From Thaumasiovibrio occultus (lineage in GTDB: Bacteria > Pseudomonadota > Gammaproteobacteria > Enterobacterales > Vibrionaceae), in NCBI GenBank assembly GCA_019703815.1, contig AP023052.1, forward strand, positions 186,001 through 250,000: a stretch of 64,000 nt of DNA, read 5' to 3'. Positions 1 through 64,000 of the stretch are shown piece after piece. The notes beneath the pieces are model-generated. The model made no database searches, had not been told where the DNA came from, and was given only the letters and a program-made list of their open reading frames with translations. Both the position numbers and the translations under genes were made by a program. Within the stretch, counting starts at the first letter, position 1. The number at the start of each line of letters is the position of its first letter.

Positions 1-92
1 GCGCTGCGGCCGCCAAATGCACTGAACATAGGCTCGACAACATCAACGCGGTCTGGATAGATGTCACACAGTTCGGAAGTATTGTATTCCAT
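1..92 (-). CDS. rraA: RraA, regulator of ribonuclease E activity (5' end only)
   Basis: The reading frame begins at the ATG at 92 and runs off the left edge after about 30 codons. The visible N-terminus ([14 protein letters not shown], then [12 protein letters not shown]) is what is expected of RraA, the trimeric protein that binds RNase E and inhibits its activity in RNA decay. It follows menA on the same strand, the order seen in E. coli and Vibrio. Its own promoter lies at 134-161. Only the start is present, so nothing can be said about completeness. Confidence 0.88.
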
Positions 93-133
93 AAGCTAAC
101 GCCTTGTTGTGGTGTGGAAAAACGTCAATTTCC

Positions 134-161
134 AGTATAACTGCCTACACTGGCATTGCAA
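134..161 (-). promoter_or_regulatory. Sigma70-type promoter of rraA
   Basis: On the minus strand TTGCAA (156-161) and TATACT (134-139) are separated by 16 bp and point into rraA. This lies between the menA stop and the rraA start, so rraA can be expressed independently of menA. Assigned by consensus match only. Confidence 0.55.
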
Positions 162-170
162 CGATACCGG

Positions 171-1082
171 TCACGCGCCGGAGAGCATTACCCCAATAGC
201 AAACAATAAGTTAGTGGCTAATGCACACTTCACCATGGTGCCCATCATCGGGCGCAAAGCCGCGCCATCCGCAGAAAGAAAGACATCACGACCGTGGCGG
301 ATCAGCATAGGTAACGCCAATAGGAACAACCACGCAAACCAGCCCGTGAGCTCGAAAGACGCAAACACAATCAGGCAGCCGATAGCGCCAGTGAGTAAAA
401 CCAAGTGATAACGGCGCCCCCATTGCGGGCCCATACGTACAGCAAGGGTTTGCTTGCCACAGGCGCGATCGTTGTCGATATCACGCAGGTTGTTGATATT
501 TAACACACCTACCGCCAGTAGGCCGCAGGCCGTCGCGGGTAGGAAAACAAGGGAATCGACCGAGCCGGTCTGCAGGTAATAGGTTCCCGCGACCCCAAGC
601 CAGCCAAAGAAAATCAATACCGACAGATCGCCAAGCCCCATATAGCCATAGGGTTTACGGCCAACGGTATAGGCGATGGAGGCGGCAATCGCCATCGCGC
701 CGAGCAGGGCAAAACTGAACATGTCTTTTACGCTGTCGGTGGCGAGCAAAATCAAGCTGATACCACTGATCAGTGTCAGTACCACATTGAACGCCATCGC
801 TTTGCGCATAGTGCTCGTAGTGACCGCGCCTGATTGGATCGCGCGCATTGGGCCTAAACGTTGTTCGTTATCGGTGCCTTTGACCGCATCACCATAATCG
901 TTGGCAAGGTTAGATAGAATTTGCAGCAACAGGGCAGTGAGTAACGCGAGCGCGGTGATCGCGAGCGAAAATTGTTGCTCAAGCGCGGCAACGGCACTAC
1001 CGCAGGCAATAGACGCCACGGCGAGAGGTAAAGTCTTAGGACGGGCTGCTGACAGCCATACCGACAAAGAAGAGGCAGACAT
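171..1082 (-). CDS. menA: 1,4-dihydroxy-2-naphthoate prenyltransferase
   Basis: Integral membrane UbiA-superfamily enzyme that attaches the polyprenyl chain to 1,4-dihydroxy-2-naphthoate, giving demethylmenaquinone. The protein (303 aa) is mostly hydrophobic with about eight membrane segments. It carries the aspartate-rich prenyl-diphosphate/Mg site NDYGDAVKGTD near residue 61, a second motif near DIDND, and an N-terminal ARPKTLPLA typical of MenA. I start it at the ATG at 1082; a GTG one codon upstream is the only close alternative. It stands between hslU and rraA on the same strand, separated from hslU by a terminator. The organism therefore probably makes menaquinone and can respire anaerobically. 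Confidence 0.93.
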   Translation of the reverse strand: MSASSLSVWLSAARPKTLPLAVASIACGSAVAALEQQFSLAITALALLTALLLQILSNLANDYGDAVKGTDNEQRLGPMRAIQSGAVTTSTMRKAMAFNVVLTLISGISLILLATDSVKDMFSFALLGAMAIAASIAYTVGRKPYGYMGLGDLSVLIFFGWLGVAGTYYLQTGSVDSLVFLPATACGLLAVGVLNINNLRDIDNDRACGKQTLAVRMGPQWGRRYHLVLLTGAIGCLIVFASFELTGWFAWLFLLALPMLIRHGRDVFLSADGAALRPMMGTMVKCALATNLLFAIGVMLSGA

Positions 1083-1142
1083 CACAATTCATCATTACGT
1101 AAAACACGTGCTAATGATAATCTAAATTTGTTCGAATGTGGG

Positions 1143-1167
1143 AAAAACGCCCCCGAGCGGAGGCGTT
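1143..1167 (-). terminator. Rho-independent terminator after hslU
   Basis: A hairpin with arms AACGCC / GGCGTT and an inner CC/GG is followed on the minus strand by a run of T (GTTTTTCC). It lies downstream of hslU and upstream of menA, so hslVU and menA are separate transcription units. Confidence 0.6.
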
Positions 1168-1214
1168 ATTAATAAGATTGCAATTCTGTAGGTGTTGAGC
1201 GCACTTTACGCCCC

Positions 1215-1289
1215 TGTGTCTAGGTTTACTGTGTCTAGGTTGACAGTATCTAGGTTGACAGGGGCGAGGTTTACAAGAGCTGGCTTTAC
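1215..1289. repeat. Five degenerate tandem copies of a 15-bp unit
   Basis: Copies start at 1215, 1230, 1245, 1260 and 1275. The first three share TCTAGGTT; the last two have drifted (GCGAGGTT, GCTGGCTT), but all keep the period and the ending TT(T/G)AC. An inverted pair CGCCCCTGT / ACAGGGGCG (1209-1217 and 1258-1266) is embedded in the same stretch. It lies in the 3' untranslated region between the hslU stop and its terminator. No open frame uses it. Function unknown. Confidence 0.75.
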
Positions 1290-1309
1290 AGCAGCCTGAC
1301 CCAACGGGG

Positions 1310-2644
1310 TTACAGAATAAAGCGGCTCAGATCTTCGTCTGCGACCAGCTCACCAAGGTGAGCTTTCACATACGCAGCGTCCACGGTGAGGCTCTGACCG
1401 GCTTTGTCGGTGGCATCAAATGAAATCTCTTCCATCAAACGCTCCATCACGGTGTGCAGACGACGGGCACCGATGTTTTCAGTGGTTTCGTTCACTTGCC
1501 ATGCCGCTTCTGCGATTTGGGTAATGCCGTCTTCGGTGAAAGCGACATCCACTTCTTCGGTTTTCAGCAGGGCTGAGTATTGCTCGGTAAGCGAGGCTTT
1601 TGGCTCAGTCAGAATGCGTTTGAAATCATGGCTGCTCAGCGCTTCTAGCTCTACGCGAATTGGCAAACGGCCTTGCAACTCAGGGATCAGATCCGATGGC
1701 TTGGCTATTTGGAACGCGCCTGAGGCAACAAACAAGATATGGTCGGTTTTCACCATGCCGTGCTTGGTGGAAACGGTGCTGCCTTCGATCAGCGGCAGAA
1801 GATCGCGTTGTACCCCTTCACGAGAGACATCGGGGCCAGACACTTCACCGCGCTTACAGATCTTGTCGATCTCATCGATAAACACGATACCGTGGTTTTC
1901 CACGGCGTGGATCGCCGCTTCTTTTAGCTCTTCTGGGTTAACTAGCTTAGCCGCTTCTTCTTCAGTCGCTTGCTTTAGCGCGTCTTTGATTTTCATCTTG
2001 CGCTTTTTCTGCTCGCCACCACCCGACAGGTTTTGGAACATGTTCTGCAGCTGGCTGGTCATCTCTTCCATGCCAGGAGGCGCCATGATTTCAACGCCCA
2101 TTTGCGGCGCAGCAACATTGATCTCGATTTCTTTATCGTCGAGTTGGCCTTCACGCAGCTTTTTACGGAACGATTGGCGGGTGCTTGATTGCGTTTCGGC
2201 TTGCTCGTTTTGACCCCATGCATCGCGAGGTGGCGGCAGTAGCGCATCAAGGATACGTTCTTCTGCTTGCTCTTCTGCGCGGTTACGTACTTTGGCGGTC
2301 GCTTGTTGATGGGTCATTTTGATCGCGACATCGGTCAGATCGCGGATAATCGACTCGACTTCTTTCCCGACATAACCCACTTCGGTGAATTTTGTCGCTT
2401 CGACTTTGATAAACGGCGCGTTGGCCAATTTAGCCAGGCGGCGGGCGATCTCGGTTTTACCAACACCGGTTGGGCCGATCATCAGAATGTTCTTTGGCGT
2501 GACTTCTGGACGCAGCTCTTCGTTAAGCTGCATGCGACGCCAGCGGTTGCGAAGTGCAATGGCTACCGCACGTTTAGCTTTATCTTGGCCGATAATGTGA
2601 CGGTCAAGCTCGTGCACGATTTCGCGAGGGGTCATCTCAGACAT
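1310..2644 (-). CDS. hslU: HslU, ATPase subunit of the HslVU protease
   Basis: AAA+ unfoldase that feeds substrates to the HslV peptidase in the cytoplasm. At 444 aa it has the normal HslU length. Walker A is GPTGVGKT at residues 57-64, and Walker B (VFIDEID) lies near residue 255. A charged, Met- and Gly-rich intermediate (I) domain occupies about residues 110-230. The C-terminal tail EDLSRFIL is the segment that docks into pockets of HslV. It lies 8 bp downstream of hslV and is surely cotranscribed with it. A heat-shock-type promoter lies upstream of hslV. Confidence 0.98.
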
Positions 2645-2652
2645 AGCACTTC

Positions 2653-3180
2653 CTACTTAATCTCAAGTTCTTCAATGGTGTGATTATGGTTGGTGAATAC
2701 GCAGATATCACCCGCGATTTTCAACGACTTCTCAGCGATAGTGCGCGCATCCAGCTCGGTGTTTTCAAGCAGCGCCGTGGCGGCCGCTTGGGCAAAGTTG
2801 CCACCAGAGCCAATCGCGATCAGATCGTTTTCAGGCTGCACGACGTCACCGTTACCGGTAATGATGAGAGACGCGGTTTCGTCCGCCACGGCTAATAGCG
2901 CTTCAAGGCGACGTAAAGAGCGGTCGGTGCGCCAATCTTTGGCCAGTTCGACGGCGGCTTTAGTGAGATGGCCTTGGTGCATCTCCAGCTTACGCTCGAA
3001 ACGCTCGAATAGGGTGAAGGCGTCTGCCGTACCGCCAGCAAAACCTGCCAGTACTTTATTGTTATACAAACGACGCACTTTACGGGCATTGCCCTTCATG
3101 ACGGTATTACCCAGAGAAACCTGACCGTCGCCGGCGATAACCACTTTATTACCACGGCGTACAGATACGATAGTTGTCAC
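2653..3180 (-). CDS. hslV: HslV, peptidase subunit of the HslVU protease
   Basis: Proteasome-beta-like N-terminal threonine peptidase of 175 aa. The start MTTIVSVRR exposes the catalytic Thr once Met is removed, and the [10 protein letters not shown] motif follows, as in E. coli HslV. It forms double hexameric rings capped by HslU and degrades regulatory and damaged proteins, especially after heat shock. It is the first gene of the hslVU operon; the sequence upstream contains a plausible sigma32 promoter. Confidence 0.98.
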
Positions 3181-3232
3181 GGTGAACCTCTTTATTGTGC
3201 TGACAGCGATGTCAGAGTAATCATGATTAATT

Positions 3233-3261
3233 ATCTGGGGTCACGGCGATGGGAATTCAAT
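3233..3261 (-). promoter_or_regulatory. Candidate sigma32 (heat shock) promoter of hslVU
   Basis: On the minus strand ATTGAAT and CCCCAGAT occur with 15 bp between TTGAA (plus 3256-3260) and CCCCAGAT (plus 3233-3240). This agrees with the sigma32 pattern CTTGAA / CCCCATNT. The -10 element is about 53 bp before the hslV start. hslVU is a known sigma32 target in E. coli. The match was read by eye, not scored. Confidence 0.6.
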
Positions 3262-3265
3262 AGCC

Positions 3266-3307
3266 AATGTGGGCTTTGGTGATCGCAATGTGGGCTTTGA
3301 TGACCGA
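3266..3307. repeat. Two tandem 21-bp copies upstream of hslV
   Basis: The units at 3266-3286 and 3287-3307 share AATGTGGGCTTTG and then TGA(T/C)C-like ends. They lie immediately upstream of the proposed sigma32 promoter. Probably a small local duplication; a regulatory role is only possible. Confidence 0.6.
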
Positions 3308-3359
3308 TAGAGGCGGGGATTTTTCTTACGAGAAGGCCACTTAGTGATTGCTGGAAAAG

Positions 3360-3389
3360 AAAAAACCGCTCAAAGCGAGCGGTTTTTTT
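3360..3389 (-). terminator. Terminator after ftsN
   Basis: Perfect stem AAAACCGCT / AGCGGTTTT with a 7-nt loop, flanked by A and T runs on both sides. It can therefore end transcription from ftsN (minus) and would also work on the plus strand. It separates ftsN from hslVU. Confidence 0.85.
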
Positions 3390-3404
3390 GCATTAAATGA
3401 GCGG

Positions 3405-4019
3405 TCACCAAATCGCACACGGCTCGATTTCGGCGCGGCGCAGGTGGTTACGATCACGCTCGGCATCACGCTTGCTTGCATACGGGCCAAGGACGACACG
3501 ATACCAGGTGCCTTTCTCGTTGGTGCTGACGCGAATTTCACTGCTCAAGCCTTGGAAGGCGATCTGTAGTTTGCGCTCTTCTGCGGGGGCGTTACTGCGA
3601 TAGGCGCCACACTGCATGATGTAAGTTTGGGTCGATACTTGCTGCGTTGATGGATCTGGCGTGTCGATCTCGACGGTGCGATTTTCCAGCAGATCTTTGT
3701 ACTGCCACTCTTCTTGCGGGCGTGGCGGGATCGCCGACTCGGTTGTCGGTTTGCTCGATTGTGCGCTTTCGGTTTGCGTTGTCTGTGTTGCTGCGGCTTG
3801 GGCAGCACTGCTCTGAGTGTCGTTGGCCACAGGCTCAGGCGCTGGCGTTTTTGACAGGAATACCAATCCCGCCCCCAGCGACACTATCAAAAAGAGTGCA
3901 AGCAAGGCGAACTTTGTCGGAAATGGGCGTTTTTTAGGTGCCGCTTTACGCTTACCGCCTTTGGTCGGCTTTTTGCGGGCAGGCCCTTTATCGCGTTTGA
4001 TGTAATCTCTAGTAGCCAC
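3405..4019 (-). CDS. ftsN: FtsN, SPOR-domain cell division protein
   Basis: Bitopic inner-membrane protein that activates septal peptidoglycan synthesis. After a short basic cytoplasmic N-terminus (ATRDYIKRDKG, rich in Lys/Arg to about residue 35) comes one membrane segment near 37-58. A Gln/Thr/Ser-rich periplasmic linker follows, then a C-terminal SPOR domain from about residue 130 that binds denuded glycan. I choose the GTG at 4019 because it gives the conserved MA-x-RDY start; another GTG lies two codons upstream. At 204 aa it is shorter than E. coli FtsN because of a shorter linker. cytR lies directly upstream on the same strand, as in E. coli. Confidence 0.9.
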   Translation of the reverse strand: MATRDYIKRDKGPARKKPTKGGKRKAAPKKRPFPTKFALLALFLIVSLGAGLVFLSKTPAPEPVANDTQSSAAQAAATQTTQTESAQSSKPTTESAIPPRPQEEWQYKDLLENRTVEIDTPDPSTQQVSTQTYIMQCGAYRSNAPAEERKLQIAFQGLSSEIRVSTNEKGTWYRVVLGPYASKRDAERDRNHLRRAEIEPCAIW

Positions 4020-4064
4020 GGTCACTTCGATTGAAAAAGTTGAGATGGCGGATATAGTACAAAC

Positions 4065-4094
4065 TTGCTCTTACACTGACTAGTGCAAGAGCAA
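4065..4094 (-). terminator. Intergenic hairpin between cytR and ftsN
   Basis: An 8-bp stem TTGCTCTT / AAGAGCAA continues, after one mismatch, into CACT/AGTG with a 4-nt loop. On the minus strand it follows the cytR stop, but the T run behind it is weak. It may attenuate rather than end transcription into ftsN. Confidence 0.5.
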
Positions 4095-4107
4095 ATTGAG
4101 GTGACGA

Positions 4108-5112
4108 TTAATGTGATGGCGGTGCCACTGATTCACGGATCACCAGCTTCGCTTCAAGAAGACGCGAGCCTGCCTGAACGTGGTTGCCCTTCAAGATTTC
4201 GAGCAACATGATCATCGCTTGGCGGCCGATCTCGTAGCGTGGCTGCGATACCGTAGTCAACGGTGGGTTGCAGTACTCAGAAAACTCAATGTCGTCAAAG
4301 CCGATAATTGAGAGCTCTTGCGGTACGCGTACACCGAGGCGTTTCGCCTGTTGGATCGCACCAATCGCAGTCCGGTCGTTGTGACAGAAAATGGCAGTCG
4401 GCGGCTCAGGCAGTGACAACAAGGTTGTTACTGCGCGCGCTCCGGAAGCAAAAGAGAAGTCACTTTTCACCGTGTAAGCGGGATTGATAGGTACACCGGC
4501 ACGACGCAGCGCTTGCTGATAACCCTGGGTTCTAAATTCGCACAGTGATGCATCTTCAGGACCGGTGATCTGCGCAATGTGCTTATGGCCCATTTGCGTT
4601 AGATAGTTCACCGCTTCAAACGCGGCTGTCAGGTTGTCGATATGAACCGTAGGCAGTTCAAGCTCTGGTGCGTATTCACAAGCCATCACTAGCGGTGGCA
4701 GGTTTTTCTGCTCAGGCTTGCTGACATCGAACGGCAATTGTGTGCCCAGTAGCAACATCCCATCGGCTTGTTTGGTGAAGACCAAATTCACAAATGAGTT
4801 TTCGCGCTGCTGTTGTTGGCCACTATCGCCGAGCAGTACCAAATAGCCGTGCTCGAGTGCCGCTTCTTCAATACCACGGATCAATTCTGTGTAGTACGGA
4901 TCACAGATGTCAGGAATGATAGCGACAATCGTCTTCGACTCGTTACGGCGCAGGTTACGAGCCAGAGAGTTGGGAGAGTAGCCAGATTTCAGTACAGCCT
5001 GTTCGACTTTCTTCCTTGTAGATGCCGATACTTTTTCGGGGTTCATCAGCGCGCGTGAAACGGTCGCAGTGGACACCCCGGCAAGTTGGGCAACATCCTT
5101 CATTGTCGCCAT
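4108..5112 (-). CDS. cytR: CytR, LacI-family transcriptional repressor
   Basis: The 334-aa protein has a LacI-type helix-turn-helix at residues 4-25 (KDVAQLAGVSTATVSRAL), a hinge helix to about 60 (SLARNLRR) and a periplasmic-binding-protein-like sensor domain. The sequence and its place between priA and ftsN identify CytR. In enteric bacteria and Vibrio, CytR represses nucleoside uptake and catabolism in concert with CRP and is relieved by cytidine; in V. cholerae it also affects competence and biofilm. The 226 bp upstream hold two half-sites of the TGTGA type on the minus strand and a repeated CTATTCTA, but no convincing full operator. Confidence 0.93.
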   Translation of the reverse strand: MATMKDVAQLAGVSTATVSRALMNPEKVSASTRKKVEQAVLKSGYSPNSLARNLRRNESKTIVAIIPDICDPYYTELIRGIEEAALEHGYLVLLGDSGQQQQRENSFVNLVFTKQADGMLLLGTQLPFDVSKPEQKNLPPLVMACEYAPELELPTVHIDNLTAAFEAVNYLTQMGHKHIAQITGPEDASLCEFRTQGYQQALRRAGVPINPAYTVKSDFSFASGARAVTTLLSLPEPPTAIFCHNDRTAIGAIQQAKRLGVRVPQELSIIGFDDIEFSEYCNPPLTTVSQPRYEIGRQAMIMLLEILKGNHVQAGSRLLEAKLVIRESVAPPSH

Positions 5113-5338
5113 AAGATAATTCCTCGTCGTCTTCTCTTTGTCTATTGCAGTAGAGCACCTGACCTAAGTAAATCACTTATGTCGACAACCTTGGCTCTGC
5201 TCGTGCGAATGGTTTTGTCTATTCTATGCGCATGCATGACTATTCTACACGGACGTTCTTGTTTTTTTTCACATAAAACTAGAGACGTTTCACAAAAATA
5301 ACGTACGACGCATGCGCAATGTCTCACTTTTTTGCTGG

Positions 5339-7540
5339 CTAGGCTAAATCTTGTGGCTCGATGTCGATGCTCCAGCGCACTTTTTTCCCATCAGGCAGTA
5401 AATGAATCATGGGCTTAGCACTACTGAGCAATTGCTGAAGTTGACGACGCAGTGGAGTTTGCACCCAAAGTTGCCAACGGTGGCGTCCTGCTCTACGCGC
5501 TAGCGGCGCGGGGTTGGGTCCGAAAATCTCGACATCGCCATTGCACACCGGATTGGCTTGTAAGGTTTGACGCACTTGATGTAAAAACGCCGCTGCGCTG
5601 TGGGCATCGTGTGCTTCGGCGCGCAGTAAGGCCATGGTGCGGAACGGCGGCAAGCCGGCTTCTTCACGCTCAGTAAGGGCTTCTTCAGCAAATGAGCTGT
5701 AGCTTTTGTGCAGCAGGGCTTGCAGCAGCGGGTGATCGGGATGGTGGGTTTGCCACAGCACTTCACCCGGTTTGCTGGCCCGCCCGGCGCGTCCCGCCAC
5801 TTGGATCACCAATTGGGCTAAACGCTCCGGCGCGCGAAAATCGTTACTAAAGAGGGCGCTATCCACATCCAGTAGGGCGACCAAGGTGACATTGGGGAAG
5901 TGGTGGCCCTTGGCGAGCATCTGAGTACCGATCAAGATCTGGTATTCCCCTTTGTGGATCGCCTCTAAATAGTCTTCCAAGCTGCCTTTGCGACGGGTGC
6001 TGTCTCTGTCGATACGGATGGTGTTGTATTCGGGCAGCAGCTCATCCAGCGCTTGCTGGAGCTGCTCGGTGCCGACACCTGCGGTGACCAACTGGGTTGA
6101 GCCGCACGATTGACATTGATGCATTACCGGGCGCTGAGTGGCGCAGTGGTGGCAGCGCAGCTCATTGCTGCTGGCATGGTAGGTGTAGTGGACGTCACAG
6201 CGCGGGCAATCGGCGATCCAGCCGCATTCATGGCACATCATGACCGGCGCAAAACCGCGGCGGTTAAGAAACAGCAGCACTTGGTTTCCCGCTTGCAGGT
6301 GTTTGCGCATTTCCGCCAGCAATGGCGCAGACAACCCACCTTGCAAATATTGCCCTTTAATATCGAGCACCGCATGGCGCGCGGTGTTGGCAGTCCCGGC
6401 TCGGCGCGTTAGGGTGAGATGGTGATACTTGCCTTGTTTAGCGTTATTTAAGGTTTCCAGCGATGGCGTCGCTGAGCCTAAGATCACAGGGATCCCCGCG
6501 CGGCTTGCCCGCATCACCGCGAGATCGCGCGCATGGTAGCGTAGGGTGTCTTGCTGCTTGTAGGAGCTGTCGTGCTCTTCATCGATGATGATCATGCCAA
6601 GGTTGGCAAACGGGGTGAACAGCGCTGAGCGAGTGCCGATCAAGATGCCACTGTGGCCTTCACGCGCTGCGATCCAAGCCGCCAAGCGTTCTGTGTCGTT
6701 CAGGTTTGAGTGGATCACCGAAATCGGGATCCCAGCAAAGCGACGTTTGAAACGGTTAATGGTTTGTGGTGTCAGACCGATTTCAGGTACCAAGATCAGC
6801 ACTTGCTTACCTTTGGCCAACACGGGCGCGATCACTTGCAGATAGACTTCGGTTTTGCCCGAGCCCGTCACGCCATCAAGCAGATAGCAGTGATAGCCTT
6901 CTGCCGCGTTAATGGTGGCGCAGGCGAGCGCTTGTTCGGTATTGAGATCAAGCGGCTCTTCGGTGGGCGCGGGTTGCCATTTGGGGGTGGGCGGTAAGAC
7001 ATCGGCTTGGCGCAGCCAACCTTTCTTTTCTAAGTTGGTCAGTGTGCCTTTCGCCACTTCCTCACCCAAAAGATCGCCATGGGAGAGCGGACCGGCTTGC
7101 AATAAAGCCAGCGCTTGGGCTTGCTTGGGCGCTTTTTTGGCGACATCGGTCGGCGCTTGGATCTTGCCTTCGTCCGTTAACGACCAGTACACCAGCGTTT
7201 GCGGATCGGCAGGCTCACCTTTGCGCAGGTTCGCTGGCAATGCCAACGACAAAGTTTCCCCTAGAGGAAATTGATAGTACTGGCTGCTCCACGTGAGCAG
7301 TTGCATCATGTTGGGTTCGATCACCGGCGTGGTATCGATCACTGTGCTGACATTGCGCAATTTATCGAATGGCGAGTGGTCGAGGAGTTCGGTCACGATC
7401 CCTATCAAAGTGCGGCTTTGAAAGGGCACTTTAACCCGGCCACCGACGCAAGGATTGGGGCTGTCTTCTTTTACGCTGTAATCGAAGCAATTATCCAGCG
7501 GGACGGGCAGGGCCACACGTACAATGCGGGCAGACGACAT
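5339..7540 (-). CDS. priA: PriA, primosomal replication-restart helicase
   Basis: The 733-aa protein matches full-length PriA, a 3'-5' superfamily 2 DNA helicase that reloads the replisome at collapsed forks. An N-terminal fork-binding domain (about 1-105) and a winged-helix region precede Walker A GVTGSGKTE near residue 223 and a DEEH box near 320. Between the helicase lobes lies the zinc region with four CxxC pairs (CHEC, CPRC, CHHC, CQSC, about residues 435-485). It is divergent from rpmE, the conserved priA/rpmE arrangement. Its start ATG is at 7540. Confidence 0.98.
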   Translation of the reverse strand: MSSARIVRVALPVPLDNCFDYSVKEDSPNPCVGGRVKVPFQSRTLIGIVTELLDHSPFDKLRNVSTVIDTTPVIEPNMMQLLTWSSQYYQFPLGETLSLALPANLRKGEPADPQTLVYWSLTDEGKIQAPTDVAKKAPKQAQALALLQAGPLSHGDLLGEEVAKGTLTNLEKKGWLRQADVLPPTPKWQPAPTEEPLDLNTEQALACATINAAEGYHCYLLDGVTGSGKTEVYLQVIAPVLAKGKQVLILVPEIGLTPQTINRFKRRFAGIPISVIHSNLNDTERLAAWIAAREGHSGILIGTRSALFTPFANLGMIIIDEEHDSSYKQQDTLRYHARDLAVMRASRAGIPVILGSATPSLETLNNAKQGKYHHLTLTRRAGTANTARHAVLDIKGQYLQGGLSAPLLAEMRKHLQAGNQVLLFLNRRGFAPVMMCHECGWIADCPRCDVHYTYHASSNELRCHHCATQRPVMHQCQSCGSTQLVTAGVGTEQLQQALDELLPEYNTIRIDRDSTRRKGSLEDYLEAIHKGEYQILIGTQMLAKGHHFPNVTLVALLDVDSALFSNDFRAPERLAQLVIQVAGRAGRASKPGEVLWQTHHPDHPLLQALLHKSYSSFAEEALTEREEAGLPPFRTMALLRAEAHDAHSAAAFLHQVRQTLQANPVCNGDVEIFGPNPAPLARRAGRHRWQLWVQTPLRRQLQQLLSSAKPMIHLLPDGKKVRWSIDIEPQDLA

Positions 7541-7586
7541 GATGCAACTCCATAAAAATCAGGCCCCAGTTTAATCTTCTCGATGG

Positions 7587-7620
7587 GTATGCGCAAAGTT
7601 AACAATTGTATGCGCAAAGT
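7587..7620. repeat. Direct repeat GTATGCGCAAAGT between priA and rpmE
   Basis: The 13-bp sequence occurs at 7587-7599 and 7608-7620, 21 bp apart, i.e. about two helical turns. It lies just before the priA start, in the divergent priA/rpmE intergenic region. The spacing suggests a protein-binding pair, but I do not recognise the protein. Confidence 0.6.
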
Positions 7621-7710
7621 GAAGAAAAAAACGGCAGTCTCTGTTGATTTGCCGCAGCCGATTGATTACTATACGCCGCCTGAATTCATTGGTACCAATT
7701 GGTAGTAATG

Positions 7711-7783
7711 AGCGTTATTAACAACGCGTGGTGCCCGGCTTTGGATCGGGAGAGCGACGCGGACTTCTTATGAGGTTTTCCCC
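7711..7783 (+). promoter_or_regulatory. Structured 5' leader of rpmE, candidate L31 autoregulatory element
   Basis: An outer helix CGCGT (7725-7729) / ACGCG (7757-7761) encloses an inner helix CCCG (7734-7737) / CGGG (7747-7750), about 20 nt before the Shine-Dalgarno TGAGG (7771-7775). An alternative hairpin GCGTT / AACGC (7712-7716 with 7724-7728) would compete with the outer helix. Ribosomal protein L31 leaders that bind L31 are described in gammaproteobacteria. That this is one is an inference from position and fold. Confidence 0.5.
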
Positions 7784-7999
7784 ATGAAACAAGGTATTCA
7801 CCCAGAATACACCGCGGTAAACGCGAAATGCTCTTGCGGTAACGCATTCGTTTTCAACTCAACTATGGGTAAAGACGAAATCAACCTAGACGTATGTGAC
7901 AAATGCCACCCATTCTACACTGGTAAGCAACGTCAAGTGAGCACTGGCGGTCGTATCGACAAGTTCAAGCAACGTTTCGGTGCACTGTCTAGCAAGTAA
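7784..7999 (+). CDS. rpmE: 50S ribosomal protein L31, zinc-binding form
   Basis: The 71-aa protein bridges the two ribosomal subunits (bL31). It has the full Cys set of the zinc-containing C+ paralogue: Cys16, Cys18, Cys38 and Cys41 (KCSC and CDKC). A zinc-free paralogue, if the genome has one, would be elsewhere. It has a good Shine-Dalgarno (TGAGG, 8 bp before ATG) and is followed by its own terminator, so it is monocistronic. Confidence 0.98.
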
Positions 8000-8020
8000 T
8001 TGCTTAACGGTTTCGAGAAA

Positions 8021-8048
8021 AAGGCTGCCTCAGGGCGGCCTTTTTTTT
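8021..8048 (+). terminator. Terminator of rpmE
   Basis: Stem AGGCTGCC / GGGCGGCCT (one G-T pair) with a short loop, followed by eight T. It starts 22 bp after the rpmE stop. Confidence 0.88.
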
Positions 8049-8196
8049 ATGTTGCAAATTTCTCTCTTTCTTATCGTTCGTTTTGCTACTTAGCTTTATC
8101 GCCTGATAAACCACTTCTTGTGGCACGACGTTTTGATTTTTCTGCTATTATTCAGACTTTGTTCCGTCCTTTCCGTTCTATCAGGAATTACAATAC

Positions 8197-9441
8197 ATGT
8201 CTGAAGATTTTCGCCAACAGGCGTTGCACTATCACGCGTACCCTACACCTGGAAAAATTGCTATCTCTCTGACCAAACCGGCTGACAGCGCGAAAGATCT
8301 TGCGCTCGCTTACAGCCCGGGTGTGGCTGAGCCGGTACGTGAAATCGCGCAAGACATCGACAACGTTTACAAGTACACCGCTAAAGGCAATATGGTGGCG
8401 GTGATCTCTAACGGTACCGCGATCCTGGGTCTCGGTAACTTGGGCCCAATGGCGTCAAAACCGGTTATGGAAGGTAAGGCACTGTTGTTCAAGCGCTTTG
8501 CTAACCTTGATTCGATTGATATCCAAGTCAAACACCGCACGATCGATGAGTTCGTCGATACCGTGGCGAACATCGCCGATACCTTCGGTGGTATTAACCT
8601 TGAAGATATTAAAGCGCCAGACTGCTTTGAGATTGAGCGTCGCTTGATTGAACGTTGCCAAGTGCCAGTGTTCCATGATGACCAACACGGTACTGCGATT
8701 GTAACGGCCGCTGGTGTATTGAACGCACTGGAGCTGCAAGGTAAGTCGCTTGATACCGCACGCATTGTTTGCTTGGGCGCAGGCGCGGCCGCTGTGGCGT
8801 GTATGGAGCAATTGATCAAATGTGGCGCGCAGCGTGAGTTTATCTACATGCTGGATCGCAAAGGCGTGATCCACACCCGTCGTGACGATCTTAACGAGTA
8901 CAAAGCGCTGTTTGCCAACAATACCGACAAGCGTACCTTGGAAGATGTGATCGCCGGTGCTGATATCTTCTTGGGCGTATCTGGCCCAGATCTACTGCCA
9001 CCTGAAGCGCTTAAGCTTATGGCGGATAAGCCTGTCGTGTTTGCGTGTTCAAACCCAGATCCTGAAATTCGTCCAGAATTGGCGTTGGCGGTACGTGACG
9101 ATCTGATCATGGGCACGGGTCGCTCTGACTACCCGAACCAAATCAATAACGTTTTGTGCTTCCCATTCATCTTCCGTGGCGCGCTGGATGTGCGTGCGAG
9201 CGTGATCAACGATGCGATGAAACTGGCAGCGGTTCACGCGATCCGCGAGTTGGCGAAAGAGCCCGTACCACAAGAAGTGTTGGAAGCGGCGGGTGTCGCG
9301 TCACTGACCTTTGGTAAAGACTACATTATTCCAAAACCAATGGACCCACGTTTGTTGCCTCGCGTTGCGCGTGCAGTTGCGCTTGCGGCGGTTGAATCGG
9401 GTGTGGCGCGTATTGGCCTGCCGAACGGCTATATGGAATAA
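8197..9441 (+). CDS. Malic enzyme, short form without phosphotransacetylase domain
   Basis: Catalyses oxidative decarboxylation of malate to pyruvate with NAD(P)+. At 414 aa it has only the malic domain (YSPGVAEP near residue 39; HDDQHGTA near 157) and the NAD(P)-binding Rossmann domain with GAGAAAVACM near 190. The long MaeB of E. coli carries an extra C-terminal phosphotransacetylase-like domain that is absent here. Cofactor preference cannot be read with confidence. In Vibrio a gene of this type follows rpmE, as here. Shine-Dalgarno AGGAAT precedes the ATG. It ends in a strong shared terminator facing metJ. Confidence 0.93.
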   Translation: MSEDFRQQALHYHAYPTPGKIAISLTKPADSAKDLALAYSPGVAEPVREIAQDIDNVYKYTAKGNMVAVISNGTAILGLGNLGPMASKPVMEGKALLFKRFANLDSIDIQVKHRTIDEFVDTVANIADTFGGINLEDIKAPDCFEIERRLIERCQVPVFHDDQHGTAIVTAAGVLNALELQGKSLDTARIVCLGAGAAAVACMEQLIKCGAQREFIYMLDRKGVIHTRRDDLNEYKALFANNTDKRTLEDVIAGADIFLGVSGPDLLPPEALKLMADKPVVFACSNPDPEIRPELALAVRDDLIMGTGRSDYPNQINNVLCFPFIFRGALDVRASVINDAMKLAAVHAIRELAKEPVPQEVLEAAGVASLTFGKDYIIPKPMDPRLLPRVARAVALAAVESGVARIGLPNGYME

Positions 9442-9447
9442 GCGCAA

Positions 9448-9480
9448 TAAAAAAAACCAGCCTATCGGCTGGTTTTTTTA
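9448..9480. terminator. Bidirectional terminator between malic enzyme gene and metJ
   Basis: Perfect stem AAAAAACCAGCC / GGCTGGTTTTTT with loop TATC. It has an A run on one side and a T run on the other, so it serves both convergent genes. The metJ stop codon overlaps its end. Confidence 0.9.
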
Positions 9481-9795
9481 TTCGGCGAAATCTTCGAAAT
9501 CAATCCCCATATCACGCATCATCGCTTTGGCTTCTTCTGGAATATCATCGGGATGATCTTTGCGGATATCTTCATCGGTCGGTAGCGGCTGGCCGGTGTA
9601 TGCATGCAGGAACGCTTCGCAGAGCAATTCACTGTTGGTTGCGTGGCGCAGATTGTTTACCTGACGACGAGTACGCTCATCAGTCAAAATCTTAAGTACT
9701 TTTAATGGAATAGAGACGGTGATTTTTTTCACCTGTTCGCTCTTTTTACCGTGCTCAGCGTAAGGGCTGATGTACTCGCCATTCCACTTTGTCAT
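9478..9795 (-). CDS. metJ: MetJ, methionine repressor
   Basis: Ribbon-helix-helix repressor of 105 aa, using S-adenosylmethionine as corepressor. The beta-strand [16 protein letters not shown] (about residues 22-37) that inserts in the DNA groove and the helix [16 protein letters not shown] are conserved with E. coli MetJ. It is divergent from metB; the tandem met boxes between them (9875-9906) imply control of metBL and autoregulation of metJ. A second operator lies before metF. Confidence 0.98.
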
Positions 9796-9874
9796 CGTCT
9801 ACCTTCTTTAATGCCGCAATTTGTGGGGTTCCAAATAAGCCTCCAATTTTAGCGGCTTTTACTGCCATAAGCAA

Positions 9875-9906
9875 AGGCGTATGGACGTCTAGATGTGTTG
9901 ACGGCT
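9875..9906 (+). promoter_or_regulatory. Four tandem met boxes (MetJ operator) between metJ and metB
   Basis: Four consecutive octamers resemble the MetJ consensus AGACGTCT: 9875-9882 (6/8 matches), 9883-9890 (GGACGTCT, 7/8), 9891-9898 (5/8) and 9899-9906 (6/8). The phase of exactly 8 bp is what cooperative MetJ dimers need. Confidence 0.88.
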
Positions 9907-9981
9907 TGGTGTTGGGTCGGTATGGTGTTAATAAAATGTCAGGATGAAGAAAACCCTTTGGGTGAATTAAAGGATTATTGT

Positions 9982-11145
9982 ATGAGTGACAAGCAATTTG
10001 CCACCATTGCCGTGCGCACAGGAATTGAAAGTGATAGCCAACATCACGCGGTGGTACCACCGATTTATCTCACCTCTAACTATGGTTTCCCTGAGTTCGG
10101 TGATGTTCCTCAATACGATTATTCTCGCGGCGGTAACCCAACTCGCTCGCTGGTGGCAGAGGCGATTGCTGAGCTCGAAGGCGGCGCGGGCGCGGTGATC
10201 ACCAACTGCGGCACATCTGCGATCAACCTCCTTATATCGGCGTTGCTTGGCCCGGATGATCTACTCGTCGCCCCGCATGATTGCTACGGTGGCACTTACC
10301 GACTGTTTAATACCCGCGCGCAAAAAGGCGACTTTCAGGTCGATTTTGTCAATCAATATGATGACGATGCCCTGCAAGCAGCGATCGCGAAAAAACCCAA
10401 GCTGATCTGGCTTGAAACTCCCTCAAACCCATTACTACGTGTGGTCGATATTCAAGCGGTGTGCGAAGCGGCAGCGAAAGTGGGCGCATTAGTGGCGGTT
10501 GATAACACGTTCCTGACACCGGTTTGGCAACAACCTTTTAAGCTAGGGGCCGATTTTGTGGTGCACTCGACCACTAAATATCTTAATGGTCACTCAGATG
10601 TGCTGGCTGGCGCGCTGGTAGCGAAAACCCAAGCGCATGTGGATGAGCTTTTGTGGTGGGGCAACTGCATTGGGGCGACGGGTTCGCCGTTTGATGCTTA
10701 CCTGACGCTACGTGGTTTGCGTACGTTAGTGCCAAGAATGCGGATGCATGATGAGAATAGCCAAGCGATTTTGGCGTATTTACAGACCCAATCGGCAGTG
10801 AGTGCGCTGTATCACCCGAGCATTGCCTCGCACCCAGGTCACGATGTGGCGGCGAAGCAACAAACCGGCTTTGGTGCGATGATCAGCTTTGAGTTGGGTT
10901 GTGATGAAGCCGGCTTACGGGTGTTTTTGAGCGCGCTGCGCCATTTCTCGTTGGCGGAATCCTTGGGTGGCGTGGAGTCACTGATCTGCCATCCCGGTAG
11001 CATGACGCACCGCGCAATGTCAGATGAAGCGCAAGCCGACGCGGGGATCAACCCGACATTATTGCGTCTGTCTGTGGGATTGGAAGACAGCCGTGATTTG
11101 ATTGCAGATTTACAGCGCGGATTTGAGGCGCTGGCTCAGGTTTAG
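9982..11145 (+). CDS. metB: Cystathionine gamma-synthase
   Basis: PLP enzyme of methionine synthesis that joins an activated homoserine (O-succinyl form in enterics) with cysteine to give cystathionine. The 387-aa protein begins at the ATG at 9982 (SDKQFATIAVRTG), preceded by AAAGGAT. An upstream in-frame extension lacks family similarity. Family marks include the DYSRGGNPTR motif, GAGAVITNCGTSAI and the PLP lysine in HSTTKYLNGHSD near residue 200. Followed 11 bp later by metL, forming the MetJ-controlled metBL operon. Confidence 0.96.
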   Translation: MSDKQFATIAVRTGIESDSQHHAVVPPIYLTSNYGFPEFGDVPQYDYSRGGNPTRSLVAEAIAELEGGAGAVITNCGTSAINLLISALLGPDDLLVAPHDCYGGTYRLFNTRAQKGDFQVDFVNQYDDDALQAAIAKKPKLIWLETPSNPLLRVVDIQAVCEAAAKVGALVAVDNTFLTPVWQQPFKLGADFVVHSTTKYLNGHSDVLAGALVAKTQAHVDELLWWGNCIGATGSPFDAYLTLRGLRTLVPRMRMHDENSQAILAYLQTQSAVSALYHPSIASHPGHDVAAKQQTGFGAMISFELGCDEAGLRVFLSALRHFSLAESLGGVESLICHPGSMTHRAMSDEAQADAGINPTLLRLSVGLEDSRDLIADLQRGFEALAQV

Positions 11146-11156
11146 GGAAAAAGACA

Positions 11157-13547
11157 ATGGCGCAACGTCAGTTACACAAGTTTGGCGGCAGCAGTTTAGC
11201 TGACGCTGAGTGCTATCGCCGCGTCGCGGAGATCTTAGCAAATTACGCCAGCAGTCACGATTTAGTGGTGGTTTCCGCTGCAGGCACAACCACCAACCAA
11301 TTGATAGAAATCCTCAATGAGAAAGATGGACGTTTAGCGCATGAAGCGTTGATGGCGCTGCGTGAGTTTCAACAAGGACTGATCACGGACTTAGTGGGCG
11401 ATGAAGCCTTGGTCGAGCAGTTGTATATCGATTGCCGAGATATCGCTCAAGCGGCGGAAACGACCTGTGTGGCGGAGCGCTCTAAGTTTCTTGGCTACGG
11501 CGAGGTGTGGTCCGCGCGCTTGTTGGCGGCTTACCTTACCCGCGTCGAGCAGCCGGCGATCATGCTCGATTCGCGCCAATTGCTGCGTGCCGAGCGTGCC
11601 GCACAACCGGAAGTCGATAGCGCGGCTTCTTTCCCGCTGATGCAGGAATGTTTAGCGCAATACACCAAAACCAAGTTGGTGATCACCGGCTTTATGGCGC
11701 AAAACGCCGCCGAAGAGACCGTCTTGCTCGGTCGCAATGGCTCGGACTACTCCGCAACTATCTTAGGGGCGCTGGCGAATGTCAGTCGAGTGACCATTTG
11801 GAGCGATGTTGCTGGGGTCTACAGCGCCGATCCGCGCGTGGTGCCGGAAGCTTGCTTGTTACCGCTGTTGCGTTTGGATGAAGCCAATGAGCTGGCTCGC
11901 CTTGCCGCGCCCGTCCTGCATACCCGGACTTTACAACCCGTATCGCAAAGTACCTTAGATCTGAATTTGCGGTGCGCTTTAGCGCCAGAGTCGGGCATTA
12001 CCCGGGTTGAGCGCGTGTTGGCCTCTGGGCGCGGCGCGAAAATTGTCACCTCATTGCCAGCAGTGTCAGTGCTCGAGTTGACTCTCACCAAAGGCGCTAA
12101 CTTTGCGGCGCAGTGGCAAGAGATCGAAAGCGATCTGCAACGCCATCAATTACAAGCCTTAGCCGCGACGACCTTGGGCGATCAAGGGGTGGTGCAATTG
12201 GCGTACACCGAAGAGGTGGTTGGCAGTGTGATGACCATGCTGCAACACAGTGGCATGGGCGTTGAAATGCGTTTGCGCGAAGGCTTTTACTTAGTCGCCG
12301 CCGTGGGTGCTGGGGTGACAAACAACCCCAACCATTGCCACAGTTTCCAGCAGCAACTCAAAACCTTGCCGGTGGAATTTGTTGAAGAGTCGCAAGACGG
12401 GCTCAGCATCGCCGCGATTGTGCGTGGCGACTTGCCAGCGGATTTACTTGAGCAGCTTCATGCCACACTATTCCAAGCGCAAAAGACCGTCGGGATCGCG
12501 CTGTTTGGTAACGGCAATATCGGCAGCCGGTGGTTAAGTCTGTTTGCCGAGCAGCAAACAGAGATGTCGCGTCGTTACGGTAAGCGTTTTACCTTAGTCG
12601 GCGTGATTGACAGTAAATCGGCGTGGATCTGTGAAGAGGGCATCGATCCGGCGCAGGTGGAAGGGGAGTTTAAACAGCAAGCTAGCGGGTATCGCGCGTC
12701 GCATGTGCTCTCGGAGCTTGCCGGATTGCCTTACGATGAGATGGTGGTGATGGATGTCACCGCCAGCAGCGAGTTAGCCAGCCAGTACGCCGACATTGCC
12801 GAGCTGGGGATGCACTTGGTGACCGCCAATAAAATCGCCGGCTCTGCACCGTCGCAAGAGTACGACAAAGTGGTGGATGCGTTTGCAAAAACCGGTCGTC
12901 ACTGGTTGTACAACGCCACGGTAGGCGCGGGGTTACCGATCAACTACACCATTCGAGATTTAGTCGATAGTGGCGACAGCGTGTTCAGCCTGTCTGGAAT
13001 TTTCTCGGGCACCTTGTCGTGGCTGTTTGAGCAGTTCGATGGCAGCATTCCTTTCACCACGCTGGTGGATTTGGCCTGGCAGCAGGGACTGACTGAGCCG
13101 GATCCGCGCGCGGATCTTGATGGCAGCGATGTTATGCGCAAGCTGGTGATTTTGGCGCGGGAAGCGGGCTTACCTTTAGAGCCAACCCAAGTCAAAGTCG
13201 AAAGCTTGGTGCCGGAAGAGTTAGCCAGTGTCGATGTCGATACCTTCCTAGAGCAAGGTGATGCGCTGAATGAAGCGTTAGCCGAGCGGCTGGCTAAAGC
13301 GGTCAAACATGACAAGGTGCTACGCTATGTGGCGCGCCTTGGCAAAGATGGCAAAGCGTACGTTGGCATTGAATCGCTCGAGCGTCACGATCCGCTGGCG
13401 AATTTATTGCCGTGCGACAACATCTTTGCGATCGAGAGTATTTGGTACAAAGACAACCCGTTGGTGATCCGAGGCCCAGGGGCTGGCCGCGATGTCACTG
13501 CGGGCGCGTTGCAATCTGATCTCAATCGACTGGCATCGGTGTTGTAA
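11157..13547 (+). CDS. metL: Bifunctional aspartokinase II / homoserine dehydrogenase II
   Basis: The 796-aa fusion carries an N-terminal aspartate kinase (KFGGSSLAD at residues 7-15; GRNGSDYSA near 195). A regulatory ACT-like middle section (about 300-450) follows, then an NAD(P)-dependent homoserine dehydrogenase (GNGNIGSRWL near 452; TANKIAGS near 562; GLTEPDPRADL near 644). It carries out the first and third steps from aspartate to methionine. Gene order metB-metL fits MetL rather than ThrA. A short gap and shared MetJ operator indicate cotranscription. No strong terminator follows the stop. Confidence 0.96.
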   Translation: MAQRQLHKFGGSSLADAECYRRVAEILANYASSHDLVVVSAAGTTTNQLIEILNEKDGRLAHEALMALREFQQGLITDLVGDEALVEQLYIDCRDIAQAAETTCVAERSKFLGYGEVWSARLLAAYLTRVEQPAIMLDSRQLLRAERAAQPEVDSAASFPLMQECLAQYTKTKLVITGFMAQNAAEETVLLGRNGSDYSATILGALANVSRVTIWSDVAGVYSADPRVVPEACLLPLLRLDEANELARLAAPVLHTRTLQPVSQSTLDLNLRCALAPESGITRVERVLASGRGAKIVTSLPAVSVLELTLTKGANFAAQWQEIESDLQRHQLQALAATTLGDQGVVQLAYTEEVVGSVMTMLQHSGMGVEMRLREGFYLVAAVGAGVTNNPNHCHSFQQQLKTLPVEFVEESQDGLSIAAIVRGDLPADLLEQLHATLFQAQKTVGIALFGNGNIGSRWLSLFAEQQTEMSRRYGKRFTLVGVIDSKSAWICEEGIDPAQVEGEFKQQASGYRASHVLSELAGLPYDEMVVMDVTASSELASQYADIAELGMHLVTANKIAGSAPSQEYDKVVDAFAKTGRHWLYNATVGAGLPINYTIRDLVDSGDSVFSLSGIFSGTLSWLFEQFDGSIPFTTLVDLAWQQGLTEPDPRADLDGSDVMRKLVILAREAGLPLEPTQVKVESLVPEELASVDVDTFLEQGDALNEALAERLAKAVKHDKVLRYVARLGKDGKAYVGIESLERHDPLANLLPCDNIFAIESIWYKDNPLVIRGPGAGRDVTAGALQSDLNRLASVL

Positions 13548-13681
13548 GGGAATTTGTCTGATCCGGGGCGGGCTATACAGGCAGGCCCCTAAAAATCAGG
13601 CTGTGAGGGATACTCAGGTTGAACATGAATAATCTTCAACTTGGTGACATTGACATCACGATTGATTCAATGTCATTCTCT

Positions 13682-13705
13682 AGACATATAGACGTCTAAA
13701 TAGAT
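13682..13705 (+). promoter_or_regulatory. Met boxes upstream of metF
   Basis: Three octamers in phase: 13682-13689 (AGACATAT), 13690-13697 (AGACGTCT, a perfect consensus) and 13698-13705 (weak). They lie about 95 bp before metF. A TTGACA at 13650-13655 could be the -35 of the promoter they overlap. Confidence 0.87.
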
Positions 13706-13791
13706 TTGAACTTTACCACCGCGTAGAGTCAATATCAGCCATTGAATGTCTTAAACGGAAGCGAAAACAGAATCGATAACCACATCGATAA

Positions 13792-14691
<900 letters not shown>

Positions 14692-14715
14692 GCGCGTGTT
14701 GCGAAGAGGCAAATG

Positions 14716-14745
14716 AAAAGGGCAGCGTATCTACGCTGCCCTTTT
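14716..14745 (+). terminator. Terminator between metF and aphA
   Basis: Perfect 12-bp stem AAAAGGGCAGCG / CGCTGCCCTTTT with loop TATCTA. Symmetric, so it can serve metF (plus) and aphA (minus). Confidence 0.9.
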
Positions 14746-14804
14746 AGTTTGGGGTTAACAAGAACTCGTCTTAGCCTAGCAAAAATGGTGCGGTTTCTTG
14801 TTGT

Positions 14805-15368
14805 TTAAAGTGCAGTTGCACTTTGCTCACTATCCATATCGGCTAGCTCTGCGATAACTTCTGCCGCCCAAACCAACCAAGATTCACTGTTTAAAATACA
14901 GCGACGCAAAGTTAGACGGTCAAGGCGTTCTTGACGACTCAGAGTATCTGGGTCGGCAAAGTGCTGGCGCTCAAGTTCACGGTAATGTTCAACAAGCTTG
15001 GTGGTTTCTTCCATCAAGTTTTTGATGTGCTCTTGCATCGGCACCGAGTTGTGAACAGAGCAGACTAGCAGTTTCGCAGACAGCTCGTCACGGACAGTTG
15101 GGTTACGCACAGGCTCTTCAAACCATTCAAACAACGACGAACGACCCAAATCCGTAATCGAGTAAACCTTGCGATCTGGTTTACCTTCTTGTGGCTGAAG
15201 CACACAAGTAACGAGGTCGTTGACCGCCATTTTATTCAGCTCGCGGTACACTTGCTGATGACTGGCTTTCCAAAAATACCCAATGCTGTGAGAAAACTCT
15301 TTCGTAATATCGTAACCGGTCGCGTCGCGGCTGCTCAGCACGGTTAAGATCACATGTGGTAATGACAT
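14805..15368 (-). CDS. aphA: AphA-type PadR regulator (quorum sensing / virulence)
   Basis: PadR-family winged-helix protein. From the ATG at 15368 it reads MSLPHVILTVLSSRDATGYD and is 187 aa, close to V. cholerae AphA. The winged helix spans about residues 1-85 (KASHQQVYRELNKM; PDRKVYSIT wing) and the rest is the antiparallel coiled coil for dimerisation. An in-frame upstream extension of six codons has no family support. In Vibrio, AphA is the low-cell-density master regulator: it opposes LuxR/HapR and its mRNA is activated by Qrr sRNAs. The neighbour ppc matches the V. cholerae arrangement. Whether the target network is conserved here cannot be seen. Confidence 0.92.
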   Translation of the reverse strand: MSLPHVILTVLSSRDATGYDITKEFSHSIGYFWKASHQQVYRELNKMAVNDLVTCVLQPQEGKPDRKVYSITDLGRSSLFEWFEEPVRNPTVRDELSAKLLVCSVHNSVPMQEHIKNLMEETTKLVEHYRELERQHFADPDTLSRQERLDRLTLRRCILNSESWLVWAAEVIAELADMDSEQSATAL

Positions 15369-15526
15369 CTCTTCTATCCGTTTCAAGAACTACAAAACCT
15401 CTTTCCGGGTGATAGTCACTCACGCTCTCACGGCGTTTTATCGATCGAGTTTCACAATCAGAAAGAAGATTCGTAGCATAGCATCAAATTTATTAGGAAC
15501 GATATAAATAGGCATCAAAACACAAC

Positions 15527-15556
15527 ATTGAACACATCATCAGCCTAGGTTGTCAA
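15527..15556 (-). promoter_or_regulatory. Candidate aphA promoter in a 455-bp intergenic region
   Basis: On the minus strand TTGACA (plus 15551-15556) and TTCAAT (plus 15527-15532) are 18 bp apart. This would give an aphA 5' untranslated region of about 150 nt, long enough for small-RNA pairing as known in Vibrio aphA. The rest of 15369-15823 shows no gene, only the ppc terminator at its far end. The assignment is by consensus only. Confidence 0.45.
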
Positions 15557-15765
15557 ACACGCCAGTCTTGGAATCCATTCAAAATTATCGGACCCGCTTA
15601 ATAAAGAATCAATTTTTATGCTTAAACATACAGGCGCATATGGCAGTGCCTAACCATGCAAAGCATTGTGATTCAGTCAGAGGAAGTTAAGCGCAGATCA
15701 CGCACAAGGAGTTGTAATAATAGTGATACACAGGGACAAAACGCTAAAAACTGACCCATTAGCGA

Positions 15766-15793
15766 TAAAAAAACCGCCCATTAAGGGCGGCTT
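15766..15793 (-). terminator. Terminator of ppc
   Basis: On the minus strand, stem CCGCCC / GGGCGG with a 5-nt loop followed by seven T, 30 bp after the ppc stop. Confidence 0.88.
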
Positions 15794-15823
15794 TGAATGA
15801 TAAGTAATTTGTAACTTAGCGTA

Positions 15824-18454
15824 TTAGCCAGTGTTACGCATACCGGTGGCGATACCTGCGATGGTCACCATGAGGGCTTCTTCCATCTCTGGCGCCGCCG
15901 CGTCTTGTTGACGGGTACGGTACAGCAATTCAGCTTGCAGCATGTTTAGCGGCTCGACGTAAATATTACGTAGGCGGATCGCTTCTTTACCCCATGGGTT
16001 TTGATCCATTAGGTTTTCGCTGTTCTCAACAGCTAACACGGTCTTGATGTCGCTGTTGAGTTGGCTACGTAGACGCTCACCCAGAGGCCACAGTTTCTTA
16101 TCCACGAGGCGTTGATCGTAGTATTCACTGATCGCGGGATCGGTTTTGGTGTATACCATTTCTAGCATGCCCAGACGTGTAGAGAAGAACGGCCACTCAC
16201 GGCACATCTCTTCTAGCAGCTCTTGCTTGCCTTGGCCGATAGAGGTTTGGATAGCTTCACCGGCGCCCAGCCATGCTGGCAATACCAAACGGTTTTGGCT
16301 CCAAGCGAAGATCCACGGGATCGCGCGCAGGCTCTCTACGCCGCCGGTTGGGTTACGTTTCGCTGGACGCGAGCCTAGCGGCAGTTTACCCAACTCAAGC
16401 TCAGGCGTGGTTGAGCGGAAGTACGGTACGAAGTCCGCTTCGCCACGCACCACGCCACGATACGCATCACACGAGATCTCAGACAGCATGTCCATTTGAT
16501 CGCGCCATGCTTGCTGTGGTGCTGGCGGTGGTAGCAGGTTCGCTTCCAAAATCGCACTGGCGTAAAGGCTGAAGGTGTTGATCGCAACTTCTGGTAGACC
16601 CAGTTTAAAGCGGATCATCTCGCCTTGCTCGGTAACACGCAGGCCGCCTTTCAAGCTCTTAGGTGGCTGAGAGAGCAGCGCCGCGTGCGCTGGTGCACCA
16701 CCACGACCCACTGTACCGCCACGGCCGTGGAATAGGGTTAGCTCAACGCCGGCCTCTTCACACACTTCTACCAAGGCTTCCATTGCGGTGTACTGCGCCC
16801 AACCGGCCGCAAGCACGCCCGCATCTTTGGCTGAGTCTGAGTAACCGATCATCACCATTTGGTGATTTTGGATAAAGCCACGGTACCAATCGAGGTTCAT
16901 CAGTTGCTCGATAACCGCTTTGGCGTTGTTGAGATCGTCTAGCGTTTCAAATAGTGGGCACACATCCAAACGGAATGGGCAGCCCGCTTCTTGTAGCAAT
17001 AGGTGTACCGCAAGCACATCTGATGCAGTACGCGCCATGGAAATGACGTATGCACCCAGTGCTTGGCGAGATTGTTGCGCGATGATCTTACAGGTGTCGA
17101 TCACCTCTTTCACTTCGGCGCTTGGCTCCCACTCGCGTGGTAATAGCGGACGCTTCGATGACAGCTCTTTGACCAAGAACGCGACTTTGTCTTGTTCGCT
17201 CCATTGGCTGTAATCGCCAAGGCCAAGGTGACGGGTGATTTCCGCAACAGCGTCAGAGTGACGGGTACTTTCTTGGCGAATATCAAGACGCACAAGGTGG
17301 ATGCCGAAACACTTGATACGACGCAGTACATCAAGCAGCAAACCATCGGCGATGATGCCCATGCCGCACTCGTGGAGTGACTCGTAACACGCGTGGAGTG
17401 GATCCCACAGCTGCGCTTCGTCGGTGATGATCGCGCCTTCCGGTACTGGCAGGCCTTTGATTTGCGCGTCCATCGCTTCGCGGGTATTGGTCAGCTTGGT
17501 ACGCAGATCTTTCATGATGGCGCGGTACGCTTCGTGCTCGCCGCCCGCGAGATCGCGCACGGTGTCGTTGCATTTCACCATCGACAGCTCGCTCACCAAC
17601 TCTTGAATGTCGGTCAGGAACAGATCGGCGGCTTTCCAGCGCGACAACAGCATGACTTCGCGGGTGATCGCAGAGGTCACAAATGGGTTACCGTCACGGT
17701 CGCCGCCCATCCATGAAGAGAACAGCACAGGGGCTGCGTCGAGTGGCAGGCCTTCTCCAAGGTGTTGATGCAATCTTTCATCGAATTGACGTAGGAACTC
17801 AGGCACGGCTTCCCAGGCTGAGTTTTCAATCATCGCAAAGCCCCATTTCGCTTCATCAAGCGGGGTTGGGCGTTGCTGGCGAATAACGTCAGAGTGCCAC
17901 ATTTGCGCGATCAATTGCTCGAGGCGCGCTTCGGTGCGGGCACGCTCTGCAGAAGAAAGCTCAGACAGCTCTAGCTTCGACAGACACATGTTGATTTGCA
18001 CCAATTTGTGGATCATGGTGCGACGCGCGATTTCCGTTGGGTGCGCAGTCAGTACCAATTCAATTTTTAGCTCGCGCACCGCTTCGATGGTGTCGAACTT
18101 GCTTACATCTTGGCTGGTCAGCTTCGAGAACAGGTTGTCCATCGCGTCTGGGCTGCAGACGTGCTCGTCACAATGACGGCTGATCCCATGATATTGCTCG
18201 GCAATATTGGTTAGGTTGAGAAACTGGCTAAACGCACGCGCTACCGGTAGTAGTTGCTCGTCAGGTAGGCTTTGCAGCTCTTTAACCAGAAGCTCGCGGT
18301 CTTCTTTGCTTCCGCCACGCGCTGACTTTGAGAGTTTACGGATTGTTTCGACCTTCTCTAGTAGGTCGTCACCATGGGCTTGCTTGATGGTATTACCAAG
18401 CAAGTGTCCCAACATGCTCACATTACTACGTAGCGCACTGTATTTTTCGTTCAT
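15824..18454 (-). CDS. ppc: Phosphoenolpyruvate carboxylase
   Basis: Anaplerotic enzyme that carboxylates PEP to oxaloacetate. The 876-aa length is close to the 883 of E. coli. Conserved signatures include [13 protein letters not shown] (near 134, catalytic His), [14 protein letters not shown] near 578 and the C-terminal MRNTG. It is transcribed toward aphA and has a promoter candidate at 18508-18537. The expected divergent neighbour argE is missing here; instead a 600-bp non-coding stretch leads to argB. Confidence 0.98.
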
Positions 18455-18507
18455 AGCGGGTCCATCTCGTAATTTTGTTACAAACTAAATTGCAAATTCC
18501 TGCCTAT

Positions 18508-18537
18508 AATCTAGCCACGATCGCACTATCAGGTCAA
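18508..18537 (-). promoter_or_regulatory. Candidate ppc promoter
   Basis: On the minus strand TTGACC (plus 18532-18537) and TAGATT (plus 18508-18513) with an 18-bp spacer, about 55 bp before the ppc start. Consensus match only. Between here and 18750 I see no gene or clear element. Confidence 0.45.
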
Positions 18538-18756
18538 ATGGAGTTAGAGTTGATCGAAAAAAAACGACACTACCATTGATATTTATCATCCTAGTGGTCG
18601 GTTTGCTGCTGGAATTTCCGACAAATACCCTTATTTGAACCAGAAAATCTGGACAAAAAAAGCACATCCTTTTGCTAAATCCTACCTTACCTTCTCTGCG
18701 CATTGAGTGAAATGACAATCGCATTACAACTCTTGCTGTTTTCTGTTTACCACGCC

Positions 18757-18818
18757 TTGACATGTTTTTAAATTTATCGTTAAAATAAACATTCATTATA
18801 TGTGAATAAGTATTTTGA
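18757..18818 (+). promoter_or_regulatory. Arginine-repressible promoter with two ARG boxes
   Basis: TTGACA (18757-18762), 18-bp spacer, TAAAAT (18781-18786) is a near-consensus promoter. Two 18-bp ARG boxes lie at 18780-18797 and 18801-18818, each matching 15 of 18 positions of WNTGAATWWWWATTCANW. They are separated by 3 bp (21 bp centre to centre), the spacing used by the ArgR hexamer. The first box covers the -10, so arginine-bound ArgR would block initiation. The leader from here to argB would be about 275 nt with no gene in it. Confidence 0.85.
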
Positions 18819-19069
18819 AATCTTGGTGGGTAACCACAGACTTTCGCTTAACTATGTGTAATCGTGTTATTGAGTGGTAGGTCGCTAACTTTTCTCAGGT
18901 TGCCAAACGGGTCGCGAGTAGTGACATATTTTGAAACGCTTTCTTAAACAAGCGATCAAATCGTCATTTTATTCAAACCACCAAGCAACATTCTGATCAC
19001 ATTGGCATGAATTTAGTCGTCAATCACCGTGTCGTTAGGAAGACGGATGCAGTCAAAAGGAAGAGCGTG

Positions 19070-19837
19070 ATGAAACCGTTAGTCGTGAAATTGGGTGGCG
19101 CTGTACTGTCAGATAGCGCTCTGTTAACTCAGCTATTTGATGTGATTGCGGCGCAAGCGAAACATCGTGCCATTGTCGTGGTTCACGGTGGTGGCTACTT
19201 GGTTGACGATCTGATGGCGAAGTTGCAGCTGCCCACCGTGAAAAAGAACGGTTTACGAGTGACTCCGGCCGATCAAATCCCGGTGATTGCAGGCGCACTG
19301 GCGGGGACAGCAAACAAGTTGTTGTTAGGCCAAGCGATGCGTTCGGGTTTCAAAGCGGTGGGTTTGTGTTTGGCGGATGGCGGTTTGTGCGAAGTGAGCG
19401 TTCTCGATGCTGAGTTGGGCTCGGTGGGCGATGCCAAACCCGGTGATGGCGCGTTAGTGTCAGCCATTTGCGCCCAAGGCGTGGTGCCGATCATCAGCTC
19501 GATTGGCTTGGATAGCCACGGCGAGTTGATGAACGTGAACGCTGATCAAGCCGCGGTTGCGGTAGCCGGGGCGCTGGATGCGGAGCTGGTGCTGCTGTCC
19601 GATGTACCGGGCGTATTGGACGGTAATCGTGAGCTAATCACCGCGCTGACAGAAGCGGATGCCGAAGCATTGATCACCGCTGGCGTGATCACCGATGGGA
19701 TGATCGTCAAAGTGCACGCGGCATTTGATGCGGCGAAGTCGCTCGGCAGGCCGATTGAAGTGGCTTCGTGGCGAGACCCTGCGTTATTAGAGCAATTATT
19801 TTCAGGCGGATCCGTCGGTACGCGATTCGCAGTATAA
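19070..19837 (+). CDS. argB: N-acetylglutamate kinase
   Basis: Second step of arginine synthesis, phosphorylating N-acetyl-L-glutamate. From the ATG at 19070 ([13 protein letters not shown], with AAGGAAGAG just upstream) the protein is 255 aa, the usual length of the arginine-insensitive enterobacterial type. An in-frame ATG at 19007 would add 21 unrelated basic residues and lacks a ribosome site. The motifs [10 protein letters not shown] and GLRVT and the C-terminal [12 protein letters not shown] are conserved. It is the first gene of argBGH here; in Vibrio argC normally precedes it, but not in this window. Confidence 0.96.
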
Positions 19838-19912
19838 GCAAATTTTCATAATGAATGATGGTGCGCCGTTTCGGATTGACCGCCGCACGGCACAAAGCAA
19901 GGAGAGAAGGTA

Positions 19913-21118
19913 ATGAGCAAGATTAATAAAGTGGTATTGGCCTATTCTGGCGGTCTCGATACGTCGGCGATTATTCCTTGGCTAAAAGAGAACTACGACT
20001 GTGAAGTGGTTGCGTTTGTGGCCGATGTTGGCCAAGGCGACGCAGAGCTTGAAGGTGTGGAAGCGAAGGCACTGGCTTCTGGTGCGTCGGCTTGTTACAT
20101 CGCCGATCTAAAAGAAGAATTGGTTTCAGAGTACATCTACCCAACGCTTAAAACTGGCGCGGTGTACGAAGGGAAATACTTGCTCGGTACGTCAATGGCG
20201 CGTCCTATCATTGCCAAAGCGCAAGTTGAATGTGCGCTTGAAGTGGGAGCCGACGCCCTGTGTCACGGCTGTACGGGTAAAGGTAACGACCAAGTGCGTT
20301 TCGAAAGCTGCTTTGCTGCATTGGCGCCACAACTGAAAGTGATTGCGCCGTGGCGTGAGTGGGACATGCGTAGCCGTGAAGATCTGCTTAATTACCTGGC
20401 TGAGCGCAACATCCCATGTTCCGCGTCACTGGAAAAAATCTACTCGCGTGATGCGAACGCATGGCACATTTCAACTGAAGGTGGCGTGCTAGAAGAAACG
20501 TGGAACCAACCGAACGAGCACTGCTGGGCGTGGACTAAAGATCCTGAAGACGCACCAAACCAAGCTGAGTTGGTATCAGTGAAAATTGAGAAAGGCCAAA
20601 TTGTCGCGGTAGACGGTGAAACCATGTCGCCATACAACGCGTTGGTGTACTTGAATGCCAAAGGTATCGAGCACGGTGTTGGCCGTATTGATATCGTTGA
20701 AAACCGTATGGTGGGCATGAAGTCGCGTGGTTGTTACGAGACGCCGGGGGGCACCATCATGATGGAAGCACTGCGTGCGGTTGAGCAACTGGTACTGGAT
20801 AAAGAGTGTTTCGATTTCCGTCAAAACATCGGCTTGAAGTTCTCTCACCTGGTTTACGATGGCCGTTGGTTCACGCCGCTATGTAAGTCTTTGCTCGCCG
20901 CCGCTGAAGCGATTGCTGAAGACGTGAACGGTGAAGTGGTGTTGAAGCTATACAAAGGCAACGTGACCGCAGTTCAGAAGCGTTCTGACAACAGCTTGTA
21001 CTCAGAAGAGTTTGCGACCTTCGGTGAAGACGAAGTGTACGATCAAAGCCACGCGGAAGGCTTCATCCGTCTTTACTCTCTGGCGAGCCGTATCCGCGCG
21101 TTCAACAACCAGAAGTAA
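19913..21118 (+). CDS. argG: Argininosuccinate synthase
   Basis: Joins citrulline and aspartate with ATP. The 401-aa protein belongs to the common type 1 family of about 400 aa, with the PP-motif ATP site AYSGGLDTS near residue 9. The segments [15 protein letters not shown] and [11 protein letters not shown] are conserved. Shine-Dalgarno GGAGAGAAGG before the ATG at 19913. Part of the argBGH operon. Confidence 0.98.
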
Positions 21119-21123
21119 GCGAT

Positions 21124-21192
21124 TTGGCGCTCGGGATGAGCGCCAACAAGCAATAGCAATGTGAGTGTAAAGGGCAGGCGATGTACCTGCCC
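21124..21192 (+). other. Two strong hairpins between argG and argH
   Basis: Perfect 9-bp stem TTGGCGCTC / GAGCGCCAA (21124-21146, loop 5 nt) and perfect 7-bp stem GGGCAGG / CCTGCCC (21172-21192, loop 7 nt) fill the 110-bp gap. Neither has a T run, so they are not standard terminators. They may protect mRNA ends or set the ratio of argG to argH. Confidence 0.6.
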
Positions 21193-21228
21193 GATTCAGT
21201 TCTATGTCGAGTGATCAGGAGAGAGACA

Positions 21229-23103
21229 ATGGCATTATGGGGTGGACGATTCAGTCAAGCGGCCGACACGCGGTTCAAGCAGTTTAACGACTCGCTGCGC
21301 TTTGATTATCGACTGGCTGAGCAAGATATAGTTGGCTCTATCGCCTGGTCTAAAGCCTTGACCTCTGTCGGCGTTCTGACCGAAGAAGAGCAGCAAGCGC
21401 TAGAGTTGGCATTGAATGAACTCAAGCTGGCGGTGATGGAAGATCCTGAGCAGATCTTGCAATCGGACGCCGAAGACATTCACAGCTGGGTGGAGCAGCA
21501 GTTGATTGCCCGCGTTGGCGATCTCGGCAAAAAGCTGCACACCGGTCGTTCGCGTAACGATCAGGTGGCGACCGATCTCAAGCTGTGGTGTAAGCAGCAA
21601 AGCCAGCAACTGCTGTTGTTACTCGATAAACTGCAAAACACCCTAGTGAACGTGGCGCGCGAGCACCAAACCACCGTTTTGCCAGGCTACACTCACTTGC
21701 AACGCGCTCAACCGGTGACGTTTGCACACTGGTGTTTGGCGTATGTCGAAATGTTTGAACGTGATTATTCGCGTTTGCAAGATGCGATGGATCGTTTCGA
21801 TACCTGTCCGCTCGGCAGCGGCGCGCTGGCCGGCACCGCGTATGCGATTGACCGTGAAGCGTTGGCGCACAGTTTGGGCTTCCAACGTGCGACCCGCAAC
21901 AGCCTTGATTCTGTCTCGGATCGCGATCATGTGATGGAGCTCATGTCGGTCGCGTCAGTATCGATGCTGCACTTATCGCGGATGGCTGAAGATTTGATCT
22001 TCTATAACTCGGGCGAGTCGAACTTTATTGAGCTGGCCGATACCGTGACGTCGGGCTCGTCGCTGATGCCGCAAAAGAAAAATCCGGATGCGCTTGAGCT
22101 GATCCGCGGCAAAGTCGGCCGTGTCTACGGCGCAATGTCGGGCATGATGATGACAGTGAAAGCGTTGCCGCTTGCCTACAACAAAGACATGCAAGAAGAC
22201 AAAGAAGGTTTGTTTGACGCGCTGGATTCATGGGCCGATTGCATGGAAATGGCGGCGTTGTGCTTTGAAGGGATCAAAGTGAACCGCGAGCGTACCCTTG
22301 AAGCGGCGATGCAAGGGTACTCGAATGCGACTGAGCTGGCAGATTACTTGGTCGCGAAAGGCATTCCATTCCGTGAAGCGCACCATATTGTCGGTGTCGC
22401 GGTGGTGGAAGCGATCCATCAAGGTTGTGCGTTAGAAGAGCTGAGCCTTGAGGTGATGAAAGGCTTCTCTGAAGTGATTGATAACGATGTTTATCCAATC
22501 TTAACCATAGAGTCTTGCCTTGAGAAACGTTGCGCCTTGGGTGGCGTGGCACCACAGCAAGTCGAATACGCGATCGATCAAGCCGGTAAACGCTTGGAGA
22601 AACGTTACTCGCCGACGGTAAAAGTGCGTAATGCGCGTTTGACCGATCTCGATGCCATTGAAGGCATGGTGGCGTACTGGTCGGGGCTGGGGGAAAACCT
22701 ACCGCGTAAACGCAACGAGTTGGTGCGCGATATTGGTTCGTTCTCGGTCAGTGAGCATCAAGGTGAAGTGACCGGTTGCGGCTCGCTGTACGTGTATGAT
22801 TCTGGCTTGGCTGAAATTCGCTCGCTGGGTATTGAAGCGGGCTGGCAAGGCCAAGGTCAAGGCCGCGCGATTGTCGAGCACATCCTAGAGCAAGCCCAAC
22901 AAATGGCGATCAAGAAGGTGATTGTGTTGACGCGAGTGCCGGAGTTCTTCATGAAGATGCACTTTATTCCGACATCGAAAACCTTGTTGCCTGAAAAAGT
23001 GATGAAAGATTGCGAGCGTTGTCCGCGTCAATTAGCGTGCGATGAGGTGGCGCTGGAGATCAATCTCGAAGAGCTGCGCGGCAATCATTCGCAAGTAGCG
23101 TAA
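21229..23103 (+). CDS. argH: Argininosuccinate lyase fused to an N-acetyltransferase, ArgH(A)
   Basis: The 624-aa bifunctional protein starts at the ATG at 21229 (ALWGGRFSQ), just after AGGAGAGAGA. Residues 1 to about 460 are argininosuccinate lyase with the signature [12 protein letters not shown] near 278. From about residue 462 to the end there is a GNAT acetyltransferase domain with the acetyl-CoA loop WQGQGQGRA near 540 and a C-terminal [11 protein letters not shown] cysteine cluster. In Vibrio and some marine relatives this fused domain is known to supply N-acetylglutamate synthase activity (ArgA). One gene therefore encodes the first and last steps of arginine synthesis. Last gene of argBGH, with a terminator behind it. 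Confidence 0.96.
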
Positions 23104-23132
23104 GCACGAACGAGAAAGATGAATTTTTAGTT

Positions 23133-23159
23133 AAAGTCGGCATTTATGCCGGCTTTTTT
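23133..23159 (+). terminator. Terminator of argBGH
   Basis: Stem AAAGTCGGCAT / ATGCCGGCTTT (one G-T pair) with a 2-nt apex and a run of six T, 30 bp after argH. Confidence 0.88.
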
Positions 23160-23177
23160 GATGTTATATCGTACGGA

Positions 23178-23195
23178 TTGTCAGCCAACTGTCAC
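23178..23195 (+). promoter_or_regulatory. Pho box upstream of alkaline phosphatase
   Basis: Heptamers TTGTCAG (23178-23184) and CTGTCAC (23189-23195) separated by CCAA form the 7-4-7 PhoB-binding direct repeat with 11-bp period. It lies 51 bp before the phosphatase ATG, right for replacing a -35 element. This points to induction under phosphate starvation. Confidence 0.82.
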
Positions 23196-23246
23196 ACACC
23201 AATCGCAACCTAAGCCCTAAGTTAATTGTTAATACAGGGAAAGAGA

Positions 23247-24710
23247 ATGAAAACTTGGCTGTTATTACCCACCGCGTTAACCACCTTTGCACTCACTCAA
23301 ACTCACGCACTGGCCAATGAGCCGACGACGTTCGCACCGACGCTACAAACTAACGATAGCTGGTTTAAAGAGGGGCAATCGGTGTTGTCGGCAGCGATGC
23401 AAACCGCGCCAATCAACACCCCAGCGCGCAATATCATTTTGTTTGTCGGTGATGGGATGAGTGTCGGCACCATGACGGCGGCACGAATTTACGCAGGGCA
23501 ACAAGCCGGCGATAGCGGGGAAGAGTTCCGCTTAGAGATGGAAGCACTGCCGCATGTGGCGATGTCGAAAACCTACAATACCGATATGCAAACACCTGAC
23601 TCTGCCGGTACGGCGACCGCGATGGTGACGGGGGTAAAAACCAAGGCGGGGACCTTGGGGGTGAACGATAACGTCCAGCGCGGTTTTTGTAGCACCATCA
23701 AGGGCAATGAAGCGAAAACCATTTTCCAAATCGCCGCCGAAAAGGGCAAGGCGCTGGGCGTGGTGTCCACCGCCCGTTTAACCCATGCCACGCCTGCGGC
23801 GACCTACGCGTACAGCGCGGATCGTAACTGGGAAAACAACACCACGCTGACCAATATCAGCGTAGAGCAGGGCTGTCGTGATATCGCCCAGCAGTTTGTT
23901 GATTACGATTATGGCTTTGGCGGTTTTCAAGTGGCATTGGGGGGCGGTCTGCGTGAGTTTACCTTGGTAAGTGATGGCGGTAAGCGCACCGATCATGACT
24001 TAACGACGCTGTGGCAGCAGCGTTATCCCGACGGGGCGTTTGTGTCGGATCACGCCGCGCTGATGGACATTGATGTGAGCGAAACCGAGCGTTTGTTTGG
24101 TTTGTTCGGCTTAAGCCACATGGATTATGAGCTGGATCGCGATGACTCTCAGCCTTCGTTGGCGCAAATGACGGAAACCGCGATATCCATGCTGGCGAAA
24201 AACGATGACGGCTACATGCTGATGATCGAATCGGGTCGCATCGATCACGCGCACCATGCGGGGAACGCTAAACGGGCGTTGGAAGACACGCTGGCGTTTG
24301 ATGCTGCGATTGCCAAGGCGCTGGCGATGACCGATCCCAACGAAACGCTGATCATTGTCACCGCTGATCACGCCCACACCTTAGTGATGAACGGTTATGC
24401 GCCGCGCGGAAACGATATTTTGGGTTTGGCGATGAACGCTGACGGCCCTGTCAAAGCCGATGATGGTAAAGCTTATACCACGCTGACTTACGGCAACGGC
24501 CCAGGTGCGATTTCGGGTGAGCGCGCAGAGCCAACCGCAGAAGCGGTAGTGGGCGATGATTACTTGCAGCAAGCGCTTATTCCGCTAAGCAGTGAAACTC
24601 ACTCACAAGAAGATGTCGCTATTTTAGCGACCGGGCCGAAAGCGTGGTTGTTCCAAGGTGTAGTGGAGCAGAACTACATTTTCCACGTGATGAACGAAGC
24701 CTTTAAGTAA
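23247..24710 (+). CDS. phoA: Secreted alkaline phosphatase
   Basis: Periplasmic phosphomonoesterase that releases phosphate from organic esters. The 487-aa precursor starts at the ATG at 23247; a Sec signal peptide ends near residue 23 (THALA before NE). Metal ligands and nucleophile are visible: DGMS near residue 69, Ser119 in TPDSAGTATA, IESGRIDHAHHAG near 330 and TADHAH near 380. The nucleophile motif DSAGTATA resembles marine and Vibrio phosphatases more than the E. coli DSAASATA form. It has its own Pho box and terminator. The gene stands alone between the arg operon and the oxyR region. Confidence 0.92.
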   Translation: MKTWLLLPTALTTFALTQTHALANEPTTFAPTLQTNDSWFKEGQSVLSAAMQTAPINTPARNIILFVGDGMSVGTMTAARIYAGQQAGDSGEEFRLEMEALPHVAMSKTYNTDMQTPDSAGTATAMVTGVKTKAGTLGVNDNVQRGFCSTIKGNEAKTIFQIAAEKGKALGVVSTARLTHATPAATYAYSADRNWENNTTLTNISVEQGCRDIAQQFVDYDYGFGGFQVALGGGLREFTLVSDGGKRTDHDLTTLWQQRYPDGAFVSDHAALMDIDVSETERLFGLFGLSHMDYELDRDDSQPSLAQMTETAISMLAKNDDGYMLMIESGRIDHAHHAGNAKRALEDTLAFDAAIAKALAMTDPNETLIIVTADHAHTLVMNGYAPRGNDILGLAMNADGPVKADDGKAYTTLTYGNGPGAISGERAEPTAEAVVGDDYLQQALIPLSSETHSQEDVAILATGPKAWLFQGVVEQNYIFHVMNEAFK

Positions 24711-24734
24711 GTTTGGTGCCTCGGCCCGTAATGA

Positions 24735-24758
24735 AAAAGCGCACCGAGGTGCGCTTTT
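24735..24758. terminator. Bidirectional terminator after phoA
   Basis: Perfect 11-bp stem AAAAGCGCACC / GGTGCGCTTTT with a 2-nt apex, between convergent phoA and the oxidoreductase gene. Confidence 0.88.
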
Positions 24759-24785
24759 GTCGTTGTAGATGCGTAGTGAGCGAGA

Positions 24786-26249
24786 TCAACAGCCTGGGCC
24801 GCAATCTAGACAGTGCTTGATCATTTCAGGACCAAGGTGCAGTTTGGCGTTCAGATCGCGCAGTGCGGTACGTACACCTTCTTCGATCACTGGATGGTAG
24901 AACGGCATATCAAGCATTTCAGAGATGGTCATCTTGTTCTGATGCGCCCATGCCAACAAGTGGGCAAGGTGCTCTGCGTTCGGTCCCATCATTTCCGCGC
25001 CAAGGAAGCGGCCAGTGCCTTGCTCGCCGTAAACGTGCAGCAAACCTTTGTTGCGCAGCATGACGCGAGAGCGACCTTGGTTTTCAAACGACACTTCACC
25101 GACTGCGAAACAGCCACAGGTGCCTAAGCGCTGTTGCAACTGTTTGAAGGTTTCACCGACCATCGCGATTTGCGGATCGGAAAACACCGCTGAAATTGGT
25201 GTGCGGCGCAGACCTGCTCGGATATCAGGGAAGCGCCCGGCGTTGTCACCGGCGATCCGCCCTTGGTCTGCGGCTTCGTGTAGCAACGGAATTTGGTTGC
25301 TCGCATCACCGGCAATAAAGATGCTGTCGACCGAGGTTTGCAAGGTAAAGTGATCCGCCGTTGGTACGCCACGCTCGTCCAGTGCCACATCGGTGTTTTC
25401 AATTGCCAGTTGGTCGACGTTCGGACGACGGCCTGTTGCCGCTAGCACGTAGTCAACGATGAAGGTTTCGATCTCACCGTCATGGTTCACAAATTGAATT
25501 TCAACTTTGTCACCGTCAGCGGAAGTGATGCGCTTCATGCTTTCAACTTTCACGTCAGCATCTAAGTAGAACTCTTCTTTAAACGCTTTATCGGCGTATG
25601 CCATTACGTCTGGATCGGTCAGTGGGCCGACTTGACCACCAAGGCCAAACAGTTTGACCTCCACGCCCAAGCGATGCAGGGCTTGACCCAGTTCAAGGCC
25701 AATCACACCGGGGCCAAATACGGCGACGGCGTCAGGGAGATCGTCCCACTCAAACACGTCGTCATTAATCACTAGGCGATCGCCTAATTCATTCCACACT
25801 GCAGGGTACGCAGGGCGAGAGCCCGTCGCAATAACAATGCGCTTCGCGGTAATTTGGGTATGGTCGTCAACTATTAGGGTATTGTTATCAATAAATTTGG
25901 CGTAACCGCGAAGTTTGTCTTCAGCTGGAATTTCATCAACGCCTTCGAGTACAAAGCCGACGAAGCGATCACGTTCGCGTTTGACGCGATCCATGACTTC
26001 ACGGCCGTTGATCACGATGTCACCTTGTGGATGGACACCAAAGCCTGGCGCTTTTTCGATCTGGTGAACACTCTCTGCGGCCGCAATTAAAAGTTTTGAT
26101 GGCATACAGCCAACGCGCGCACAGGTTGTGCCGTACGGGCCACCTTCGATCATCACAACACTATCGGTATGAGATTTGGCTGCACGATACGCACCTAATC
26201 CCGCTGTACCACCGCCGATCACGGCAACATCAACATTGAGCTGTTTCAT
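24786..26249 (-). CDS. Dihydrolipoamide dehydrogenase-like disulfide oxidoreductase with Cys-rich tail
   Basis: FAD/NAD(P)H pyridine-nucleotide disulfide oxidoreductase of 487 aa. It has the FAD site GGGTAGLGA near residue 12, the redox pair Cys43/Cys48 (CARVGC), a second dinucleotide fold near 194 (GPGVIGLELG), a second FAD motif IFIAGDA, and the C-terminal catalytic His in FYHPVIEEG. It resembles Lpd but sits apart from any 2-oxoacid dehydrogenase genes. It ends in HCLDCGPGC, with Cys480, Cys483 and Cys487. The gene lies behind a peroxiredoxin-glutaredoxin hybrid on the same strand and next to oxyR, which suggests it reduces a thiol of the peroxide defence pathway. That role is inference; a true lipoamide dehydrogenase activity is not excluded. 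Confidence 0.85.
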   Translation of the reverse strand: MKQLNVDVAVIGGGTAGLGAYRAAKSHTDSVVMIEGGPYGTTCARVGCMPSKLLIAAAESVHQIEKAPGFGVHPQGDIVINGREVMDRVKRERDRFVGFVLEGVDEIPAEDKLRGYAKFIDNNTLIVDDHTQITAKRIVIATGSRPAYPAVWNELGDRLVINDDVFEWDDLPDAVAVFGPGVIGLELGQALHRLGVEVKLFGLGGQVGPLTDPDVMAYADKAFKEEFYLDADVKVESMKRITSADGDKVEIQFVNHDGEIETFIVDYVLAATGRRPNVDQLAIENTDVALDERGVPTADHFTLQTSVDSIFIAGDASNQIPLLHEAADQGRIAGDNAGRFPDIRAGLRRTPISAVFSDPQIAMVGETFKQLQQRLGTCGCFAVGEVSFENQGRSRVMLRNKGLLHVYGEQGTGRFLGAEMMGPNAEHLAHLLAWAHQNKMTISEMLDMPFYHPVIEEGVRTALRDLNAKLHLGPEMIKHCLDCGPGC

Positions 26250-26286
26250 GGTTTTCTCTTTTAATTGTTTGGCAGGAGAGTGAAGT

Positions 26287-26308
26287 AGGGCGGCGAATGT
26301 GCCGCCCT
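26287..26308 (-). other. Hairpin between peroxiredoxin and oxidoreductase genes
   Basis: Perfect 8-bp GC-rich stem AGGGCGGC / GCCGCCCT with a 6-nt loop in the 94-bp gap between the two minus-strand genes. No T run follows on the minus strand, so it may act as an mRNA processing or attenuation element rather than a full terminator. Confidence 0.55.
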
Positions 26309-26343
26309 TAGTTTGCTGATTAGCAATGGAGTGTGAGAGACGC

Positions 26344-27075
26344 TTACTTGGTTAGGAAGCTTTCTAGCTCTTCGCTGCCACCAATGTGCTTACCGCCGAT
26401 GAAGACTTGAGGCACTGTGGTGCGACCTGAAATTGCGCGCAAGCTCACTGTGGTTGCATCTTTACCGAGTACCACTTCTTCGTAGTTTAGGCCGTGATCA
26501 ATTAGGTTTTGTTTTGCTTTGGCACAGAACGGGCAACCAGGTTTAGTGAATACCGTGATGGATTCTTGCATTTTGTGCTCTGGCGCGATGTAGTTCAGCA
26601 TAGTGTCTGCATCAGATACTTTGAACGGGTCGCCTGGCTCGTTTGGCTCGATAAACATTTTCGCGACAACGCCGTTTTTCACTAGCATGCTGTAACGCCA
26701 TGAGCGGTCGCCGAAACCAAGATCTTCTTTGCTCACTAGCATGCCCATGCCTTTGGTGAATTCACCGTTGCCGTCTGGGATGAAGGTGATGTTTTCTGCT
26801 TCTTGGTCGTCTTTCCATGCATTCATGACGAAGGTATCGTTCACTGATACACACAGAATGCTATCAACACCGTGCTCAGCAAATACTGACGCTAGCTCGT
26901 TGTAACGAGGTAGGTGAGATGATGAACAGGTCGGGGTAAATGCGCCTGGTAGACTGAATACGATGACATTTTTGTTTGCGAATAGCTCTTCCGTGGTCAC
27001 GTTAACCCATTGGTCGCCTTGGCGAGTTGGGAAAGTTACGTTAGGGATTTGTTGACCTTCTTTTGATTCAAACAT
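26344..27075 (-). CDS. Peroxiredoxin-glutaredoxin hybrid protein
   Basis: Thiol peroxidase of 243 aa with two fused domains. Residues 1-165 are a Prx5-type peroxiredoxin with peroxidatic Cys50 in PGAFTPTC. Residues about 171-243 are a glutaredoxin with the CPFC redox pair (Cys181, Cys184) and TVPQVFI, the glutathione-binding cis-Pro. Such hybrids, as in Haemophilus, reduce hydrogen and alkyl peroxides with electrons from glutathione delivered by their own glutaredoxin domain. It is divergent from oxyR across an OxyR-type site and is followed by the disulfide oxidoreductase. Peroxide-inducible expression is likely. Confidence 0.95.
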
Positions 27076-27173
27076 GTATTGCTTCCTTATCTATTTTTCA
27101 AATTTGTTAAAGCATAAAGTTCTTTGCGCTTTGTTGATGTGATGATTATGTGATTTCTGATACGATAGTTCTA

Positions 27174-27210
27174 ATCACTTGTTGTTATCGTTTCGATTGG
27201 TAATTTCTAT
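27174..27210. promoter_or_regulatory. Candidate OxyR operator between prx-grx and oxyR
   Basis: OxyR sites follow ATAG-N7-CTAT-N7-ATAG-N7-CTAT. Here three of the four elements appear with exact 11-bp phase: TTAT (27185-27188, 3/4), ATTG (27196-27199, 3/4) and CTAT (27207-27210, 4/4). The first (27174-27177) is poor; a GATAG at 27165-27169 is out of phase. It lies directly before oxyR in the divergent region, where autorepression would be expected. Confidence 0.6.
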
Positions 27211-27223
27211 CAAAGGTCGGTAT

Positions 27224-28126
27224 ATGAATATCAGAGACTTGGAGTATTTGGTCGCGCTGGCGGAGCATCAGCATTTTCGACGAGCAGCGGAAGCTTGTTT
27301 TGTAAGTCAACCCACCCTGAGTGGTCAAATTAGAAAATTAGAAAATGAGCTCGGCGTCACTTTGTTAGAGCGAACCAGCCGTAAAGTGCTGTTTACCGAC
27401 GCAGGGTTACGTTTAGTTGAGCAAGCAAGGCGCGTGTTGCTTGAAGTGAAAGTGTTAACCGAGCTTGCGAGCCAGCAAGGCGAAAGCATGACGGGCCCAA
27501 TCCATATTGGTTTGATCCCGACGGTGGGGCCCTATTTGTTGCCGCACATTGTGCCGCTGCTGCGGGAGATATTCCCAGAGTTGGAGCTGTATCTGCATGA
27601 AGGTCAAACGAATGAGTTGGTGGATCAACTCGAAAGCGGGAAACTCGATTGCTTGATTTTGGCGTCAGTGAAAGAGACCGAGCATTTTATCGAATTGCCG
27701 CTCTATGATGAGCCAATGGTATTGGCGATCCCAGAATCGCACCGCTGGGCTGGGCAGCAGATCTTCGATTTACCCCAGCTTAACGGCGAAACCTTGATGA
27801 TGCTGGGCAGTGGCCATTGTTTGCGCGATCAGGCAATGGGTTTTTGCTTCTCTGCTGGTGCAAATGAAGATGGCCACTTTAAAGCAACCAGCTTAGAAAC
27901 CTTGCGTAATATGATTGCAGCCGGGGCGGGGATCACCTTGCTGCCACGTTTAGCGACGCCTGCTAGTGGCACGCGTGATGGGGTGTGTTATTTGCCAGTT
28001 GAGAACCCAACCCCGAGCCGTACGATCTCGTTAGTGTATCGTCCAGGATCGCCGCTGAGACCTCGTTATGAAAAGCTCGCCGGTGTGGTGAGCGAGCACA
28101 TTGAAGCGAGCGATTGCTTGGTTTAA
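27224..28126 (+). CDS. oxyR: OxyR, peroxide-sensing LysR-type regulator
   Basis: The 300-aa LysR-family activator starts at the ATG at 27224 (NIRDLEYLVALAEHQHF); an upstream in-frame extension is not conserved. The winged HTH covers residues 1-60. The peroxide-sensing cysteines are at Cys199 and Cys208 (GHCLRDQAMGFC), the same numbers as in E. coli OxyR, so the disulfide switch is intact. It is divergent from the peroxiredoxin-glutaredoxin gene, its likely target. Confidence 0.97.
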   Translation: MNIRDLEYLVALAEHQHFRRAAEACFVSQPTLSGQIRKLENELGVTLLERTSRKVLFTDAGLRLVEQARRVLLEVKVLTELASQQGESMTGPIHIGLIPTVGPYLLPHIVPLLREIFPELELYLHEGQTNELVDQLESGKLDCLILASVKETEHFIELPLYDEPMVLAIPESHRWAGQQIFDLPQLNGETLMMLGSGHCLRDQAMGFCFSAGANEDGHFKATSLETLRNMIAAGAGITLLPRLATPASGTRDGVCYLPVENPTPSRTISLVYRPGSPLRPRYEKLAGVVSEHIEASDCLV

Positions 28127-28162
28127 GCCGAGCGAGAAGTCATTTCACTGTTTGACGAAAAC

Positions 28163-28191
28163 AAAAAAGCCAGCGTTGAACGCTGGCTTTT
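28163..28191. terminator. Bidirectional terminator between oxyR and mrcA
   Basis: Perfect 12-bp stem AAAAGCCAGCG / CGCTGGCTTTT class hairpin with a 5-nt loop, A run on the left and T run on the right, between convergent genes. Confidence 0.88.
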
Positions 28192-28215
28192 CAATTAACG
28201 GCTTAGCACGCAGAG

Positions 28216-30777
28216 TTAGAACAACTCTTCAGGTGCTTCCTCGCCTTCTTCAGTATCGAAGATGCTTTGGCGTTGTACGTGATACTCAGTTGGCTCAGTG
28301 CCTTTAACGAAGTATTCGTACATGCTGTTGCGATCGCTACGGGTGGTCAGCAAACCGGTGTTACGGTTAATGCGCACACGCACGATGTTGTTCGGTACCA
28401 CTTTACGTTGCTCAGGCACATCAGCAAGGGCAACTTTCATGAAATCAACCCACGCAGGCTGTGCGATGTTACCACCGGCAGAGCCGCCTACGATTTGGCG
28501 ATCGCCCATGTTCGGGTTACGCGATGTACGGCCGAGTGAACGGCTGTGGTTATCGAAACCGACCCACACCGACGCAACGATGCCTGGGCCATAACCCACA
28601 TACCAAGTATCTTTCGATTCGTTGGTGGTACCGGTTTTACCGCCGATATCGTGACGGCCGAGTGCGCGACCACGCCAACCAGTACCTAGCCATTCGCGAT
28701 CACCCCAAATGTTACTTTCGAGCATTTCGCGCATGATGAATGTTGCTTCGCGCGTCATTACTTGCTGGGTGTACGGCGAATCGTCTTCAGGGGTTTCTTC
28801 GGTCAGCAGGTTTTCTTCAACAACAGCGCCATCGTCGGTCTCTGTGGTTGTCTCTTCTGCGCCTACGGCTTCTTCTGCTGGTTCTTCTTGAGCAAACTGA
28901 TCTTTGTTGAAGGTAAGCTCTGGCGGTGGGCAGTTTTCCTGACAAACCGTTTTAGGCTCAGCTTGGAAGATCACGTTACCGTCTTTATCTTCAACACGTT
29001 CGATAAAGTAAGGCTTAACGTAGTAACCGTCGTTGGCAAAGACCGCAAAACCTTGCGCCATTTCTAGCGGGGTTAAGTTACCCGCGCCCAGTGCGATGGC
29101 TTCAGCGTACGGTAAGTCATCACGTTTGAAACCGAAGCGTGGCAAGTAGTCGAGGGTTTCAGCCAGACCTACACGTTGCAAAATACGCACGGCCATTACG
29201 TTTTTCGATTGCGCCAAACCGACGCGGGTACGCAATGGACCTTCATAACGCTCTGGTGAGTTCTTTGGACGCCACGCGGTGCCCATGCTCTCATCCCAGT
29301 GGTTAAACGGCGCATCGTTGATCAAGGTCGCGAGTGTCATACCACGTTCAACGGCTGCAGCGTAGATGAATGGCTTGATACTTGAGCCCACTTGACGAAT
29401 CGACATCGTGGCACGGTTAAATTTGCTGTGACTGTAGTCAAAACCGCCTACCAGCGCGACAACGGCACCATCAAACGGTGAAATTGCGGCAAAAGCCGTA
29501 TTGGCTTCCGGCACCTGACTCAACGACCAATTTTCTTCCTGTTTTACGGCATATATCACATCACCGTTGCTGAAAACATCGCTCGCCGCCTTCGGTGCAT
29601 TGCCTTGACGGGTGTCACTGATGAATGGACGCGCCCATTTCATACCGTCCCAATCAATAGTTCCTGCGTCACCTTCACGGGTGATGATCTGTGCGGTTTT
29701 GCCTTCAACTTGGGTTACGACCGCTGGAACTAACTTGTAATACGCCGAATAAACTTTCAGTTTCTCAAGGATTTCATCATGTGAAAGTGCGCTTTCACCT
29801 TCCCACAACTTCGCGATAGGGCCGCGATAGCCGTGGCGTTGATCGTAAGCGAGTAGGTTGCCGATGGCCGCATCGTTCGCCGCTTCTTGCAGCTTACTGT
29901 CAGCAGTGGTGTAGATGCGATAGCCTGAGTTGTACGCTTTATCTTCGCCGTATTGTTCTACCGCCCACGCACGAGCAATTTCAGCCATGTAGCCAGCGTT
30001 AACTTCAGGCTTTACGTAGTGGCGCTTAGCGACAACGGGCTCAGCTCGTGCTTGGTCGTACTCAAATTGAGAGATAAAGCCAACTTCCAGCATACGACCC
30101 AAAACGACATTGCGGCGTGCGGTAGCACGTTCAACTGACGCAATAGGGTTAAGTGATGAAGGTGCTTTTGGCAGACCTGCAATGAGGGCCATTTCACCAA
30201 GGGTGAGCTCGCTCAACTCTTTGCCGTAATAGACTTGTGAGGCCGCAGCAACACCGTAAGAGTTCTGACCTAAGAAGATTTTATTGAGATATAACTCGAG
30301 AATTTCTTCTTTGGTCAGTAGCTGCTCAATGTGAAGTGCGATAAAAATCTCTTTTACTTTACGAACGATGGTTTTTTCGTTGCTCAGGAAGAAATTTCGT
30401 GCCAGCTGTTGAGTGATGGTACTTGCACCTTGTTTTGGCTGTCCGGTTGACACCCAAACAACGAAGGCACGGGTAATACCAATCGGGTCAATACCGTAAT
30501 GCTCGTAATAACGTGCATCTTCGGTAGCAAGTACCGCATCAATTAGCGGTTTAGGTATGTCTTCTAGCTTTACAGGTATACGACGAGTCTTGGCAAACTG
30601 TTGTAGAAGTTTCCCGTCACTTGTGTATACGTGCATAGGAGTTTGTAACTCTACGTCTCGTAGGGTGGCTACATCCGGTAAATCTGGCTTCACATAAAGA
30701 TAGGCGCCAAAAATTGTAGTGACTCCAAGAATTATGCAAATTAATGCAAACGCTAGTAGTAGCTTTATGAACTTCAC
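28216..30777 (-). CDS. mrcA: Penicillin-binding protein 1A
   Basis: Bifunctional class A PBP of 853 aa anchored by one N-terminal membrane segment (about 5-27). The glycosyltransferase domain has the catalytic ATEDARYYEHYG near residue 85 and KQGASTITQQLARN near 120. The transpeptidase domain carries SIKPF near 460 and KTGTT near 745. An acidic, Glu/Thr-rich insert of about 45 residues lies between them, where E. coli PBP1A also has a non-conserved insert. Divergent from pilMNOPQ, the standard arrangement in gammaproteobacteria. Confidence 0.97.
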   Translation of the reverse strand: MKFIKLLLAFALICIILGVTTIFGAYLYVKPDLPDVATLRDVELQTPMHVYTSDGKLLQQFAKTRRIPVKLEDIPKPLIDAVLATEDARYYEHYGIDPIGITRAFVVWVSTGQPKQGASTITQQLARNFFLSNEKTIVRKVKEIFIALHIEQLLTKEEILELYLNKIFLGQNSYGVAAASQVYYGKELSELTLGEMALIAGLPKAPSSLNPIASVERATARRNVVLGRMLEVGFISQFEYDQARAEPVVAKRHYVKPEVNAGYMAEIARAWAVEQYGEDKAYNSGYRIYTTADSKLQEAANDAAIGNLLAYDQRHGYRGPIAKLWEGESALSHDEILEKLKVYSAYYKLVPAVVTQVEGKTAQIITREGDAGTIDWDGMKWARPFISDTRQGNAPKAASDVFSNGDVIYAVKQEENWSLSQVPEANTAFAAISPFDGAVVALVGGFDYSHSKFNRATMSIRQVGSSIKPFIYAAAVERGMTLATLINDAPFNHWDESMGTAWRPKNSPERYEGPLRTRVGLAQSKNVMAVRILQRVGLAETLDYLPRFGFKRDDLPYAEAIALGAGNLTPLEMAQGFAVFANDGYYVKPYFIERVEDKDGNVIFQAEPKTVCQENCPPPELTFNKDQFAQEEPAEEAVGAEETTTETDDGAVVEENLLTEETPEDDSPYTQQVMTREATFIMREMLESNIWGDREWLGTGWRGRALGRHDIGGKTGTTNESKDTWYVGYGPGIVASVWVGFDNHSRSLGRTSRNPNMGDRQIVGGSAGGNIAQPAWVDFMKVALADVPEQRKVVPNNIVRVRINRNTGLLTTRSDRNSMYEYFVKGTEPTEYHVQRQSIFDTEEGEEAPEELF

Positions 30778-30939
30778 TTGAGAATTCCTGTTCGGCTTAA
30801 GTCCGTGGGTTATTAACGGTTAAAGCCATAGTATAAAAGATTACTCAGACAAAAAAACAATAATAAATTTCGCGCTAGTAACCGATGCGCGCGTGTTGAG
30901 CGGTTTGCAGGACATGCAAACAGGAGAGTCGAGGACGAC

Positions 30940-31935
30940 ATGTTTCAAAACCCCATCAGTATTGGCCTTGATATTGGTAACCACAGTATCAAAATGGTGG
31001 TCGTCGAGCTAAGAAGGAAGAAACCATTTCTCCTTGCTTGCCACGAGCGAGTCTTGGCGTCACCCATCATTAATGACCAGCATAGTGTAGATGAAGGTGC
31101 TTTGCTGTCAGAGCTGCGTCAAATTCGAAAGGTCTTACCGAGCAAAGCACGGAAGGTTTCGATGGCGCTGCCAGATAGTGCAGTGATCAGTAAAGTCGTG
31201 CACTTAGATCCGAGCTTGTCGGACAGAGAGTTGCATTTTGCTGTTCGTCAGGCACTTGCCACATCTTCGCCGTTCCCCGTGGACGAGCTACAGATAGACT
31301 ATTTTGCCGTAGATAAAGGCGATGCAGCAGGAGCCTCAAGTGCTTCTACTGTTGCGTTTCAGGTTTATGCGTGCCGTAAACAGGTGCTTGTAGGTCGACA
31401 CAACGCGTTGAAAAAAGCCAAGTTGCAGGCAGATATATTAGAGCTGAAATCTCACGCTCTGGTATGGCTCGGTGAAATTCAAAAAGATGCTCTTCCAGCG
31501 CAACAGAACTGGGCGGTGCTCGATATCGGGATGCGACAAAGCGATTTTTGTGTGGGTGTAAGCCCAAGCCAGTTTTATCGTCGTGAGATCCCAATCGCCG
31601 CTACACAGGTCGCGATGTACAACCCTGGTTTTGACTGGGATCATCCGGACCCACAAGCGTGCGAAACGTTTACCAATAACTTGGCTGAGCAGCTTAAGCG
31701 CCAGATCCAGCTATATAACTCGACGCATCCGAAAGCGCCGTTGGCGGGTATTTGGCTCAGTGGTGGTGGCGATCGTTTGATTGATGCTGATCAGTTGTCA
31801 TCTGAGATTAACCTACCAGTACAATGGGCAGATCCTATTCCACTGCTCGGTGGTAAGCGTAAGGCCGGTAAAGACAAAATCCTGTCGAGCCGCTTTGGCT
31901 TAGCCGTAGGCCTTGCTGTGCGAGGGGTTAACTGA
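30940..31935 (+). CDS. pilM: PilM, actin-like type IV pilus assembly ATPase
   Basis: Cytoplasmic, actin-fold protein (331 aa) with N-terminal phosphate-binding IGLDIGNHSIKMV and the second phosphate loop GIWLSGGGDRL near 270. PilM binds the N-terminal tail of PilN and links the inner-membrane PilNO platform to the pilus motors. It starts with a good AGGAGAG site and overlaps pilN by one base (TGATG). In Vibrio the pilMNOPQ operon serves type IV pili for DNA uptake and attachment. Confidence 0.95.
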   Translation: MFQNPISIGLDIGNHSIKMVVVELRRKKPFLLACHERVLASPIINDQHSVDEGALLSELRQIRKVLPSKARKVSMALPDSAVISKVVHLDPSLSDRELHFAVRQALATSSPFPVDELQIDYFAVDKGDAAGASSASTVAFQVYACRKQVLVGRHNALKKAKLQADILELKSHALVWLGEIQKDALPAQQNWAVLDIGMRQSDFCVGVSPSQFYRREIPIAATQVAMYNPGFDWDHPDPQACETFTNNLAEQLKRQIQLYNSTHPKAPLAGIWLSGGGDRLIDADQLSSEINLPVQWADPIPLLGGKRKAGKDKILSSRFGLAVGLAVRGVN

Positions 31936-32525
31936 TGATTAAAATTAACTTATTCCCCTGGCGCGAATGGCAACAACAACATCAGCGTGAACGCTTAATG
32001 GGGATTATTATCGGTGCGCTACTGATCACTGTGTTGTCAGTGTTCCTTGGCGTGAAGATGGTACAAGGCCAGCAACGGGTTCAAGATCAGCGTAATGAGC
32101 CTATTCGCGGTCAGATCCGTGATTACAACAACCGCTTGGCGAGCAAAATGCCAGTGCTACAAGCAAAACGTAGTGAGTTGATTCGCCGTATCGAAGTCAT
32201 TAACACGATTCAGATGCAGCGTAACCGAGTCACTGAACTGCTCAATGTCTTCCCTAAGTTGATTCCGGATGGAGTTTACTTACAGCAGTTATCAGTAACT
32301 GGCGCAAATATTTCATTGGGCGGTCAGGCTGACGGTAACTCACAGTTGGCCACCTTCTTAGCTAACGCAGAAGAGCATCCACAGATTAAAAATATCAACA
32401 TGCAGCACATAGTGACCAATCGCCAGGGACGAGCTTCTCAGCAAGTTTCTTTCAAAGGGTCATTTAGTTGGGTGCTGGCGGATACGTTAGCGCAAGCACA
32501 AGCGCAGGGAGGGACAAATGAGTGA
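31935..32525 (+). CDS. pilN: PilN, inner-membrane alignment protein
   Basis: The 196-aa bitopic protein begins MIKINLFPWRE, the conserved PilM-binding motif (IN-L-PWR). A membrane helix spans about residues 22-44, then a periplasmic coiled coil and a ferredoxin-like domain that pairs with PilO. It overlaps pilM by 1 nt and pilO by 8 nt, consistent with coupled translation. Confidence 0.95.
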   Translation: MIKINLFPWREWQQQHQRERLMGIIIGALLITVLSVFLGVKMVQGQQRVQDQRNEPIRGQIRDYNNRLASKMPVLQAKRSELIRRIEVINTIQMQRNRVTELLNVFPKLIPDGVYLQQLSVTGANISLGGQADGNSQLATFLANAEEHPQIKNINMQHIVTNRQGRASQQVSFKGSFSWVLADTLAQAQAQGGTNE

Positions 32526-33114
32526 CAGCCTAAATGACCTTGAATTAGGTGAATTTCTTGATTGGCCACTAGTACCTCAAGTTGTTGTGATTGTAATGCT
32601 TTGCACTGTGATCTCAGTTGGTGGCTATTACAAGTTCATTAAGCCTGAAATCGCGCAACTTGAAGAGATGAAAGCGGAAGAGTTTGCGCTTTTGGATGAG
32701 TTGCAAGAGAAAATGAATCAGGAAAAAGCGATTGAGTTGCTTGCAGACCAGGTAGATATGCTAGAAGCGCGCTATGAGCGTGTAACTATGCAGTTGCCTG
32801 AGGAAGAAGAGCTTGCTGCACTGCTTTCTGATATTAACGAACGTGGTGTTGACGCGGGCTTGGCTTTCAACCGAATTGACTGGGCTGCGCGGGTGAAAAA
32901 TCAAGGGTTTGAAGAAATTCCATTGAGTATGTCTATTACCGGCGATTATAACCAAGTGGGTGATTTTAGCTCGGCGATTGCCGATATGCCGCGTCTTGTC
33001 ATGTTGCATGATTTTAATATCACGCGCGATGGCAGTGAAGAGCTAGGTATGCAGGTTGCAGCCAAAACGTTCCGTTTCGTAGAGGAGGTGGAAAATGCAG
33101 CGCCTGCACAGTAA
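32518..33114 (+). CDS. pilO: PilO, inner-membrane alignment protein
   Basis: The 198-aa partner of PilN has a single membrane helix near residues 18-40, a periplasmic coiled coil (about 45-95, Glu/Met/Leu rich) and a ferredoxin-like domain. PilNO forms the alignment complex that contacts the lipoprotein PilP. It overlaps pilN by 8 nt and pilP by 20 nt. Confidence 0.95.
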   Translation: MSDSLNDLELGEFLDWPLVPQVVVIVMLCTVISVGGYYKFIKPEIAQLEEMKAEEFALLDELQEKMNQEKAIELLADQVDMLEARYERVTMQLPEEEELAALLSDINERGVDAGLAFNRIDWAARVKNQGFEEIPLSMSITGDYNQVGDFSSAIADMPRLVMLHDFNITRDGSEELGMQVAAKTFRFVEEVENAAPAQ

Positions 33115-33643
33115 GACTTTCTTTGTATCAACTCTTGTCGTAATCACATTAGCGGGCTGTAAAGCAAACTCGGGTCCTTCTCCGGTTGACCAGTTTACCT
33201 TGATGCGTTCAAGAGCAACGGCGAGAGTTGAACCCTTACCTACCGAGTATCTTGCTAAACACGTACCGTTTGAACCTGTAGTTGGACGAGCGCCTTTCTC
33301 TGTACCTATGCCACAGCGTTCAACGACTTTAGCAAATAACGATGACTGCTGGCAGCCGGATTTAGATCGCAAAACGCAGAAGTTAGAGCAATTTGAAATA
33401 GATTCTCTGGCCGTTAAAGGCATCATGGGTGGACGAAACGGACGTTGGGCTTTAGTACAAACGCCTAACGGTCAAGTTGAGCGGGTTACTGTCGGTCAGT
33501 ATATGGGACTGAACTATGGCCGAGTTGAAGCGGTAACTCAATCGGGGATAGAAGTGAAAGAGAGTTTGCAAGACGGTTTAGGGTGTTGGCAGGCTCGTTC
33601 ATTGAAGTTGGCGGTTAACCAGCCAATTAGTGTGTCACAGTGA
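33095..33643 (+). CDS. pilP: PilP, pilus assembly lipoprotein
   Basis: The 182-aa lipoprotein has a signal peptide ending in LAGC (lipidated Cys22). An unstructured linker follows, then a C-terminal beta domain (from about 95, GIMGGRNGRWALVQ and VTVGQYMG) that binds the PilQ secretin. It connects the PilNO platform to the outer-membrane secretin. Starts within the end of pilO. Confidence 0.95.
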   Translation: MQRLHSKTFFVSTLVVITLAGCKANSGPSPVDQFTLMRSRATARVEPLPTEYLAKHVPFEPVVGRAPFSVPMPQRSTTLANNDDCWQPDLDRKTQKLEQFEIDSLAVKGIMGGRNGRWALVQTPNGQVERVTVGQYMGLNYGRVEAVTQSGIEVKESLQDGLGCWQARSLKLAVNQPISVSQ

Positions 33644-33661
33644 GAATGATGTGAGTGAAAA

Positions 33662-35395
33662 ATGAAAATGGATAATCAACTGACCAAATTTTGGGAATGG
33701 ACCACATCAGCGTTGAGGCTTTCTCTCTGGATGCGCTGTTTAGCGGTTATGTGTGTATTGGTAGGTAATGCCGTCGCTATTGAAGCTGAGCCTATTGAAA
33801 ACGAAGTGAGGCATATTGACTTCCGTCGCCAAGGTGAAGGTAGTGGGTTGATCTTAGTCGACCTCTCTCACTCTCAGGCAATTGTGAATGTGACACGCCG
33901 TAATCGTCAATTAGAAGTCGACATTCTTAATACTAAGTTGCCTAGTGAGCTGCTTTACATTTTAGATGTGACCGATTTCGCTACAGTAGTGCGCCAAATC
34001 GAAACGTTTTCTGAGCCTGAGAATACACGGATAGTTGTAGATGCTCAGGGGGATTTCGATTACGACTATCGGATTGATGGCTCGCAATTAAAATTGCAAG
34101 TGATTAAACGTGTTGTGGTAGAGAATAATGATGACGAAGTGCCTTATACAAGCAAGCCAATCTCGATTAATTTCCAGGACATTCCGGTAAGAAATGTATT
34201 GCAGTTGGTAGCAGATTATAACGATTTCAACCTGGTTGTGTCTGATAGCGTGCAAGGTAACGTGACTCTTCGTTTGGATGGCGTTCCTTGGGAGCAAGTA
34301 CTCGATATGATCCTTGATGTTCGCGGGTTGGAAAAGCGTGTTGAAGGTAATGTTGTACTGATTGCCCCAAGAACAGAGTTTGCGGAAAGTGATCGTATCG
34401 AAATGGAGGCGCAGCGCCTTGAAGAAGAGTTGCTGCCACTTGATACTCGGTTATATCAACTAAATTATGCGAAGGCTGAAGATATTGCTTCTCTATTTGA
34501 AAGCTCTGCTGAAGGTATTAGCTTATTGAGCGCACGTGGTGCTGTTAGTGTAGATGCGAGAACGAATACATTGATTGTTCGTGATTTACCAGAGCAGCAC
34601 TTTGTTATTGCAGACATGATAGATGAGTTAGATGTTGCGATCCGTCAGGTCCAGATCGAAGCGCGTATTGTTACTGTCGATGAGGGTGATTTGTCTGAGT
34701 TGGGTGTCCGTTGGGGGATGTTTAATAAAAACGGTAGTTACTCTAATGGGGCTACGATTGACGGTAACGCGAGCTATAATACCGATGGTGAGATTGAGAT
34801 TGATGATTACTTGAATGTCAATCTTGGTGCAACAGATGGCCGTGCTTCATCTATCGCATTTACAGTTGCGAAGCTCGGTAAAGATTTGTTCCTTGACTTA
34901 GAGCTGTCTGCACTACAGGCTGAAAATAAAGCGGAAATCGTTTCAAGTCCGCGTTTGTTAACTGCAGACAAGACACCAGCGTATATTGAGCAAGGTACCG
35001 AAATTCCGTATACAGAGTCTTCTGAGGGTGGTGCAACGACAATTGCTTTCCAGAAAGCGGTGTTGAGCCTAAGTGTTATTCCTCAAATTACGCCTGATAA
35101 CCGTTTGATTCTTGATTTGGAAGTAACCCAGGATGCACCGGGTGATACAGTCAAAACGGGTACGGGCGAAGCCCTTGCAATTAACACCCGTCGTTTAACG
35201 ACGCAGGTAATGGTTGATGATGGCGAGACGGTTGTATTAGGCGGTATCTTCCAGCATTCGACGATTAAGACTAGCGACAAGGTGCCGTTGTTGGGTGACT
35301 TGCCTGGTCTTGGTATGTTGTTCCGCCGCGATGGTGAAAGAATCCAAAAACGCGAGATGTTGATCTTCGTTACGCCGCAGATTGTGCAACGTTAA
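33662..35395 (+). CDS. pilQ: PilQ, type IV pilus secretin
   Basis: Outer-membrane channel for the pilus, 577 aa. A signal peptide ends near residue 40 (GNAVA). One AMIN domain (about 50-145) binds peptidoglycan, followed by secretin N0/STN (about 165-235), N1 (about 270-330) and the secretin C-domain (about 390-575) with SPRLLTADKTPAYIEQGTEIPY and the closing MLIFVTPQIV. It has one AMIN domain where some PilQ have two. Last gene of pilMNOPQ, followed by a strong terminator. Confidence 0.96.
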   Translation: MKMDNQLTKFWEWTTSALRLSLWMRCLAVMCVLVGNAVAIEAEPIENEVRHIDFRRQGEGSGLILVDLSHSQAIVNVTRRNRQLEVDILNTKLPSELLYILDVTDFATVVRQIETFSEPENTRIVVDAQGDFDYDYRIDGSQLKLQVIKRVVVENNDDEVPYTSKPISINFQDIPVRNVLQLVADYNDFNLVVSDSVQGNVTLRLDGVPWEQVLDMILDVRGLEKRVEGNVVLIAPRTEFAESDRIEMEAQRLEEELLPLDTRLYQLNYAKAEDIASLFESSAEGISLLSARGAVSVDARTNTLIVRDLPEQHFVIADMIDELDVAIRQVQIEARIVTVDEGDLSELGVRWGMFNKNGSYSNGATIDGNASYNTDGEIEIDDYLNVNLGATDGRASSIAFTVAKLGKDLFLDLELSALQAENKAEIVSSPRLLTADKTPAYIEQGTEIPYTESSEGGATTIAFQKAVLSLSVIPQITPDNRLILDLEVTQDAPGDTVKTGTGEALAINTRRLTTQVMVDDGETVVLGGIFQHSTIKTSDKVPLLGDLPGLGMLFRRDGERIQKREMLIFVTPQIVQR

Positions 35396-35420
35396 TCTGT
35401 CATCATTGCTTATTCGAGTT

Positions 35421-35453
35421 AGGGAAGCGCAACTTGTTGCGCTTCCCTTTTTT
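35421..35453 (+). terminator. Terminator of pilMNOPQ
   Basis: Perfect 12-bp stem AGGGAAGCGCAA / TTGCGCTTCCCT with loop CTTG, followed by T6. Confidence 0.92.
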
Positions 35454-35595
35454 CCGCCTATTGCCAAACCCTACCGACACCTGAGATAATCCGCGGTCTG
35501 ATCACGAATTTGCTTGTGAGGAATTGGTGTCTCGGATCATGTATGGTCTGGAGGCGGACTGTTGTTTAAATTTATTGCACGAATAGTTGCTGAAC

Positions 35596-36114
35596 ATGGC
35601 TGAAAAAAGAAATATTTTCCTGGTAGGCCCAATGGGTGCGGGTAAGAGCACCATTGGTAGACATTTAGCGCAACAGCTCCATATGGAGTTCGTCGATTCT
35701 GATACCGTTATTGAAGAGCGCACTGGCGCCGACATTAGCTGGGTGTTCGACGTAGAGGGCGAAGAAGGCTTTCGCGCTCGTGAAGAAGCGGTTCTCGACG
35801 ATCTAACGCAATATCAAGGTATTGTATTGGCAACAGGTGGCGGCTCGGTAAAGAGCAAAGAAAACCGTAATCGCCTTTCGGCACGCGGCATTGTGGTGTA
35901 TCTCGAAACCACGATTGAGAAACAGCTAGCGCGCACACAGCGTGACAAGAAGCGTCCGCTACTGCAAACCGATCAGCCACGCGAAGTATTGGAAGCGTTG
36001 GCAGATGATCGTAATCCGCTTTACGAAGAGATTGCCGATTACACTATTCGCACTGATGAGCAAAGCGCCAAGATCGTAGCGAATCAAATTATTAAGTTGC
36101 TCGACGAGCGTTAA
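35596..36114 (+). CDS. aroK: Shikimate kinase I
   Basis: Phosphorylates shikimate in aromatic amino acid synthesis. The 172-aa P-loop kinase starts at the ATG at 35596 ([21 protein letters not shown]); a TTG three codons upstream is less likely. Walker A is at residues 11-19. The DSD shikimate site and LATGGG are conserved. First gene of aroK-aroB-damX-dam. Confidence 0.97.
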
Positions 36115-36150
36115 TCAACGCTCGGTTTAAAGGGAAAGGAGACAGGGGCC

Positions 36151-37230
36151 ATGGAACGGATTACAGTAAACCTTGCTGACAGAAGCTATCCAATAACTAT
36201 CGGTGAGGGCTTACTTCAAGACCCTCAGTGGTTTGCTGTTGCAAAGCAGCGACAGGTGGTGATCATCACCAATGAGATAGTGGCCCCACTCTACGCCTCT
36301 CTACTTACCGAGACTCTCCAATCGATAGCGTCAAAAGTTGACGTTCTCACTCTGCCTGACGGCGAAAAATACAAATCCTTAGATACCTTTAACACCATCA
36401 TGACCTATTTGCTGGAGCAGAACTACGGTCGTGACGTGCTGCTGATTGCGCTGGGTGGTGGTGTTATTGGCGATCTGGTGGGTTTTGCCGCAGCTAGCTA
36501 TCACCGCGGTGTTGATTTTGTTCAGGTGCCGACCACGTTGTTGTCGCAAGTCGACTCTTCAGTGGGCGGAAAGACGGCGGTGAATCATCCGCTTGGCAAG
36601 AATATGATTGGCGCTTTCTACCAGCCTAAAGCGGTAGTAATCGATACGCTTACGTTAAATACACTTAACGATCGTGAATTATCTGCCGGTTTTGCGGAAG
36701 TAATTAAGTACGGCATCATTGCTGATAGCGCGTTCTTCGACTGGTTAGAGTTAAATTTTGCCAATGTTCTGCAGCGTGAGCCGGCGGCACTGGCGAAGAC
36801 GATTGCATGCTGCTGTCAGATCAAAGCCGATGTCGTCGCCAAAGATGAGAAAGAATCGGGCGTACGCGCACATTTGAACCTAGGGCATACCTTTGGCCAC
36901 GCGATAGAAGCGGAGATGGGCTACGGCAATTGGCTTCACGGTGAGGCGGTTGCCGCAGGTATGGTGATGGCGGCTAATGCCGCTATTGCTGAAAATATGC
37001 TTAGTGAACAACAAGCTGGACGTATCACGCAATTACTGATTAAGGCCAACCTACCGACGGCAAAACCTGATACGATGGATTTTGATGCATTTATGCGCCA
37101 TATGGCTCGCGATAAAAAAGTGATCGCGGGACAGATACGGTTCATCCTTCCGCAAGGCATTGGCAATGCGAAAGTTGTTTCAGGTATAGCAGAGTCTGTT
37201 CTGCGTCAGGTTATTGATCCGAGTAAGTGA
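36151..37230 (+). CDS. aroB: 3-dehydroquinate synthase
   Basis: NAD- and zinc-dependent enzyme converting DAHP to 3-dehydroquinate, 359 aa. Family segments include [21 protein letters not shown] (about residue 105), [20 protein letters not shown] and [12 protein letters not shown] with the metal-binding His residues. It follows aroK by 36 bp with AAAGGAGA before the ATG; damX begins 7 bp after its stop. Confidence 0.98.
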
Positions 37231-37237
37231 GAGTCCT

Positions 37238-38863
37238 ATGAGCACAGCGATCAGCTTGCCGACCATCGAGCTAGACAGTCAGCTTCAAATCATTCAAAGG
37301 TTACAATTTTTAACCCGCTTTAGCTCCAACCTTATCCAAGTCACTGGGCCAGATGGTGCGGGTAAATCCTTTTTGGCGCAGCAATATTTGGCCAGTGACC
37401 CGCAGGCCGGTCACCAAGCCCTATTGATGTGCCGTGCACAGCAGTCTGATAACCAACACCGCTCTATTTTGTTATCGCAAGCATTTAAGAATGCGGTATT
37501 TAACGAAAAAGACAGCTTAACGCAGTCAGTCACGCGTTTGATCGGTGAAAACGGCGGCCAATTGCTGCTGGTTATCGATGATGCCGATTTGTTGTCACCC
37601 TCCTTATTGACCGAGCTCTGGAATTTAGTGCAGGAAGCCAATCAGCATGCGGGGTGGCAGGTCAACGTGGTGCTCTTCGCTCTTCCTGAGCGTCTCGATA
37701 AATACGTTTCTCAGATCACCAATGGCGGTGAAGAAGAGGCGATCACTATCGAGATCCCGCAACTGTCGTCGGTCGAAGTACAACGTTTTGTCGGCGTTAT
37801 GCTCTCGGTGTTTGAGTTGCAAACCCATGAGCGTCGCTCGATAAAAACCCTTGCCGAAGTCACACCGCCTTGGCCGGGATCCTTGGCTGAATTAGTCGTG
37901 CCGGAATCAGATGAGCCGGAAGAAGTCAAATCGACGGGCATGTCCGGCAAGTTATTGGTGCTGGTCGTGTTATTGACTATCGCGATTGGGGCATTGGTAT
38001 GGTATCTACCGAAAGTGATGGTGCCTGAGCCGACTATCATTTCTGTGGTGGAAGACGATGAGCCACTGCCACCGAAGACGCCGCAACAGCCGAAAGAAGA
38101 GATCGCTGAAATTGGCACGGGCAGACATGAGGCGCCAAAAGTCGACGGTTTGCAAATGACCTCAGATGGGATCAGCGAAGACACCAAACCGATGCCACAA
38201 GAGATTGCCTCTGAAGGATTGACCGTCGGTCGTCAAGACAACCGCGATCGTATTGTGCTTCCAGGAGACGTGGTTGACTCTATGGTTGATGAGCAAGCGC
38301 AAGGTGGTGATGGTACTGATGCAGTGGCCGAAACGCCAGAGGTTCAACAAGCGGTTGAGACCTTAATTGATGACTCAGCCCAAGCGACCCCGGAAGCGGT
38401 AACAGAAGTGGTGACAGTCGAAGACACCACCGCGACACCGCTCACCGAAGCAACGCCAGCCAAACGTGCTGTCTCCGCAGAGACACTGGCCCAAGATATT
38501 CAATCCGAGATCGCTGATATTGCGCTGTCGGAGCCAGAATCGCCGGCGCCTGCGAGATCTGGGGCGGTGAGTAACAATGTACTACGCGAGATCCCGTCAA
38601 CCAGTTATGCGCTGCAGTTGGCGGCAATGGGCTCTTTGTCATCAGCCAACGAGTTCATCGACGAAGTTGATATGCAAGGCAAGGCTGAAGTTTACCGCAC
38701 GATCCGAGATGGTAATGAGCTGTATATCGTGATTGCCGGTCCTTACCGCTCTCCGACGGCGGCCAATGCAGCGAAAGCGGAAATGCCAATCGCGGTGAGA
38801 GAGGTTAAGCCTTGGGTTAAATCATTTAGATCGATTCATACCGAGCTTGATCGAGTAAATTAA
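37238..38863 (+). CDS. damX: DamX-like protein: ATPase domain, membrane helix and SPOR domain
   Basis: A 541-aa protein from the ATG at 37238. Residues 1-215 form an ExeA/AAA-type ATPase with Walker A GPDGAGKS (37-44) and Walker B LLLVIDDAD (109-117). One membrane helix (about 238-257) is followed by a long acidic, Pro/Thr-rich periplasmic stretch and a C-terminal SPOR domain (about 458-535) for septal peptidoglycan. The E. coli DamX that I know has no such ATPase. Its place between aroB and dam fits DamX, a non-essential division-site protein. The ATPase may work in cell division or with the nearby pilus system; that is inference. Confidence 0.88.
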   Translation: MSTAISLPTIELDSQLQIIQRLQFLTRFSSNLIQVTGPDGAGKSFLAQQYLASDPQAGHQALLMCRAQQSDNQHRSILLSQAFKNAVFNEKDSLTQSVTRLIGENGGQLLLVIDDADLLSPSLLTELWNLVQEANQHAGWQVNVVLFALPERLDKYVSQITNGGEEEAITIEIPQLSSVEVQRFVGVMLSVFELQTHERRSIKTLAEVTPPWPGSLAELVVPESDEPEEVKSTGMSGKLLVLVVLLTIAIGALVWYLPKVMVPEPTIISVVEDDEPLPPKTPQQPKEEIAEIGTGRHEAPKVDGLQMTSDGISEDTKPMPQEIASEGLTVGRQDNRDRIVLPGDVVDSMVDEQAQGGDGTDAVAETPEVQQAVETLIDDSAQATPEAVTEVVTVEDTTATPLTEATPAKRAVSAETLAQDIQSEIADIALSEPESPAPARSGAVSNNVLREIPSTSYALQLAAMGSLSSANEFIDEVDMQGKAEVYRTIRDGNELYIVIAGPYRSPTAANAAKAEMPIAVREVKPWVKSFRSIHTELDRVN

Positions 38864-38933
38864 CGCTGAGACATAGCAAAAAATAGGGTACAATCCGCGA
38901 CCTTTATGAGTTTATGGTGGTGGAATAGCTTAC

Positions 38934-39770
38934 ATGAAAAAGCATCGTGCATTCCTGAAGTGGGCTGGCGGCAAGTTTTCGCTGGTAGAGGATATCAAGC
39001 GCCACCTTCCTGAATCCAATAAATTGATTGAACCCTTTGTGGGTGCTGGGTCTGTGTTTTTAAACACAGACTACGAGCACTATTTGCTCGCGGACATCAA
39101 TCCCGATCTGATCAACCTGTATAATATTTTGAAGACAGAGCCACAGCGTTATATTGATGACGCCAAGGGCTTTTTTACTCCAGAATATAACCAGAAACAG
39201 CGCTACCTTGATATTCGCGCTGAGTTCAATGCAACCGCCGATCCTTATACTCGCTCGCTCTATTTTCTTTACATGAACCGCCACGGTTTTAACGGCTTGT
39301 GTCGTTACAACAAGAAAGGCGGGTTCAATGTGCCGTTTGGCTCGTATAAAAAACCGTATTTCCCCGAAGCGGAGATGGAAATTTTTGCCGAGAAAGCCAA
39401 GCGTGCGACGTTTGTGTGTGAAAGCTACACCGATACGTTTAAGCGTGCACGCAAGGGTAGTGTGATCTATTGCGATCCACCATACGCGCCGCTGTCGACG
39501 ACCGCGAACTTCACCTCGTATTCAGGTAATGGGTTCAGTCTGGACGATCAGGCCACGTTAGCTAATTGCGCCGAACATGCAGCGAAGAAAAAACAGATCC
39601 CAGTACTGATCTCTAATCACGACACCGCATTGACGCGCCGTTTGTATCATGGTGCTGAGCTAAATGTGGTGAAAGTGAAGCGCACCATTAGCCGTAATGG
39701 CGGCGGACGCAACAAAGTTGATGAGCTGCTGGCGCTGTTTAAGCCCAACAGTGAGCCTGCAGATAAATAA
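38934..39770 (+). CDS. dam: DNA adenine methyltransferase (GATC)
   Basis: The 278-aa protein methylates adenine in GATC, guiding mismatch repair and replication timing. It has the class alpha order: AdoMet motif FLKWAGGK (residues 7-14) and FVGAGS (35-40), then the target-recognition region, and the catalytic DPPY at 181-184. It closes the aroK-aroB-damX-dam cluster with a 70-bp gap containing a possible promoter (TACAAT near 38890). Confidence 0.98.
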   Translation: MKKHRAFLKWAGGKFSLVEDIKRHLPESNKLIEPFVGAGSVFLNTDYEHYLLADINPDLINLYNILKTEPQRYIDDAKGFFTPEYNQKQRYLDIRAEFNATADPYTRSLYFLYMNRHGFNGLCRYNKKGGFNVPFGSYKKPYFPEAEMEIFAEKAKRATFVCESYTDTFKRARKGSVIYCDPPYAPLSTTANFTSYSGNGFSLDDQATLANCAEHAAKKKQIPVLISNHDTALTRRLYHGAELNVVKVKRTISRNGGGRNKVDELLALFKPNSEPADK

Positions 39771-39797
39771 CGTCGAGCAGGCTATCGTCACTGTTTA

Positions 39798-39871
39798 TAA
39801 CGCTATTGTCGCAAAGCGATAGCGTTAATCTTGTACCGAAAGTGAAGCGGCTTTACTGAGCCGCTTTTTTG
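39798..39871. terminator. Two consecutive hairpins after dam
   Basis: A perfect 9-bp stem TAACGCTAT / ATAGCGTTA (39798-39827) is followed by a T-tailed hairpin AAGCGGC / GCCGCTT (39845-39871, six T). The second is a standard terminator and can serve both dam and the convergent DUF2970 gene. Confidence 0.82.
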
Positions 39872-39890
39872 CATCAAAGACCTGCTATTT

Positions 39891-40097
39891 TCACGTCCCC
39901 GTGATCCCCTTTACCAGCAGAACCAACCCCAGCACAAAAAACGCAATCAATACCACGCCAATCACGATATACGGCAACGGACTTTTCTGCTTAAAGTCAG
40001 CATAGCGATTTTCATCCGATTGCACGCCAAATAGCGCCGAAAGGACGCTCAGGAGTACCTCTAAGGTATTGCGAGGGCGGTGGTTATGTCGTGTCAC
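39891..40097 (-). CDS. DUF2970 small membrane protein
   Basis: A 68-aa protein with a polar N-terminus, a conserved [16 protein letters not shown] segment and one C-terminal membrane helix (about 44-66). This matches the DUF2970 family as I know it, a small inner-membrane protein of unknown function in many gammaproteobacteria. It starts at a GTG (40097) with AAAGGA six bases upstream on the minus strand. It is divergent from rpe and convergent with dam. No function can be assigned. Confidence 0.8.
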
Positions 40098-40169
40098 AGG
40101 CTATCCTTTTTAGTCGAATATCGGGTAGAATTGCGCCACTTACCGATACGTCTCAAGGGAACGGAACAT

Positions 40170-40841
40170 ATGAAAGACTTTTTGATCGCCCCATCCATTT
40201 TATCTGCTGACTTCGCTCGTTTGGGCGAGGACGTGGAAAAAGTACTCGCAGCGGGTGCCGATGTGGTGCACTTCGATGTGATGGATAATCACTATGTACC
40301 TAACCTTACGTTCGGTGCGCCTATCTGTAAAGCGCTACGCGACTACGGTATCACCGCACCTATCGACGTTCACCTGATGGTGAAACCAGTTGACCGTATC
40401 ATTCCTGATTTTGCCAAAGCAGGCGCTAGCATGATCACCTTCCACGTGGAAGCGAGTGAGCACGTTGACCGCACCCTGCAACTGATCAAAGAGCACGGCT
40501 GTCAGGCGGGTTTGGTTTTCAACCCGGCCACACCATTGCACGTATTGGATTATGTGATGGACAAAGTTGATATGATTTTGCTGATGTCGGTGAACCCAGG
40601 TTTTGGCGGTCAATCATTTATCCCAGGCACCTTAGACAAACTGCGTGAAGTGCGTCGTCGCATTGACGAGTCAGGTCGCAATATTCGTCTTGAGATCGAC
40701 GGCGGTGTGAAGGTCGACAACATTCGTGAAATCGCAGAAGCAGGCGCTGATATGTTCGTTGCTGGCTCTGCTATCTTTAGCGAGCCTGATTACAAAGCAG
40801 TGATCGACGCCATGCGCGCAGAACTAGCAAAGGCAAAATAA
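40170..40841 (+). CDS. rpe: Ribulose-phosphate 3-epimerase
   Basis: Pentose phosphate enzyme interconverting ribulose-5- and xylulose-5-phosphate. The 223-aa TIM barrel begins at the ATG at 40170 ([18 protein letters not shown]) after AAGGGAACGG. Longer in-frame starts would overlap the DUF2970 gene and add unrelated residues. Metal and active-site motifs [28 protein letters not shown] and LEIDGGV are present. It overlaps gph by one base (TAATG), so the two are translated together. Confidence 0.97.
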
Positions 40842-41548
40842 TGACAACGATTGAAGGAATTGAGCTCATCGCCTTTGATTTGGACGGTACGCTGCTCGAT
40901 AGCGTGCCGGACCTCGCGATTGGCCTTGATAAAGCGCTGCGTGCCTTCGACTTACCCGGCGCGAGCGTAGAGCAAGTGAAAACTTGGATTGGCAATGGTG
41001 CCGATATTCTCGTTGCACGTGGGATGAGCCAATCGCTTACCCCAAGCGAGGATATGGGCTCGCCTCTACATGCGCAGATCCGCGCGCGTTTCGACGCCGA
41101 ATATGAAGCCACTGGCCATACTGGCAGCGAGCTTTATTCTGCGGTGAAAGAGACCTTGGCTGAGTTGCACCAGCGCGGTTACAAAATCGCCTTGGTGACC
41201 AATAAGCCGTCGCAGTTCGTCCCGCATGTGTTGGCGCAGCAAGGAATTGATGTTTTCTTTGCAGATGTGATCGGTGGTGATACTTTCCCTGAGAAGAAAC
41301 CCAACCCAATGGCGCTCAATTGGTTGCTGGAAAAGCACGGTTTGCAACCCAACCAGATGCTGATGGTAGGAGATTCGAAAAACGACATTCTCGCGGCCCG
41401 CAATGCCGGTTGTCCATCAGTGGGTTTGACCTATGGTTACAACCACGGTGAACCCATTTCGCATAGCGAGCCAAATGTTGTCTTAGACCACTTCTCTCAG
41501 TTGCTGGATGTGGTTAAACTAGGCGACAAGTACGCTACTGTTGAGTAA
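40841..41548 (+). CDS. gph: Phosphoglycolate phosphatase
   Basis: HAD-superfamily phosphatase (235 aa) that removes 2-phosphoglycolate formed during DNA repair of 3'-phosphoglycolate ends. HAD motif I DLDGTLLDS has the nucleophile Asp13 and Asp15; motif II LVTNKP and motif III/IV KKPNPMAL and GDSKND follow. Order rpe-gph-trpS is conserved with E. coli. Confidence 0.96.
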   Translation: MTTIEGIELIAFDLDGTLLDSVPDLAIGLDKALRAFDLPGASVEQVKTWIGNGADILVARGMSQSLTPSEDMGSPLHAQIRARFDAEYEATGHTGSELYSAVKETLAELHQRGYKIALVTNKPSQFVPHVLAQQGIDVFFADVIGGDTFPEKKPNPMALNWLLEKHGLQPNQMLMVGDSKNDILAARNAGCPSVGLTYGYNHGEPISHSEPNVVLDHFSQLLDVVKLGDKYATVE

Positions 41549-41593
41549 CTCAACCGTCGCGAAATCTAAATTAGGACAGAAATAGGAATCTGC

Positions 41594-42610
41594 ATGACGA
41601 AGCCCATTGTATTGAGTGGTGTACAACCCTCCGGAGAATTGAGTATTGGTAACTATCTGGGTGCACTGCGTCAGTGGGAGCAGATGCAAGATGACTACGA
41701 TTGCCAATACTGTGTGGTTGATCTGCACGCGATCACTGTCCGCCAAGATCCTAAAGCGCTGCGTGAAGCGACGCTGGATGCCTTGTCTATCTGTTTGGCA
41801 GTGGGCGTTACCCCAGAAAAGAGCACGTTGTTTGTGCAGTCGCATGTGCCTGAGCACGCGCAACTTGGCTGGGTGTTGAACTGTTATACCCAAATGGGTG
41901 AGCTGAGCCGTATGACCCAGTTCAAAGACAAGTCAGCCCGCTATGCCAACGATGTGAATGCCGGTCTGTTTGGTTATCCTGTGCTGATGGCCGCCGATAT
42001 TTTGCTGTACGGCGCGCACCAAGTGCCAGTGGGTAACGATCAGAAACAGCACCTTGAGCTGGCGCGTGACATCGCGACCCGCTTTAACAACATCTACTGC
42101 CCTGATGCACCGATCTTCACCATCCCAGAGCCCTACATCCCAACCGTGAATGCGCGCGTGATGAGCTTGCAAGATGCGACGAAGAAGATGTCGAAGTCGG
42201 ATGATAACCGTAAGAACGTGATCACCTTGCTTGAAGATCCTAAGTCGATCATTAAGAAGATCAACAAGGCGCAAACCGACACAGAAACCCCACCGCGTAT
42301 CGCGCATGACGTTGAGAGCAAAGCGGGTATTTCTAACTTGATGGGTCTGTACTCAGCCGCAACCGGTATGAGCTACGCGGAAATCGAAGCGAAATACGCC
42401 GGCGTTGAAATGTACGGACCGTTTAAGAAAGATGTCGGTGAAGCACTGGTGGCAATGCTAGAGCCGATCCAAAGCGAATACCGTCGTATCCGTGAAGATC
42501 GCGCCTACCTCGACAGCGTGATGAAAACTGGGGCAGAAAAAGCCTCAGCACGCGCCGCTGAAGTGTTGAAGCAAGTGTACGATGCGGTCGGTTTTGTTGC
42601 GCGTCCGTAA
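41594..42610 (+). CDS. trpS: Tryptophanyl-tRNA synthetase
   Basis: Class I aminoacyl-tRNA synthetase, 338 aa. The HIGH-type motif lies in [12 protein letters not shown] (12-23) and the KMSKS loop in KKMSKSDDN near residue 195. It follows gph by 45 bp and is the last gene of rpe-gph-trpS before a terminator. Confidence 0.98.
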
Positions 42611-42639
42611 CCACGATCGGGTTAACATGCTTAGATAAT

Positions 42640-42666
42640 GAAGCCACGCAATTGCGTGGCTTTTTC
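42640..42666 (+). terminator. Terminator after trpS
   Basis: Perfect stem GAAGCCACGCA / TGCGTGGCTTT class hairpin around AAGCCACGCA and GCGTGGCTT with T5 tail. Confidence 0.88.
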
Positions 42667-42802
42667 TATCCACTTTTTTCTATCCACTGATGAACGGTAA
42701 GGTGCGGGTATGAAAGCCCTGTCCAGTGTGCTCCTTACCTTGCCTTTTAGCCCAGAGTGGGCACAATAGTCACTTTCCTGCAACATTGGCATTGTGGTGT
42801 GT

Positions 42803-43375
42803 ATGCTACTGATTATCGACAACTATGACTCCTTTACTTACAACCTCTACCAGTACTTTTGTGAGCTGGGAGCGACAGTGCAAGTTGTCCGTAATGATGA
42901 GATTGATATTCAGGGGATCGAAGCACTGAACCCAAGCCATTTGGTGATTTCTCCGGGGCCGTGTACGCCGAATGAAGCGGGGATCTCGCTGGCGGCGATC
43001 CGTCACTTTGCAGGAAAGTTACCCATTCTCGGCGTTTGCTTAGGCCATCAGTCGATTGCGCAGGTATTCGGTGCCAATGTGGTACGGGCGAAAACGCCGA
43101 TGCATGGTAAAACCTCGCCAGTCACTCACACCAACAGCTCGCTGTTTGCAGGGCTGAATCAGCCGCTAACCGTGACCCGTTATCACTCCTTGGTGGTTGA
43201 GGCATTGCCGGACTGTTTTGATATCACTGCATGGACGGTGAATGAGCAAGGCGAGCCGGATGAGATCATGGGCTTGCAGCACAAGACATTACCGATCTGT
43301 GGCGTACAATTTCACCCTGAAAGCATCATGACGGAGCAAGGCCACGACTTGCTGCGCAATTTCCTCACCCAATAG
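42803..43375 (+). CDS. pabA: Aminodeoxychorismate/anthranilate synthase glutamine amidotransferase subunit
   Basis: Class I glutamine amidotransferase of 190 aa that delivers ammonia to the chorismate-using subunit. The protein starts at the ATG at 42803 ([13 protein letters not shown]). Catalytic triad segments are GVCLGHQS (Cys near 79) and GVQFHPES (His near 170, Glu). TrpG and PabA are hard to tell apart by sequence; absence of trp genes and the position before argD, as in E. coli and Vibrio, favour PabA for folate synthesis. Confidence 0.88.
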
Positions 43376-43559
43376 CTTTTAACTTCAACGCGCTTTGTTT
43401 TTCCTTCTTTCGTCGCCTTCTTCTTCCTAGACAGAGCGCATCGTAACTCACCGATATTCTCCCAAGGCTTATTGTCGCCTATTTATGCAATGGTAAGCCT
43501 GATTTACAGCTGTACTTTCCCGACAGGAAAGAGTCTCGGTAGTAAAGTTAACTTCATAA

Positions 43560-43611
43560 TTGACGCTCGACACTGCATAAATATAAGTGTTAGATTGAAT
43601 TTATATTCTTT
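43560..43611 (+). promoter_or_regulatory. argD promoter with ARG box
   Basis: TTGACG (43560-43565), 16-bp spacer, TATAAG (43582-43587) form a good sigma70 promoter. An ARG box at 43594-43611 matches 17 of 18 positions of WNTGAATWWWWATTCANW and covers the expected start site. A second, weak box (about 12/18) overlaps the -10. ArgR control of argD is therefore well supported. The remainder of 43376-43693 shows nothing else. Confidence 0.85.
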
Positions 43612-43693
43612 TGTTTTGGGCGATTTAGCACGCCTAATGGCAAAGCAGTCAATTTTGTAAATACTGAAAGTAAGTGCAATGAGGGAGTAGGAC

Positions 43694-44905
43694 ATGGAGT
43701 CGCAAGTAGAAAGAGCCTGGTTTGATGACGTGATGGTGCCTTGTTACGCGCCGATGCAAACGGTACCTGTAAAAGGTGAAGGTGCGCGCGTGTGGGATCA
43801 AAACGGCAAAGAGTTTATCGATTTTGCCGGAGGTATTGCGGTGAGCTGTTTAGGCCACTGTCATCCGGTGATGGTGAACGCCTTGACTGAGCAAGCGCAG
43901 AAGCTTTGGCATGTTAGTAATGTGATGACCAACGAGCCTGCGCTGCAACTGGCGCGCAAACTTGTCTCTTTGTGTTTTGCTGACAAAGTGTTCTTCGCGA
44001 ACTCGGGCGCAGAAGCAAATGAAGCGGCGCTGAAATTGGCGCGCCGGGTTGCTTTTGAAAACTACGGTGAACACAAAAGCGAAATCATCGCCTTTCATCA
44101 AGGCTTCCATGGCCGCACCTTCTTTACCGTCACGGTGGGAGGACAAGCGAGCTACTCCGATGGTTTTGGGCCGAAGCCGCAAGACGTGACGCATTTGCCT
44201 TATAACGATCTCAGTGCACTAGAAGCGCAGATCTCAGACAACACCTGCGCGGTGATGATGGAGCCGTTGCAAGGTGAAGGTGGGGTTGTACCGCCTGATG
44301 CGGCGTTTGTTGAAGGGGTAAGGGCGCTGTGTGATAAGTACAATGCCGTGTTGATCTTCGATGAAGTGCAAACGGGTAATGGCCGTACCGGCGACTTTTA
44401 CGCCTACCAAGGCTTAGGTGTCACACCGGATATTTTAACCACAGCGAAATCGCTGGGTGGCGGTTTCCCGATCGGTGCCATGCTCACCACAGATGCGATT
44501 GCCGCGCACATGAAAGTGGGCACACACGGCTCGACTTATGGCGGTAATCCACTGGCCAGTGCAGTGGCGTTGGCGGTGGTGGAAACCATTAGCTCGCCGC
44601 AAGTGCTGCAAGGGGTGCGTGAGCGTGAACAGTGGTTCCGTGATGGATTTTCTGCCCTGCAACAAGAGTTTGGCCTATTCTCTGAAGTAAGGGGTAAAGG
44701 ACTCTTGCTCGGTGCGGCGCTCAATGAAGAGTGGCAAGGCCGCGCGAAAGACATTCTGACCGCTGCCGGAGAGCAAGGCTTGCTGTTGTTGGTGGCGGGC
44801 GCGAATGTGGTACGGATGACGCCGTCGTTAGTGATCAGTAAAGAGGAAGTTGATGAAGGCTTTGCGCGTCTTAAGCGAGCGCTGGCTTCATTAACCAAGG
44901 CATAA
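43694..44905 (+). CDS. argD: Acetylornithine / succinylornithine aminotransferase
   Basis: PLP class III aminotransferase, 403 aa. Acts on N-acetylornithine in arginine synthesis and, in this family, on N-succinyl-ornithine in the AST catabolic pathway and N-succinyl-diaminopimelate in lysine synthesis. Motifs: SNSGAEANE-type [11 protein letters not shown] near 98, [13 protein letters not shown] near 220 and the PLP lysine in [13 protein letters not shown] near 253. The neighbours astA and astD suggest a dual ArgD/AstC role. An ARG box upstream ties it to arginine levels. Confidence 0.93.
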
Positions 44906-45057
44906 GCTGAGGTTATCATTTCATTTGAGAGAGAGTCGTTAGGCTCTCTTTCTCGCTGCGTGCCTTGGTTTGTTGATTTTCACTGCTCAGAGATTTTACT
45001 GCGCTGTGGCCTCACTGATCGGTGACTTTGCTTATCTGCGAAGAGGGGGAGGTACGC

Positions 45058-46152
45058 ATGCTGGTTATTAGACCGATCACCATGGCGGATTATCCAGCCT
45101 TACTCCAGTGCGCTGAAGAGTCGGGCCCGGGGTTTACCTCACTGCCCGTCAGTGAATCGCTGCTGAAAAAGCGCATTCAACAATCTCAAGAGAGTTTCGC
45201 TACCGATGTGGAGCACCTTGGCGAGCGGAGTGCGAGCGAGCAAGGCTATTTGCTGGTGGCAGAAGATGCCGAAACCGGCGAGGTCGTTGGCACAACCGCT
45301 ATTGAAGCGGCGATTGGTTTGGACGTGCCTTTTTATAGTTATCACCTTTCCAAAGTGGTGCATTCGTCGCCGCGCCTTGGGGTGCACAATGTGGTCGAGG
45401 TGTTGACCCTTGGTAATCAATACACCGGGTGTAGCGAGATCTGCACCCTGTTTCTCCGCCCCGCATGGCGCCAAGGTAGCAATGGCAAATTGCTATCGAA
45501 ATGCCGTTTCCTTTTGATCGCGGATCACCCGCAACGTTTTTCTGAAACCATCTTTGCCGAAATGCGCGGTTACTCCGACAGTGCGGGCAATTCCCCTTTT
45601 TGGGCATGGCTTAAACAGCACTTCTTCACGATTGATTTTGCGCTGGCCGATCACCTCACGGGGATTGGCAAAAAGGGCTTTATTGCCGATCTCATGCCAA
45701 AGCTGCCGATCTATGTCAGTTTGCTGAGTAAAGACGCGCAAGCGGTGATCGGCAAAGTGCATGAGAACACCCAACCGGCGCTGCATATGCTTGAGCAAGA
45801 AGGATTCTCGTGGCGCGGCTATATCGACATTTTTGATGGTGGGCCAACGGTTGAATGTCAGCAGCGCCATATTGAATCCGTTCGGCACTCTTTTTGCGCG
45901 ACGGTCGTGCTGGCGGATGAGGGCAATACAACGAGCGCCTCGGCGCAACGTCAGCAAGCGCTGTTTTTACTGAGTAATCGGCGCTGCGCGGGCTTTCGCG
46001 CCACCATTGCGTACGCAGAGCTTAACGACGACAGCGTTGTGTTATCGCCGGACGTGGCAAGGGCGCTCAAGCTCTCGGCGGGTGAGAGTGCGCGCTTGTT
46101 GCCTCTCGCGCCTTGGGCTCACAAGGGTAACCTAAGGGGGCGCAATGAGTAG
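45058..46152 (+). CDS. astA: Arginine N-succinyltransferase
   Basis: First enzyme of the arginine succinyltransferase (AST) pathway, transferring succinyl from succinyl-CoA to arginine. From the ATG at 45058 ([29 protein letters not shown]) it is 364 aa, about 20 longer than E. coli AstA. Conserved segments are [27 protein letters not shown] and [14 protein letters not shown]. The start is preceded by GGGGGAGG. It overlaps astD by 8 nt. The astB and astE genes of the pathway are not in this window. Confidence 0.95.
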
Positions 46153-47650
46153 AGAAGGGCAACGCACTTGGCAATACCTTACCGGTAAGCAGTGGATAGC
46201 TGGGCAGTGGCAGCAAGGTGGGGGCGATCCCATGCAGTCGTGCAATCCGCACGATGAGACCTTGGTATGGCAGGGGTGTAGCGCAAGCCACGAGCAAGTG
46301 GATGCGGCGGTTACCGCAGCGCGCGGCGCATTTCCAGCTTGGCAAGCGCTCGCGCTGGAAGAGCGCGTTGTGTATCTCGGCTGGTTTATCGATAACATTC
46401 GCGCTATCCACGATGAGCTGGCAACCTTGATTGCGCTGGAAACCGGCAAGCCGTTTTGGGAGAGCAAAACCGAAGTCGGCGCGGTGATCAACAAGCTTGA
46501 TGTGACGATCCGCGCTTATTTGGAGCGCAGTGGCGAAACCGTAACGTCCTTTGCCGAACAGCAACATGTGGTGCGCCATCGCGCTCATGGAGTGCTGGCG
46601 GTGTTTGGCCCCTATAACTTTCCGGCACATTTACCCAATGGTCATATTCTGCCTGCCCTGTTAGCGGGTAACTGTGTGGTGTTCAAACCTTCTGAGCTGA
46701 CGCCAGCGGTTGCCGAGCTGATGATGCGCTGCTGGGAGCAAACCGGCATACCACCGGGCGTGTTGAATCTGGTGCAAGGCGCGAAAGAGACCGGTCAGGC
46801 GTTAGCGCTGCATGCTGACATTGATGGGATCTTGTTTACCGGCAGTGCTGCGGTAGGGCATTTACTACATCAGCAATACGCCGGTCAGCCAGAGAAGGTG
46901 CTCGCCTTGGAGATGGGAGGCAACAACCCGCTAGTGGTGGGCGAAGTGGAGGATCTTGACGCGGCGGTGTTCGTGATCATTCAGTCGGCATTTTTAACTG
47001 CGGGACAGCGCTGTACCTGTGCGCGTCGTTTGCTGCTACCTGAATCGTCTCCCATGAGTGATGCGCTTATCGATAAGCTAGTGAACACCGTGGCCAAGCT
47101 CAATATTGATGGTCCGCTTGCAATGCCGCAGCCGTTTATGGGCAGCTTGATCTCCGATCAGGCGGCCGAGCAGATTGTGAAAGCGCAAACGCAGTTAATG
47201 GCATCTGGCGCCAAAGTGCTGCTGGAAGCGAAAAGGGGCGCGGGCGCTATTGTGAGTCCGGCGATTTTAGATGTCTCGCCGCTCGATGATCTGCCTGATT
47301 GCGAATACTTTGGCCCCTTGCTGCAGGTGCAGCGTTATCGCGATTTCGACCATGCGATTGTGCTGGCCAATGCAACGCGCTATGGCTTATCGGCAGGATT
47401 GCTCTCAACCGATGACCGCCAGTGGCAACAGTTTGTCCGTGAAATTCGCGCTGGGATTGTCAATCGTAATGCACCGCTGACGGGCGCTAGCAGTGATGCG
47501 CCTTTTGGCGGGCCGGGCGCGTCAGGTAATCTTCGTCCGAGTGCCTACTATGCGGCGGATTACTGCGCCTATCCCATGGCGTCAGTGGAACGATCTACAC
47601 TTAGTTTACCGGAGGTGCTACCACCGGGCTGGGCGCAAAAGGAGGAGTAA
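46145..47650 (+). CDS. astD: Succinylglutamate-semialdehyde dehydrogenase
   Basis: NAD-dependent aldehyde dehydrogenase of the AST pathway (501 aa). ALDH motifs are present: [13 protein letters not shown] with the oxyanion Asn, FTGSAAVG, the general base in LEMGGNNPL and the catalytic Cys in [11 protein letters not shown] near residue 296. It overlaps astA by 8 nt and the DUF1338 gene by one base (TAATG), so the three genes are one translationally coupled unit. Confidence 0.95.
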
Positions 47651-48441
47651 TGAGAACGGCACTGTTTGATGCATTGTGGGAAGATTTCTTGCTGCGGCTT
47701 TGCCCGTCAGCGCGGCGGATCCATCAACTGTTGATGGAAGGCGAGCCTTTGCGAAACGACCATATCGCACTACGCACGTTTAATTTGCCTGAAGTCGGGC
47801 TAGATACGGTAGCGGCGCCTTTTATCCATTTAGGTTATGAGCGCAAAGGGGAATATCTGTTCGAGCAGAAAAAGCTGGTGGCCGAGCACTTTGAGCACCC
47901 AGATCCCGACGCGCCGAAGGTGTTTATTAGTGAGTTACAAATCGGGAAATGTTCGGCTGAATTGCAGATGGCGGTCAGAGGGTTGGTGGCGCAATTGGAT
48001 GTGGCGCTCGATGTCGAAGGGCGCTTTTTAACATCGGGACGGACGTGGACGCTCTCGACCGAGACCTATCAGTTATTGGCAGCAGAAAGCGAATATGCTG
48101 CGTGGGTTGCAGCGCATGGGTTTGGTGCCAATCACTTTACGGTGGATGTGGCACAGCTCTCGACCTTTTCCGACCTAGAGCGGCTCAATGAATATCTGGC
48201 TGCCAATGGCTTTGTGCTGAACGGGGCGGGCGGCGAAGTAAAAGGCTCTCCAGAAGTGATGTTAGAGCAATCGGCGACCATGGCCGATCAGGTGTGCGTG
48301 ATTTTTGATGATACCGAGCTTCGTGTGCCGGGCGGCTTTTACGAGTTTGCCAAACGTTACCCGCAGCCCAATGGCGAGTTATACCAAGGTTTTGTTACTG
48401 CCAGCGCCGATAAGATCTTTGAAAGTACCGCTCGGGGATGA
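47650..48441 (+). CDS. DUF1338 family protein (2-oxoadipate dioxygenase-like fold)
   Basis: A 263-aa member of DUF1338. A longer relative (HglS of Pseudomonas, YdcJ type) is an Fe(II) dioxygenase/decarboxylase that turns 2-oxoadipate into 2-hydroxyglutarate using a His-His-Glu metal site and an arginine. Candidates here are His38 and Arg42 (NDHIALRTF), His162 (NHFTVD) and Glu232 (FYEFAKR). The gene is fused by one-base overlap to astD, so a role in arginine/glutamate-derived 2-oxo acid metabolism is likely; the substrate is unknown. The short form conserved next to astD may act on a different compound than HglS. Confidence 0.88.
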   Translation: MRTALFDALWEDFLLRLCPSARRIHQLLMEGEPLRNDHIALRTFNLPEVGLDTVAAPFIHLGYERKGEYLFEQKKLVAEHFEHPDPDAPKVFISELQIGKCSAELQMAVRGLVAQLDVALDVEGRFLTSGRTWTLSTETYQLLAAESEYAAWVAAHGFGANHFTVDVAQLSTFSDLERLNEYLAANGFVLNGAGGEVKGSPEVMLEQSATMADQVCVIFDDTELRVPGGFYEFAKRYPQPNGELYQGFVTASADKIFESTARG

Positions 48442-48500
48442 CAAGCGCGCGAATAGAGAGGGACGTTGTTAGTGTGGTGATCAACGTGGGCAAAATAAGA

Positions 48501-48524
48501 AAGGGCTTGCCGTAGCAAGCCCTT
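48501..48524. terminator. Bidirectional terminator between DUF1338 gene and crp
   Basis: Perfect 10-bp stem AAGGGCTTGC / GCAAGCCCTT with 4-nt loop; on the minus strand it lies behind crp. Confidence 0.82.
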
Positions 48525-48565
48525 AAAAAGCGATTGGAAGGATTAACTTCAACTAACGCGTAGTA

Positions 48566-49198
48566 TTAGCGAGTGCCGTAAACCACGATAGTTTTACCAT
48601 GAGCAGAGATTAGGTTTTGCTCTTCCAACATCTTCAAAATACGACCAACGGTTTCACGAGAACAACCGACGATTTGACCGATTTCTTGGCGCGTGATCTT
48701 GATTTGCATACCGTCTGGGTGCGTCATCGCATCAGGTTGGCGTGCAAGGTTCAATAGCGTTTGAGCGATACGACCGGTTACGTCCAAGAACGCCAAGTCG
48801 CCCACTTTCTGGCTAGTAATTTGTAGGCGGCTTGCCATTTGTGCAGAAAGACGCATCAGGATGTCAGGGTTAACCTGAATTAGCTGACGGAATTTCTTGT
48901 AAGAGATTTCAGCCACTTCACATGGGGTCTTAGCACGAACCCATGCAGTACGCTCTTGGCCTTCTTCAAACAGACCTAGCTCGCCGATAAAGTCGCCTTG
49001 GTTCAGATAAGACAGGATCATCTCCTTGCCTTCTTCGTCCTTGATCAGAACCGCAACAGAACCTTTAACGATGTAGTACAGTGTCTCGCCTTTCTCACCC
49101 GCATGAATCAACGTGCTTTTTGACGGATACTTGTGAATGTGGCAGTGAGACAAAAACCACTCTAAAGTTGGATCAGTTTGAGGTTTACCTGGAACCAT
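48566..49198 (-). CDS. crp: CRP, cyclic AMP receptor protein
   Basis: Global regulator of 210 aa. The cAMP-binding beta roll (about 20-110) contains [18 protein letters not shown] with the Arg and Ser/Thr that bind cAMP. The dimer helix is followed by the [26 protein letters not shown] near residues 170-190. It is nearly identical in length to E. coli CRP. Divergent from yhfA across a CRP site (49403-49418), as in enteric bacteria, indicating autoregulation. Confidence 0.98.
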
Positions 49199-49402
49199 AA
49201 AAATAACTTCCTCTGCATTTGTTGCCCAACAACGATATCCTTATAATCGAGATATAACTCAATGGTTTGATGCGTTGCCTAGGATATGAAGTCCGCCGCA
49301 TGTGTGCAGGCGTGCTTGCTAAATGTATTCCTGAGTTTACCCTGTTTTGGCCCCCTTTTCTTGACTTAGATCGGCGGGAAGCGGGCATTTTTTACTCATA
49401 AG

Positions 49403-49418
49403 TGTGCACATGATCACA
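49403..49418. promoter_or_regulatory. CRP-binding site between crp and yhfA
   Basis: TGTGC (49403-49407), six bases, TCACA (49414-49418) matches nine of ten positions of TGTGA-N6-TCACA. It is 205 bp upstream of crp and 27 bp upstream of the yhfA start. The closeness to yhfA suggests interference with yhfA transcription and possible crp autoregulation. Confidence 0.78.
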
Positions 49419-49444
49419 CCCTGAATATATAGTTGGAGGACGGT

Positions 49445-49852
49445 ATGCAGTCACGGGTCAAATGGGTGGAAGGAATGTCCTTCCTCGGGCAGTCGGCCTC
49501 GGGTCACAGCATTGTGATGGACGGCAATGGCGGCAGTACAGCACCGAGTCCAATGGAGATGGTGTTGATGGCGGCGGGCGGTTGTAGCTCGGTCGATGTG
49601 GTCGATGGTTTGAAGATGGCGGATCAAAAAGTGAGCGGTTGTGAAGCAACCCTCAGTGCTGAGCGCCGTGAACAAGCGCCGCGTTATTTTACTCATGTGA
49701 ATATTCACTTTACCGTGACGGGCAAAGCGGTGGATCACCAAGTGGTGGAGCGTGTTGTCGCTGACTCGTTAGAGAAATACTGCTCGGTGTGCCTTATGCT
49801 CAGCAACGGTGATGTGGAAGTGACCCATTCTGTTGAAGTGGTGGAAGAGTAA
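49445..49852 (+). CDS. yhfA: YhfA, OsmC/Ohr-family protein
   Basis: The 135-aa protein from the ATG at 49445 (QSRVKWVEGMSFLGQSASG) aligns over its whole length with E. coli YhfA. OsmC/Ohr proteins reduce organic hydroperoxides with two cysteines. Here Cys47 (AAGGCSSVDV) and Cys113 (EKYCSV) take those positions, and Cys116 is extra. The physiological substrate of YhfA is not known. Divergent from crp; the expression is likely touched by CRP through the shared site. Confidence 0.93.
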   Translation: MQSRVKWVEGMSFLGQSASGHSIVMDGNGGSTAPSPMEMVLMAAGGCSSVDVVDGLKMADQKVSGCEATLSAERREQAPRYFTHVNIHFTVTGKAVDHQVVERVVADSLEKYCSVCLMLSNGDVEVTHSVEVVEE

Positions 49853-49876
49853 AACACCGACACTATCGCAGAGAGA

Positions 49877-49899
49877 AAAGGCGCTGAAGGCGCCTTTTT
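49877..49899. terminator. Bidirectional terminator between yhfA and prkB
   Basis: Stem AAAAGGCGC / GCGCCTTTT with a 5-nt loop and additional T, between convergent genes. Confidence 0.85.
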
Positions 49900-49945
49900 T
49901 GTGTTTGTTGAATACGCTTGTGGTATAGACAGCCGCCCGTTGCGA

Positions 49946-50815
49946 TTAGCCAATTTTTCCGGTTTCGATCAAGCTTTGGATCAACGGGCGCATGATCAGC
50001 TCCATCGCAAAACTCATCTTACCGCCGGGTACCACAATTGTATTGTGACGCGACATAAACGAGCCTTGGATCATCGAGAGTAGATAAGGGAAATCGACGT
50101 TTTTGATCCCACGAAAGCGGATCACCACAAAACTTTCATCGAGTGACGGGATCCCTTTGGCATTGAGCGGATTCGAGGTATCAACCGTGGGTACGCGCTG
50201 GAAGTTAATGTGGGTGCGCGAGAACTGCGGCGTAATGTAGTTAAGATAGTCATCCATCGAGCGAATGATGGAATCGGTGACCGCCTCGCGCGAATGGCCG
50301 CGGTCACGGGTGTCACGCACAAACTTCTGGATCCACTCCAAGTTAACAATCGGCACCATGCCGATCAGCAAATCCACATGCTGCGCCACATCAACCTCGC
50401 CGTCGACCACACCCCCGTGAAGCCCTTCATAAAAAAGCACATCCGTGTTCTCTGGCAGCTCTTGCCATGGGGTAAAGGTGCCTGGCATCAAGTTGTAGGG
50501 CACCGCCTCGTCGAAGGTGTGTAGATAACGGCGAAACTTACCGGTGCCCGCTTCGCCATATTCTTTGAAAAAGCCGGCTAATGCTTCGAAGTCGTTGGCG
50601 GTTGGGCCGAAATAGCTGATATGTCGGCCTTGCTCTTTGGCTTTGCGGATCTCCACATCCATCTCGGGACGGGTAAAGCGGTGGAAGCTGTCGCCCTCAA
50701 GCCAAGCTGCATTTATCCGCATCATATTGAACATCTTACGGAACGCTTCAGAAGTCGTGGTGGTTCCTGCGCCGGATGAACCGGTGACGGCAATGATCGG
50801 GTGTTTGGCGGACAT
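49946..50815 (-). CDS. prkB: Phosphoribulokinase-like protein PrkB
   Basis: The 289-aa protein is a full-length PrkB-type kinase with P-loop GSSGAGTT (12-19), RINAAWLEGDSFHRF and FYEGLHGG. Calvin-cycle phosphoribulokinase makes ribulose 1,5-bisphosphate, but no RubisCO is seen here and PrkB in heterotrophic gammaproteobacteria has no settled role. It is conserved beside crp and yheU. It is the last gene of the minus-strand cluster from yheT. Kinase activity is likely from the motifs; the true substrate is unknown. Confidence 0.93.
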   Translation of the reverse strand: MSAKHPIIAVTGSSGAGTTTTSEAFRKMFNMMRINAAWLEGDSFHRFTRPEMDVEIRKAKEQGRHISYFGPTANDFEALAGFFKEYGEAGTGKFRRYLHTFDEAVPYNLMPGTFTPWQELPENTDVLFYEGLHGGVVDGEVDVAQHVDLLIGMVPIVNLEWIQKFVRDTRDRGHSREAVTDSIIRSMDDYLNYITPQFSRTHINFQRVPTVDTSNPLNAKGIPSLDESFVVIRFRGIKNVDFPYLLSMIQGSFMSRHNTIVVPGGKMSFAMELIMRPLIQSLIETGKIG

Positions 50816-50872
50816 AGCAGACCTGCTGTTAACGAGTTGGAAGCATGTTATTAACAGGTGTTAAGTTTTAGA

Positions 50873-51103
50873 TCAAGTGAAGCTTGTGGTTCTGAGATCC
50901 CGACGAAGTTTAATGTCCACACTTTCGTGCAGCTCCGAATAGACAATCACGGCTTCCCCATTTTCGACCAAGGTTTTGAGGTTAGCGACTTTCTCTTCGA
51001 GGGTCAGTTCGACATCGCCGTAGTCGGTGCCTTCACGAAGGACGAAGCTCTCCAAGAGGCTTTGAAGCGTTTCAGGATTGATCTGTTGCCAAGGAATAAT
51101 CAT
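50873..51103 (-). CDS. yheU: YheU family protein (UPF0270)
   Basis: A 76-aa soluble protein reading [28 protein letters not shown], almost the same as the start of E. coli YheU. Function unknown. Its ATG lies only 2 bp after the DUF3187 stop codon, so translation is probably coupled to that gene. prkB follows after 57 bp. Confidence 0.93.
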
Positions 51104-51105
51104 GG

Positions 51106-52086
51106 TTAGTACTGCTTTCGGTAATTCAGAGTAAAGGCGACATCTGCGCTGTTATCGTGATCGATAAGATTCTGGGTAACGGAAAGCTCAATGGCTTGAA
51201 GCGGGGTGAGCAGGTATCGATAGCCGAGGTTAATCTCATGTACCCAGTCATCCAAACTGGCCAGCGTCTCTGCCCGACCGTCATGGATCAGCCATTGCAG
51301 CGCCAATGTATGCCGCGTTGCGAGTTGGTATTGATAGCTTACACCGATATGCCAGGTCAAGGGCTTTAGCGCCACGCCTTGCCACTCGTTATTGCTGTGC
51401 AGCGCCAGTGCGCCCATCGCAATCCAACTGTGAGCATGATGCTGCCATTGCTGAGCCACATTGATGGCGCCAGACCACCCCGCGCCTGAGAACGGGCCGT
51501 GGGAGGTGGTGCGGTAAGACAGGCTCGCGCCCCATTGGCGCTGTGATAGCGGCTGGTGGTAGTAGTAATCGAGCTGAAATGATGAGTTTAAGGTGCGATG
51601 GCTAAGTTCGAGCGGTGCATCAAGGCTAGGCAGCGTAATGGATTGGCGGTGTCGGTCGACAGTGTCGCGGCCATTTTGATCGATCCCAAAGGTGCGATGA
51701 AACCCCAAACTTAATGAGTCGAGGTAGTTATTGGTGGCGTGCTGAAAATGGTAGCGCACGCCAATGGAATGGTGCTCGCTGAAGGCTTGACGCCATTGCA
51801 GCTGCAGATCGTTATGGTAATAGTCGAGCTCATACTCGGGCGTTTGCGCCCAGACGCTGGCAATCACCACATTCACTTGTACTTGGTTGATAGCACCAAC
51901 CGGCTCGATTTGTGGGGTCAAACTTAACGCGTGTAATGGGGCAGGCGAGACACTGGTAATGGGGCCCCAGTTTGTCTCACAGTCAGCTGCGCAACGCGCT
52001 TCGGCGGTATCGGTGACAAGTGCAGCGAAAAAGTTCAGGACAGCCAGCGATACCGCAGTTCGGCTATGATATTGATACTTTTTCAT
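51106..52086 (-). CDS. Predicted outer-membrane beta-barrel protein, DUF3187-like
   Basis: A 326-aa protein with an N-terminal Sec signal (basic MKKYQYHSR, hydrophobic [14 protein letters not shown], cleavage near AEA, about residue 30). The mature part starts with [21 protein letters not shown] and then alternates aromatic and polar residues in about 8-12 amphipathic strands, ending in the aromatic-rich ALNYRKQY. This matches the DUF3187 family as I recall it, an uncharacterised barrel in marine gammaproteobacteria. In the related orders I know, yheT and yheU are neighbours; here this gene lies between them and ends 2 bp before yheU. Role unknown. Confidence 0.7.
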
Positions 52087-52376
52087 ACGTAAGAAATAGA
52101 CAGAGAGTCACGAGAACTCAACGTATTGAGCATCTTAAAACTAAGAAGGTGTAGCACTTAGTGAGAGGCGTTAAGTGAGAGGCATTAGTTTGGTGCTGGG
52201 TGAAAGATAAAAGTAAAAGCGAATTCGCAAGGTATAGCTAAACAAGGCGCATGAAAACGCAGCGATCGCAGGGCGAGAAGAGCCGTTTGGAGGCTTTAAC
52301 ATGGCTAGAATGTAAGTGATCACTGTCGCTACAGGCACGCTTTTATGGCGTATGAGTATTACGCCAAGCGTGAAGG
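52087..52376. other. Non-coding gap of 290 bp with a 14-bp tandem repeat
   Basis: Between yheT and the DUF3187 gene. It contains two adjacent copies of AGTGAGAGGC(G/A)TTA at 52160-52173 and 52174-52187. I find no convincing gene, terminator or tRNA. It probably carries the promoter for DUF3187-yheU-prkB. Confidence 0.55.
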
Positions 52377-53354
52377 TTAGTCGCGAGATTGCAATTGCTG
52401 CTGGAACCAGGCCGGGATAGTGTGCTCTAGCCAAAACTGTGGTTGTTGCAATGAGCCGGTAATAAAGCCGACGTGGCCGCCGCGCTCGAGCAGCAGGTAG
52501 TCGACGTTGCTTGGCAGGGTTTGGCTGTCGGGGATGACGTTCTCGTCCATAAAGGGATCGTCTTTGGCATGCAGTAAACGCAGCGGTTGAACAATCTGGG
52601 CTAATTTGGGTAACCCGCTGCACTGCTGGTAGTAATCTTCCGCGCCAGTGAAACCGTTGAGTGGGGCGGTGACTTGATGATCGAACTGCCACAGATTGCT
52701 TACATTCAGAATTTCTTTATCACTGAGGCTAAACGCGTGCGGGTGGCGTTTTGCTTTCATCGCGGCATTTCTTTTCAGTGAGCCAAGTAAGTAGGTCTGA
52801 TAGACCCGTGAAAACCCTTGTTGGATCCGCGCTGAGCAACTGCTGAGGTTGAGTGGCGCGGATACCACCTGCGCCATATCGATCCCTGCATTCTGGCCGT
52901 ATTGCGCCAAGTAATTCACTAACATGTTGCCGCCCAACGAGATCCCAACGGCCATAATGGTGCGATGCGGATAGTGGCGGCGCAGCCATTGAATGAGAAA
53001 GCGCGCATCCTTGGTATGGCCGGAATGGTAGCTGGTGGCGAAGCGATTCGGCTCACCACTGCAACCGCGAAAATGCATCATTACCCCTTGCCAGCCCTGT
53101 TGCGATGCCGCGTGTAGTGACCCGTTGGCGTACGGGCTGCGAAAACACCCTTCTAAGCCATGAAACAGCACAAACAGCGGTGCATTGTCGGCGGTTGGCG
53201 CTGTGGTCCAGGCCAAATCGATAAAATCGCCATCCGGTGTGGTTAACCGCTGGGTTCGGGGAGCGAACAAAGGCGTGCGTCGCAGATAACGCGGCAGCAA
53301 GGTTTGTAAGTGGGGATTAGCCAAGCCTTTGGCTGGGGTGAAATGATTGAGCAA
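52377..53354 (-). CDS. yheT: YheT, alpha/beta hydrolase
   Basis: The 325-aa hydrolase belongs to the YheT/ABHD1-3 group. The oxyanion region FHGLEGCFRSPYA (near 64) and nucleophile Ser139 in GISLGG are present, with an acid in HAKDDPFMDE and the His in GGHVGF completing the triad. Substrate unknown, probably a carboxylic ester of a lipid. It follows the TIGR02444 gene after 3 bp and belongs to one unit with yheS. Confidence 0.93.
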   Translation of the reverse strand: MLNHFTPAKGLANPHLQTLLPRYLRRTPLFAPRTQRLTTPDGDFIDLAWTTAPTADNAPLFVLFHGLEGCFRSPYANGSLHAASQQGWQGVMMHFRGCSGEPNRFATSYHSGHTKDARFLIQWLRRHYPHRTIMAVGISLGGNMLVNYLAQYGQNAGIDMAQVVSAPLNLSSCSARIQQGFSRVYQTYLLGSLKRNAAMKAKRHPHAFSLSDKEILNVSNLWQFDHQVTAPLNGFTGAEDYYQQCSGLPKLAQIVQPLRLLHAKDDPFMDENVIPDSQTLPSNVDYLLLERGGHVGFITGSLQQPQFWLEHTIPAWFQQQLQSRD

Positions 53355-53357
53355 GGT

Positions 53358-53804
53358 TTACTCTCCGTACAGCCCTTGAATTAACGGTTGGGCACCGAGC
53401 TGCAAGCAGTAATAGCTGAGGTTGTTCGGGGCAGCGTCGCCATCGTTACATACCAAGTGAAAAGTAGCGAGGACTCGGAGTAAATCCGCTTGCTGCTGTT
53501 GCTCTAGCTTTAACTCAAACCCTAGCAGCTGTTGGTAACCGGCTTTTTTCAATTGGAGCTTTAATTCTTTGCGCATTTCGCGATAGGGCAAGAGCAACGA
53601 TTGGCTGGGCTCTAACGCCGCTATCAAGGATTGAATGTGCGCTTCGGAGAGAAACGCTTTGTGGAGATCAAGATAGATCAGCAACAGGGCAAGGTTGATA
53701 TTGCCCTGATAGTGATTTTGTAATGACAGGCAAGCGTATTTCACTCCCTGTCGTTGGTAGTGCTCTACGCCAAATTGCCAAAATTGCTCGGCAGTTAGCT
53801 GCAT
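53358..53804 (-). CDS. TIGR02444 family protein
   Basis: A 148-aa acidic, helical protein of the TIGR02444/DUF2390 type, begins QLTAEQFWQFGVEHYQRQGV. Found in many gammaproteobacteria next to an ABC-F gene; function unknown. It overlaps yheS by 10 nt and runs into yheT after 3 bp, so the three are translated together. Confidence 0.85.
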   Translation of the reverse strand: MQLTAEQFWQFGVEHYQRQGVKYACLSLQNHYQGNINLALLLIYLDLHKAFLSEAHIQSLIAALEPSQSLLLPYREMRKELKLQLKKAGYQQLLGFELKLEQQQQADLLRVLATFHLVCNDGDAAPNNLSYYCLQLGAQPLIQGLYGE

Positions 53805-55717
53805 GATTCCTGGAATTCCTGCTCCAAAGCGTCAAGTTGTTCAGTGATGTCCATCCACTGCATTTCGGTGTCTTCGAGCTCGCGCTTAATGTCGGCCTGA
53901 TTTTGAAGTAACTGGGTCAGTTTAGCTTTATTTTCAGCACTATAAACATCGCTATCAGCCAATTGTGACTCACATTCCTCTAATTTGAGTGTCAGTGACT
54001 CCAGTGCATCATCCAATTTGTTGAGTTGCTTGCGAATTGGCGCGGTTTGCTGGCGAAATTCCGCTTCGAGACGCTTTTGCTCTTTGCGTGAAATCCCAGC
54101 GGGTTTCGCTTCTTGGTTTTTCGCGTCGGTAGTGCAACGATCTTGTTTTTGTTGCTCAGTGAGCCACTTGTAGTAATCGTTCAAATCACCGTCGAACGGT
54201 ACCACTTGGCGATCGTGCACCAGATAGAGATCATCGGTGGTTGCGCGAAGCAGGTAACGGTCGTGGCTGACGATCACCATCGCACCTTCATAGGATTGCA
54301 ACGCCAGCGTCAAGGCTTGGCGCATGTCCAAATCCAAGTGGTTGGTCGGTTCATCGAGTAGCAACAGGTTAGGGCGCTGCCAGACGATCAACGCCAGTAC
54401 CAGACGCGCTTTTTCGCCGCCGGAAAATGGGCCAACCAGCTCCAGTGCTTTATCGCCATGAAAGCCGAACGAGCCCAAGTAGTTACGCAGCTCTTGCTCG
54501 CCTTTGTCGGGTGCGTGACGGGCAATGTGCTGGAGTGGGGTTTCGTCCATGCGTAGGGTTTCAACTTGATGCTGGGCAAAGTAACCGATGCTGACGCCTT
54601 GCGAGTAGGTGAGATCGCCGGCTTGCTGTGGCAACTCGCCCGAAAGCAGTTTGATCAAGGTAGATTTACCCGCGCCGTTGCGACCTAGCAAACCAATCCG
54701 GCTGCCCGGTACCAGATTCAAACGGATCTTTTCCAAGATCAAGTTATCGCCATAGCCCGCCGCGACCTGATCCATCATCAAGATAGGGTTAGGCAGCGCG
54801 TTAGGCTCGCGAAACTCAAAGCTAAATGGGTTATCGAACTGGGCAGGTAGCACTTTTTCCATCCGCTCGAGGGCTTTTAAACGGCTTTGGGCTTGGCGCG
54901 CTTTGCTCGCTTTATAACGGAAGCGGTCAATGTACGACTGCATGTGCGACATTTGCTTTTGTTGTTTTTCGAACTGCGCTTGTTGCTGCATCATGCGCTC
55001 AGCACGTTGGTTCTCGAACGACGAGTAGTTGCCGGTGTAGCTGTTGAGCTTTTGCGCTTCGACGTGAATGATGCGAGTGACGACAGGATCGAGGAAATCG
55101 CGGTCGTGCGAGATCAGGACGAGGGTGCCAGGGTATTGTTGCAGCCAGCGCTCGAGCCACATTACCGCATCCAAGTCTAAGTGGTTGGTGGGCTCATCGA
55201 GCAGCAGTAAGTCGGAGCGACAGATCAGCGCTTGCGCAAGGTTAAGGCGCATACGCCAACCACCGGAAAACTGGGTGAGCGACCAGCTCATTTGCTCTTG
55301 CGAGAAGCCCAAACCGTTAAGTAGCTCTGCAGCGCGAGAGCGAATGGTATAACCGCCAATCACCTCGAGTTTGCCGTGCAGCTCTGCCGCGCGGGTGCCT
55401 TGATCGGCAGCTTCTGCTTCAGCCAGTTGGCGTTCAAGCTCGCGATACTCGCGGTCGCCATCAATCACGTAATCCAGCGCCGGGCGCTCTAATGCAGGGG
55501 TTTCCTGATTCACCCATGCCAATTCCCAGTGTGCCGGCACTTGGCAGCTGCCCCCATCAAGCGACAACTCGCCTTTGAGTAGGGCGAACAGCGTTGATTT
55601 ACCACAGCCATTTTTACCCACCAAGCCGACGCGATCGCCCGGATTAATGGTGGCAGAGGTCTGATCTAACAAGATGTTGCCGCCGCGCAGCAGTTGGATG
55701 TCGCTTAGGGTGATCAT
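53795..55717 (-). CDS. yheS: YheS, ABC-F ATPase
   Basis: The 640-aa protein has two ABC cassettes joined by an alpha-helical linker and no membrane segments. First Walker A is GKNGCGKS (34-41) and the signature FSGGWRMRL near 150; the second Walker A is GRNGAGKS near 347 and the signature FSGGEKARL near 430. Both have LLLDEPTNHLD. A C-terminal coiled coil (about 530-640) is typical of YheS. ABC-F proteins bind the ribosomal E site and act on stalled or slow translation. Divergent from kefG. Confidence 0.96.
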   Translation of the reverse strand: MITLSDIQLLRGGNILLDQTSATINPGDRVGLVGKNGCGKSTLFALLKGELSLDGGSCQVPAHWELAWVNQETPALERPALDYVIDGDREYRELERQLAEAEAADQGTRAAELHGKLEVIGGYTIRSRAAELLNGLGFSQEQMSWSLTQFSGGWRMRLNLAQALICRSDLLLLDEPTNHLDLDAVMWLERWLQQYPGTLVLISHDRDFLDPVVTRIIHVEAQKLNSYTGNYSSFENQRAERMMQQQAQFEKQQKQMSHMQSYIDRFRYKASKARQAQSRLKALERMEKVLPAQFDNPFSFEFREPNALPNPILMMDQVAAGYGDNLILEKIRLNLVPGSRIGLLGRNGAGKSTLIKLLSGELPQQAGDLTYSQGVSIGYFAQHQVETLRMDETPLQHIARHAPDKGEQELRNYLGSFGFHGDKALELVGPFSGGEKARLVLALIVWQRPNLLLLDEPTNHLDLDMRQALTLALQSYEGAMVIVSHDRYLLRATTDDLYLVHDRQVVPFDGDLNDYYKWLTEQQKQDRCTTDAKNQEAKPAGISRKEQKRLEAEFRQQTAPIRKQLNKLDDALESLTLKLEECESQLADSDVYSAENKAKLTQLLQNQADIKRELEDTEMQWMDITEQLDALEQEFQESCS

Positions 55718-55856
55718 GGGAAATTGTCGGCGTACCGCTCCGGTAAAAAATAACCCACGGATCTTATTGGTTGTCGTCGCTATTGTCGACAGATGGTTAT
55801 CGACTTTTCATCTGGTTAAGGTAAGGTGAAAAGAATGTTGCTTTATTGGAATTGCC

Positions 55857-56420
55857 ATGTCCTTTGACCATCCCTCTCTCCCTCGTATTTTGATCATTTT
55901 GGTGCATCCAGATCCGAAACAGTCGGTGGCGAATAAAGCGCTGCTGCAATTTACTCATTCGTTGCCTCATGTGACCGTGCACGATCTGTACGCTCATTAC
56001 CCCGATTTTTTTATTGATGTGACACGTGAACGCGCCTTACTGGCGGCGCACGATGTGATTGTGTTTCAACACCCTATGTACATGTACTCGTGTCCGGCGC
56101 TACTGAAAGAGTGGCTCGATAGGGTGCTCAGTAAAGATTACGCCCATGGTGAGGGCAGTGCGTTGGCGGGGAAATGGTGGCGCAGTGTGATCACCACCGG
56201 TGGCGCGGAGCAAGCCTTCAGTGAGCAAGGCTATAACCGCTATGGCATTGAAGAGATCTTGCGTCCGTTTGAGCTGATTGCCGATTTATGCCAGATGCAT
56301 TGGATTTCGCCAATGGTGGTCTATTGGGCGCGGCGCTTATCGCAAGCGGAGTTAGCCGAAAAGGCGATTGAGTATCATCAATGGTTGCATGCGCCCAAGG
56401 AGGTACTGAATGGCCGCTGA
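55857..56420 (+). CDS. kefG: KefG, ancillary protein of the KefB antiporter
   Basis: Flavodoxin-fold NAD(P)H-quinone reductase-like protein of 187 aa with [13 protein letters not shown] (12-24), [22 protein letters not shown] and TTGGA. It is needed for full activity of the glutathione-gated KefB K+/H+ antiporter that acidifies the cytoplasm against electrophiles. It overlaps kefB by 11 nt, so the two are surely coexpressed. Confidence 0.94.
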
Positions 56421-58215
56421 GTATCTTGAAAGTACTGTGGTGTTTCTTGGGGCGGCGGTGATCGCCGTGCCGGTGGCGCAGCGTTTGGGGCTAGGCAGCG
56501 TGCTGGGTTATCTACTGGCTGGGATCGCGATAGGCCCGTGGGGGCTGTCGCTGATCTCGGATGTCGAAGACATTCTCCATTTTGCCGAGTTTGGGGTGGT
56601 TCTGCTGCTGTTTCTGATCGGCCTTGAGCTTAACCCGAAGAAACTGTGGCAAATGCGCCGACCGATCATTGGGCTCGGTGGCGGGCAGCTCGGTTTGTCG
56701 GCTGCAGCTATCATGCTGGCGCTGATGGCGTTTGGTTGGAGCTGGCCTGTTGCACTTATGATCGGCTTAGGCCTTGGGCTTTCGTCGACCGCGATTGCGC
56801 TCAAACTGATCGAAGAGCAAGGATTAGCGAAAACGGAAGCAGGACAGTCAGGTTTTGCTGTGTTGCTGTTTCAAGATATCGCGGTGATTCCGATCTTGGC
56901 GATGATCCCGCTATTGGCGGGTAAAACGGTCAGCGAAGGGGTGTCGTTGATCTACGTGCTGCTGGGGATCGTGGTGTTTTTAGTGGCGGGGCATTATTTG
57001 CTGCGTCCGTTGTTTCGCTGGGTCGTGATGAGCGGGGTGCGTGAGCTGTTTAATGTCGCGGCACTCTTGCTGGTGGTCGGTATTGCGCTGGTAATGGATA
57101 TGCTCGGTCTATCAATGGCATTAGGGGCGTTTTTGGCGGGGGTGTTACTGGCAGAAAGCGAATATCGCCACGAGCTAGAAATTGCGATTGAGCCTTTCAA
57201 AGGTTTGCTGCTGGGCTTGTTCTTTATTGCGGTCGGGATGACGGTCAACTTAGATCTATTATGGCAATCGCCGTGGTTGATTTTGGGCGCCGTGGCAGGG
57301 TTGGTCGCGATTAAAACCGCGGTGCTGTATGGCTTGGCGCATAGGGCAGAGATGCCCTCGAAAACCCGCAGCCAATTGGCGGTGGTACTCAGCCAAGGCG
57401 GGGAGTTCGCCTTTGTTATTTTTACCGCCGCAAGGGCTGAAGAGTTACTCAGTGCCGCCTTAACCGAGTATTTACTGGTGGTGGTGAGCCTGTCGATGGT
57501 GACAACGCCGCTATTATTAATAGGTCAGCGTTATTGGTATCAGCGAGGGTTTGCTGCCGAAACGCCGCAGCCGCAAACCTCATCGGAGATCCCGAACGAT
57601 AAACCGCAAGTGATCATTGCAGGCTTTGGGCGTTTTGGTCAGGTGGTTGGCCGACTGTTATTTGCCAACAAAGTGCCAGTTACGGTACTCGAACGTGACG
57701 CGAGCCAAATCGAGTTGCTGCGTAAGTTTGGTTATCGGGTCTATTACGGGGATGCCACGCAGTTGAACCTCCTGCGCGCTGCGGGCGCGGATCATGCGCA
57801 GGCGATTGTGATTTGTACCGATTCGCCCGAGGAAGTGGTCGAAGTGGTTGAGCTGTGTAAGCTCTATTTTCCCCACCTAAAAGTATTGGCGCGAGCGCGT
57901 AGCCGGGTGGAAGCATATCAATTGCTGAATATCGGGGTAGAGTGTTTTTCTCGCGAAACCTTTGATGGCGCGCTGGATTTAGGCCGGCAAACCTTAATCG
58001 CGCTGGGGATGCATCCGTACAAGGCGCAGCGGGCACAAGCGCATTTTCGTAAGTTAGATCTCACCGTGTTGCGGGATCTATTGCCCCAACATAGCGATGA
58101 TGTCACGCTGGCAAGTCGAGCACAGGAAGCACGACAAGAATTAGAAGAACTTTTTGACGCTGAAATGCGTAGTGAGCAAGACAGATTTTCCGACTGGGGA
58201 AAAGAGGAGAAGTAA
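56410..58215 (+). CDS. kefB: KefB, glutathione-regulated K+/H+ antiporter
   Basis: The 601-aa protein has an N-terminal CPA2 antiporter domain of about 12 membrane segments (1-380). A linker and an RCK/TrkA-N domain follow, with the Rossmann motif [16 protein letters not shown] near 400 that binds glutathione adducts and nucleotide. The regulatory loop [12 protein letters not shown] near 258 is that of KefB rather than KefC, which has ESD in that place. It is in an operon with kefG before and yheV after (1 bp gap). Confidence 0.96.
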
Positions 58216-58216
58216 C

Positions 58217-58423
58217 ATGGCAAGGAAACGTTTTATTGCTGATGCGGTTTGCCCACATTGTAAAGCCAGGGATACCTTGCGCTGGTGGGAAGAAAATCAA
58301 GTTGAGCATGTCGAATGTGTCAGTTGCGGTCACAGTGATCAACAACTCCCGAAAGCCATGGAAGAGAAAATGGAGCGCAAAGCAGACCGAGATAATGTTA
58401 TCGGGGTCTTCACCCCAGAGTAA
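58217..58423 (+). CDS. yheV: YheV family zinc-ribbon protein
   Basis: The 68-aa protein begins at the ATG at 58217, one base after the kefB stop. It has two CxxC pairs, Cys12/Cys15 (CPHC) and Cys34/Cys37 (CVSC), predicted to bind zinc. Conserved next to kefB in enteric bacteria and Vibrio; function unknown. Longer in-frame starts would lie inside kefB. Confidence 0.93.
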   Translation: MARKRFIADAVCPHCKARDTLRWWEENQVEHVECVSCGHSDQQLPKAMEEKMERKADRDNVIGVFTPE

Positions 58424-58561
58424 GCAGGGCCTTTTCTTCAGCTTGCAGGTTTTCGCGTGATGGCGCTAGGCACTCAGCTCTCGCTAATTGGTAAAAGGTT
58501 AGTTATTATGCAGCGTCAACGCCCAATGTAGGGCGAGTTTCCTAATACGATTGGAGTCAGA

Positions 58562-59155
58562 ATGAAAGTCGCAAAAGACACAGTAGTTAGCCTGGCCTAC
58601 GCGGTGAAAACCGAAGATGGCGTGATTGTTGATCAATCTAGCGCAGAAGCGCCTTTGGATTACCTACACGGTCACAACAACCTGATCGTGGGTCTAGAAA
58701 AAGCGCTTGAAGGTAAAGTTGCAGGCGACAGCTTCAGCGTGACCGTTGCTGCTGAAGAAGCGTACGGCGAATACCACGATGAAATGGTACAGCGCGTACC
58801 AGCAGACGTATTCCAAGGTGTCGACGAAATCACCGTGGGCATGCGTTTCTTGGCTGACACTGATCAAGGCCCAATCGCAGTTGAAGTAACTGAAGTAGAT
58901 GGCGACGAAGTTGTGGTTGACGGTAACCACATGCTGGCCGGTCAAAACCTAAGCTTTGACGTAGAAGTAATTGCAGTTCGTGAAGCGACTGAAGAAGAAG
59001 TGGCGCACGGTCACATTCACCAAGGCGGTGGTTGTTGTGGCGGTGGCGGCTGTGGCGATCACGACCATGATGACGATCACGAGTGCTGCGGTGGCGGTGG
59101 TTGTGGCGATCACGACGGTGAGAAAAAAGAAGGCGGTTGTGGCTGCAGCCACTAA
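58562..59155 (+). CDS. slyD: SlyD, FKBP-type prolyl isomerase and metallochaperone
   Basis: The 197-aa protein has an FKBP domain with an IF (insert-in-flap) chaperone domain inside it, about residues 1-150. The tail from about 150 is rich in His, Cys and Gly (GHIHQGGGCC, HDHDDDHECC, GGCGCSH). This tail binds nickel, zinc and copper and helps deliver nickel to hydrogenase in E. coli. It has about 13 Cys in the tail, more than a bare FKBP but usual for SlyD. Confidence 0.97.
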   Translation: MKVAKDTVVSLAYAVKTEDGVIVDQSSAEAPLDYLHGHNNLIVGLEKALEGKVAGDSFSVTVAAEEAYGEYHDEMVQRVPADVFQGVDEITVGMRFLADTDQGPIAVEVTEVDGDEVVVDGNHMLAGQNLSFDVEVIAVREATEEEVAHGHIHQGGGCCGGGGCGDHDHDDDHECCGGGGCGDHDGEKKEGGCGCSH

Positions 59156-59180
59156 GACCAACGTCTTCGAAGAGATAAAC

Positions 59181-59206
59181 AAAAAGGCGCTGTTAGCGCC
59201 TTTTTT
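59181..59206. terminator. Bidirectional terminator between slyD and slyX
   Basis: Stem AAAAAGGCGC / GCGCCTTTTT with a 5-nt loop, flanked by A and T runs. A second hairpin GTCACGCGGC / GCTGCGTGAC (59211-59238, one G-T pair, loop 8 nt) lies next to it on the slyX side, without a T run. Confidence 0.85.
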
Positions 59207-59273
59207 GATCGTCACGCGGCGGGAGATTGCTGCGTGACGCATTGCTATACCATCAGATGATTTCGCTACGCAC

Positions 59274-59504
59274 TTAATAGTGTGGCGGCGGTGTTTCTTC
59301 TGAGTCTTTGGCAATATTGGAGCCGCTCACTGAGCGTACTCGTTCCACCAAGAATTTCATCTGGGTGCGCATTTTTTCCAGGGTGAGCTGGTGGGCGGCG
59401 ATCTCTGCGTTCAAATCGTCGATCGTTTGCTCTTGAAAAGCTTGCTTCATTTCAAGCTCATCAATGCGTGCAATTAAGGCTGCTAATTCTTGCGGTGTCA
59501 TCAT
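59274..59504 (-). CDS. slyX: SlyX family protein
   Basis: Small coiled-coil protein of about 76 aa with heptad-like Leu/Ile spacing (LAALIARIDELEMKQAFQEQ) and the conserved family ending EETPPPHY. I prefer the ATG at 59504: its first bases overlap the stop of the upstream WD40 gene as ATGA. A start at 59522 would add six residues and a 22-nt overlap. Function unknown despite its conservation near slyD. Confidence 0.9.
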   Translation of the reverse strand: MMTPQELAALIARIDELEMKQAFQEQTIDDLNAEIAAHQLTLEKMRTQMKFLVERVRSVSGSNIAKDSEETPPPHY

Positions 59505-60484
59505 TCGAGCTCTGTCTGCCATGCCTGTACCAAACCTGCAGATGTTGCAGCGATAACTCGGCCTTGTGAATCAAGGGCCACATCATACACCACAGCGCGG
59601 GGCGGGCGCACGTTCTCCTGTGGCGCAACTTGCAGGCGCTTGACGCGCTCGCCGTCACTGACGCGCCAGAGCTCAACATATCTTCCCGGCGTGCCTGTCA
59701 GTAACCATTGGCCGTCGTCACTAAAGCGTGCGGTGCTGAAATTTTGTTGGCGAACGGCGATATCAAGCGTGGTCAGCTTCTCACCGGTGGTTAGATCCCA
59801 GATAAATCCGTTGCTTGAGCCATCAGCGGTAAAGGCGAGCTTGCCATCAGGGTGCAAGGCGACTTGGCGCACGCGGGCTTGATGGGCGAAGTGATATAAT
59901 GCTTGCCCCGTTTGGGTGTCCCACAGGTAGGCGTTCTTGTCATTTCCTCCCGACAAGACATAGCGCCCATTCGGCGAAATAGCCACAGCGTTGACTTTTT
60001 CTTGATGAGCAAGGAACTCTACGCGTCTTCCCGTGCCCAAGTTGACGTACAATGCTTTGCCGTTAGTCAGTCCTAAGACGACTTTCTGGCCATTGTTCGC
60101 AATGTCGGCATCAATGATAGCGCCATCAGAGATGGTCCACAGTCCCTCCGATTGTCCCCAAGCCAAATCCCAAACGGCGAAATTGTTTTGGGTGGCGGTG
60201 AGGGCATAGCGTGGATTGTTGGCCAGCGTGGCGATCACGACTGTGTTTGCGTCGGGATCTTGTGCACCGAGTTCGGCCAAAAGCTCACCTTGCTTGAGAT
60301 CCCAAAGTCGGATCCCTTGCGCGGAAGCAAAGGAGAGTGCGAATTGGCCGTCGTGACTCAAGGCTAAACTGGTGGTGCCTTCTGGGGAGAGAATCCAACG
60401 TTGATGTTCTTTTGCTCTAAACTCACAACCCATTAGCGTGAGCAATGTCCAAAACAGGAAAATAATTTGGCAATTGCGCTTCAT
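59501..60484 (-). CDS. WD40-repeat lipoprotein
   Basis: The 327-aa protein carries a lipoprotein signal ending in LMGC (Cys20) and then a seven-bladed WD40-type propeller. At least five recognizable blades end in LWD, VWD, YLWD, IWD and LWR. Such an exported beta-propeller upstream of slyX is common in Vibrio; no function is known. Coupled to slyX by the ATGA overlap. Its location in the envelope is inferred from the lipobox; Glu at +2 gives no clear sorting signal. Confidence 0.9.
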   Translation of the reverse strand: MKRNCQIIFLFWTLLTLMGCEFRAKEHQRWILSPEGTTSLALSHDGQFALSFASAQGIRLWDLKQGELLAELGAQDPDANTVVIATLANNPRYALTATQNNFAVWDLAWGQSEGLWTISDGAIIDADIANNGQKVVLGLTNGKALYVNLGTGRRVEFLAHQEKVNAVAISPNGRYVLSGGNDKNAYLWDTQTGQALYHFAHQARVRQVALHPDGKLAFTADGSSNGFIWDLTTGEKLTTLDIAVRQQNFSTARFSDDGQWLLTGTPGRYVELWRVSDGERVKRLQVAPQENVRPPRAVVYDVALDSQGRVIAATSAGLVQAWQTELE

Positions 60485-60601
60485 TAACTTTTTGTTCCGC
60501 TATGTTATGTTGCCGTAGAGCGAGTATATTCAATTAATTCTGTCTGTGTATATGACAGTGAGAGACTTGAGGGTGAAACCTCGTTAAATCATGGAGATAT
60601 T

Positions 60602-61444
60602 ATGAAACCTGTTCTGAAATTGAGTGCGATCGCTGCCTCATTGTTTCTGGTTATTGGTTGTCAGGACAAAGTAGAGTCTGAGACACCTGCGGTAGAGCCT
60701 GCCGTTGAGCAAGTTGTTGAGCAAGTTGAAATTCAACCGGCTGAGCAAGTGGCAGAACAGGCGGGTGACTTTGCAAGCGAAGATGCGAAAGCGGCTTACG
60801 CACTGGGTGCGTCACTGGGCCAATTCCTTGCGGTTAACCTAGAGCGCCAAGCGGAATTCGGTATCGATATGAGTGCTGACGACATCATGCAAGGTGTTGA
60901 AGATGCGTTGGCTGGTAACAGCAAGATGACCGATGAAGAAATGCAAGCGGCGTTGTCTGAGCTAGAAGTGCGTGCACAACAAGCGGCAATGGCACTGCAA
61001 GCGAAGCAAGCAGAAGAGAACATCGCACTAGGCGAAGCGTTCCGCACGGCATTCGCTGAAGAAGAAGGTACAGAAGTCACTGAATCTGGCCTGATGTACC
61101 AAGTAGAAACCATGGGCGAAGGCGCGAAGCCAACCGCAGATGACGTGGTGGAAGTGCACTACGTAGGTACCTTGATCGACGGTACTGAGTTCGATAGCAG
61201 CTACAGCCGTCAACAAACCGTGAGCTTCCCGCTGAATGGTGTGATCCGTGGTTGGACAGAAGGTCTACAGCTAATGCCTGTTGGCTCTAAGTTCAAGTTT
61301 GTTATCCCGCCAGAGCTAGCTTACGGCGCACAAAATATGCCGACTATCCCTGCGAACTCAACGCTAGTGTTTGAAGTTGAATTGATCCAAATTCAGCCTA
61401 AAGTCGCAGCAGAAGAGGCACCAGCGGCGCAAACTGAGCAGTAA
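60602..61444 (+). CDS. fkpA: FkpA-type FKBP peptidyl-prolyl isomerase, predicted lipoprotein
   Basis: The 280-aa protein has a signal with Cys20 in VIGC, so it is a predicted lipoprotein (Gln at +2 would favour the outer membrane). A Val/Glu-rich linker follows, then the FKBP-N dimerisation helices (about 55-150, DAKAAYALGASLGQFL) and the FKBP-C domain from about 170 (VEVHYVGTLIDGTEFDSSY; GWTEGLQLMPVGSK; PPELAYG). It assists envelope protein folding. E. coli FkpA is a soluble periplasmic protein, so the lipidated form is a small difference. The C-terminus is Ala/Glu rich. Divergent from the WD40-slyX unit. Confidence 0.92.
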   Translation: MKPVLKLSAIAASLFLVIGCQDKVESETPAVEPAVEQVVEQVEIQPAEQVAEQAGDFASEDAKAAYALGASLGQFLAVNLERQAEFGIDMSADDIMQGVEDALAGNSKMTDEEMQAALSELEVRAQQAAMALQAKQAEENIALGEAFRTAFAEEEGTEVTESGLMYQVETMGEGAKPTADDVVEVHYVGTLIDGTEFDSSYSRQQTVSFPLNGVIRGWTEGLQLMPVGSKFKFVIPPELAYGAQNMPTIPANSTLVFEVELIQIQPKVAAEEAPAAQTEQ

Positions 61445-61472
61445 AACAGCAGTTTAATTGCTATAGATCATG

Positions 61473-61498
61473 TTTGACCCCGCAAAAGCGGGGTCAAA
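61473..61498 (+). terminator. Terminator of fkpA
   Basis: Perfect 11-bp stem TTTGACCCCGC / GCGGGGTCAAA with loop AAAA, about 30 bp after the stop. The T run is weak on the plus strand (AAAAT), so the stem itself is the main evidence. Confidence 0.6.
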
Positions 61499-61573
61499 AT
61501 GATTGGAGCATGTTAAAAACCTGATAAACTTACCATAATATTTTGAGTTTATTCTGCGTAAGGTTTTAGTGAG

Positions 61574-62296
61574 ATGACGACGGACGATAACCTGATTCAA
61601 GATGTAGTCGTGGAAAGTGAGCTGATCGAGGATCGCGCTTTCACTGAACAAGACTATGCTGTGCTGCGCTCTTATGAGGCAGTCGTCGATGGTTTGGCGG
61701 CCCTTATCGGCAACCATTGTGAAATCGTTTTGCACTCGCTAGACAACCTCAACACCTCTGCGGTGAAAATTGCCAACGGCGAAATCACTGGCCGTAAAGT
61801 GGGCTCACCGATCACCGATTTAGCGCTACGCATGTTGCGTGACATCGAAGGCTCTGAGCGCAATTTCTCGCGCGCCTATTTCACTCGCGCCAAGGGCGGC
61901 GTATTGATGAAGTCGATCACCATCGCTATTCGTAACGGCGAAGAGCGTGTGATTGGCCTGCTATGTATCAATATCAACCTAGACGCTCCGTTTTCGCAGA
62001 TCCTGCAAGCGTTCATGCCAACTGAAGAAGCCAAGCATGCGGCGTCGTCAGTCAACTTCGCTAGTGATGTGGATGAGCTGGTGGATCAAACCGTTGAGCG
62101 CACCATCGAAGAGATCAATGCCGACAAAGACGTGTCGAACAACGCTAAGAATCGTCAAATCGTGATGGCATTGTACGACAAAGGGATCTTCGATATTAAA
62201 GATGCGATTAACCGTGTGGCTGATCGCCTCAACATTTCCAAGCACACTGTCTATCTTTATATTCGTCAGCGTAAAACCGAGGACGGGATCAAGTGA
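61574..62296 (+). CDS. yheO: YheO, PAS-like DNA-binding regulator
   Basis: The 240-aa protein has an N-terminal YheO/PAS-like sensing domain (about 20-150; [37 protein letters not shown]) and a C-terminal helix-turn-helix (about 195-235; [25 protein letters not shown]). It is the conserved gene before tusDCB. Its target and ligand are not established; control of the neighbouring tus genes is possible. Its stop overlaps the tusD start as GTGA. Confidence 0.9.
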
Positions 62297-62685
62297 GTTT
62301 GACTTATGCGCTGGTCGTTAATGGGCCAGCCTATGGCACGCAAGCGGCGAGAACCGCGTTGTGTTTTGCCCATCAACTGCTTTCTCAAGGACACTCGCTT
62401 AAGCGAGTGTTCTTCTATCAAGACGGTGTACATAATGCCAATCGCCTCGTTGCGCCCGCCAATGATGAGTTTGATTTGCTCGCGGCATGGCAGCAATTGT
62501 CCGATGCTCATGGTGTCGAACTGCATACCTGTGTTGCTGCTGCCTTGCGTCGTGGCGTGTTGAGCGCGGTTGAAGCGGCTCAAGAGGGTATTGATGGCGA
62601 AAATCTCGCGGCCAGTTTTGAACAAACCGGGCTCGGCGGATTATCCGAAGCGCTATTAACCTTTGATTGCGTTGTACAGTTTTAG
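62293..62685 (+). CDS. tusD: TusD, sulfur relay protein
   Basis: The 130-aa DsrE-family subunit with the active-site Cys80 ([11 protein letters not shown]) accepts persulfide from TusA and passes it to TusE for 2-thiouridine at tRNA wobble position 34 via MnmA. It starts at a GTG overlapping the yheO stop, so it is probably coupled to it. Confidence 0.95.
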
Positions 62686-62693
62686 GAGTTCCG

Positions 62694-63050
62694 ATGAAAA
62701 CAGTCGGCTTTGTGTTTCAAACGGCACCCCATGGCAGCACTGTAGGTCGTGAAGGGGTGGATGCGATTTTGGCCACCGCAGCGTATTGCGAACAGATCAA
62801 AGTGTTCTTTGTCGCGGACGGGGTGACGCAACTGCTCAAAGGCCAACAAGCCGATGCCATTTTGAGCCGTAACTACAGCCAGAGTTTTAAACTGTTCGAG
62901 TTGTATGACATCGAAGACGTCTACTGCTGTACCCAGTCGCTCGATGAGCGCGGCTTAAGCGCCGACATGCTGCTGGTTGAGCCTGATCTGGTGACGCCGG
63001 CAGCTATCCGAGAGCAGCTCGGACAGTGCGATCAGCTGTTAGTGTTTTAA
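62694..63050 (+). CDS. tusC: TusC, sulfur relay protein
   Basis: The 118-aa DsrF-like subunit starts at the ATG at 62694 (KTVGFVFQTAPHGSTVGREGVDAILA) after AGGAG. Part of the heterohexameric TusBCD complex. An upstream in-frame extension lies inside tusD and is not conserved. Confidence 0.95.
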   Translation: MKTVGFVFQTAPHGSTVGREGVDAILATAAYCEQIKVFFVADGVTQLLKGQQADAILSRNYSQSFKLFELYDIEDVYCCTQSLDERGLSADMLLVEPDLVTPAAIREQLGQCDQLLVF

Positions 63051-63068
63051 TTCTGTGGTGTGTTAACT

Positions 63069-63362
63069 ATGCTACATATTCTTACCTCTTCACCCTTTTC
63101 GTCTCGTCATCTAGAAACCTGTCTACGCTATAGTAGTCATGAAGATGAAATCATCCTGCTTCAGGATGCTGTGCTAGCCGCGTTGAACCATAGCGAAAGT
63201 GCAGCAATGCTGGCTGCTTTTAAAGGCAAAGTGTACTGCCTAAAAGAAGATGCCGAGGCGAGAGGCGTGCTCGACAAACTCACGCAATCCGTGGAGATCG
63301 CGGACATGGCAAGGTTTGTCTGCCTAACATCCGAGCACTCACAACAGATTAATTGGCAGTAG
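63069..63362 (+). CDS. tusB: TusB, sulfur relay protein
   Basis: The 97-aa DsrH-like subunit starts at the ATG at 63069 (LHILTSSPFSSRHLETCLRY). The ribosome site is weak, which is usual for an internal operon gene. Last gene of yheO-tusDCB before the str operon. Confidence 0.92.
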   Translation: MLHILTSSPFSSRHLETCLRYSSHEDEIILLQDAVLAALNHSESAAMLAAFKGKVYCLKEDAEARGVLDKLTQSVEIADMARFVCLTSEHSQQINWQ

Positions 63363-63407
63363 CCAAAATCCGTAGTGATTCATCAGGCTGCTGGGTTTTT
63401 GTGCAAA

Positions 63408-63426
63408 AAGATCCTTAAATGATCTT
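63408..63426. repeat. Inverted repeat with two GATC sites before the str promoter
   Basis: AAGATC and GATCTT with seven bases between form a palindrome of 19 bp. Both arms contain a Dam site. The element ends 9 bp before the -35 box of the str operon promoter. Confidence 0.55.
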
Positions 63427-63435
63427 GTATAAATC

Positions 63436-63464
63436 TTGACACCTTTATGCTCGACGCCTAAAAT
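63436..63464 (+). promoter_or_regulatory. Promoter of the str operon (rpsL-rpsG...)
   Basis: Consensus TTGACA (63436-63441), 17-bp spacer, TAAAAT (63459-63464) with a GC-rich CGCGTCCC stretch just after, typical of ribosomal protein promoters. It lies about 60 bp before rpsL, the first gene of the operon. Confidence 0.88.
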
Positions 63465-63485
63465 TTCGCGTCCCTCCTTTTGTGA

Positions 63486-63902
<417 letters not shown>

Positions 63903-63995
63903 TGGTTTCCGTTAAGTAAGGCCAAACACATAATTATTGTAATTTTGAAGAAACTGAAAAGTTTTGGATAACCTGAAGACACAACGGAGAATTCC

Positions 63996-64000
63996 ATGCC
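63996..64000 (+). CDS. rpsG: Start of rpsG (30S ribosomal protein S7), truncated by the window
   Basis: ATGCC preceded by CGGAGA in the position where rpsG follows rpsL in the str operon. Only Met and part of the next codon are visible, so the call rests on gene order and the Shine-Dalgarno. Confidence 0.65.

Follow-up and report, generated by a model that had tools for sequence, protein, structure and literature searches.

Which substrate is served by a flavoenzyme that is annotated as a lipoamide dehydrogenase, ends in a cluster of cysteines and lies in an oxyR locus beside a peroxiredoxin-glutaredoxin (Prx-Grx) hybrid is the question raised by the window studied here, which is the whole stretch of 64,000 nucleotides of Thaumasiovibrio occultus that was analysed. 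A preliminary description of this DNA had pointed to a CARVGC redox pair and an HCLDCGPGC ending in the enzyme, and to a Prx-Grx gene on the same strand with oxyR divergent. The pair and the ending were both confirmed in the 487-aa open reading frame (ORF), and the gene arrangement was confirmed at the locus. The features concerned are the following.

24786..26249 (-): flavoprotein disulfide reductase ORF, 487 aa, complete; NF004939 778 bits (cut-off 435)
24789..24791 (-): Cys487, final residue, followed by the stop; lineage-specific; read from the sequence
24801..24812 (-): tail C480-L-D-C483 (CxxC), 28 and 31 residues past His452; read from the sequence
24879..24896 (-): H452-P-V-I-E-E457, catalytic His-Glu pair; both kept in all 27 tail-clade proteins and all 54 tailless ones compared
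26106..26123 (-): CARVGC redox-active pair, Cys43 and Cys48; read from the sequence and invariant in 27 aligned Vibrionaceae proteins
26287..26308 (no strand): perfect 8-bp GC-rich hairpin in the prxgrx-reductase gap, without a strong T run; the terminator listing has no terminator there
26344..27075 (-): Prx-Grx fusion, 243 aa; TIGR02190 135.5 bits (cut-off 99.3), Pfam Redoxin 119 bits and Glutaredoxin
27224..28126 (+): oxyR, divergent; NF008361 539 bits (cut-off 329)

The reductase and its locus

The protein contains the Pfam domains Pyr_redox_2 and Pyr_redox_dim (dimerisation) together with the CxxxxC and HxxxxE motifs, and thereby belongs to the class I flavoprotein disulfide reductases (FDRs). 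Its C-terminus reads H479-C480-L-D-C483-G-P-G-C487, and the His452 and Glu457 positions are kept in all 81 proteins compared (27 of the tail clade described below and 54 tailless). A predicted structure, with 27 close homologues in the alignment, had a mean pLDDT of 61 and a pTM of 0.48, with values below 50 for the CARVGC segment and for the final four residues, a quality insufficient to locate the tail.

The gene 94 nt upstream on the same strand is assigned to the Prx-Grx fusions by a TIGR02190 Grx domain above cut-off plus a Redoxin domain, and the Grx motifs CPFC, TVPQVF and IGG were recognised by eye. Hairpins of unrelated sequence fill the same gap in most of the relatives compared, some of them followed by T runs, in a comparison, by occurrence alone, of part of 95 gaps. 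Since a hairpin stands in the gap both here and in most of these relatives, attenuated or partial read-through from prxgrx into the reductase gene is likely, and the two genes may be co-expressed. Elsewhere in the window, at 21181-23103 (+), an argH ORF of 640 aa has a C-terminal stretch that looks acetyltransferase-like by eye; ArgH(A) fusions with an acetyltransferase domain are known.

Relatives were compared in three sets, namely 80 Vibrionaceae loci that rank as the best 80 in a list of 150 relatives, an order set of 63 loci from the 62 genomes above the family cut-off (G562 contributing two copies), and a class set of 70 loci from which members with a region not fetched or a match cut by a contig end were excluded. 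A prxgrx gene adjoins the reductase gene, with the same orientation, in 80/80 Vibrionaceae loci (best 80 of 150), 51/63 order loci and 4/70 class loci, where the last count includes a locus with a broken prxgrx (L012, likewise treated as prxgrx-adjacent in the tree test below) and one of the two G562 copies is counted as being without a prxgrx neighbour. The second G562 copy (L123/L204) is tailed, groups with Photobacterium sequences and lies beside a glutathione S-transferase gene; it looks like a horizontal transfer with a glutathione-related neighbour.

The prxA gene of V. cholerae (VC2637) points away from oxyR, and H2O2 induces it more than 10-fold in an oxyR-dependent manner (PMC3534063, PMC5289545). 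PGdx of Haemophilus influenzae, the same Prx-Grx fusion as the neighbour gene here, uses glutathione, for which thioredoxin is no substitute, and its gene is reported to lie outside any operon (PMC1361801). The genomes of family f3 carry a similar stand-alone Prx-Grx and, unlike T. occultus, no lipoamide dehydrogenase-like gene.

Family models, paralogs and active-site residues

The best family match is to NF004939 (PRK06292.1-1, "dihydrolipoyl dehydrogenase" in NCBIfam), with 778 bits over residues 1-484 against a cut-off of 435. The nearest solved chain, 3ic9 (597 bits), belongs to the same NF004939 family and comes from Colwellia psychrerythraea according to PMC8089398; the alignment ends 13 residues short of the 3ic9 C-terminus, so that any tail of 3ic9 would lie outside it. 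Most NF004939 members of the wider class have an acidic NAD site and no CxxC tail, whereas the reductase has CxxC and Gly. Six relatives of family f185 (L186-L191) score 366-403 bits, below the cut-off of 435, and have neither the CxxxxC disulfide nor the tail; since the redox disulfide is missing, these proteins of FDR fold presumably cannot perform the usual chemistry.

The enzyme is not an ordinary lipoamide dehydrogenase (E3), since it scores 268 bits with the E3 model TIGR01350 (cut-off 408.8) and a separate true E3 (L003) in the same genome scores 495. Six matches to the reductase were found in its own genome, among them this E3, a true glutathione reductase (Gor, 761 bits) and SthA (758 bits). 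The reductase itself falls far short of the glutathione reductase models NF004776, TIGR01421 and TIGR01424, with 196, 156 and 174 bits against cut-offs of 480, 556 and 606. As the genome also holds a true E3 and a true Gor, the reductase is to be regarded as a third enzyme that is neither the only lipoamide dehydrogenase nor the only glutathione reductase of the cell, and the family name "dihydrolipoyl dehydrogenase", being an annotation, is probably wrong for it.

At the position of the gate Tyr in glutathione and thioredoxin reductases, the tail-clade proteins have Val (27/27). Their second NAD-binding strand ends in Gly (27/27), as against an acidic residue in 44/54 tailless proteins and in the organism's own E3, and the next position, an NADPH-binding Arg in glutathione reductase (GR), is Leu in the present reductase and Arg in just 5/27 of the tail clade, so that a preference for NADH or NADPH cannot be read from these positions. 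Y21, R22 and F99 are specific to the tail clade (26/27 each, rare or absent in the 54 tailless proteins), which suggests a substrate other than that of the tailless clade. Both Y21 and R22 belong to the FAD domain, where they face the substrate, and R22 aligns with an Asn of the organism's own Gor at a glutathione-reductase specificity position.

Biochemical data exist for one relative. The published primers for DLD2 of V. splendidus (WP_004729673.1) give a protein that starts with MKQVNVDV and finishes with DCGPGC, the reverse primer fitting the tail-coding gene end of V. splendidus locus L068 with 2 mismatches, and DLD2 is therefore identified from its termini as an ortholog of the window's reductase. 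In a weak assay the purified protein lowered NADH absorbance with lipoamide, by which this ortholog evidently accepts NADH, and surface localisation and adhesion were reported from antibody blocking (PMC6816312). The DLDH of V. alginolyticus, a fish vaccine antigen 60% identical to 3ic9 (PMC8089398), is possibly an ortholog as well. A full-text search of open papers, with subscription papers mostly outside it, returned no study of the tail, of glutathione disulfide or of Prx-Grx with this reductase.

Both the NF004939 name and the DLD2 assay (PMC6816312) would agree with an accessory lipoamide dehydrogenase acting on free or protein-bound lipoamide, in which the tail is incidental, and so would the tailed enzyme of family f106 (L182-L184), the gene of which is convergent with lplA (lipoate-protein ligase). 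Such a role is nevertheless unlikely, given the bona fide E3 of this genome and its much higher model score, the position of the reductase gene in the oxyR-prxgrx locus and not beside E1/E2, and the replacement by Gly throughout the tail clade of the acidic residue typical of NAD-dependent E3. The DLD2 assay is, moreover, presented in the available text of PMC6816312 with no description of a lipoamide-free control.

Conservation of the C-terminal cysteines

The CxxC tail was found in 79/80 Vibrionaceae loci (best 80 of 150), 61/63 order loci and 6/70 class loci. All 79 Vibrionaceae tails (from the best 80 of 150) read C[LM]DCGPGC, 71 as CLDCGPGC and 8 as CMDCGPGC, and in the sole exception of that set (L094) the frame is broken right after Cys480, which may be a draft error. 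The 6 class loci with CxxC all fall in the tail clade, and a large sister clade ends without it. Cys480, Cys483 and Cys487 are invariant across 27 aligned Vibrionaceae proteins; in the comparison of the tail clade with the tailless set (27 vs 54), Cys480 is present in 26/27 vs 1/54, Cys483 in 24/27 and Cys487 in 9/27. A terminal Cys occurs in 79/80 Vibrionaceae loci (best 80 of 150), 41/63 order loci and 0/70 class loci, and tail variants include CMECGVGS, CQTCPGE, CLRCPGE and CVTCQECGIA. Of the three tail cysteines singled out in the preliminary description, Cys480 and Cys483 are thus conserved and Cys487 is lineage-specific, and a larger role for Cys487 was abandoned on these counts. The conserved unit is the CxxC pair with an optional, lineage-specific third Cys, and this pattern of conservation argues that the tail cysteines are not there by chance and that CxxC is under selection.

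Tail dithiols are known from two other branches of the family. Mercuric reductase (MerA), also an FDR, carries its C-terminal Cys pair on a flexible terminal stretch and has a Tyr at the catalytic His position (PMC10587081). The reductase resembles MerA in its C-terminal Cys pair and differs from it in keeping His452 and in scoring below the MerA cut-off. The tail Cys of MerA stand 23-24 residues after the catalytic position and the tail dithiol of high-Mr thioredoxin reductase (TrxR) 25-26 residues after the catalytic His, near the 28 and 31 residues between His452 and Cys480/Cys483. High-Mr TrxR and thioredoxin-glutathione reductase (TGR) likewise have a tail dithiol near the C-terminus, with the motif GC(U/C)G where the reductase has CxxC with GPG, and their model TIGR01438 gives the reductase only 94.6 bits against a cut-off of 475.85.

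Tail and Prx-Grx neighbour vary independently

The preliminary description had asked whether the three cysteines occur in homologues together with the Prx-Grx neighbour. By the adjacency counts given above for the Vibrionaceae (best 80 of 150) and the order, the association with the neighbour is strong; the tail varies independently of it. The main exception in the order is family f184, ten genomes in which the enzyme ends in CMDCGPGC without a prxgrx neighbour, three of them having a prxgrx copy about 3 kb off. CxxC is kept in G362, G258, G320, G103 and G220 (outside the order), genomes without any Prx-Grx fusion, and two more tailed members from a sample of the phylum (L306 and L308) have no prxgrx within their short flanks. 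Enzymes without CxxC lie beside an open prxgrx in G066 (CVHSNAVG), G272 (CMETGPGG) and G747 (no tail); further cases beside prxgrx are G409, a decayed copy, and G342, in which prxgrx itself is broken. A specific tie of the tail to Prx-Grx is not supported, in view of both the tailed enzymes in fusion-less genomes and the CxxC-less ones beside prxgrx.

A tree of 108 proteins shows 5 changes of the tail and 6 of the neighbour, and none of the independent pairs with a tail difference (3 on starred branches) has a matching difference in the neighbour. The fork of the tail clade has a support of 88 in this quick tree and is not starred, and G747 (L307) is absent from it. Strict co-evolution of tail and Prx-Grx was rejected, as the two traits never change jointly on the tree. 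Since several lineages have the one without the other, the function of the tail would belong to the enzyme itself and not be specific to the Prx-Grx neighbour.

The G409 copy (L164, G409:C10) is an open 505-aa homologue in which CARVGC has become DNPVDY and the CxxC tail a repeat-like PLNNGPLNNG; it looks like a decayed or repurposed pseudo-enzyme, dead in appearance. It is the only tail-clade protein without CARVGC and has lost CxxC too, a single case in favour of a shared mechanism of the two pairs. In G342 (L012/L185) the family member is tailless, branches close to the root of the tail clade and has a frame-broken prxgrx immediately upstream, from which the prxgrx pairing looks ancestral. 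The break could be a draft error, and L012 was rejected as a redoxin-reductase fusion because the broken prxgrx gene runs into the same open frame.

Exchange with glutathione reductase and dispensability

Gor was the gene adjoining prxgrx in 17/40 class loci in which a full-length prxgrx is not beside the reductase; these 40 are the upper part of a longer list, and some of their genomes have a tailless family member elsewhere. In G153, prxgrx adjoins gor and the CxxC-less family member lies elsewhere. Gor was beside prxgrx in none of the 20 order loci without the reductase, and in none of the fetched flanks of 213 family loci. The slot beside prxgrx thus appears fillable by either of two reductases, and the frequency with which Gor fills it where the reductase is not the neighbour supports a role for the reductase in recycling reductant for Prx-Grx.

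Precedents for this arrangement are the glutathione amide reductase of Chromatium gracile and GorB of Bordetella pertussis, class I FDRs with genes beside Prx-Grx as here, which we take to be members of the glutathione reductase branch. They differ from the present reductase, which is without the gate Tyr and the NADPH Arg and has the CxxC tail. GorB is a proven glutathione reductase encoded in a copZ-prxgrx-gorB operon under copper and OxyR control, and the same paper cites the Chromatium pair (PMC7794356).

The preliminary description had also considered the enzyme an alternative to glutathione reductase. Simple replacement was rejected for the order, as Gor is above cut-off in 61/61 tested order genomes that carry the reductase, which there can accordingly only be an addition to Gor. 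A true replacement may exist in family f69 (G066 and G302), where the reductase adjoins prxgrx and neither type of Gor was found above cut-off; gshB, present in 12/13 genomes checked, was found in G066 and is missing from G302. Outside the order, 4/12 genomes with tail-clade or near-root members (L008-L019) have Gor against 231/369 of the class sample, the 8 Gor-less genomes belonging to five families, with three from one genus, and being too few for a claim. The genomes of family f106 have no Gor match and no Prx-Grx fusion.

In genus g273, of the same family as T. occultus, 13/20 genomes lack the reductase and 9 of these 13 keep Prx-Grx; Prx-Grx also occurs without it throughout f3, so the reductase is dispensable. 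In one g273 genome, G614 (L273, 3334-3465), the last 44 residues' worth of the reductase gene, 89% identical, persist as a remnant beside prxgrx, and together with the absences in g273 this indicates that the gene is lost at times.

The persistence of tailed members without a Prx-Grx fusion, and the f184 gene away from prxgrx, would fit a stress reductase for some other small oxidant or disulfide (products of hypothiocyanous or hypochlorous acid, CoA disulfide, persulfides), linked to Prx-Grx by shared regulation only. RclA and hypothiocyanous acid reductase are indeed class I FDRs with weak model matches here, yet their 120 and 131 bits are far from the cut-offs of 740 and 650, and the exchange of neighbours with Gor favours a role on the glutathione side, which makes this reading improbable. 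Still less probable is a CxxC tail that binds metal or acts as a regulatory thiol switch (zinc, copper, mercury) without any shuttle, perhaps in a MerA-like metal-handling reductase, for although the MerA model TIGR02053 is the second-best NCBIfam match (273.8 bits) and a third Cys that varies would suit a metal ligand, the score is below the cut-off of 454.45, His452 is kept where MerA has Tyr, and inspection by eye of the ORFs at window positions 19000-32000 showed no mer or copper genes.

A proposed reductase for peroxide defence

The reading that we favour, tentatively and with somewhat less than even confidence, is a disulfide reductase that belongs to the OxyR locus, uses NAD(P)H, has a tail dithiol like that of MerA and TrxR, and adds reducing power to Prx-Grx alongside Gor. 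In the dimeric enzyme, electrons from NAD(P)H would pass through FAD to Cys43/Cys48 and from there, we infer, to the tail dithiol of the partner subunit, Cys480/Cys483. By analogy with MerA and high-Mr TrxR, this dithiol might hand them to a substrate whose size or exposure keeps it from the buried disulfide. A substrate on the glutathione side is the most likely one, and the likeliest job would be the supply of extra reducing power for Prx-Grx under peroxide stress in addition to the ordinary Gor, by reduction of glutathione disulfide or of a glutathionylated or disulfide form. Against this stand the uncoupling of tail and neighbour, the presence of Gor in every order genome tested, the missing hallmarks of glutathione reductase and the dispensability of the enzyme. 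The original suggestion that the tail makes the enzyme the reductase of the Prx-Grx system is supported in part: the argument from neighbourhood has become stronger (80/80 of the best 80 of 150, 51/63, and the slot in 17/40), and that from the tail weaker.

A bolder version, in which the CxxC tail would let the enzyme reduce the neighbour's Grx domain directly with NAD(P)H and without glutathione, as a bacterial counterpart of TGR on a lipoamide-dehydrogenase-like scaffold, is a long shot. If it were true, a peroxidase so far held to need glutathione would have a dedicated reductase in the manner of AhpF.

The sequence, the oxyR-prxgrx neighbourhood and the exchange with Gor point to peroxide defence for a gene that is annotated as lipoamide dehydrogenase and a protein that has been treated as an adhesin (PMC6816312). 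Should the tail shuttle electrons, the solution found in MerA and TrxR would have arisen again in a separate branch of the FDRs, and the relatives with and without CxxC, and with and without Prx-Grx, form a natural series for testing such tails.
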